DNA of 32,552 nt from an uncultured bacterium (GTDB taxonomy: Bacteria; Nitrospirota; Thermodesulfovibrionia; Thermodesulfovibrionales; CALJEL01). Numbering within the stretch: the first letter of the stretch is position 1; each line of letters opens with the position of its first letter. Below the pieces are notes generated by a model. The model was not told where the DNA came from, did no database searches, and was given only the letters and a program-made list of their open reading frames with translations. Shown in pieces: positions 1 through 32,552 of this stretch. The stretch lies in contig CALJEL010000075.1 in the NCBI GenBank assembly GCA_938074335.1, positions 1 through 32,552 of the forward strand, in the 5' to 3' direction. Made by a program: the position numbers and the translations under genes.

Positions 1-25
1 CAAAAAAGGTGGTTCTCATATAGCT

Positions 26-739
26 ATGACCCCATTATGCATAAATGCCAAGACCATATCAGATGCATGGTTTCAGCTCATATACAATCTCTTTGACCAT
101 GCCTATAAACAGGAGATTCAGAAGGGCTCTTTTGAAAGAGAACAGTACAGGCTCCAGTATCCAGGGATAGCTGTATTTATTGAGCATCCAGAAATGGATA
201 TGGTACCTGTTATCCCGGCTCATCTTGGCATCCCTGCTCCAACCACAATGGAATATATAGAAGACTATTTCGCCAATTATCTCATGAATCCTGAACTTTC
301 TGAAAACGAAACCTATAGATATGCCTCAAGGATTCAGGCCAGGATGCCAGAGGGAGGGACCCAGCTTGAAAGGGTTATTGAGATGCTAAGGGAAACTCCC
401 CTTACAAATCAGGCAGTCATTGAGATAGGAACTCCTGAAGACCTTGATATCTGCTATGGCAAGGATGGAAAACTTGATCCACCCTGTTTGAGACTTCTTG
501 ATTTTAAGGTTATACCAAGAGGAGAAGAACTGCTTCTTACTGTAACAGCCTATTTCAGGTCCTGGGACCTGTGGGCAGGCTTTCCAACAAATCTTGGTGG
601 CATAGAACTCCTGAAGCAATATATTTCACAGGAAACCGGGCTTCAAAATGGTCCAATCTATGCCTACAGTGCTGGAGCCCATATTTATGGGTATCAGGAA
701 GAGATAGCAAGGTTAAGAACCCTGCGAAAGACACCTTAG
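26..739 (+). CDS. thyA: Thymidylate synthase, ThyA superfamily, archaeal-like type (5' end possibly outside window)
   Basis: The protein should convert dUMP and methylene-tetrahydrofolate to dTMP in the cytoplasm. The C-terminal half aligns by eye with ThyA landmarks: the nucleophilic Cys in PPC (residue 154), then Arg178 and Asp181 in the FRSWD stretch, Asn189 in the FPTNLGG loop, and His219/Tyr221 in GAHIYGY, which match the dUMP-binding R, D, N, H and Y of E. coli ThyA. At about 237 residues it resembles the shorter archaeal-type enzymes more than the 264-residue E. coli protein. The reading frame is open upstream to the window edge (no stop before base 26) and no well-spaced Shine-Dalgarno precedes this ATG, so the true start may lie outside. 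It is separated by 125 bp from the formate dehydrogenase operon; folate chemistry links them loosely. A dCMP hydroxymethylase-like relative is a less likely alternative. Confidence 0.8.
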   Translation: MTPLCINAKTISDAWFQLIYNLFDHAYKQEIQKGSFEREQYRLQYPGIAVFIEHPEMDMVPVIPAHLGIPAPTTMEYIEDYFANYLMNPELSENETYRYASRIQARMPEGGTQLERVIEMLRETPLTNQAVIEIGTPEDLDICYGKDGKLDPPCLRLLDFKVIPRGEELLLTVTAYFRSWDLWAGFPTNLGGIELLKQYISQETGLQNGPIYAYSAGAHIYGYQEEIARLRTLRKTP

Positions 740-810
740 TGTCACGGTAACATATTGTGTAAATAAGTATCATCATGCCTTTTATTTATTGATTTATTAA
801 AATTTTTTTA

Positions 811-840
811 TTTACTTCAAAAGTATACTCCTGTTAAAAT
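811..840 (+). promoter_or_regulatory. Possible sigma70-type promoter of the formate dehydrogenase operon
   Basis: A TTTACT (811-816) and a TAAAAT (835-840) are separated by 18 bp, ending 24 bp before the nuoE-like start. The surrounding 770-840 stretch is very AT-rich, so chance matches are easy and the call is weak. A second possible -10, TATACT, lies at 824-829. Confidence 0.3.
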
Positions 841-864
841 ATCTACCTCAAATGAGGGATCCTT

Positions 865-1326
865 ATGGAAGATAAACTTGAGACAATTTATAAGAGATTC
901 AAAGAAAATGAAGGGAATCTCATATCAATCCTTCAGGATATTCAGGAAGAGTTCGGATATCTTCCTGAAAAGGCAATCTACTGGTTTTCTGAACAGCTTG
1001 ATGTGCCACCAGCTATGTTTTATGGGATTGCCACATTTTATTCACAGTTCTATCTCAAGCCTCGGGGGAAAAATGTCATTACAGTCTGTTCAGGGACTGC
1101 CTGCCATGTAAAGGGTTCTGAAAAATTAATTAATTCAGCCATAAAGGAATTGGAGCTTCCTGAAGACAGTAATACTACAGAGGACGGGCTTTTCACCTTC
1201 GAGAAGGTAAACTGTGTTGGAGCCTGTAGCATTGCTCCTGTAGTAATTATTAATAAAAAGGTCTTTGGAAAGATGTCAGCTGAGAAACTTGTAAAGGAAC
1301 TGAGGGAAATAAAGAAAAATGAATAA
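865..1326 (+). CDS. NuoE-like 24-kDa [2Fe-2S] subunit of NAD(H)-linked formate dehydrogenase
   Basis: This is a thioredoxin-fold [2Fe-2S] protein of the NuoE/HndA family, which relays electrons near the flavin subunit. The four expected ligands are visible: Cys75 and Cys80 (CSGTAC) and Cys117 and Cys121 (CVGAC). The length (153 residues) is typical. An AG-rich Shine-Dalgarno (gaggga) precedes the ATG. The gene overlaps the next (NuoF-like) by 8 bp, implying translational coupling, and FdhA follows, so it is a subunit of a soluble heterotrimeric formate dehydrogenase and not of complex I; no other nuo genes are nearby. Confidence 0.93.
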   Translation: MEDKLETIYKRFKENEGNLISILQDIQEEFGYLPEKAIYWFSEQLDVPPAMFYGIATFYSQFYLKPRGKNVITVCSGTACHVKGSEKLINSAIKELELPEDSNTTEDGLFTFEKVNCVGACSIAPVVIINKKVFGKMSAEKLVKELREIKKNE

Positions 1327-3097
1327 GCATATTGAAATAAAGGTCTGCACAGGCACAGGTGGCATAGCAGCTGGAGGGCTGGAGGTCCTTGAAAGGTTTC
1401 AAACCTGTATTGAGCAGGCAGGTTTAAAAGCAAAAACCCTTACAGGCTGTCTTACTCACAGGGTTGGATGCAGGGGTCTCTGTGCAAGGGATGTACTTGT
1501 GGATGTAATAATTGATGACCAGAAGTTCACCTATCAATATATAAAACCTGATATGGTTGAAAGGATAGTTGAAGAACATATTATAAATGGAAACCCTGTA
1601 TCAGAGTGGCTTGTCACAGAGGATTACCTGTCCTTTTACAACAAACAGCAAAAGGTTGTCCTTGCCATGTGCGGAGAGATAGACCCTGAGGATATAGAAT
1701 CCTATATATCCCATCAAGGATACAGGGCAATAGAAAAGGTTATAAAAGGAATGTCACCCGAAGAGGTAATCGATGAGATAAAGAGATCGGGCTTGAGAGG
1801 TCGTGGAGGTGCAGGATTTCCCACTGGCCTTAAATGGGAGATGGCAAGAAATGCACCTGGAGATGAAAAGTATATAATCTGTAATGCCGATGAAGGAGAC
1901 CCAGGTGCATTCATGGACAGGGCTGTAATAGAGGGCAATCCCCATGCTGTAATAGAAGGAATGCTCATCGGTGGATATGCTATTGGAGCAAAAAGGGGCT
2001 ATGTGTACATCAGGGCTGAATATCCCCTTGCAGTGGAGAGGTTAAAAAAGGCCATTGAACAGGCAAGGCATAAGGGATACCTTGGCGAAAGAATATTCGG
2101 TACAGATTTTGGCTTTGATATAAAGATAAAACTTGGTGCTGGTGCCTTTGTATGTGGTGAGGAGACCGCCCTTATTGCCTCCATAGAGGGTAAAAGGGGG
2201 ATGCCACGGGCAAAGCCACCCTTCCCTGTCCAGAAGGGTCTTTTTGGTAAACCCACGGTTATAAACAATGTGGAAACCCTTGCAAATATCCCTTCGATCA
2301 TCATAAAGGGTGCGGATTGGTTTGCCTCCTTTGGCACAGAAAAGTCAAAGGGTACAAAGATATTTGCCCTTACAGGAAAGGTCAAAAATACTGGATTGAT
2401 AGAGGTTCCCTTAGGTATCACCCTTAGAGAAATAATTTATGAAATAGGTGGTGGTATTGAAGGTGACAGAAGGTTAAAGGCAGTTCAGACAGGAGGTCCC
2501 TCAGGTGGCTGCATCCCTGCCAGCATGATAGATATCCCTGTTGATTATGAATCTCTTGCAAGGGCTGGCTCCATAATGGGCTCTGGTGGGATGATCATAC
2601 TTGATGAAACAGACTGCATGGTTAATGTGGCAAAATATTTTCTTCAGTTCACTCAATCTGAATCCTGCGGTAAATGTGTGCCCTGCAGGATTGGGACAAA
2701 GAGACTCCTTGAGATACTTGAAAGGATAACCTCAGGAAGAGGAAAAGAAGAAGATTTAAAAAAGCTTGAAAAACTCTCCAACGACATAAAGGCATCCTCG
2801 CTCTGCGGACTTGGACAGACCGCACCCAATCCTGTGCTGAGCACCCTTCAGTATTTCAGGGATGAATACGAGGCACATATATTTGAAAAAAGGTGTCCTG
2901 CGGGTGTATGCAGGGACCTTCTTACATATACAATCCTTGAGGAATTCTGCAAGGGTTGTGGTATGTGTCTTAAGGTCTGTCCATCTGGTGCAATAATAGG
3001 AGAAAAGAAGAAACCCCATAAGATAATACCCGAGGTATGCATAAAATGTGGTGCCTGTTTTGAGGTTTGTAAATTCAAGGCAATAAAGAGGGGATAA
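1319..3097 (+). CDS. NuoF-like NADH/FMN-binding iron-sulfur subunit of formate dehydrogenase
   Basis: Domains in order: an N-terminal thioredoxin-like [2Fe-2S] domain (Cys10, Cys44, Cys51, Cys55 region); the NuoF core with the glycine-rich GRGGAGFPTG at 161-170 and the NADH/FMN-site ICNADEGDPGAF at about 187-198; an SLBB region; the N3-type [4Fe-4S] ligands Cys450, Cys453, Cys456 and Cys496; and a C-terminal two-[4Fe-4S] ferredoxin domain (Cys544/547/550/554 and Cys574/577/580/584). This 592-residue layout is that of HydB/HndC-type subunits of electron-bifurcating hydrogenases and formate dehydrogenases, not of respiratory NuoF (about 430 residues). It should exchange electrons with NAD(H) and, through the extra clusters, possibly ferredoxin. 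Bifurcation is inferred from architecture only. Only 3 bp separate its stop from fdhA. Confidence 0.93.
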   Translation: MNKHIEIKVCTGTGGIAAGGLEVLERFQTCIEQAGLKAKTLTGCLTHRVGCRGLCARDVLVDVIIDDQKFTYQYIKPDMVERIVEEHIINGNPVSEWLVTEDYLSFYNKQQKVVLAMCGEIDPEDIESYISHQGYRAIEKVIKGMSPEEVIDEIKRSGLRGRGGAGFPTGLKWEMARNAPGDEKYIICNADEGDPGAFMDRAVIEGNPHAVIEGMLIGGYAIGAKRGYVYIRAEYPLAVERLKKAIEQARHKGYLGERIFGTDFGFDIKIKLGAGAFVCGEETALIASIEGKRGMPRAKPPFPVQKGLFGKPTVINNVETLANIPSIIIKGADWFASFGTEKSKGTKIFALTGKVKNTGLIEVPLGITLREIIYEIGGGIEGDRRLKAVQTGGPSGGCIPASMIDIPVDYESLARAGSIMGSGGMIILDETDCMVNVAKYFLQFTQSESCGKCVPCRIGTKRLLEILERITSGRGKEEDLKKLEKLSNDIKASSLCGLGQTAPNPVLSTLQYFRDEYEAHIFEKRCPAGVCRDLLTYTILEEFCKGCGMCLKVCPSGAIIGEKKKPHKIIPEVCIKCGACFEVCKFKAIKRG

Positions 3098-3100
3098 ATT

Positions 3101-5824
3101 ATGATAAAGGTAAAGATAGATGGAAAGGAATACAGGGTAAAACCTGGCATAACTATCTTACAGGTTGCAAGGGAAAATGATATCTATATCCCTACCCTCT
3201 GCGATGACCCGAGGCTTGAGCCCTATGGTGGCTGCAGGCTCTGTATTGTCCAGATCAAGGGCATGCCAAGACCTGTAACTGCCTGTACCACACCTGTAAC
3301 AGATGGTATGGAGATAACAACAACCAATGAATACATTGAGGGATTAAGGAAGACCATCGTTGAGCTAATACTCAGTGACCATCCCAATGACTGCATGGTC
3401 TGTGAAAAGGCAGGGGACTGCTCACTTCAGGAGCTTGCCTATTTTTATGGCATAAGGACTAATCCCTATTATGGAGAAAGAAGGAGATATACTACAAAGG
3501 ACAATAATCCCTTTATTGAAAGGGATATGGAAAAATGCATCCTCTGTGGCAAATGTGTAAGGGTCTGCAGTGAAGTTCAGGGAGTTGGAGCGATTGAGAT
3601 TGCCTACAGGGGATTCACTGCAAAGGTCACACCACCCTTTGAAAAGGACCTGAACTGTGAATTCTGCGGTCAGTGTGTGAGCATCTGCCCAACCGGTGCC
3701 CTCATGGGAAAATCATCCCTTGGAAAGGGCAGACAGAAAGATGTTAAAAAGATTGAGACCGTCTGCCCCTATTGTGGCTGTGGATGTAATATGACACTGC
3801 ATGTCTTAAGAAATGAGGTTATAAGGGTGAGTTCAAGGCCTGATAACTTTCATGAAGGCTGGCTATGTGTTAAGGGAAGATTTGGTTTTGAATTCATTAA
3901 TAGCCCTGATAGATTAAAAAGGCCCTTAATAAGGGTTAAACCAAGAGATAAAAATTCAAAAGAGCTCCCTGTTCCTGATCTCAATGACTTCAGAGAGGCA
4001 TCCTGGGATGAGGCCCTTGATCTTATAGCAAATAAACTCAGGGAGATAAAGGATAAATACGGTCCTGATGCAATAGCGGGTCTGAGCTCAGCAAGGTGTA
4101 CAAACGAGGAAAATTATATATTCCAGAAATTCTTCCGTGCTGTAATCGGTACGAACAATATAGATCACTGTGCCAGGTATTGACACAGTGCAAGTGTGGC
4201 AGGTCTTGCCACAGTATTTGGCTCAGGAGCAATGACGAATTCTATACCGGAGATAGAAAATAATGATCTACTCTTTGTAATTGGCTCTAACACAAAGGAA
4301 AATCATCCAATCATTGCCCTGAGGATGATACAGGCTGTAAGAAAGGGTGCAAAACTCATAATAGCAGATCCCAGAAGGGTTCCCCTTGTAAGGTTTGCAC
4401 ACCTCTGGCTTCAGCATAAACCCGGTACAGATGTGGCATTACTTAATTCAATCGCCCATGTGATTGTAAAGGAAGGATTGATAAAAAAGGAGTTTATAGA
4501 AACCCATACAGAAGGCTTCAATGAAGAATTTTTAAAGAACCTTGAGGAATATACACCTGAGGCTGGTGAAAGGATAACAGGTGTTCCAAAGGAAAAGATC
4601 ATAGAGGCAGCAAGGCTTTATGCAAAGGCTGAAAGGGCAGGCATATATTACACCATGGGTATAACTCAACATTCTCATGGTACAGACAATGTCTTTGCCA
4701 TAGCCAACCTTGCCCTTCTTACAGGAAATCTCGGAAAGGAATCAGCAGGAGTAAATCCCTTAAGAGGTCAGAACAATGTCCAGGGTTCAACTGATATGGG
4801 TTGCAGTCCTAATACATATCCTGGGTATCAGAAAGTTACAATCCCTGCTATAAAAAAGAAATTTGAAGACCTCTGGGGTGTAAGGCTTCCTGAAAAAGAA
4901 GGTCTCACTGCCTCTGAGATGCTCTTTGAGGCAGAGGCTGGCAGATTAAAGGCAATGTATATAATGGGAGAAAATCCTGTACTCAGTGACCCTGACACAG
5001 GTCATACTGTAAAGGCCCTTAAGGAGCTTGAATTTCTTGTTGTGCAGGACATATTCCTTTCAGAGACCGCTGCCATTGCTGATGTGGTATTGCCAGCCAC
5101 ATGTTTTGCTGAAAAGGATGGCACCTTTACAAATACAGAAAGAAGGGTCCAGAGGATAAGAAAGGCAGTAGCTCCACCTGGTGAGGCAAAGGATGACATA
5201 TGGATAATAAACGAGATAAGCAGGAGACTCGGTTATAATATGAACTATGCACATCCAGAAGAGATATGGAATGAAATAGGCATGGCCTGGCCAGCAGTGG
5301 CAGGAATAACCTATTCAAGGCTTGAAAGAGGCGGTATCCAGTGGCCCTGTCCAACAATAGATCATCCAGGCACCCCCTATCTCTTTAAAGGAGGCTTTCC
5401 TCGTGGAAAAGGTGCCTTTACAGTGATAAAATATAAACCATCCTGTGAGGAGCCAGACCTGGATTATCCCTTCATCCTTACCACAGGAAGGATGCTCTTT
5501 CAGTATCATACTGGTACCATGACAAGGAGGGTTAAGGCAATTGAGGCCCTTTATCATGAACCTTATGTTGAAATAAATCCAGAGGATGCCCTTGATCTGG
5601 GAATAAGAAATGGAGATACCGTGAAGGTAAGTTCAAGAAGGGGTTCTATAGTCCTTAAAGCGATGGTAACAAAGAGACCTGAAAGGGGTGTGGTCTTCAT
5701 ACCCTTCCACTTCAGAGAGGCAGCAGCAAATATGCTTACAAACAGTAAGGCCCTTGATCCATTGTGCAAGATACCTGAATTAAAGGTAACAACGGTAAAC
5801 ATAGAAAAATTTAAGGAGGATTAA
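3101..5824 (+). CDS. fdhA: Selenocysteine-containing formate dehydrogenase catalytic subunit (in-frame UGA read as Sec361)
   Basis: This is one 907-codon gene whose in-frame TGA at 4181-4183 is read as selenocysteine. Upstream part: NuoG-like [2Fe-2S] domain (Cys34, 45, 48, 62), the His-Cys cluster H94-x3-C98-x2-C101-x5-C107, two [4Fe-4S] clusters (Cys146/149/152/156 and 186/189/192/196), then the first molybdopterin-domain cluster (Cys222, 225, 229 and 256). The residues around the TGA (CARY-U-HSASVAGL) match the active site of FdhF-type enzymes, where Sec ligates Mo/W. The rest is the bis-MGD domain, with a C-terminal molybdopterin dinucleotide-binding segment (about residues 780-900). It interconverts formate and CO2 with the NuoE/NuoF-like partners. 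Split into two genes, the downstream half would lack the metal ligand and the upstream half the catalytic domain. A GGUCU-loop SECIS hairpin follows the TGA. Confidence 0.95.
4181..4213 (+). promoter_or_regulatory. Selenocysteine codon plus SECIS hairpin of fdhA
   Basis: The UGA (4181-4183) is followed by a perfect 7-bp stem, TGTGGCA (4195-4201) with TGCCACA (4207-4213), closing the loop GGTCT (4202-4206). The loop begins exactly 18 nt after the UGA. The E. coli fdhF SECIS has the same GGUCU sequence in its loop at the same distance (established knowledge), so SelB-dependent recoding is very likely. The host must encode selA, selB, selC and selD elsewhere. Confidence 0.93.
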
Positions 5825-5825
5825 T

Positions 5826-6284
5826 ATGCCTGTAAAAACAGAGCTAAAAAAACAGATCCTGTTGAGTGATCTTACTGACAGTGAGATAGAGAAACTCTCG
5901 AAAAAGGTCATACAGGAATCCTATCCAAAGGGGAAAAATATCTTTAAAGAGGGTGACCCCACTAAAGGAATATACCTCATCCGCAAAGGTAAGGTTGAGA
6001 TATCAAAGATCACCCCTGATAGCTGGAAGCAGACCCTTGCTGTCCTCAAGGATGGGCATTTCTTTGGAGAACTCTCCCTTATAGAGGATAAAAAGAACCA
6101 TGGTGCCGATGCAGTGGCCCTTGAAAATACAGAACTCCTTTTAATAAAAAAAGAAGATTTCAAAGAATTTGAACAGAAGGAACCCTTATTGATGTATAAG
6201 ATAATGAAGACCATCGCAAGGGTTGCAAGTAGAAACGTCCATTCAATGAATGAGAGGTTAATAAAACTTCTTATAAGCTACTAA
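5826..6284 (+). CDS. Stand-alone cyclic-nucleotide-binding-domain protein (Crp-type sensor without HTH)
   Basis: This is a single CNBD/cupin-like domain of 152 residues. The FKEGDPTKGIYLIRKGKVEI segment and the FFGELSLIED segment (about residues 75-84) match the nucleotide-binding cassette of Crp/Fnr or PKA regulatory domains. The protein ends shortly after the C-helix, with no room for a helix-turn-helix, so it is probably not a DNA-binding regulator. The basic residue that normally contacts the cyclic phosphate is not evident after GELSLIED, so ligand binding is uncertain. A strong Shine-Dalgarno (aaggagg) lies inside the end of fdhA and only 1 bp separates the genes, so it is cotranscribed between fdhA and fhs. 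It could be a protein-level regulator of the formate enzymes; that role is inference. Confidence 0.82.
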   Translation: MPVKTELKKQILLSDLTDSEIEKLSKKVIQESYPKGKNIFKEGDPTKGIYLIRKGKVEISKITPDSWKQTLAVLKDGHFFGELSLIEDKKNHGADAVALENTELLLIKKEDFKEFEQKEPLLMYKIMKTIARVASRNVHSMNERLIKLLISY

Positions 6285-6328
6285 GGCAGGTTTTACCTGT
6301 CATCACCATATAAAACGGAGAGGTGACC

Positions 6329-8107
6329 ATGGCATTTGACCCGAAAAAATTTGATCCTACAAAGTATGCAGACTGGCAGATTGCCGAAGAGGCAGAAAAA
6401 CATATGAAGACCATCTACCAGATTGCTGATGAGCTTGGACTTGAAAAGGAAGAACTTCTTCCCTATGGCCATCACATAGGAAAAGTCGACTATGCAAGAG
6501 TCCTTTCAAGACTTAAGGACAGACCTGACGGAAAGTATATTGATGTTACAGCAATTACTCCTACCCCCCTGGGTGAAGGAAAATCCACAACCACAATAGG
6601 ACTGGTTCAGGGATTGGGCAAAAGAGGTAAAAAGGTTACTGCTGCGATAAGACAGCCCTCTGGTGGACCAACCATGAATATCAAAGGTTCTGCAGCAGGT
6701 GGAGGGCTTTCACAATGTATACCTCTTACTCCCTTTTCACTGGGATTTACTGGCGATATAAATGCAGTAATGAATGCCCATAATCTTGCCATGGTAGCCC
6801 TGACATCAAGGCTACAGCATGAGTTTAACTACACTGATGAGCAGCTTGCAAAAAGAGGTCTCAAGAGACTGAATATTGATCCCAGAAATGTCCAGATGGG
6901 ATGGGTAATGGATTTTTGTGCACAGGCCCTTAGAAAGATAATCATAGGTCTCGGTGGAAAACAGGACGGCTTCATGATGGAGTCACGATTTGATATAGCT
7001 GTTTCATCAGAGGTAATGGCAATACTTGCGGTAGCCACAGACCTCAAAGATTTCAGGGAAAGGATTGGAAGGATTGTTGTTGCTTACGACAAAAATGGAA
7101 AACCAATAACCACAGAAGATCTTGAGGTTGCCGGTGCCATGACAGCCTGGATGGTCCAGGCACTCAATCCCAATCTTATTCAGACAATTGAGGGGCAGCC
7201 TGTCTTTGTGCATGCAGGTCCTTTTGCAAATATTGCAATTGGTCAGTCCTCGATAATCGCAGATAGAGTGGCTCTCAAACTTAGTGATTATCATGTTACT
7301 GAGTCTGGTTTTGCTGCTGACATAGGATTTGAAAAATTCTGGAATCTGAAGTGCAGGTACTCAGGTCTGAAACCTCATGCAGCGGTAATAGTTGCCACTA
7401 TAAGGGCACTTAAATGCCATGGTGGTGCACCCATACCTGTGCCAGGAAGACCCATTCCTGAGGAATATAAGCATGAAAATATAGAATGGGTTGAAAAGGG
7501 AACAGAGAATCTTGTCCACTGTATCAACATAGTGAAGAAGGCTGGTATCAATCCAGTTGTCTGTATAAATGTATTTCATACAGACACAGAGAATGAAATA
7601 AAAACAGTAAAGCGTCTCTGTGAACAGGCCGGCGCAAGGGTTGCTGTATCAAGGCACTGGCAATATGGTGGAGAAGGTGCTCTGGAACTTGCTGATGCTG
7701 TGATAGATGCCTGCAAGGAAAACAATCATTTTAAGTTCCTGTATGAGCTTGATCTACCTCAAAGAAAAAGGATTGAGCTTATAGCAAAGGAGGTTTATGG
7801 AGCTGATGGAGCAGAATTTTCACCACAGGCAAATCAAAAATTAAAAGACATAGAATCTGATCCAGAACTGAACAAACTGGGCACCTGCATGGTTAAGACA
7901 CATCTGAGCCTTTCAGACAATCCCAATCTTAAAGGTGTTCCTAAAGGATGGAAGCTCTTTGTAAGGGATGTCCTTGTGTTCAAAGGAGCAGGTTTTGTGG
8001 TCCCTGTTGCCGGTGATATAAAACTTATGCCTGGTACTGCATCAGATCCTGCCTATAGAAAGATAGATGTAGATGTAAATACAGGAAAGGTGAAAGGTCT
8101 ATTTTAA
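6329..8107 (+). CDS. fhs: Formate-tetrahydrofolate ligase
   Basis: The enzyme condenses formate with tetrahydrofolate using ATP to give 10-formyl-THF, the second step of the methyl branch of the Wood-Ljungdahl pathway. The N-terminal region carries the ATP-binding P-loop [14 protein letters not shown], followed by the conserved [19 protein letters not shown] stretch and the EPTF-type region in a variant form; the protein keeps full length (592 residues, slightly longer than the usual 555-580). I chose the ATG at 6329 over an in-frame GTG at 6323 because ggagagg (6317-6323) is then correctly spaced. Placement directly after formate dehydrogenase means formate made from CO2 can be passed to folate, or that formate is assimilated; direction cannot be read from sequence. 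No ferredoxin-dependent reductases of the branch are in the window. Confidence 0.96.
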
Positions 8108-8114
8108 TTTAAAA

Positions 8115-8149
8115 AGTGGATGGGCTTAGCTTTGCTAAGCCCATCCACT
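8115..8149. terminator. Strong hairpin terminator between convergent fhs and cardiolipin synthase genes
   Basis: A perfect 16-bp inverted repeat, AGTGGATGGGCTTAGC (8115-8130) and its complement (8134-8149), encloses a 3-nt TTT centre. On the minus strand it is followed by a T-rich run (complement of 8101-8114), so it is a classic intrinsic terminator for the minus-strand gene, whose stop codon lies inside the hairpin. On the plus strand no T-run follows, so for fhs it may act as a weaker terminator or a 3'-end stabiliser. Confidence 0.85.
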
Positions 8150-9281
8150 ACAGCCTCTTCTTAAAGATTGCAAAAAAATACTCCTTCAGCCTTTCACAGA
8201 ATGGTCTTTCAAGCCAGTTATCAAGAAATATCTCATAAGACCTCTTTAAATCGTCTTCAAAAAGTCTTTTCATGGAGAATCCAAAATCCTCACTCCATAT
8301 GCCAACATTTCCCTCATCGTTCCATCTCAAAGACTGAGCATCAAGATTGGCAGAACCAACGATACTGAATTGACCATCAAAGATATAACTCTTGGCATGA
8401 AGAATAGCATCCTTGTAATGAAATATCCTCACACCTGCTTTTAATAGTTTGGTATAAAAGAATCTTCCTGCATAATGTGCTGCAGGCACATCACTTATAC
8501 CCGGTAAGATCAACTTTACATCAACTCCCCTTCTTGCTGCTTTAATAATGCAATTAAGCAATCTGAGGCCAGGGACAAAATAGGCTGTTGTTATGTAGAT
8601 AAATCTTTTAGAATTCTTTATGCAGTAATAAAGGAGTTTTCTGAATCTCCTGCTTCCCCTGAAGGATGAGGCGAAGATAGGTATAACTGGATATCCTTCT
8701 TTAAAAGAAAAGAGGGGTGAAAAATTCTCTATTGACTCACCAGCCCAGAGTTTCCATGCCCTTCTGAATTCCTCAAAAAGCTGATTAACTGCAGGGCCTT
8801 CAATCAATATCCCGGTATCCCTCCAGGGCTCTTTCTTCCTCAGATGAAACCCACTGTATTCATTTGCAATATTAAGTCCACCAGTAAATGCCTTTATACC
8901 ATCAATAATTATTAATTTTCTATGATCCCTTCTTACATACTTAAAGGGTGCTGATAATTTAAAGGGTCTTGATGCTGCAACCTTTATCCCAGCATTTATA
9001 AGCTCCTTCCAGAAACTGCGGGGAGTTCCAAAGGAACCAAAATGGTCATAAAGAATATATACCTTTAAGCCCTCACTTGCCTTTTTCTTAAGGAGATTAG
9101 CAATCTTTTTACCTGTGTCATCATCCCTGAATATATAAAACTGCAGTGTAAGGAATTTCTTTGCTTTTTCTATTTCATCTATGATAAGTTCAAAGGTCTC
9201 CCTTCCACCCTGCAGGATCCTGACGAGATTTCCATCAGAAAAACCCTCTCTTACTATTTTCTCTATGTCCTCTTTTTTCAT
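8148..9281 (-). CDS. Cardiolipin synthase-like phospholipase D family protein
   Basis: There are two HKD motifs, as in cardiolipin synthases: HRKLIIID (His120, Lys122, Asp127) and HAKSYIFD (His295, Lys297, Asp302), each followed by the usual GG or GSAN segment. At 377 residues with no N-terminal transmembrane pair, it resembles ClsB-type enzymes more than ClsA. It would transfer phosphatidyl groups between phosphatidylglycerol or phosphatidylethanolamine and an alcohol at the cytoplasmic membrane face. The gene stands alone, convergent with fhs. The PLD superfamily also includes nucleases and other transferases, but the residues around both motifs favour a phospholipid enzyme. Confidence 0.88.
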   Translation of the reverse strand: MKKEDIEKIVREGFSDGNLVRILQGGRETFELIIDEIEKAKKFLTLQFYIFRDDDTGKKIANLLKKKASEGLKVYILYDHFGSFGTPRSFWKELINAGIKVAASRPFKLSAPFKYVRRDHRKLIIIDGIKAFTGGLNIANEYSGFHLRKKEPWRDTGILIEGPAVNQLFEEFRRAWKLWAGESIENFSPLFSFKEGYPVIPIFASSFRGSRRFRKLLYYCIKNSKRFIYITTAYFVPGLRLLNCIIKAARRGVDVKLILPGISDVPAAHYAGRFFYTKLLKAGVRIFHYKDAILHAKSYIFDGQFSIVGSANLDAQSLRWNDEGNVGIWSEDFGFSMKRLFEDDLKRSYEIFLDNWLERPFCERLKEYFFAIFKKRL

Positions 9282-9516
9282 TTATTAAAAAAGGGGCGAT
9301 CTAAGCTTCTGAATCTTTCTATAAAAGCCGAAACCTGGTATCTATCCCAAGTCTATATCCATCATTCTTATAAACAGCTCCTCGTTTTAGATTATCTAAA
9401 TAGCCATATCTTTCCTTCCTCACTAAGTCAGCATTCTGGAGGCTCGTAATAACAAGGATAAAGGTTTACGACTTCCCTCAACAAATCTGGGACTTGAAGT
9501 AACTTGATAATCCCTT
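9282..9516. other. 235-bp intergenic stretch without a recognised gene
   Basis: Nothing is recognised here. On the minus strand one frame is open for about 48 codons (roughly 9460 down to 9318) and gives a protein-like composition, but it has no start codon or Shine-Dalgarno and ends in TAG. It may be the worn end of a lost gene or chance; its length alone is not significant. Confidence 0.4.
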
Positions 9517-9924
9517 TTACATTCTAAAGTCTGAAGCTAATTTTTTAAAATTCACCGCACCTAATTCTTTTCGTATCAAGTTCTGAAGCCTTACCCATAC
9601 AGGATGGACAGAACATTTTCTGACTCTGTTACAGCTCTTTGAATCAATCACGCAGATATTTACAGGTATAGGGCCATCAATTGTCTCAATAACCTCAAGA
9701 AGGGAGATATCCTGAGGTCTTCTGGCTAACCTGAAACCACCTTTCACACCTCGCAGGGCAACCACAAGGCCCTTTCTGGAAAGTTTTTGCAGTATCTTCG
9801 ATACAAAGGGTGCCGGTATCTCCATCTCTTTTGCAATGGTAGAGGCACCTTTAATCTCATTGAAGGATAAAGAAAGACAGAGGATACATCTTACAGCATA
9901 ATCAGCCTCTCTTGTAATTACCAT
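9517..9924 (-). CDS. Rrf2-family transcriptional regulator with IscR-like cluster ligands
   Basis: This 135-residue winged-helix regulator begins MVITREADYAVRCILCL, typical of Rrf2, with the recognition region PAPFVSKILQKLSRKGLV and the wing RGVKGGFRLAR. Cys91, Cys98, Cys104 and His107 lie almost where E. coli IscR has its [2Fe-2S] ligands (Cys92, Cys98, Cys104, His107); one residue more separates the first two cysteines. It is therefore probably a [2Fe-2S] or NO/redox-sensing repressor. No isc or suf genes are adjacent, so its targets are unknown. It is divergent from the fur-family gene with an 84-bp shared promoter region, so it may also act there. Confidence 0.88.
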   Translation of the reverse strand: MVITREADYAVRCILCLSLSFNEIKGASTIAKEMEIPAPFVSKILQKLSRKGLVVALRGVKGGFRLARRPQDISLLEVIETIDGPIPVNICVIDSKSCNRVRKCSVHPVWVRLQNLIRKELGAVNFKKLASDFRM

Positions 9925-9986
9925 AGAAAATCATACCTTAAAATCGGGTTTAAATTCAATACTTGACAAATCCTATTTTGGTGTGT

Positions 9987-10001
9987 TGAAATTAATTATC
10001 A
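9987..10001 (+). promoter_or_regulatory. Fur/PerR-box-like operator just upstream of the fur-family gene
   Basis: TGAAATT-A-ATTATCA is a 7-1-7 near-palindrome matching the Fur-box consensus TGATAAT-n-ATTATCA at 12 of 14 positions, with the right half perfect. It ends 7 bp before the fur start codon, a position suited to autorepression. A TTGACA at 9963-9968 could be a -35 element, but no good -10 is seen at 16-18 bp. Confidence 0.55.
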
Positions 10002-10008
10002 ATATCTT

Positions 10009-10440
10009 ATGAAAAAAGAAGAGGCAAAAAGGATTTTCAGGCAATATATCAAGAAGCAGGGTCTCAGAAATACGAGACAGCGTGAGGAGATACTTGATGT
10101 ATTCCTGTCTTCAGGTGGCCATATCACTGTGGACGAACTTTTTGATAAGGTTAAAAAAAGGGACTCCTCCATTGGCTATGCAACCATCCATAGAAATCTG
10201 AATCTCCTCCTTGAAGCAGGTCTTGCAGAAGAGATAAAGATTGGAAAAGAAAAGACCCGTTATGAGCAGATGCATATGAGAGAACACCATGACCATTTAA
10301 TATGTCTGGAGTGTGGAAGATTTATAGAGGTGGTGGATGAAAATATTGAAAAACTTCAGAACAGGCTTGCAGAGGAAAAGGAATTCACTCCAGTAAGACA
10401 CAAACTTGAGATATATGGTTACTGCAAGAAGTGCAGATAG
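10009..10440 (+). CDS. Fur-family metal- or peroxide-responsive regulator
   Basis: The 143-residue protein has an N-terminal winged helix (about residues 15-85; SSIGYATIHRNLNLLLEAGL is the recognition region), the metal-binding HHDHLICLECGRFIE segment (about residues 93-107) and a C-terminal CKKC that completes a structural zinc site with CLEC. The His-rich HHDH segment is common to Fur, PerR and Zur, so the subtype cannot be fixed by eye. A Fur-box-like palindrome sits immediately upstream, suggesting autoregulation. No Shine-Dalgarno is apparent before this ATG. Its stop codon directly abuts that of the convergent oxidoreductase gene with no spacer. Confidence 0.92.
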   Translation: MKKEEAKRIFRQYIKKQGLRNTRQREEILDVFLSSGGHITVDELFDKVKKRDSSIGYATIHRNLNLLLEAGLAEEIKIGKEKTRYEQMHMREHHDHLICLECGRFIEVVDENIEKLQNRLAEEKEFTPVRHKLEIYGYCKKCR

Positions 10441-12162
10441 TTAAAGAATGTCTTTTATCCTTTTTTCAAGCTCTTCAATTGTGAAAGGTCTTCCGTCAAA
10501 CCTGTTTATCCTGTAATGGAAGTTATAACCTGTCTCTGTCTTAAAAAGTCTTGTAAACTGTGATGTGGCATTGTGTTCTATACATATAGTTATCTTAGCC
10601 TTATCAAGTAAGCCCAGATAATCAAATTTTTCCCTTAAGGGGAAGGGCCATAATTCACTGAAATGTATCATGGCAATTTTATATTTTCCTGATAAATCAT
10701 CCACACATTCCCTTATTACTCCATAGGTTGATCCCCAGCATGTAAGGACTATATCAGGTCTTTCATCTCCATAAATAACAGGAGGTTCAATCTCTCTCTG
10801 AAGGAGAGGAAACTTTTTTAAAAGCCTTTTTTCAACCATCTTTATCCTTGTTTCCGCATCTTCCACAATATGACCTTCTTCATCATGCTCATCACTGTCT
10901 GTAACAACAAGATGTTCTGATTCCCCTGGCACAGCAAGGGGTGTAATACCTGTATCTGTAAAGGCATGCCTTTTATATTCTTTTATCAGAGAGAGTTTAT
11001 CAGCCCTGAGCCTGTAATCATAGTATCTTAATCTGCCAGGATCAAGCTCATCATAGGTCCATTGAGAATCAGCAAGGTGCTGATCAAATAAGATAATTAC
11101 AGGGATTTGATATTTCTCAGCAAGGTCAAAGGCCCTGTTGGTAAGATATAAGGCCTGTTCAGGTGTCCCAGGTGCAAAGATAACCCTCGGGAATTCACCA
11201 TGAGCAGTATATAATGCAAAGTTCAGGTCAGCCTGCTCTGTCCTTGTTGGAAAGCCTGTAGCAGGACCTGGCCTCTGCCCAAGAGCTATCACAATAGGTG
11301 TCTCTGTCATTCCAGAAAGGGAAAGTCCCTCCACCATAAGGGCAAACCCGCCTCCAGAGGTACCTGTCATAGCCCTTATACCAGCAAAGGATGCACCAAT
11401 AGCAATGTTTATTGCAGCAATCTCATCCTCAGCCTGTTCAACAATGATTCCATAATCAATAGAATTTTCAGCCATGAAATTTAAAATTCCTGTTGATGGT
11501 GTCATAGGATAAGCGGTATAAAATTTACACCCTCCACTTATTGCACCAAGCCCTATTGCCTCAACACCACTTATGAGTAATTTGGGATTGTTTTTTGCAG
11601 ATACTGAAAAGGAGCATCTCGGACAGTTTTTAACAGCATAGTCATAACCAGCCATTGCAGAATCAATATTTGCCTTTATAACAGGCTCTCCCTTTTTCTT
11701 GAAGGTATCCTTTATTATGTCAAGTAAGATTTCTATATCCATTCCAAGCATTCCAAGGACTGCTCCAACAGCAACAACATTTGACATGATCTTGCTGCCA
11801 CCGTGCTTAATGGCAAGATCTTCAAAGGGTATATCAAGATATGAGGTTTTATCCTTAGGAGGGATAAATTTCAATGATCTGGAATCATAAACAAGTATAC
11901 CAGATTCTTTCAGTTCCTCTTTATGGAGATTTATACCTGGAAGGTCAAGTGATATTAGTATATCAATCTTTTCCCTTATAGCGTAAACAGGTCTATCAGA
12001 AAATCTTATCAGATAAAAATTATGTCCTCCCCTTATCCTTGATTCATAATCCTGGGCTGTAAAGACATGATAACCTGTTCTGGAAAAAACCCTTCCAAGG
12101 GTATCACCAATAGTCTGGATACCCTGGCCTGCCTCACCGCATATCTTTATTGAATAATCCAT
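10441..12162 (-). CDS. 2-oxoacid:acceptor oxidoreductase, fused gamma-alpha subunit (KorA type)
   Basis: Residues about 1-180 form the gamma (KorC/PorG-like) domain, beginning with the GEAGQGIQTIG motif. From about 195 the alpha domain follows, with YPMTPSTG and the MTGTSGGGFALM and GQRPGPATGFPTRTEQADL segments expected of the KorA/VorB family. With a beta subunit it would oxidatively decarboxylate a 2-oxoacid (2-oxoglutarate or a branched-chain or aryl 2-oxoacid) to acyl-CoA with ferredoxin reduction, or run in reverse to fix CO2. No TPP-binding beta subunit gene occurs on either side: downstream is the convergent fur gene, upstream a cytochrome. No strong Shine-Dalgarno precedes the start, and a hairpin lies just upstream. 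Substrate is not assignable. Confidence 0.88.
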   Translation of the reverse strand: MDYSIKICGEAGQGIQTIGDTLGRVFSRTGYHVFTAQDYESRIRGGHNFYLIRFSDRPVYAIREKIDILISLDLPGINLHKEELKESGILVYDSRSLKFIPPKDKTSYLDIPFEDLAIKHGGSKIMSNVVAVGAVLGMLGMDIEILLDIIKDTFKKKGEPVIKANIDSAMAGYDYAVKNCPRCSFSVSAKNNPKLLISGVEAIGLGAISGGCKFYTAYPMTPSTGILNFMAENSIDYGIIVEQAEDEIAAINIAIGASFAGIRAMTGTSGGGFALMVEGLSLSGMTETPIVIALGQRPGPATGFPTRTEQADLNFALYTAHGEFPRVIFAPGTPEQALYLTNRAFDLAEKYQIPVIILFDQHLADSQWTYDELDPGRLRYYDYRLRADKLSLIKEYKRHAFTDTGITPLAVPGESEHLVVTDSDEHDEEGHIVEDAETRIKMVEKRLLKKFPLLQREIEPPVIYGDERPDIVLTCWGSTYGVIRECVDDLSGKYKIAMIHFSELWPFPLREKFDYLGLLDKAKITICIEHNATSQFTRLFKTETGYNFHYRINRFDGRPFTIEELEKRIKDIL

Positions 12163-12172
12163 ATAATTTTAT

Positions 12173-12192
12173 GGGAGGGATTTCTCCCTCCC
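12173..12192 (-). terminator. Hairpin between the monoheme cytochrome and the oxidoreductase gene
   Basis: GGGAGGGA (12173-12180) and TCCCTCCC (12185-12192) form a perfect 8-bp stem around TTTC. It lies after the cytochrome stop and about 11 bp before the oxidoreductase start. On the minus strand it is followed by ATAAAATTAT, a poor T-run, so it may be a leaky terminator or attenuator. Confidence 0.45.
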
Positions 12193-12209
12193 GTAGAGAT
12201 TGAATTAGA

Positions 12210-12578
12210 TTAACAACCCTCTATTGCCTTTTTCTTCTTTGGAGCCACCTTGTCTGAAAGAGACTTAATATAGGCAACTATGTCTGCCATGTCAGAGCCT
12301 TTGGGATCAAGTGCCTTACCTTTTAGTGCCATTTCTATACAGAAATTCACAGCCTCTTCAATGGATTTCTGTCTTTTCCCCATTATATTGAATTCTTTTT
12401 TTGTGCCAGCCTGCTCAAGACCTTTACCATCAGGATGACAGGAATTGCAGGACTTTCCTGATGTACCGAGCTTCGGGTCATTGAAAAGGGCCTTACCCTT
12501 CTCCACATTTCCAGCATAGGCAATGGCAATGATTGAAAGAACACCCACCAGAATAATTAAAAATTTTAAACCTCTCAT
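12210..12578 (-). CDS. Periplasmic monoheme class I-like cytochrome c
   Basis: An N-terminal signal peptide (basic MRGLK, a hydrophobic stretch, then AYAG) targets it to the periplasm. One heme site, CNSCH, lies at about residues 43-47. The downstream GSDMADIVAYIKSL segment, with a Met followed by a C-terminal helix, fits the distal Met ligand of small class I cytochromes. The extra Cys in NFCIEMALKGKAL and a C-terminal Cys are unusual, and the overall layout recalls SoxX-type or thermophile cytochromes. The start has a strong Shine-Dalgarno (aaggaggag). It sits 35 bp after the small gene upstream and probably shares its promoter. It may shuttle electrons to the multiheme systems to the right; that is inference. 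Confidence 0.85.
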   Translation of the reverse strand: MRGLKFLIILVGVLSIIAIAYAGNVEKGKALFNDPKLGTSGKSCNSCHPDGKGLEQAGTKKEFNIMGKRQKSIEEAVNFCIEMALKGKALDPKGSDMADIVAYIKSLSDKVAPKKKKAIEGC

Positions 12579-12613
12579 TTGCTCCTCCTTCTTAAAGGGT
12601 TTATTCCTGAAAA

Positions 12614-12865
12614 TCAGGATTTTTTAGCAAAGGACTGAACCTGTCTTATCCTCCTCGCAAGCTCTCTTAAGGCATTCGAAAGGCTGTATCCCCTTTCCAT
12701 CATATCCCTCACAAACCTTGCCTTGGAGAGCTCATTGATAATCCTTTCAGTTGATTCATTTCTTAAACAAATATTTTTACCCGTGCTAAGTTGTTCGGCA
12801 ATACAACCCTCAATCTCTTCAGGGGTGAATCTCCTGGCAAGTTCTTTTATTTCTTCAATCTCCAA
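12614..12865 (-). CDS. Small helical protein of unknown function (TTG start)
   Basis: I do not recognise this 83-residue protein. It is mostly predicted helix, rich in Glu, Arg and Leu, with one internal Cys in each of the segments EGCIAEQ and NICLRNE. Support for a real gene: the TTG at 12865 has a well-spaced Shine-Dalgarno (aaggag), an extended -10 promoter (TGGTATAAT) lies 20 bp upstream, and the monoheme cytochrome follows 35 bp downstream on the same strand. It has no signal peptide, so it is cytoplasmic. Confidence 0.7.
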   Translation of the reverse strand: MEIEEIKELARRFTPEEIEGCIAEQLSTGKNICLRNESTERIINELSKARFVRDMMERGYSLSNALRELARRIRQVQSFAKKS

Positions 12866-12884
12866 ATCAGACTCCTTATATCTG

Positions 12885-12911
12885 ATTATACCATAAAAAG
12901 CGAAAAATCAA
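12885..12911 (-). promoter_or_regulatory. Extended -10 promoter for the small protein and cytochrome c genes
   Basis: On the minus strand, a perfect TATAAT (complement of 12885-12890) preceded by TGG makes an extended -10. A weak -35 (TTGATT or TTTGAT, 15-16 bp upstream) is present. The expected transcript starts near 12878, leaving about 13 nt that contain the Shine-Dalgarno. Confidence 0.6.
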
Positions 12912-13035
12912 ATATCGCTGTCTTTTATTCTTGAAGAGAGGCTTTGATTAAAGGTTGCTACCAAACAGTTAAAGTGTCTAACATGGAGACGGATAGATAA
13001 ATCCTGCTAAATTTTTTTAATTATTCTGGTGAGTA

Positions 13036-13044
13036 TGGTAAAAT
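13036..13044 (+). promoter_or_regulatory. Possible extended -10 promoter for the membrane protein gene
   Basis: TGGTAAAAT (13036-13044) resembles an extended -10 (TGn plus TAAAAT) and lies 29 bp before the start codon, with a Shine-Dalgarno (gaggagg) between. The -35 region (TTTAAT at 17 bp) is poor. Confidence 0.4.
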
Positions 13045-13073
13045 GTAAAAAATAAATTAAAGAGGAGGAGCTT

Positions 13074-13661
13074 ATGGAGAAATATCTCTTTATGAAGCAT
13101 CTGTCTGGCCTTCTTGAAAAGGAAGATTTTCTTAAAAAGGTCTTCTCCCTCTATCTTCAGGCTGTGGCTGCCTTTGCTGTGCTATCAGGATTCGTTGGAT
13201 TTATCATCGGCTGGAGAGAGGTCATGAGGTTACAGACATCAGGAATAATAGGTGGAGCAATATTCCAGATGCTCTTTGTAATAGCAATCTATGCAGTAGC
13301 CCATGCCTTCTGGATAGGGTCTCAAAGGATAAGATCTTTAAATGATAGTGAACCACTCTTTACCAGTATTGGCTGTGAGATGATAAGGACATTTGCTAAT
13401 GCCTACGCCAGTTTTGCCATTATTATGGCAATAGCTGGTGGTATCTTTATCTGGTTTGCAGGCCCTGGGATAAGAAATTCAAATCCTTTATTCAGGATAC
13501 TTAATCATTATTATCCCTTTTCAGGTCTTCATGGAGAGACCTTTATTCAGGGACTTACCTTTATGGTAAGGGGTGTTGCCTATGCATTTTTAATATTCCT
13601 TGGGCTTTATGTAATATCAGAATTGTTAAGCGCAGTGGCAAGGCTATCAAAGGGAAGATAG
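13074..13661 (+). CDS. Integral membrane protein of unknown function, four predicted helices
   Basis: This 195-residue protein has four hydrophobic segments, at roughly residues 25-46, 60-80, 108-130 and 165-188, and a short cytoplasmic-looking N-terminus. I see no catalytic motif, Cys-based cofactor site or transporter signature. A good Shine-Dalgarno (gaggagg) supports the start. Its end overlaps the end of the convergent acyl-activating fusion gene by 15 bp. Family unknown to me; it is divergent from the small protein and cytochrome operon. Confidence 0.8.
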   Translation: MEKYLFMKHLSGLLEKEDFLKKVFSLYLQAVAAFAVLSGFVGFIIGWREVMRLQTSGIIGGAIFQMLFVIAIYAVAHAFWIGSQRIRSLNDSEPLFTSIGCEMIRTFANAYASFAIIMAIAGGIFIWFAGPGIRNSNPLFRILNHYYPFSGLHGETFIQGLTFMVRGVAYAFLIFLGLYVISELLSAVARLSKGR

Positions 13662-16172
13662 ATTTCTTTTAAGCTCAAGCATCCTTCCTCTGAGGCTATC
13701 CCTGAAGACCTCAGCCTCCCTCAGGTCTGAAGGAGGTATAAGGGGTTTATCAATATAAATTCTTATCCTGCTCCAGCGAGGTATGACCCTGCCTCTGGGA
13801 AGTATCCTGTAGGTCCCTTCAATTATCACGGGTACAACAGGGACATTCCCTTCAATACTGAGAAGCGCAAATCCCGTCTTCAGTTCCCTTATCTCTCCAT
13901 CAAAGGACCTTCCACCCTCAGGGAATATGCAGAGGACCCTGCCCTTTTTAATAATGTGCCTTGAATCTTCCATTGCCTCAAGGAGATCCCTGTCTGCATC
14001 AACAGGTATTACATTTATCATCTCAGCAAGAAACTTAAAAGGAAAATATCTCCTCAATCCCTGAAAATGGAGATCCCTTGAGATCCTGAAAGGCAAGGCA
14101 GCAAACAATACAAATCCATCAAGATAACTTGTATGGTTTGGTGTGATAATAAAGGGTTTTTGTGGAAGATTTTCTATTCCGTAAATCCTGAGTTTGAAGA
14201 TAAATTTGAAGACAGTCCTTAGAAAGAAATGGGCTATTGTGAGTATGATTAAATTCCCTGTCCTGAATATCCATCCCCTCTTTTTTTCACGGCTGAGTCT
14301 AATATGAGGAGCACCGCTTAATCTCTCCATATCATCAATGACATCCTTCAGGGTATGCCATCTCATGATAAGCTCATCTGTTAATGAGAGGGAAAATCTC
14401 CTTTCAAGGAGGGCTGCGAGTTCAAGGCGCCTTAGGGAATCCATTCCAAGGTCAAGCTCAAGATGATCCGTGAGATGAGGTTCATCAACCGATGGCACAA
14501 TGGTCTTAATCACTTCAACAAGAGCCCTTCCTGTAGGAGTCTGAAGTGATGGGTCTGGCCTTCTTGATACCGGTGATTTTTTAAGCATCATCTCTTTTAT
14601 AAGAAATCTCCTGAACTTGCCAAGCCTTGTCTTTGGCAGAGGTTGATTGTGAAGCCTGAATCCCCTTATCCTCATATAGGAAGGAAGGTCTTTTGAAAGG
14701 GCATCTATCTGCCACCTGAGTTGAGCGTTTATATTCACTATACCCTCTTTTCTTGCATATTCAAGATCAGGCACAATCACTGCCTCCATACTGTCAAGAA
14801 GACATATCTCCTTGATTAAAGGAATTGCCTTTCTGTATCTTTCCTCCACATCCTCTGGATAAATGTTCTTACCTGAAGGAAGGACTATCACATCCTTTTT
14901 CCTTCCTGTGATAAAGAGATAACCATCTTTATCAATATAGCCAAGGTCTCCTGTAAGAAGGTAACCATCCTGAAAGGATTCTCTTGTAAGTTGCTCATTT
15001 TTATAATAACCTTTCATAACCAGAGGCCCCTTTATGGCTATCTCCCCAGTTCCTGTTTCATCAGGATTAATGATCTTCAGCTCAACTCCCTCAAGGGCCT
15101 TACCAGCAGAGCCAGGCCTTCTACTTTTAACTGGATTAAATGTGACAACAGGAGAGGTCTCTGTAAGACCATAACCTTCAATGACGGTAAAACCAAAGGC
15201 CTCAAGGTCCTTCATCACCTCTGGGTCAAGCCTCGCACCACCAGAGGCAAAGAATCTGAATTGAAAACCTGTCTTCAGATGAAGAAAGAAGAATATAAAT
15301 CTGCCGGGATTCAGGTCAAATCTTCTTCTTAAAAAAGAGCTCAATTTCTTAAGATAAAAAAGTGGTAATCTGATAAAGAAAGGGATATCCTTTAAACGCT
15401 CTATAATCCTGTTCCTCATGAGCTCAAGAACCTGGGGTACAGCCACAAGGGCAGTGACCTTCCTCTCCTTTATGGTCTTTAAGACCTCAGGACCCTTGAG
15501 ATACGGTGAGAATGTTATGGTTGCACCAAGGGAGAAAGGAACAAGGAAATTACATACAAAGGGATAGGTGTGGTGCAGAGGAAGGATACAGAGGACATTT
15601 TCATCATCCCTTATGATACCTGTCTTTTTGCCTGCCTCTATCTCAAAACTGAAATTACCATGGCTGAGGACTACTGCCTTTGGTCTTCCTGTTGTTCCAG
15701 AGGTATAGATTATAGAGGCTATGGTATCTGGAGCAGGCTCATAAAATTCAAATTTATCAGGAAGAGGCAATTCTTCAATCCTTGAAATATCAAAACCCCT
15801 GTAGCCCATTGCATTGGGAGCTGTCTTTTCTGAATAAAGAACAAGCCTCGCCTCAGAGTCCTTAATAACAAGTTCAACAGTCTCCCTATCTGACTCCACA
15901 TCAAGAGGCACTGCTATGGCACCCCTCAAGATTATAGCAATGTAAGCAATACACCAGTAAACAGAATTTTCTGCATATAGCAAGACCCTGTCCTGAGGAG
16001 CAACATTTTTATTGAGATATTCTGCAAGCCTCAGGCTAAGGTCTTTTATATCCTCATAGGTAAAAGACCTCCAGGTATAGGTCTCATGAGGAGAATGTCT
16101 CACAGGCTGAAAAAAGGCTATCCTTGCCTTGTATCTCTCAAAGGATAAAAAAAATTGATCCCTGAGGGTCAT
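13647..16172 (-). CDS. Acyl-activating enzyme / ACP / PlsC acyltransferase fusion
   Basis: Three domains are visible in 841 residues. Residues 1-530 are an AMP-forming acyl-CoA/acyl-ACP synthetase (YTSGTTGRPKAV at 156-167, YGLTETS at 334-340, TGDLGYIDKDGY at 407-418, and the catalytic Lys519 in PKTRLGK). Residues about 545-620 are an acyl carrier protein domain with the phosphopantetheine Ser579 in LGMDSL. Residues about 640-841 are a PlsC/LPLAT acyltransferase with NHTSYLD (His680, Asp685) and FPEGGRS (750-756). The enzyme could activate a fatty acid, hold it on its own ACP and transfer it to a lysophospholipid, as Aas does with the domains in the opposite order and no built-in ACP. It is an isolated gene; substrate is inferred. 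Confidence 0.88.
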   Translation of the reverse strand: MTLRDQFFLSFERYKARIAFFQPVRHSPHETYTWRSFTYEDIKDLSLRLAEYLNKNVAPQDRVLLYAENSVYWCIAYIAIILRGAIAVPLDVESDRETVELVIKDSEARLVLYSEKTAPNAMGYRGFDISRIEELPLPDKFEFYEPAPDTIASIIYTSGTTGRPKAVVLSHGNFSFEIEAGKKTGIIRDDENVLCILPLHHTYPFVCNFLVPFSLGATITFSPYLKGPEVLKTIKERKVTALVAVPQVLELMRNRIIERLKDIPFFIRLPLFYLKKLSSFLRRRFDLNPGRFIFFFLHLKTGFQFRFFASGGARLDPEVMKDLEAFGFTVIEGYGLTETSPVVTFNPVKSRRPGSAGKALEGVELKIINPDETGTGEIAIKGPLVMKGYYKNEQLTRESFQDGYLLTGDLGYIDKDGYLFITGRKKDVIVLPSGKNIYPEDVEERYRKAIPLIKEICLLDSMEAVIVPDLEYARKEGIVNINAQLRWQIDALSKDLPSYMRIRGFRLHNQPLPKTRLGKFRRFLIKEMMLKKSPVSRRPDPSLQTPTGRALVEVIKTIVPSVDEPHLTDHLELDLGMDSLRRLELAALLERRFSLSLTDELIMRWHTLKDVIDDMERLSGAPHIRLSREKKRGWIFRTGNLIILTIAHFFLRTVFKFIFKLRIYGIENLPQKPFIITPNHTSYLDGFVLFAALPFRISRDLHFQGLRRYFPFKFLAEMINVIPVDADRDLLEAMEDSRHIIKKGRVLCIFPEGGRSFDGEIRELKTGFALLSIEGNVPVVPVIIEGTYRILPRGRVIPRWSRIRIYIDKPLIPPSDLREAEVFRDSLRGRMLELKRNLSSL

Positions 16173-16193
16173 AAAAGATTATATCATAGGAGG

Positions 16194-17627
16194 TTAAGGC
16201 TTGAAGATGATCTTTATCCTTGCGCCTCGCTCAGACTCTATCTTTAAACATCCATTAAGGTCTTCCCTCACAATGTCAGACACAATCCTCAAACCAAGAT
16301 TGGCATCTCTTTCAATATCAAAATCTGGAGGAAATCCTATCCCGTTATCCGAGAACTCAAGGCTGACCATATTATCCTGCATCTCTATTATCTTCACATT
16401 AATTCTTCCAAAGAGTCTTTCTCTGAAACCATGCTTTATACTGTTTGTGACAAGTTCATTAAGAATTATTGCTATATTTGTTGCCTTTCTTGAATCAATA
16501 TATACAGATGAACCTGTTATCGAAAAATTGAGAAATTTATTTTCTATATTTGAAAGCTGAAGGCATGATTCTACAATCTTCTCGCAGAGCTCTGATAGAT
16601 TCACAGTGAAGCTATCCTCCTTTGAAAGGAGCTGATGGACATAGGCTATACTTCTCACCCTCATTAGGTTATCCATCAGGAGCTCCTTTGTTGAAGGTTC
16701 ATGGCACTGTTGAAGTTGAAGAAGAAAGAGGCCTGATAATATCTGGAGGTTATTCTTGATCCTGTGATGGGAATCCCTGCAGATATTGAGGATCCTCCTG
16801 TTCTTTTTTTCCATTATTGAATAAAGATGGCTATTTTCAATGGCAACGGATGCTATCCTGGCAATATTAGTAAGAAGTGATACCTCCTCAGCTGATAAAT
16901 AATGTATCCTATCAAGCATCATGCATATGAGTCCTGTAAGCTGGCTCTTTGTTAAAAGACCAAGACCTATCTTGGTTGATGACCCGGAAAAGGCTGGTAT
17001 GGTTACACAGTCCTCTGCCTCAATAAGCCTTGGTTTTTTTATATCATTTCCTGGTAGCCACTCAGCCTGTCTGTAACATCTGAAGCCTGAATCATTATAA
17101 AATGTATGATATACCGCTACGGGAGGTTTCTGCAGAAAAAGATCTCTACAGATAGCGGTCCCTACAGTCAATTCTTTTTCAACAAATTCGTGTTCCTCTC
17201 CGCAAAGGGCCTCAAAACTCAGGACAGTATCCAGCAGGACAGGACATTCAAAGCACACTGGCATCTTTTCTTCAAAACTTCCTGCTGAAGCATTATCTGC
17301 CCTGCACAGTGTTCCAGGTATTGACCAACATCTCAGGTCATCATTTCCGTAGGCTGGGCAGGTAACCTTTCCGCACTCCACATATTCCCAGCACTTTTTC
17401 AACTTATCTGGATTTAGTGACCAGAATACAACGGTCTTTGCATTGAGCAGGGGTTTTATGATCTCCAGTATATTAATTATGAGTGATTTTGACTTAGGAT
17501 AAGATATTATGGCATCAGATATAGCAAAGAGTGCCTCAATCGTCTTTTCTTGATATTCAATAATAGACCTTATCTTATCCGTCTCATTCAGCTTATTTTC
17601 TCCTATGTCAAAGGGGTAGTCCATCAT
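16194..17627 (-). CDS. Cytoplasmic sensor histidine kinase with Cys-rich GAF region (HisKA_2 type)
   Basis: There is a short N-terminal coil, then a GAF-like sensor domain (about residues 35-275) interrupted by a Cys-rich stretch with Cys79, 85, 90, 100, 108, 125 and 128 (CWE-x3-C, CPAY, RCW, GTLC, CFECPV). This is followed by the HisKA_2 dimerisation segment SHHRIKNNLQ, with His288 the probable phosphosite, and an HATPase_c domain (LNELVTNSIKHG as N-box, DNGIGFP as G1). The protein has no transmembrane helix. The cysteines suggest a bound metal or iron-sulfur centre used for redox sensing, which is inference. I chose ATG 17627; a GTG start at 17669 would add 14 residues and neither has a clear Shine-Dalgarno. 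It is divergent from the 15-heme cytochrome and likely partners the sigma54 activator encoded beyond it. Confidence 0.85.
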   Translation of the reverse strand: MMDYPFDIGENKLNETDKIRSIIEYQEKTIEALFAISDAIISYPKSKSLIINILEIIKPLLNAKTVVFWSLNPDKLKKCWEYVECGKVTCPAYGNDDLRCWSIPGTLCRADNASAGSFEEKMPVCFECPVLLDTVLSFEALCGEEHEFVEKELTVGTAICRDLFLQKPPVAVYHTFYNDSGFRCYRQAEWLPGNDIKKPRLIEAEDCVTIPAFSGSSTKIGLGLLTKSQLTGLICMMLDRIHYLSAEEVSLLTNIARIASVAIENSHLYSIMEKKNRRILNICRDSHHRIKNNLQILSGLFLLQLQQCHEPSTKELLMDNLMRVRSIAYVHQLLSKEDSFTVNLSELCEKIVESCLQLSNIENKFLNFSITGSSVYIDSRKATNIAIILNELVTNSIKHGFRERLFGRINVKIIEMQDNMVSLEFSDNGIGFPPDFDIERDANLGLRIVSDIVREDLNGCLKIESERGARIKIIFKP

Positions 17628-17705
17628 AATTTTTATGTGCAAAATTAATACCTGCACTAATTCTATCACAACATATAATGAATATTAAATAATCTTTTTT
17701 AAAAT

Positions 17706-17742
17706 GGGTGAAATCACCACTTCAATGGGTGAAATAACCCAT
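17706..17742. promoter_or_regulatory. Paired palindromic activator sites upstream of the 15-heme cytochrome gene
   Basis: GGGTGAAATCACC (17706-17718) and ATGGGTGAAATAACCCAT (17725-17742) are two copies of a dyad, spaced 21 bp start to start (two helical turns). The second has perfect 6-bp outer arms. The same pair recurs at 29203-29237 and I found no copies elsewhere in the window. They lie about 60 bp upstream of a sigma54-type promoter, as expected for an NtrC-family enhancer. Confidence 0.72.
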
Positions 17743-17781
17743 TTATTCTGTGTAAACCACAATTTTTCAATTCCCTGATCA

Positions 17782-17797
17782 TGGCTCGCATTTTGCT
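17782..17797 (+). promoter_or_regulatory. Sigma54-type -24/-12 promoter before the 15-heme cytochrome gene
   Basis: TGGCTCGCATTTTGCT has the invariant GG and GC separated by exactly 10 bp and a TTGC at -12. The predicted transcript start (about 17808) falls at the start codon, and no Shine-Dalgarno precedes it, so the mRNA would be leaderless or the promoter call is off. Confidence 0.55.
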
Positions 17798-17808
17798 ATA
17801 CATGCAGC

Positions 17809-19068
17809 ATGAAGAATTTACTGGTAGTCTTAATAATGATGATACTCATTCCCGCACCTCTTTTTTCTGATGATTCCTGCACAGTGAGATGTCACCAGTC
17901 CATGCTCAGATCAAAAAACATCCATCCTCCTGCCTATTCCTGTGACACCTGTCATAAACCCTCAGGAGAAAAACACCCGGTAAAAAATAAAAAGAGCTTT
18001 GAACTTATATCAGAGGTTCCGTTAATATGCTGGACATGTCATCAAGAACCAGGGTCTTCTCCTTCAATTCATCTTCCCTTTAAACAGGGACGCTGCATGG
18101 AATGTCATAATCCTCATGAATCAGACAATAAGGGGCTGTTCAAAACTTCTTCTGAACAACTCTGCATCACCTGTCATAAGGACAAACAAGAGGCAAGATT
18201 TCTTCATGGACCCTCTGCTTCAGGAGATTGTCTGTTCTGTCATAATGGACACCAATCCGAGAATAAATACCTCTTAAGGCTCAAAGAGGAGGATCTATGC
18301 CTTGGCTGTCATAATGAAATGACCGAGGAGATGAAAAAAACATCTGTACATCCTGCCCTCCTTTCAGGTTGTTCTTCATGTCACAATGCCCATGGCACAG
18401 ATTTTAATAAATTTTTAATTAATATAGGAGACAGGCTCTGTTTCTCCTGCCATTCACAGATTGAAGAAAGGACGGCTAAGGCCAGGTCAGTCCATAGGCC
18501 GATCAGAACTGAAAAGGCCTGTGCCTCCTGTCATCTTCCCCACTCAAGCACTGGACCGAAGCTCATGGAAAAAACAGGCATAGAGGTATGTCTTGGATGT
18601 CATAGAACCATAATTGATACTAAAAGAGATAAATATCTCCATGGGCCTATTAATAATAAAGACTGCACCTCATGCCATGACAGCCATGGAAGCCTGTATA
18701 GAAAACTTCTTATCAAGGATTTTCCAGAGGATTTTTATATCTCCTATGATGAAAAAACCTATGAATTGTGCTTTTCCTGTCACAACAGGGACCTGCTTAG
18801 ATATCCAGACACAAGCTTTGCAACAGGGTTCAGGGATGGAAACAGGAATCTCCATTATCTACATGTTAATAAAAAAGACAAGGGAAGAAGCTGTAGATTC
18901 TGCCACACAATTCATGGAGGGACATTACCAAAACTGATAGTTGAAAAGGTAAGATTTGGAAACTGGGATCTTCCCATTGGTTTTTTAAAAACAGACACTG
19001 GAGGAAGCTGTGCTCCGGGATGTCACAGAAAATATAGTTACGATAGAAAATCTCCTCAGAAGAAATGA
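17809..19068 (+). CDS. Exported multiheme cytochrome c, 15 heme-binding motifs
   Basis: An N-terminal signal peptide (MKNLLVVLIMMILIPAPLFS) is followed by 15 heme attachment motifs in about 400 residues: 13 CXXCH (for example CDTCH, CWTCH, CMECH, CITCH, CLFCH, CRFCH) and two CX3CH, the first (CTVRCH) and the last (CAPGCH). The motifs come in pairs with a repeating layout, LCxxCH, about 20 residues, HGP or HP, CxxCH-x2-H, then LL, so the protein is built of tandem two-heme modules; the pentaheme lipoprotein at 26478 has the same module. It is probably a periplasmic or outer-surface electron-storage or transfer protein. It is followed by PilZ (4-bp overlap) and the sigma54 activator, and preceded by paired palindromes and a -24/-12 promoter. 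Confidence 0.93.
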   Translation: MKNLLVVLIMMILIPAPLFSDDSCTVRCHQSMLRSKNIHPPAYSCDTCHKPSGEKHPVKNKKSFELISEVPLICWTCHQEPGSSPSIHLPFKQGRCMECHNPHESDNKGLFKTSSEQLCITCHKDKQEARFLHGPSASGDCLFCHNGHQSENKYLLRLKEEDLCLGCHNEMTEEMKKTSVHPALLSGCSSCHNAHGTDFNKFLINIGDRLCFSCHSQIEERTAKARSVHRPIRTEKACASCHLPHSSTGPKLMEKTGIEVCLGCHRTIIDTKRDKYLHGPINNKDCTSCHDSHGSLYRKLLIKDFPEDFYISYDEKTYELCFSCHNRDLLRYPDTSFATGFRDGNRNLHYLHVNKKDKGRSCRFCHTIHGGTLPKLIVEKVRFGNWDLPIGFLKTDTGGSCAPGCHRKYSYDRKSPQKK

Positions 19069-19343
19069 TCAAACCAGAAAGAAAAACTCAAAGGAAAAGG
19101 ATATTTCAGGAAATATCTATTAATATCCCTGGTGAATCCAGTGGATTTATAAAGGGAATACTTATAGATATTAGTGAGGAAGGGCTGGGGATCTCCACAG
19201 AGTATCCTTTAAAGTCAGGTCAGTTAATAGAGATAATTACTCCAAAGGGTGTTGTCACGGGTACAGTCATGTGGACATTTAAAAAGGATGGTCTTTTCAG
19301 GGCAGGGGTTTACAGGATTGATATAAAAAGTCTATTTGATTGA
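19065..19343 (+). CDS. PilZ-domain protein (probable c-di-GMP effector)
   Basis: This is a 92-residue single PilZ-like domain. The N-terminal basic stretch ERKTQRKR corresponds to the RxxxR c-di-GMP-binding motif and DISEEGLGI at about residues 35-43 to the D/NxSxxG motif; a beta-rich remainder (LIEIITPKGVVTGTVMWTF) follows. It overlaps the 15-heme cytochrome gene by ATGA, so it is translationally coupled to it, and the sigma54 activator gene follows. It may tie cytochrome expression or surface attachment to c-di-GMP, which is inference. The R-motif spacing is slightly atypical, so nucleotide binding is not certain. Confidence 0.78.
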   Translation: MIKPERKTQRKRIFQEISINIPGESSGFIKGILIDISEEGLGISTEYPLKSGQLIEIITPKGVVTGTVMWTFKKDGLFRAGVYRIDIKSLFD

Positions 19344-19364
19344 AATAATTTATTAGTGTAAAAT
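19336..19364 (+). promoter_or_regulatory. Possible internal sigma70-type promoter for the response regulator gene
   Basis: TTGATT (19336-19341), 17 bp, then TAAAAT (19359-19364), spanning the end of the PilZ gene. A transcript from about 19371 would exclude the upstream ATG at 19369 and favour the start at 19405. Confidence 0.4.
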
Positions 19365-19404
19365 ATATATGAAACACCTAAACTTTTTAAAACGGGGTGC
19401 CTAT

Positions 19405-20790
19405 ATGGAGGGGATTTATAATAACCCTGAAAGAGGCTCTATCTCAAAGAAAAAGGCCCTCGTTGTTGACGACGAGTCAATAATACGGCTATCTCTGAAG
19501 AGATTTCTTGAAGATGAGGGTTTCCATGCCCTTACTGCAAGCACAGGGATAGACGCACTTAAAAAGATTGAAGAGAACCAGCCTGATATAGTGATCCTTG
19601 ATATTCAGCTTCCTGACACAAATGGATTAACCCTTCTTCAAACAATCAAGGAGATGAATCCCTCCATAACAGTTATCATGATTACAGGGCATGCAGATGT
19701 AAAAGGTGCTGTTGAGGCAATGAAGATAGGTGCCCTTGATTATCTGAAAAAACCTATTGATTTTGAAAATCTCAAGTACACCCTTTCAAGACTGAGTTTA
19801 AAGTTTAAAGACATTATTGTTGAAGATGATGGTTTTATAACCATAAATCATAGAATGAAGGAAATATTCAGAGTAGCTGAAAGACTCGCCACAAAATCAG
19901 ATGTAACCATACTCGTTCTTGGAGAGAGCGGCACAGGAAAGAATTTTCTATGCAAAAAACTCCATGAAATAAGTCCAAGGAAGAACATGCCCTTTGTTGA
20001 GGTTAGCTGTTCAAACATCCCTGAACACCTCATTGAGAGCGAACTCTTCGGTTATGAAAAGGGTGCCTTTACCGATGCAAAGAACATGAAAAAAGGTCTC
20101 GTGGAGATCGCCCATGGGGGCACAATCTTTCTTGATGAGATAGGTGACATGCCCTATCCCATGCAGTCAAAACTCCTCACCCTTATGGAAGAGAAGAAGT
20201 TCAGAAGGATCGGTGGATTACAATATCTTAAGACAGATGTCAGAATCCTTGCTGCAACGAATAAAAATCTCCAGCAACTTGTCCATGAAGGAAAATTCAG
20301 GCTTGACCTCTATTACAGGCTTAATGTGGCTACTGTGGAGCTCCTTCCCCTGAGGGAAAGGAGAGAGGATATTCCACTACTTGCTGAGCATTTTCTTAAG
20401 CATTATATTAAAAAATATAACCACGAACCCAGGAGCTTCTCACCTGGGGTCATTGAAGCCTTTCTTAATTATCACTGGCCAGGTAATATAAGAGAATTAA
20501 AAAATCTCGTTGAAAAACTTGTAATACTTTCAAGTTCATCTGAGATAGGCATCCATGACCTGCCTGCCCACTTTCTAAAGTCCGATACCACAAAAAAGGA
20601 GGAGATGAAGATAACACAGGAAGGAACTGCCCTTTCTCTTAAGAACATAGAGATAGAATGCATAAAAAGGGCACTGAAACTTTCAAAGGGCAACCAGAAA
20701 AAAGCAGCCGAGATACTCAACATCACCAGGGATACCCTTCGCTATCGCCTGAAAAAATATGGTATAAAGGCATCTGAGTATAAATCCTGA
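19405..20790 (+). CDS. NtrC-family sigma54-dependent response regulator
   Basis: Receiver domain: acidic pair DD at residues 22-23, phosphoacceptor Asp66 in VILDIQLPD. AAA+ sigma54-interaction domain: Walker A GESGTGKN, the sigma54-contacting loop as GAFTDA (20062-20079) in place of GAFTGA, Walker B GGTIFLDEIGDM, and the RLDLYYRLN arginine region. C-terminal Fis-type helix-turn-helix (about residues 415-455; QKKAAEILNITRDTLRYRL). Once phosphorylated it would remodel sigma54 RNA polymerase at -24/-12 promoters. The ATG at 19405 has ggggtg at proper spacing; an in-frame ATG at 19369 adds 12 residues without a Shine-Dalgarno. It is the only sigma54 activator in the window and lies between two loci with paired palindromes and -24/-12 promoters, so it is their likely regulator, with the kinase at 16194 as cognate sensor. 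Confidence 0.93.
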   Translation: MEGIYNNPERGSISKKKALVVDDESIIRLSLKRFLEDEGFHALTASTGIDALKKIEENQPDIVILDIQLPDTNGLTLLQTIKEMNPSITVIMITGHADVKGAVEAMKIGALDYLKKPIDFENLKYTLSRLSLKFKDIIVEDDGFITINHRMKEIFRVAERLATKSDVTILVLGESGTGKNFLCKKLHEISPRKNMPFVEVSCSNIPEHLIESELFGYEKGAFTDAKNMKKGLVEIAHGGTIFLDEIGDMPYPMQSKLLTLMEEKKFRRIGGLQYLKTDVRILAATNKNLQQLVHEGKFRLDLYYRLNVATVELLPLRERREDIPLLAEHFLKHYIKKYNHEPRSFSPGVIEAFLNYHWPGNIRELKNLVEKLVILSSSSEIGIHDLPAHFLKSDTTKKEEMKITQEGTALSLKNIEIECIKRALKLSKGNQKKAAEILNITRDTLRYRLKKYGIKASEYKS

Positions 20791-20791
20791 A

Positions 20792-22540
20792 TCAGGGATA
20801 CCTTGAATTGGACTCATTATGATGCCTCCCATGACAGACCAGTACACAGGCACCTGAAAAAGTTCCGTAGTCAATAAATCTTGGATATAAATTTCCTTCA
20901 GCAGGCTGGGTGATCCTTGTATCAAAATTTATAAGATGACTGTGATCACCAGAATCAGGTGATAGTTCAACACCATGGGGATCGTGACAGGCTGCACAGC
21001 TAATATTGTTAAGAAGATGGCCGCTGTGGCCTCCCCTACCAGAAATATTCCTTTGAAAACTCTCATCACTCAGGATACTATCCCTGTTATGGCATCTGTA
21101 ACAAAGGGCATAACTATTATATGACTCAGGTGTCCCATCAGCTGTCTCATATCTTTCTGCAAGTATAGGTCTGAACTGGGAGCCATGAACACCCCTTGCA
21201 CCACCTCCGCCTGTGCTAGGGCTGTCATCAGCCTGATGACAATCACTGCATCTGATAATACTTGAAGGAGTGAGCTCAGGTCTCAGGCTACTGGGAATAC
21301 TCGGGACATCAGTGTTTTTGCCTGACTCAATTACAGGATGATAAGACGGATTTAATGGGTTGAACTCTATCCTTGTATTAACTGTATTTACAACCCTCGG
21401 CACAAAGGGAATTGAGCCACTTGAATCTCCATGACACTTAAAGCATATCTCATATTCATAACTGACATTTGTAACAAAGCCTCCATTTCTGTCAATTCCA
21501 TTAACATGGGTAAGCCTTCCTCCAGCATAAGGTGGGTCAGCAGGGCTATCATTTACAGTATGGGGATTATGACAGTCCATACACTCCACATGACCCCATA
21601 AGGGTATCTGCTCCTCAGGCAAATGATAAGAGGCAGTTAATCCAATAGTGGTATCCTCCACAGGATGTCTTGATATCCTCTGGAACTGGGAGTATACATC
21701 CTTCTGTGCAACATTCCCATTATGACATTTATAGCAATTCCTTTCCTCTTCCTGATGATAGAGTAATCTCCACTTCCCTCCTGCACCATGAGGTGTATGG
21801 CAATTTTCACAACCGTTCTCAGTAACCGTGAGCCAGCTAAAATCTGTTCCTCTTCCTGTAAAGGGCCATGGATCGGGTTCAACACCATTCCATGTGGCAA
21901 TAGAGGTTTTATGACTTGAGAATTCCCAGCCATTTTTCAGATGGCATTTCAGGCACAATCCTGAATATCTATTATCCATAGAAAGGAATTTTCCAAATTG
22001 ATTATTATGGGGGTCATGACAGGTAGAGCAATGAATATTATACTGGAATCCATAAAAGGTAAGGTCATAGGGTGGCACAGGCACTATCTCGGGATTTGAG
22101 AGAGAATCAAGATAAGAAAAGGAGACTGGATGGTCATCAGATAGATCAGTACCTATATAAGACCTTCTACCAGGTGTTATTGCTCCTGAGACCTCTATCC
22201 CGCCTGAGGGTCTGAGTACCATTCCTATTGCCAGTATGCCATCATGACAGCTCAGGCAGAGCCTTGAAGGCCCCTCAGGCTGCGATGGGGATGCCCTGAG
22301 GGTGGAGCTTGCATAGACATCATAGTTTACAGGTTCAAGTTCCCTGTTCCACAATGGTGTAAGGGGTTTTGCATTGTGAGGTGTATGACAGAATACACAT
22401 ATCCTTGTTTCTGAAAGGGCTTTTATCTCACCAGGCCCTGTCACGGATAGATTATGTTTTGTCCTGACGATATCGGTTGATGCCTGAAGGGAAGAGATGG
22501 TCAGTAAAAAAATGATTAATTCAATGAATATCTTTTTCAT
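20792..22540 (-). CDS. Exported 12-heme cytochrome c
   Basis: A signal peptide (MKKIFIELIIFLLTISSLQA) is followed by 12 heme motifs: 11 CXXCH (CVFCH, CLSCH, CSTCH, CLKCH, CENCH, CYKCH, CMDCH, CFKCH, CSDCH, CYRCH, CAACH) and a final CX3CH (CVLVCH), in 582 residues. The first four hemes and surrounding residues (CVFCHTPHNAKPLTPLWN, LCLSCHDG, HPVSFSY, IHCSTCHDPHN, LCLKCH) match the tetraheme cytochrome at 28258, so the N-terminal third is a paralogous module with eight hemes added. It is the last gene of the minus-strand conduit set; its start overlaps the end of the upstream NHL gene by 20 bp, with a gaggcagaggg Shine-Dalgarno. It lies convergent with the sigma54 activator, 1 bp between stops. 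Probably periplasmic or cell-surface. Confidence 0.93.
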   Translation of the reverse strand: MKKIFIELIIFLLTISSLQASTDIVRTKHNLSVTGPGEIKALSETRICVFCHTPHNAKPLTPLWNRELEPVNYDVYASSTLRASPSQPEGPSRLCLSCHDGILAIGMVLRPSGGIEVSGAITPGRRSYIGTDLSDDHPVSFSYLDSLSNPEIVPVPPYDLTFYGFQYNIHCSTCHDPHNNQFGKFLSMDNRYSGLCLKCHLKNGWEFSSHKTSIATWNGVEPDPWPFTGRGTDFSWLTVTENGCENCHTPHGAGGKWRLLYHQEEERNCYKCHNGNVAQKDVYSQFQRISRHPVEDTTIGLTASYHLPEEQIPLWGHVECMDCHNPHTVNDSPADPPYAGGRLTHVNGIDRNGGFVTNVSYEYEICFKCHGDSSGSIPFVPRVVNTVNTRIEFNPLNPSYHPVIESGKNTDVPSIPSSLRPELTPSSIIRCSDCHQADDSPSTGGGGARGVHGSQFRPILAERYETADGTPESYNSYALCYRCHNRDSILSDESFQRNISGRGGHSGHLLNNISCAACHDPHGVELSPDSGDHSHLINFDTRITQPAEGNLYPRFIDYGTFSGACVLVCHGRHHNESNSRYP

Positions 22541-23516
22541 CCCTCTGCCTCATTAGTTTGAAGACCTGAATCCTCTGGTTATAGGTATCACAGACATAAA
22601 TGACCTCAGAAGGATCAATAAAAATACAGGAAGGAAGCCAGAACTCAGCCTCTGCCTTTCCCCGTGCACCAAGTGTCAGAAGAAACTCTCCCTTTTCATT
22701 AAAGAGCTGGACATTATCAAAGAGGGAATCCACCACATAGATTATCCCATCCCTGTCAACGGCAACTCCTTTAGGCATGGAAAAATCGCCAGAACCATTT
22801 CCATGGTGCCCAAAGGTATTTATAAAAAGACCATCTCTGCTGAAAATCTGAATCCTGAAATTCATCGCATCAGTTATATACAATCTTTCAAGGATGGCTA
22901 TATAGGAAGGGAAATTGAATTCACCTGGCCTCTCACCCCTTCCTCCGAAAGTAAAAAGTAAAGTGCCATTATCTCCAATAGCACTCACAAGATTTTTTAT
23001 CGTATCAACAACATAAAGGGTTCCTGTCACCATGTCGCAGGCAATTCCTGTTGGTCTACTGAAACCATCTATAGATCCTGTGTATCTACCTTCATTATCA
23101 TAGATAAAAATCCTGCCACTCAAAGAATCGCTTACAAAGAGTCTGTTTCTTTTATCGAAGGCAACTCCTACTGGGGAGAGGAGCTCCCCTCTTTCTGTTT
23201 TAAATATACTTATATATCTCTCATCTCCTGGCACAAACAGATGAACGCATCTGCATCCTCCATCAGCTATGGCAATCCTTCCATCAGCTCCCCTTGCAAA
23301 TGCTAAAGGTTTAACAAGCCTTACCTCAGCCCTGCCAGTAAAGATAGAACGCATGCTTGAATCTCTTTCTTTAAAGCCATAAAGCCAGCCATCATAAACA
23401 ATCTTTCCTGACTGGTGATACCAGGAATGGGTAATAGAAGGATTCTGATAAAGGATTGTCCAGCGGGAACTGCAGGCTGAGATAAAAAACAGGATCAATA
23501 AGGATACCCATTTCAT
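22521..23516 (-). CDS. NHL-repeat beta-propeller lipoprotein
   Basis: I chose the ATG at 23516 because it gives a lipoprotein signal peptide (MKWVSLLILFFISAC, lipobox ISAC) and overlaps the stop of the upstream SurA-like gene as ATGA; longer upstream starts would put charged residues before it. The mature protein of about 315 residues consists of NHL repeats, such as LLSPVGVAFDKRNRLFVSDS, FSRPTGIACD with LYVVDT, FSMPKGVAVD with IYVVDS and LPSCIFIDP with VIYVCDTYNQRIQVF, and should form a six-bladed propeller anchored in a membrane. Such propellers commonly serve as protein-protein interaction scaffolds. Its setting among cytochromes and a barrel suggests it holds or docks conduit components; no catalytic role is visible. 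A paralogue is encoded at 27027. Confidence 0.88.
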   Translation of the reverse strand: MKWVSLLILFFISACSSRWTILYQNPSITHSWYHQSGKIVYDGWLYGFKERDSSMRSIFTGRAEVRLVKPLAFARGADGRIAIADGGCRCVHLFVPGDERYISIFKTERGELLSPVGVAFDKRNRLFVSDSLSGRIFIYDNEGRYTGSIDGFSRPTGIACDMVTGTLYVVDTIKNLVSAIGDNGTLLFTFGGRGERPGEFNFPSYIAILERLYITDAMNFRIQIFSRDGLFINTFGHHGNGSGDFSMPKGVAVDRDGIIYVVDSLFDNVQLFNEKGEFLLTLGARGKAEAEFWLPSCIFIDPSEVIYVCDTYNQRIQVFKLMRQRDEKDIH

Positions 23517-24421
23517 CTTTCTAAATCCCTTAGCCTTTCGTCGTATATCTTTATCTCTGCTTCCTTTCTCAATTCTTCTCTCCACTCCTTCTCCCTCTTT
23601 TTCAGTGCGTCAGGGAAAAGCCTTCCTTCAAGATAAACCCTCATCTCATCAAGAGATGGATACCTCTCAGGAGAATATTCAACAAGCTTTATTATATGAA
23701 GACCATCTGGTGCCCTGATAATACCTGAAAGCCTACCGATATTAAGTTTTTTTGCCTCTTCATAAAGTTCTCTCTGTTTAACCCTGTTAAGCCTGATCTG
23801 GTTTATTATGAATGTCCCATCCTGAACAAGCCTCCAGGGATCACCATTATATTCAACCTTTATCTTTGCTAACAAGGACTCTGCCTTCTTCATCGATTCC
23901 TCTGTATCCTGCAGGAATCTCACATCAACAACCACAACCTTTTCAGGGAGTTTAAACATCTCTTTTACCTCATCATATTTAGTTCTTATCTCCTCCTCTG
24001 AAATCACAACCCTCTTTACGACCTCTTCAGCATAGAGCATCTCTATGAGCATCTTTTTTTCAATTAATAAGGTAAGGGTTTCCTCTGAAAGGCCCTCTTT
24101 CTTAAGATAATCCCTGAATCCCTCCTCTCCAAGTTCTATCTTGAGCTCTACAATTGCATTTTTGATCTTTTTCTGATCAGGTCTTAAGCCGAGTTTTCTT
24201 GCCTTCTGAAAGGCGAGCTCCTCTGTGATTATATTATCAAGGGCTTCCTTTATAGAGGCATCTGATACCCCTTTGTGAGGAAGCAATCTTAGAAGTCGTG
24301 ACATATCTACAGGACTCCCATTTATCTCAGCCACAATAATCTCTGAAGACTCTTCTCCTGCGAGGCACTGAACTACAGATAAAGAGATTACAATTAAGGT
24401 CAGGAAAAAACCTCTAATCAT
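23513..24421 (-). CDS. SurA/PpiD-like periplasmic chaperone with parvulin-type domain
   Basis: A signal peptide (MIRGFFLTLIVISLSVVQCLA) precedes a SurA-N-like helical domain (about residues 28-150, including INGSPVDMSRLLRLLP and ITEELAFQKARKLGL), followed by a parvulin-like segment (about 155-255) that ends in the APDGLHIIKLVEYSPERYPSL region typical of SurA and PrsA. Parvulin active-site residues are not all obvious, so it may act only as a chaperone. The Cys in the signal region (VVQCLA) could be a weak lipobox. It is 11 bp downstream of the outer-membrane barrel gene, has an aggagg Shine-Dalgarno, and is coupled to the NHL gene by ATGA. Its likely job is folding the 669-residue barrel or the cytochromes of this cluster. 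Confidence 0.85.
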   Translation of the reverse strand: MIRGFFLTLIVISLSVVQCLAGEESSEIIVAEINGSPVDMSRLLRLLPHKGVSDASIKEALDNIITEELAFQKARKLGLRPDQKKIKNAIVELKIELGEEGFRDYLKKEGLSEETLTLLIEKKMLIEMLYAEEVVKRVVISEEEIRTKYDEVKEMFKLPEKVVVVDVRFLQDTEESMKKAESLLAKIKVEYNGDPWRLVQDGTFIINQIRLNRVKQRELYEEAKKLNIGRLSGIIRAPDGLHIIKLVEYSPERYPSLDEMRVYLEGRLFPDALKKREKEWREELRKEAEIKIYDERLRDLER

Positions 24422-24432
24422 TCTACGCCCTC

Positions 24433-26442
24433 CTAAAAGAGTCTTCTCTTTAGATTTATATAAAACAGTTCAGAAAATCTTCTTGTATCAATGGTATCTG
24501 AATATGTCTTGTTCCATTGAAGATTTACTCCAGCTACAAGATCAAGCATCCCTGCCCTGAATGAAAGGGAAGAAGAAAGAGAATAAGAATCAGCATCAGA
24601 AAGGGAATCCCTCCTTGTATATCGGGCACTGCTATTTAACCACATATTTCTATGAAATTTTTTTCTTATATCAATGGCACCTCCCTTTGTGGTCTCACTG
24701 TAATCTCTTTCAAGCATGTAACCTTTATGAAACCATGTCTCTGAATAGAAGATCCTTGACAAAATATGAAAAGAAGAATTTATATCAAGGCCATATCTGA
24801 ATTCTCCACGGAAAGAGTCTGAGGGGTTTATATTTGAATCCACATCCTGATATTGGAGGAAGAGATAATAGGGCCTTCGTGAGACGATCAAACCCATCGT
24901 ATCTATCTCTGTCTCGGGAAGCCTTCCCTCATAATAACCGGACCTGAGGGTTGTCCTCAAGCGACTGTGGCTATAATAGGGAGACAAAAGATTATTGAAT
25001 AAATCAAGCCGCAGGTTATAACCATAGGTATCTGTCTTTAATTCTGCCCCCCTGTCTTCTGTGCTGTAGGAGACAAAGAATTGATAGGTGATTATTGAAG
25101 GATTTACACTCCAGGCTCCTGGAGGCAGGTCAAGAACCCTTATCCTTGTAATATCACCAATGGTTGTAATCTCATAGTGAATCAGAGGTGTAAGTCTGTA
25201 AAGTATCCTGTTATCAGGGTTTTCCACATAAACCTCTATAGAAGATACAAGGATATTTCTTTCATTAAGATCAAATTCATCATTCCCTATCACACCTGGC
25301 TGTGCAGAATGCGGTTCTTTTATTATGCTTATTTCTCCTTTTCTATCATAAAGGGAGGTGCCTAAATTAAAACCTCCATTAAATCTGCCTCCACTGATAG
25401 ATTTTGTATAATTTGTTGAAAAGAAATGAGAAGTTGTCTTTACCTCACTGTCACTCTCCCTTAAAATATTATCCTCAAAGGATCTGGAAGATAGATAATT
25501 GAATCTGTAAGTAGAGCTCAGGCTTGCAAATAATTGATGGGAAAGACTGAAGAGGGCATCACTTACCTCACGCATTCTTTTAATCCTGTTATCAGCGGTG
25601 CTACCATCCTTTGTGTACCTGAAGGACAGACCTGATGAAAGACTCAAGGGCAATCTCAGGAGTAACCTCTCTGTCCAGCTAAAGGAATCTATATCCTGTG
25701 TCAGAAGGTCTCTATGTCTTGAACTGTCAAAGGATAAAGAGGAAACAAGGCTGAGGAATCCGAGATTTATGCTATTACCAAGCTGATAGAGCTCCCTTGA
25801 ATCTGAGCCAGGAGATTCGGTCTTTAAATATGAGCCTGTAAATGAAAGATTCCTCCCACCTTTAAATTCCCTGAAATATCTTAAGCTGTTACTGAATAAC
25901 CTTGTATCATATCTTATATCTTCCTGTCTGGTGGATACCTGAGAGTAAAGCATATTTAAGAAATAAGGTTTTTTTTCATATTTAAATTTCCCGCCCTCAA
26001 GCGTGCTCACAGCAGGGGATATCCTCATCAGGCCCTGCCTTGAAAGAGGCTCTTTCCTAACAAAGAAGAGCTCAAGATTATAGGGATGTTCAGGAAGTAT
26101 AAAATTCCTCCATTCATATTCAAAGGACGAGGCAGTCCACCAGGATGACCTCATGGTCTGTGTCCTGAAATCCTCATGCTTCAGACCTGCTGATGTCTTT
26201 AGATATATGGTGATAAATCTCGGATGGTATACATAACCCCTGAAGATAAAATTGAGTTTCTCCTTAAGGAAAATATCCCTCCTCATAAATCCACTCCCGC
26301 CTGTTCTGTTCTCGTCTTTGTCATAAGAAAAATTTAGCTCTATCTCCCCATTTGAATCGTAAAGTCGTGGTGTAAAATCAAGGGCATGGACACAGGTAAT
26401 ATCCATGAACAACAAAAATATCAAGATTAAAAATAATTTCAT
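24433..26442 (-). CDS. Outer-membrane beta-barrel protein, candidate porin of a cytochrome conduit
   Basis: A signal peptide (MKLFLILIFLLFMDITCVHA) is followed by about 650 residues of alternating polar and hydrophobic short strands rich in Ser, Tyr, Arg and aromatic residues (for example SLSFRYTKDGS, HSRLRTTLRSGYYEGR, WLNSSARYTRRDSLSD), ending in Phe (YINLKRRLF), the usual C-terminal signature for outer-membrane barrels. It carries no heme motif. I estimate more than 20 strands from the repeat pattern; a structure prediction would settle this. The pentaheme lipoprotein, tetraheme and 12-heme cytochromes, two NHL lipoproteins and a SurA-like chaperone surround it on the same strand. It is comparable in role, not demonstrably in sequence, to MtrB or the Geobacter OmbB porins. 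A substrate-uptake porin is the alternative. Confidence 0.82.
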   Translation of the reverse strand: MKLFLILIFLLFMDITCVHALDFTPRLYDSNGEIELNFSYDKDENRTGGSGFMRRDIFLKEKLNFIFRGYVYHPRFITIYLKTSAGLKHEDFRTQTMRSSWWTASSFEYEWRNFILPEHPYNLELFFVRKEPLSRQGLMRISPAVSTLEGGKFKYEKKPYFLNMLYSQVSTRQEDIRYDTRLFSNSLRYFREFKGGRNLSFTGSYLKTESPGSDSRELYQLGNSINLGFLSLVSSLSFDSSRHRDLLTQDIDSFSWTERLLLRLPLSLSSGLSFRYTKDGSTADNRIKRMREVSDALFSLSHQLFASLSSTYRFNYLSSRSFEDNILRESDSEVKTTSHFFSTNYTKSISGGRFNGGFNLGTSLYDRKGEISIIKEPHSAQPGVIGNDEFDLNERNILVSSIEVYVENPDNRILYRLTPLIHYEITTIGDITRIRVLDLPPGAWSVNPSIITYQFFVSYSTEDRGAELKTDTYGYNLRLDLFNNLLSPYYSHSRLRTTLRSGYYEGRLPETEIDTMGLIVSRRPYYLFLQYQDVDSNINPSDSFRGEFRYGLDINSSFHILSRIFYSETWFHKGYMLERDYSETTKGGAIDIRKKFHRNMWLNSSARYTRRDSLSDADSYSLSSSLSFRAGMLDLVAGVNLQWNKTYSDTIDTRRFSELFYINLKRRLF

Positions 26443-26477
26443 CTCTAAAAAATCTTATCTCCATAGATTCTTTCAAA

Positions 26478-27014
26478 CTAATTCTTTAAAAGAAACCTGT
26501 CATTACCTGTATGGGCATCATGACAGTCAAGGCATCTGAAGTCTGGGTATCTATGAACATTATTCTTAAGGATATCTTTCCTGTCATGACAGTAAAGACA
26601 GAATTCTCCGGGTTCTGATACCAGCATATAGGCATAACCTGAACTGTGAGGCATATGACATACCCTGCATCCACCAGCAGCTATCGGACCGTGAAGCCAT
26701 TTTTTTTCCATATCCATATTGTGGCAGTAAAAACAGAGTCTTTCAGTAGGCATTATCAATTCATTCGTATCCTTTCTGTGGCAGCCAGAACACATCCTTG
26801 CAGCATAGGGACCATGCTCAGCAGGGATATGGAGTGCTTTCTTTTCTGAAAGATGTGAGTCTATCTTTTGTACTTTAGCAGTCAGACCTGATTCGGTTAT
26901 TTCTGGTCCCGGTACCCCGTCAAAAAAGAAGGAAAGTATTTTATACCTCTTCACTGGATCGGAACATCCAGAAAGAAGCATTACAATCAAGGATATTATT
27001 AAAAATCTTATCAT
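26478..27014 (-). CDS. Pentaheme cytochrome c lipoprotein
   Basis: A lipoprotein signal peptide (MIRFLIISLIVMLLSGC, lipobox LSGC) is followed by five CXXCH motifs in the C-terminal 105 residues: CSGCH, CFYCH, CRVCH, CLYCH and CLDCH. The spacing, with LHGPIAAGGC before the third and VHRYPDF before the fifth, repeats the two-heme module of the 15-heme protein at 17809. The N-terminal 70 residues are heme-free and probably a tether. Anchoring to the inner leaflet of the outer membrane beside the barrel (35 bp downstream) suggests the periplasmic half of the conduit. It starts 12 bp after the stop of the NHL gene; no clear Shine-Dalgarno is seen. Confidence 0.92.
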   Translation of the reverse strand: MIRFLIISLIVMLLSGCSDPVKRYKILSFFFDGVPGPEITESGLTAKVQKIDSHLSEKKALHIPAEHGPYAARMCSGCHRKDTNELIMPTERLCFYCHNMDMEKKWLHGPIAAGGCRVCHMPHSSGYAYMLVSEPGEFCLYCHDRKDILKNNVHRYPDFRCLDCHDAHTGNDRFLLKN

Positions 27015-27026
27015 GAGCTAATTGTT

Positions 27027-28184
27027 TTATTCTGATTTTTCACCCTCTGGTATATTCTGTTTTTCAAAGACCTGTTGTTTCTTTTTTACTTCTTCAAGGA
27101 GCTCCTGATCCGAAAGATACCTCATGCCTTTCTGCTTTCCAAAGGCATAAACATTCACCATCCTGTCACCAAACTGGCTTGTAACTAATACAATGTATTG
27201 AATCTCAAAATCAGGGGCAGCATGCTGTCTGAAATAATCAATATTGTTATAATCAATAACCACCTTTGCTGGAAGTACAAGCCTGCCAGGTTTTGTTCCC
27301 CCACCACCAAAAAACATCAGCAAAAAGCCATCCTTATTGAATATCTGGACATTAAAAAATGCTGCATCAGCCACATATACCCTTCCCTCTCTGTCAACAG
27401 CAACACCCCGTGGTCTTGCAAAATGACCCAGATTAACACCAAGCCTTCCTACTGTTCCTTTAAAATGTCCATCCCTGTCAAACTTTACAATCTGAAACCT
27501 TCCTGCATCACTCACATAAAGTGTACCCTCTTTATCAAAGACAAGATTTGTGGGTCTGTCAAGCCATTCAGAGGTATCACCTCTTCTTCCAAAGGTCCTC
27601 GTAATCTCACCTGTTAATTTGTCAAAGACCTTAATCTCGCCATTCTTTATATCGGCAACATATACCTCATCTTCAAAGGGGACTGCATCAACTGGTTTCC
27701 AGTCTCCTATAATTCCATAGGACTTTACATAGAGATCATTCCTATCAAAAACCACTACCTGCTTTCTTACAGGATCAGATATATATTTATTTCCCTCTGC
27801 ATCTATGCTTATATTTACAGGCTGCATGAGCTTGCCCTGACCCATTGCACCCTTCAGGTATTCATATCTTTTGTTCTTTAAATCGAAGATAATCACACCT
27901 GCATTTGTATCACAGACATATATCTTTCCATCATGTACTGCCACTCCATAGGGTTTGTCAAGCCTTCTCTCATCTTCTTTTTCACCTATTATGAATTTTT
28001 CAAAACCTGACTTTGGTGGCTCCACATCCTTTGCACCTGTAAAGGATGTCAGAAATTGTATCCTTGGAGGATCAGGCGGTTCCGGAAAAAATACAGGAGG
28101 TTCTTTTATCTCTACTTTATGTACAGCACAGGCAGAGATGATAAATAAGAATGATAAAAAAACTATTTTTAATACTGAAATCAT
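27027..28184 (-). CDS. NHL-repeat beta-propeller lipoprotein
   Basis: The signal peptide ends in a lipobox (LFIISAC). A Pro-rich linker (EPPVFFPEPPDPPRIQFL, about residues 28-45) precedes a propeller of NHL repeats: DKPYGVAVHDGKIYVCDT, MQPVNISIDAEGNKYISDP, DRPTNLVFDKEGTLYVSDA, ARPRGVAVDREGRVYVADA. The last 40 residues are charged and probably a flexible tail (ELLEEVKKKQQVFEKQ). At 385 residues it is longer than its paralogue at 22521, from which it differs in the linker and tail. The IQFLTSFTGAKD segment after the linker is often seen in NHL proteins beside cytochrome clusters. It probably scaffolds conduit components; no enzymatic residues are apparent. No Shine-Dalgarno is obvious at the ATG. 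Confidence 0.9.
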   Translation of the reverse strand: MISVLKIVFLSFLFIISACAVHKVEIKEPPVFFPEPPDPPRIQFLTSFTGAKDVEPPKSGFEKFIIGEKEDERRLDKPYGVAVHDGKIYVCDTNAGVIIFDLKNKRYEYLKGAMGQGKLMQPVNISIDAEGNKYISDPVRKQVVVFDRNDLYVKSYGIIGDWKPVDAVPFEDEVYVADIKNGEIKVFDKLTGEITRTFGRRGDTSEWLDRPTNLVFDKEGTLYVSDAGRFQIVKFDRDGHFKGTVGRLGVNLGHFARPRGVAVDREGRVYVADAAFFNVQIFNKDGFLLMFFGGGGTKPGRLVLPAKVVIDYNNIDYFRQHAAPDFEIQYIVLVTSQFGDRMVNVYAFGKQKGMRYLSDQELLEEVKKKQQVFEKQNIPEGEKSE

Positions 28185-28223
28185 TTATTATATTCTAAAC
28201 ATTGAAATTATAAAATTAATAAA

Positions 28224-28249
28224 GAGGGAAGAGATTCCTCCCTTCCCTC
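28224..28249 (-). terminator. Hairpin after the tetraheme cytochrome gene
   Basis: GAGGGAAG (28224-28231) pairs with CTTCCCTC (28242-28249) around a 10-nt loop. On the minus strand it is followed by TTTATTAATTTTAT. It lies between the tetraheme gene and the NHL gene and could partly end transcription, so the first gene is expressed more than the rest. Confidence 0.5.
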
Positions 28250-28257
28250 ATACAAGC

Positions 28258-29046
28258 TTACGGAGTCTTGCTGCCTTTTGCGTGACAGGACAGACAGAGA
28301 TTACTATTAGCATCACTTACATAAAGGAACTTTTCACCGCTGTTACCAGTGTTGTGAACAGCATGACAGGTTGAGCATTCCATCTTTCCATTCCAGAGAT
28401 AGTTGCTTACAGGCGTTGTACCAAATTGGGCTGTAGCAGAATCGTATATCTCTGGATCCTCAGCAGCAACACTGTCATAATCAAAACCAATTGGATGGTG
28501 ATTAAGGAGATAGCCATCCTTACCAATCTTATACTGGACTGCAATAGTGCTTCCTCCTGAGCTCCTTGACCTTGTATCCTGAGGTGCATGGCCATACTCA
28601 TTAACAGCAACTGTTCCATCGTGGCAGCTTAGACAGAGAAGTGATACAGAACCCACCTTATCAAAATAATCAACAGACTGGGGATATTTTGAGCCTGAAA
28701 GGGGTTTATCAGGGCCTGGGTCATAGGGTGCAAAGACCTGGGTGGTTACTGCATGGTTCCACAATGGTAAATAGGTATAGTCAGGTGGTGCTTCAGGACC
28801 TGTTCCAGCACCGCCAGATGTGCTCAGCTTATATGCATGGTGCGGTGCGTGACACCATACACATATCCTGTTCAGAGCATCTGCTGGCATGGCAGGATAG
28901 TTGCCACCTGGCTGCCCCTGTCTCAGATCATGGGGTGTGCCATTGATACCTGTGCCGGGAGTGTAGGTACCTGTAAAAGCCATAGCAACAGCACCGGCAA
29001 GCAAAATAATAAAGAGGCTCATCAATAGGATAAAGGACCTTTTCAT
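28258..29046 (-). CDS. Exported tetraheme cytochrome c
   Basis: A signal peptide (residues 1-23, ending AVAMA) is followed by four CXXCH motifs in 262 residues: CVWCH, CLSCH, CSTCH, CLSCH. Conserved-looking surroundings include HHAYK, LPLWNHAVTT, LLCLSCHDGTVAV, NHHPIGFDY and MECSTCHAVHN, which also occur in the first third of the 12-heme protein at 20792. Additional His residues (HAPHH, NHHP) could be distal ligands. The size, four hemes and abundant-expression signals (strong Shine-Dalgarno gaaggaggtc, a -24/-12 promoter, a leader hairpin) make an extracellular or filament-forming cytochrome possible, such as the tetraheme OmcE class; sequence homology to OmcE is not shown. It is the first gene of the minus-strand conduit set. 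Confidence 0.92.
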   Translation of the reverse strand: MKRSFILLMSLFIILLAGAVAMAFTGTYTPGTGINGTPHDLRQGQPGGNYPAMPADALNRICVWCHAPHHAYKLSTSGGAGTGPEAPPDYTYLPLWNHAVTTQVFAPYDPGPDKPLSGSKYPQSVDYFDKVGSVSLLCLSCHDGTVAVNEYGHAPQDTRSRSSGGSTIAVQYKIGKDGYLLNHHPIGFDYDSVAAEDPEIYDSATAQFGTTPVSNYLWNGKMECSTCHAVHNTGNSGEKFLYVSDANSNLCLSCHAKGSKTP

Positions 29047-29071
29047 TGGAAGACCTCCTTCAATTCATTTA

Positions 29072-29088
29072 GCTGCTCTAAGAGCAGC
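29072..29088 (-). other. Leader palindrome in the tetraheme cytochrome mRNA
   Basis: GCTGCTCT-A-AGAGCAGC is a perfect 8-bp inverted repeat around one base. It lies between the predicted -24/-12 transcript start (about 29111) and the Shine-Dalgarno. It could fold as a 5' hairpin that stabilises the mRNA or be an operator. Confidence 0.5.
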
Positions 29089-29121
29089 CCTAAAACCTTA
29101 TCTGACAGGCACATTATTTAA

Positions 29122-29137
29122 AGCAATTCATATGCCA
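29122..29137 (-). promoter_or_regulatory. Sigma54-type -24/-12 promoter for the tetraheme cytochrome and conduit set
   Basis: On the minus strand the sequence reads TGGCATATGAATTGCT: TGGCA at -24, TTGCT at -12, with GG and GC exactly 10 bp apart. The transcript would start near 29111, giving a leader of about 65 nt before the tetraheme start at 29046. Confidence 0.72.
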
Positions 29138-29202
29138 AACAAAAAAATTTAGTAATTTTAAATAAATATCCTTATCCCCTCCCACTGTTCATCTACCATT
29201 AA

Positions 29203-29237
29203 GGGTGAAATGACCATCTTTTATGGGTGAAATGCTC
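29203..29237. promoter_or_regulatory. Paired palindromic activator sites between divergent -24/-12 promoters
   Basis: GGGTGAAATGACC (29203-29215) and GGGTGAAATGCTC (29225-29237) are spaced 22 bp start to start. The left halves are identical to the copies at 17706 and 17727; the right half of the second copy is degenerate. The likely ligand is the NtrC-family regulator encoded at 19405. Confidence 0.7.
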
Positions 29238-29300
29238 TTCACTCTGATAATTTACTGGAGTCAAAATTACAAAAATAAATAATTTCAAAGATTCTAAACA

Positions 29301-29316
29301 TGGCATAAACCTTGCT
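29301..29316 (+). promoter_or_regulatory. Sigma54-type -24/-12 promoter for the large cytochrome gene
   Basis: TGGCATAAACCTTGCT matches the -24/-12 consensus (TGGCAC-N5-TTGCT) except for one base, with GG-N10-GC. The transcript start would be near 29327, leaving about 48 nt that include the Shine-Dalgarno. Confidence 0.75.
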
Positions 29317-29374
29317 TATATCTAATGTGAACCCTTCTGGCAGGCATTAAAAAATAATGGAAGGAGGATTAGAA

Positions 29375-32300
29375 ATGAGAAGAGCTGTTCTCGCAACCAT
29401 ATTCATCTTTCTGATTGCCCTTTCTGGAGTAGCCCTTGGAGCCCATCCAGATGTGACAGTTAAAAATGCCGCTGGCAATCCTGTATCTGGAATCGAACCA
29501 TACAGCCCAAAACAGACATGCAGCGGCTGCCATATCCCTCAGTGTGAAGCTCCAACACCTGAAAATCCAAAGGGTTATTGCAACACCCAGCAACAGAACA
29601 GGGATGATTATGGAATAGGTTTAAAACAGGTCCAGCAGCATGTGGGAAGAATCCTTGCGGATGGCACAGTGACATTCGCCTCTCAGACAGTGAACTCCTT
29701 TGAACACGGAGTATCAGTTGGTAAGCACATGAATCTGGGAAGAAATGAGGCTTACACAGCTCAGATGAGGACAGTCTGGAAACAGGCCTTCTTCACAAGT
29801 TCACCAGGGATGTTTGGAAGGTTTTGACCTCCATCGAACCGCCAGTTGGCGGCAATGCATATTAATATGACTGGTGATCCCTATGGCAGGCAGCTTGAGG
29901 CATCACCACCAGACTGGGTAAAGACCTGTGGAGCCTGTCATGTTGGTGGTGGCCAGCTTGAATATGACAGGACAATGAATCCGTATGGACCAAATTCTCC
30001 TGCTGGTGACAGATATATCTATATAAAACCTCATGTAGACCCGCAAAGTGGTGAAATTATGGCTGGAGGCATATATGATATCTCCCAGACACCAGAACTC
30101 CAGCAAACTGAATTATATGGCTCAAACAATGTAGAGGTTGACTGCATGCTTTGCCATTCCATGGATGCAAGACCTATGGTAGCATGGTATATGTCAATGG
30201 GCTGCGGTCAGGGTGGCATACCGGGCCCAAAAAATGACCCTGACTGTTCAACTGATCCAAGATTTAATTACCAGCCAGGCCAGATCTATGATATTTATAA
30301 CAGAAACCTTGCACTTCTGATGGGTAGACTAAATATTACTGCAACAGCAGGGCTTGGCGTGCCTGTAAATCCCATGACAGGTGAACTTATGGTAAACACA
30401 CCTCAAACAATACCTGGGACAACCATTGCCTCAAAACCAGGGTCAAAAAACTGTGCCCAGTGTCATGCAAGGGATGAAGACACAGTGGGTCTTCCAGGGA
30501 TGAGTGCCATGCTTGCTGGATTTGGAAACTATGCAAGGATAACAATGCCTGGCTATGGATTTGACTTTGATGAGATATCTTCAACTGGCACATGCAATCC
30601 ATCAGATCCTTCAAGGGATTGTAAAAATAATAGTATGTGGTTTGAACTGGGCTGTAAAACAGGTATGGGCAAAAGGGCACAGAAGACAGGTCAGGGCTCA
30701 AGTGATAAATTCGGTCCATCCGGGATGTGTATTGTCTGTGAGCAACTTGCCTGGAGTCAGGGTATCTGTTTGAATCAAACCCTAAAAAATTACTGCGCCT
30801 GGCTCGGTGTGAGCATAGACAATAATCCAATGAATGATATTGGCAGACCTATACCAAACAAGATGCCTGACACAGATGTCCATGATGCAGCTAATATGAA
30901 ATGTGCTACCTGCCATTACAGCCTTGAAGGTACAATTCCCTCAAAAACCTATGGTGGTGTCAACTATCCAGAGGAAAATATTCAGAAGATAGACCACCAG
31001 TTTGCACAGGGATATTCAACTGTTGAAAAATCAAAAGACAACCTTGATGGTACAGTTACCTGTGCAAGCTGTCATATAACAAAGGAACATCCAAACTCAT
31101 CGGGTGCACCAACACCGGCTCATGCAAACTTCCCGTCCATTCATTTCCAGAAGATAGATTGTAGAACCTGCCATATACCAAGTGTCTATTCAGCACCTGG
31201 AAAACTTAAATACAGAGACTGGACAGTTGGATGGTTTAGAGGACTCAACAGAAATCAGCTTGACTGGAACTTCAACATGCTTACAGGTTCACATGACCCA
31301 ATGCCTGCTTTAAGGGCATGGATAACCACACCAGAGGGGACAAAGATTGCTCCTGTACTACCCACTGTACAACCTATATGGACAGAAAAGCTCATAATAA
31401 ACGGGAATCCTGTATGGGTACCCACAAAGACAAGGGATGTAGCAAATGCTGCTGCCATTGTAAAGGGAAAGATGAATGATGGACTGCTTCAAGGAGTAAA
31501 CTTTACCATTAATGGAGCAAATGTAATACCTCTCTTTGATGGATTCCAGCTTGCTGATGCACTTGCTATTGACACAAAGGCTGATATTGATGCCATGGTT
31601 GATGAGCTCATGAATAGCAATGGTAACGGACTCGCTCCCCATGCCCAGCTGGATGATCCAAAGCTCGGCATGTTCCAGTTATTCTTTGATCCAGGTCATG
31701 GTGTTGTACCAAAGCAATATGCCCTTGGTGGTTCAATGACAGGTGGATGCATTGCCTGCCATTCAAGCTCAGACCCTACATCTAAGAACTACAGTCCTAA
31801 ATCAACTGGATTCTTTGACAGAAATCAGGAGCTTCTGGAACACCCCTTGAGCCAGCTTGCTGATTATGACTGTGATATACTTGTGCCTGCTGTGTTTCCT
31901 GATGTACCCACATGTAAGGCATACATTGGTGGAAAGCTTATGCCAGGCCTTGGTCTTTCAATGGATGGAATTGATTTCATACAGATGATGGCAATCAAGG
32001 AAGGAGACCCTGACTGCAATCCCATGATGCAGATATTCGGGCTTCCAGCAAACTGTGATCCTCAGGTAATTCTCTCAAGGGATGAGGTAAGACAGCGCTT
32101 TGCTACAAAACTCCAGCAGAGCACATTTAATGGTTCAAACAGGGTTGTATGGAATATCGCTGTTGAGAAAAACCCTGGTAATCCAGGACATCAAAACTCC
32201 TGGGATCAGGCAACCATCTGCTACAATCCATTAACAGGTGAGACCATGCCCTGCACAGATGGAGGTATGATACTTACAGTGGTCAATTCAAACCAGCTTT

Positions 32301-32552
32301 TGGGGTATGATAGCGCTACCCTATCCAAACTTACAGATCCATCAACAGCGGGTATCCCAAAACCAATAGCTCAATTCACTTACTCCATTAGCGGTCTCAC
32401 CGTTTCTGTTGAAACCTCCTCCGCTGCCTGCTCAAGCTCTGACTGCTCCTATAACTGGTCATTCGGTGATGGCTCCATTGCCTCAGGTCTCACTGCCACC
32501 CATTCTTACTCTGCTCCAGGCGACTATAACCTTAAACTCACTGTTGTTGACA
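29375..32552 (+). CDS. Large exported multiheme cytochrome c with PKD domain and in-frame UGA (possible selenoprotein); runs off right edge
   Basis: I chose ATG 29375 (aaggagg 7 bp upstream) over ATG 29357; it starts with the signal peptide MRRAVLATIFIFLIALSGVALGA. Codon 151 is TGA (29825-29827); the frame then stays open to the window end, and both sides belong to one cytochrome: CSGCH before it, and CGACH, CMLCH, CAQCH, CATCH, CASCH, CRTCH and CIACH after it (8 sites), plus a CIVCE lookalike. A C-terminal PKD domain (YNWSFGDGS, HSYSAPGDYNLKLTVVD, about residues 1000-1059) suggests surface location. The downstream part alone would lack a signal peptide, so separate genes are unlikely. A hairpin after the TGA fits the bacterial SECIS pattern, so Sec is the favoured reading; a recent nonsense mutation or a sequencing error are the alternatives. 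It is controlled by a -24/-12 promoter and is divergent from the conduit set. Confidence 0.82.
29825..29852 (+). promoter_or_regulatory. In-frame UGA and SECIS-like hairpin in the large cytochrome gene
   Basis: The UGA at 29825-29827 is followed by CCGCC (29839-29843), loop AGTT (29844-29847) and GGCGG (29848-29852), an all-GC 5-bp stem. The loop begins 16 nt after the UGA and has G at its second position, which meets the general bacterial SECIS pattern (short stem, small loop with G in the first two bases, 16-37 nt away). The loop is not the GGUCU seen in fdhA here. Confidence 0.55.

Follow-up and report, generated by a model that had tools for sequence, protein, structure and literature searches.

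At the right-hand end of the window (the whole 32,552-nt stretch of DNA that was analysed), a reading frame from the ATG at 29375 runs for 1,059 codons to the contig end at 32552, and its sole in-frame stop is a TGA at codon 151 (Table 1). After this TGA, 908 codons without a stop lead to the contig end; one CXXCH motif precedes the TGA and seven follow it, and a PKD domain sets in at about residue 1006. The first-pass annotation had described a cytochrome frame with a signal peptide, interrupted at codon 151 in the context GMFGRF-U-PPSNRQLA and continuing with seven more CXXCH motifs and a PKD domain, and all of these features were found as claimed. An RBS-like GGAGGA lies immediately 5' of the ATG at 29375, and the alternative in-frame ATG at 29357 is the less likely start. 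The promoter and the 3' end of the gene fall outside the range of that annotation (29375-32552). The genome has a paralogue on contig C49, and this gene too is cut by the end of its contig. The final 141 bases of C49 and of the contig of the window, C75, are identical (window 32412-32552; L018 3667-3807) and belong to the PKD region of both paralogous Sec cytochromes, so a repeat probably caused the assembly break here. When all six frames of the whole window were searched for TGAs flanked on each side by no fewer than 120 open codons, only two were obtained, namely the one in fdhA (4181) and codon 151 of the cytochrome gene.

Table 1. Positions of the Sec cytochrome gene, its internal features and its neighbours in the window.
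Feature	Position	Strand	Basis or remark
Predicted Sec octaheme cytochrome gene	29375..32552	+	Signal peptide, 8 CXXCH, Sec151 (UGA), start of PKD domain; truncated by contig end
Heme 1 motif CSGCH, residues 49-53	29519..29533	+	Conserved in family alignment
In-frame UGA, predicted to be read as selenocysteine	29825..29827	+	Column holds UGA in 11 genes, Cys in 7
SECIS-like hairpin CCGCC-AGUU-GGCGG	29839..29852	+	Conservation in Sec genes
Heme 2 motif CGACH followed by GGGxxEYDR, residues 185-199	29927..29971	+	Invariant in family alignment
Invariant Lys433-Arg434	30671..30676	+	Lys aligned with OTR Lys153 in short subfamily
fdhA, internal standard of the window	3101..5824	+	UGA at 4181-4183 and SECIS hairpin
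Sigma-54 -24/-12 promoter-like site TGGCATAAACCTTGCT, Sec gene	29301..29316	+	Pattern match
Sigma-54 promoter-like site TGGCATATGAATTGCT, divergent operon	29122..29137	-	Pattern match
Pair of GGGTGAAAT repeats between the divergent promoters; may be activator sites	29203..29233	+	Sequence
Divergent cytochrome, 262 aa	28258..29046	-	Conserved neighbour in 4 other genomes
NHL-repeat protein	27027..28184	-	Annotation of cluster
Small multiheme lipoprotein-like cytochrome	26478..27014	-	Annotation of cluster
Presumed outer-membrane beta-barrel, 669 aa, C-terminal Phe	24433..26442	-	No Pfam/NCBIfam match
PpiC/SurA-like peptidyl-prolyl isomerase	23513..24421	-	Annotation of cluster
Multiheme cytochrome	20792..22540	-	11 CXXCH in G001 homologue
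NtrC-type sigma-54 response regulator, candidate activator	19369..20790	+	Annotation

Homologues were sought in 61 relatives first and then in the order, a sample of the phylum and the class, and the family was counted as 18 genes with remnants excluded. A single in-frame TGA occurs in 11 of the 18 genes, from eight genomes (two genes each in G000, G144 and G357, and one each in G001, G124, G198, G213 and G223), and without exception it falls in the alignment column that corresponds to codon 151. In the other seven genes (from G010, G118, G126, G213, G223, G231 and GWC2_56_14, the contig of the last being apparently identical to that of G247) this same column holds Cys, and G213 and G223 each possess one Sec copy and one Cys copy. 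The alignment that the first-pass annotation had recommended thus returned either Cys or UGA at exactly this position. The surrounding peptide follows the motif S-P-G-M-x-G-x-x-[U/C]-P-P-S-N-R-Q-L-A in the main part of the family and SPGNYGGxW-[U/C]-SPAPLYRxLA in a third subfamily. On a tree of 17 rows, four changes between the Sec and Cys labels are needed, three of which are forced by well-supported branches. A search of a plasmid collection gave a single match, which was to PKD only.

These data bear on two readings in which no selenocysteine is involved. The first is that the TGA arose by chance, through decay of the gene or a sequencing error, and individual copies in the family are indeed defective. 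The G001 copy, from the same genus, has a frameshift just before the UGA (L023:10165-10185, G001:C5), which is an assembly error or a recent mutation because the downstream sequence is still under strong purifying selection; the G084 copy (L081:1-460, G084:C49), which retains the TGA and PPSNR and loses the frame right after, is a decayed remnant and was dropped as a Sec gene. Against such an origin of the TGA stand its recurrence in 11 genes at one column, where TAA or TAG never occurs, a dN/dS of 0.10 downstream of the UGA (C49 gene versus its G001 orthologue, from two species) and the frozen hairpin codons described below. The conserved column refutes the explanation for the family, and we regard it as extremely improbable here; neither a non-Cys residue in homologues nor further stops nor decay, which had been named in advance as refuting outcomes, was found for this gene. 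The second reading, a 150-residue peptide ending at the UGA followed by a separately initiated cytochrome, could make use of the TTG within the hairpin, from which a frame could start at 29846. Nevertheless, the Cys homologues run unbroken across this point, and the downstream piece would lack the signal peptide needed for heme attachment, which makes two proteins scarcely credible.

The hairpin begins 11 nt past the UGA, with 5-bp stem arms CCGCC (29839-29843) and GGCGG (29848-29852) around an AGTT loop. It had been noticed in the first-pass annotation as lying at the distance expected of a bacterial SECIS, and in the centroid fold the stem of fdhA indeed has an identical offset from its UGA. 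Ten Sec genes have TGACCxCCxTCxAACCG[C/T]CAGTTGGCGG in common, which gives CCGCC-AGUU-GGCGG with a G-U in the loop; in one G144 gene a C-G pair of the stem has become T-G with pairing retained. Since the hairpin overlaps the codons for N-R-Q-L-A, conservation of the protein had to be separated from conservation of the hairpin, and we examined the 45 columns of the 10 Sec genes in which the residue is invariant and its codons are four- or six-fold degenerate. One codon was used in at least 90% of the genes at only three of the 45 columns, those of Arg156 (CGC), Leu158 (TTG) and Ala159 (GCG), all of which are hairpin codons; Pro152, Pro153 and Ser154, directly upstream of them, are each encoded by three or four codons. 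The hairpin is kept beyond the needs of the protein. In the Cys genes, which specify a near-identical peptide, other codons or a broken stem are found and the hairpin is gone. The third-subfamily Sec gene of G124, in which RQLA is replaced by RGLA (Q to G), has a hairpin of its own, CCGC-GGUCUU-GCGG, and this type is absent from its Cys orthologues. The folding energy of the cytochrome hairpin did not differ significantly from that of shuffled sequences (z -1.2) and was not used as evidence; such z-scores of short hairpins were uninformative for the cytochrome gene and fdhA alike, so the evidence for the hairpin is its conservation. An Rfam scan of the window gave no family at threshold.

The genome encodes a tRNA-Sec(UCA) (C97:21351-21444, 76 bits), in which ARAGORN concurs, and a SelB (C8:41740-43581) that scores 398.8 bits (cut-off 242). 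Together with the Sec-containing FdhA and its SECIS hairpin, these genes are in line with the earlier statement that this organism uses selenocysteine. Of the eight genomes that carry a Sec copy, seven have a SelB above the cut-off; in the eighth, G213, tRNA-Sec was present and a full selB was not found. A second tRNA-Sec-like RNA is also present in the genome (G000:C110:2178-2292; L080, minus strand); it scores 57.7 bits, its variable arm is long, and by its sequence it is of the selC-like tRNA-Cys kind already reported from Nitrospirae. Some RNAs of this kind in other bacteria carry a UCA anticodon (PMC7609411), and the presence of one here lends some weight to the idea that UGA stands for one of the standard amino acids, being read either as Cys by such a tRNA or as Trp under a changed code. 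Its anticodon, as read from its loop, is GCA and not UCA; UGA terminates 6 of the 23 listed genes of the window, so the code is unchanged, and the homologues hold Cys rather than Trp. Moreover, a true tRNA-Sec(UCA) and selB are present, and ordinary decoding would leave the SECIS-like hairpin unexplained; we therefore consider it very unlikely.

Selenocysteine insertion at codon 151, which the first-pass annotation had put forward as a possibility, is thus strongly supported by the conserved column, the conservation of the hairpin, and the tRNA-Sec(UCA) and selB genes. SelB carrying Sec-tRNA(UCA) would bind the hairpin and selenocysteine would be inserted, as in bacterial FdhA, at the site where relatives place Cys. 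On the evidence of these genes, the product is almost certainly an octaheme c-type cytochrome that is exported and has a single selenocysteine, encoded by the UGA at codon 151, and taken as a whole this appears with high probability to be the best explanation.

In an alignment of 15 family members, the eight heme motifs, the Cys/Sec, Arg156, Leu158 and several His residues are conserved, as are CxxCHxGGGxxE[YH]DR at heme 2 and Lys433-Arg434 after heme 4. Comparison by hhalign with an alignment of the family of octaheme tetrathionate reductase (OTR) gave a match of 99% (E 4.5e-18) covering hemes 5-7, and all eight hemes are in register with those of OTR in the same order, hemes 1-4 in a forced full-length alignment only. 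With 29.8 bits the Sec cytochrome stays far below the TIGR04315 cut-off of 375 and by this criterion falls outside that family. OTR (TIGR04315; PDB 1sp3) resembles the new family in having a Cys between hemes 1 and 2 (chain position 64, counted on the alignment, as was Lys 153) and a Lys just past heme 4. We take Cys64 and Lys153 to be active-site residues and Lys153 to be the ligand of the active-site heme (Mowat et al. 2004). The invariant Lys433 aligns with OTR Lys153 in the short subfamily, where KKRG pairs with VKHG of OTR. As for Sec151 and Cys64, hhalign aligned the N-terminal half only when forced and left the two residues unpaired, both lying between hemes 1 and 2, so their equivalence is something that we infer. 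Unlike OTR, the Sec cytochromes are two to three times longer and have PKD domains, and the spacing from the Cys/Sec to heme 2 is about 30-34 residues in the family versus about 12 in 1sp3. The longest relative has two PKD domains, and in the short third subfamily hydrophobic stretches occupy the C-terminus instead. Sequence comparison supports an OTR-like fold for the family, and the Sec cytochrome quite probably belongs to the wider OTR superfamily as an enlarged member with C-terminal PKD domains. A PDB search with the family profile returned PKD domains and chance matches only, and AlphaFold models reached pLDDT values of 53 (family, 15 sequences) and 42 (short subfamily, 17 sequences), both too poor to use. 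Among TIGR04315 members above the cut-off in 246 genomes, none had an in-frame TGA.

As to function, the first-pass annotation had suggested a redox or metal-ligating role for Sec151, and the residue may have such a role. The Sec, lying between hemes 1 and 2 like the OTR Cys, may be placed at a lysine-ligated catalytic heme and act as a redox nucleophile or ligand in the reduction of a small inorganic substrate, a proposal that we regard as evenly balanced. A sulfur or selenium oxyanion as the substrate would be a guess, made because of the analogy with OTR and ExtKL (PMC5877670). Many multiheme cytochromes at cell surfaces do no more than carry electrons, and His/Cys heme ligation exists (TsdA, PMC5146829), so the Sec could instead be a structural residue or a heme ligand in a non-catalytic electron-transfer cytochrome. 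We hold this to be a possibility of some substance, though one that we would not favour, since the interchange of Cys and Sec, the invariant GGGxxE.DR after heme 2 and the invariant Lys that pairs with OTR Lys153 are consistent with an active site of the OTR kind. An active-site role of the Sec is plausible.

The Sec gene is transcribed away from a cluster encoding cytochromes, NHL proteins, a PpiC-type isomerase and a 669-aa protein, presumed from its C-terminal Phe and signal peptide to be an outer-membrane beta-barrel. Homologues of this cluster adjoin a family gene in G001, G144, G223 and GWC2_56_14. With regard to a porin-cytochrome conduit, the cytochromes were confirmed, and the presumed barrel was without a family match. 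The window as a whole has just three matches to the sigma-54 -24/-12 pattern; a site of this type was found within 350 bp of 8 of 15 family genes and of all five divergent operons checked. The NtrC-type regulator encoded at 19369 may jointly control both promoters. A second pair of GGGTGAAAT is present at 17706 and 17727 (17706-17735), between a histidine kinase gene (16194-17669) and a multiheme cytochrome gene (17809-19068). Because of the PKD domains and the gene order, electrons might arrive via the adjoining, co-regulated cytochrome/porin-like cluster under sigma-54 control and the enzyme might be located on the outer surface, to which we would give an even chance. It is more tentatively suggested that the family comprises surface-exposed selenoenzymes of Nitrospirota, that is, enlarged OTR-like octaheme cytochromes in which a Sec catalytic at a lysine-ligated heme would receive electrons through a sigma-54-controlled cytochrome/porin conduit and reduce an extracellular acceptor. 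In G144 (L044:12225-15660), four consecutive six-heme cytochrome genes directly follow a tandem pair of Sec cytochrome genes.

The first-pass annotation knew of no established selenoprotein family of multiheme cytochromes, and in this respect it has to be corrected. ExtKL and one OTR-family entry have been listed as Sec cytochromes (PMC1914089, PMC13188914), the latter being a TIGR04315 member annotated in GenBank as a selenoprotein (PMC13188914). Sec-containing multiheme cytochromes were therefore known before, and what is new is the present family. ExtKL of Geobacter (NF040886), for which a SECIS was not found (Fujita 2007), is likewise a multiheme c-type cytochrome with one predicted Sec, followed in both cases by P-x-x-N-R; unlike the new family, it has five hemes and its Sec is in a C-terminal domain past the hemes. 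NF040886 did not match the Sec cytochrome up to E 10, and blastp gave no meaningful match. The GSU2204 family (NF041027), a listed selenoprotein with a CXXCH motif and an outer-membrane setting (PMC13188914), is, unlike the Sec cytochrome, a beta-barrel family, and it also gave no match up to E 10. FdhA of the window shares the decoding system and the hairpin offset, but is an unrelated molybdenum/tungsten enzyme. No NCBIfam model (June 2026) reaches its cut-off on the new family, which is apparently unlisted in a 2026 inventory of prokaryotic selenoproteins, as judged from the open-access literature; RefSeq may already annotate some members with Sec. From these comparisons of sequences and lists, the family is very probably a real and so far unlisted selenoprotein family of Nitrospirota.

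With it, a phylum little studied for selenium gains a selenoprotein family. Such genes are usually annotated as two broken pieces, so that the annotation of these genomes misses a large exported cytochrome. Sec and Cys versions occur as natural pairs, some of them within one genome, and allow a direct test of the benefit of selenium to a heme enzyme; selenium supply would also be tied to extracellular electron transfer. The same genome also encodes an ExtKL-type selenocytochrome with one TGA (L107, G000:C20:1883-3109), whose context GHRIPDG-U-PSPNR is similar to UPPSNR in the new family; 3' of its TGA the sequence could form a small CAGG-CUGGU-CCUG hairpin.
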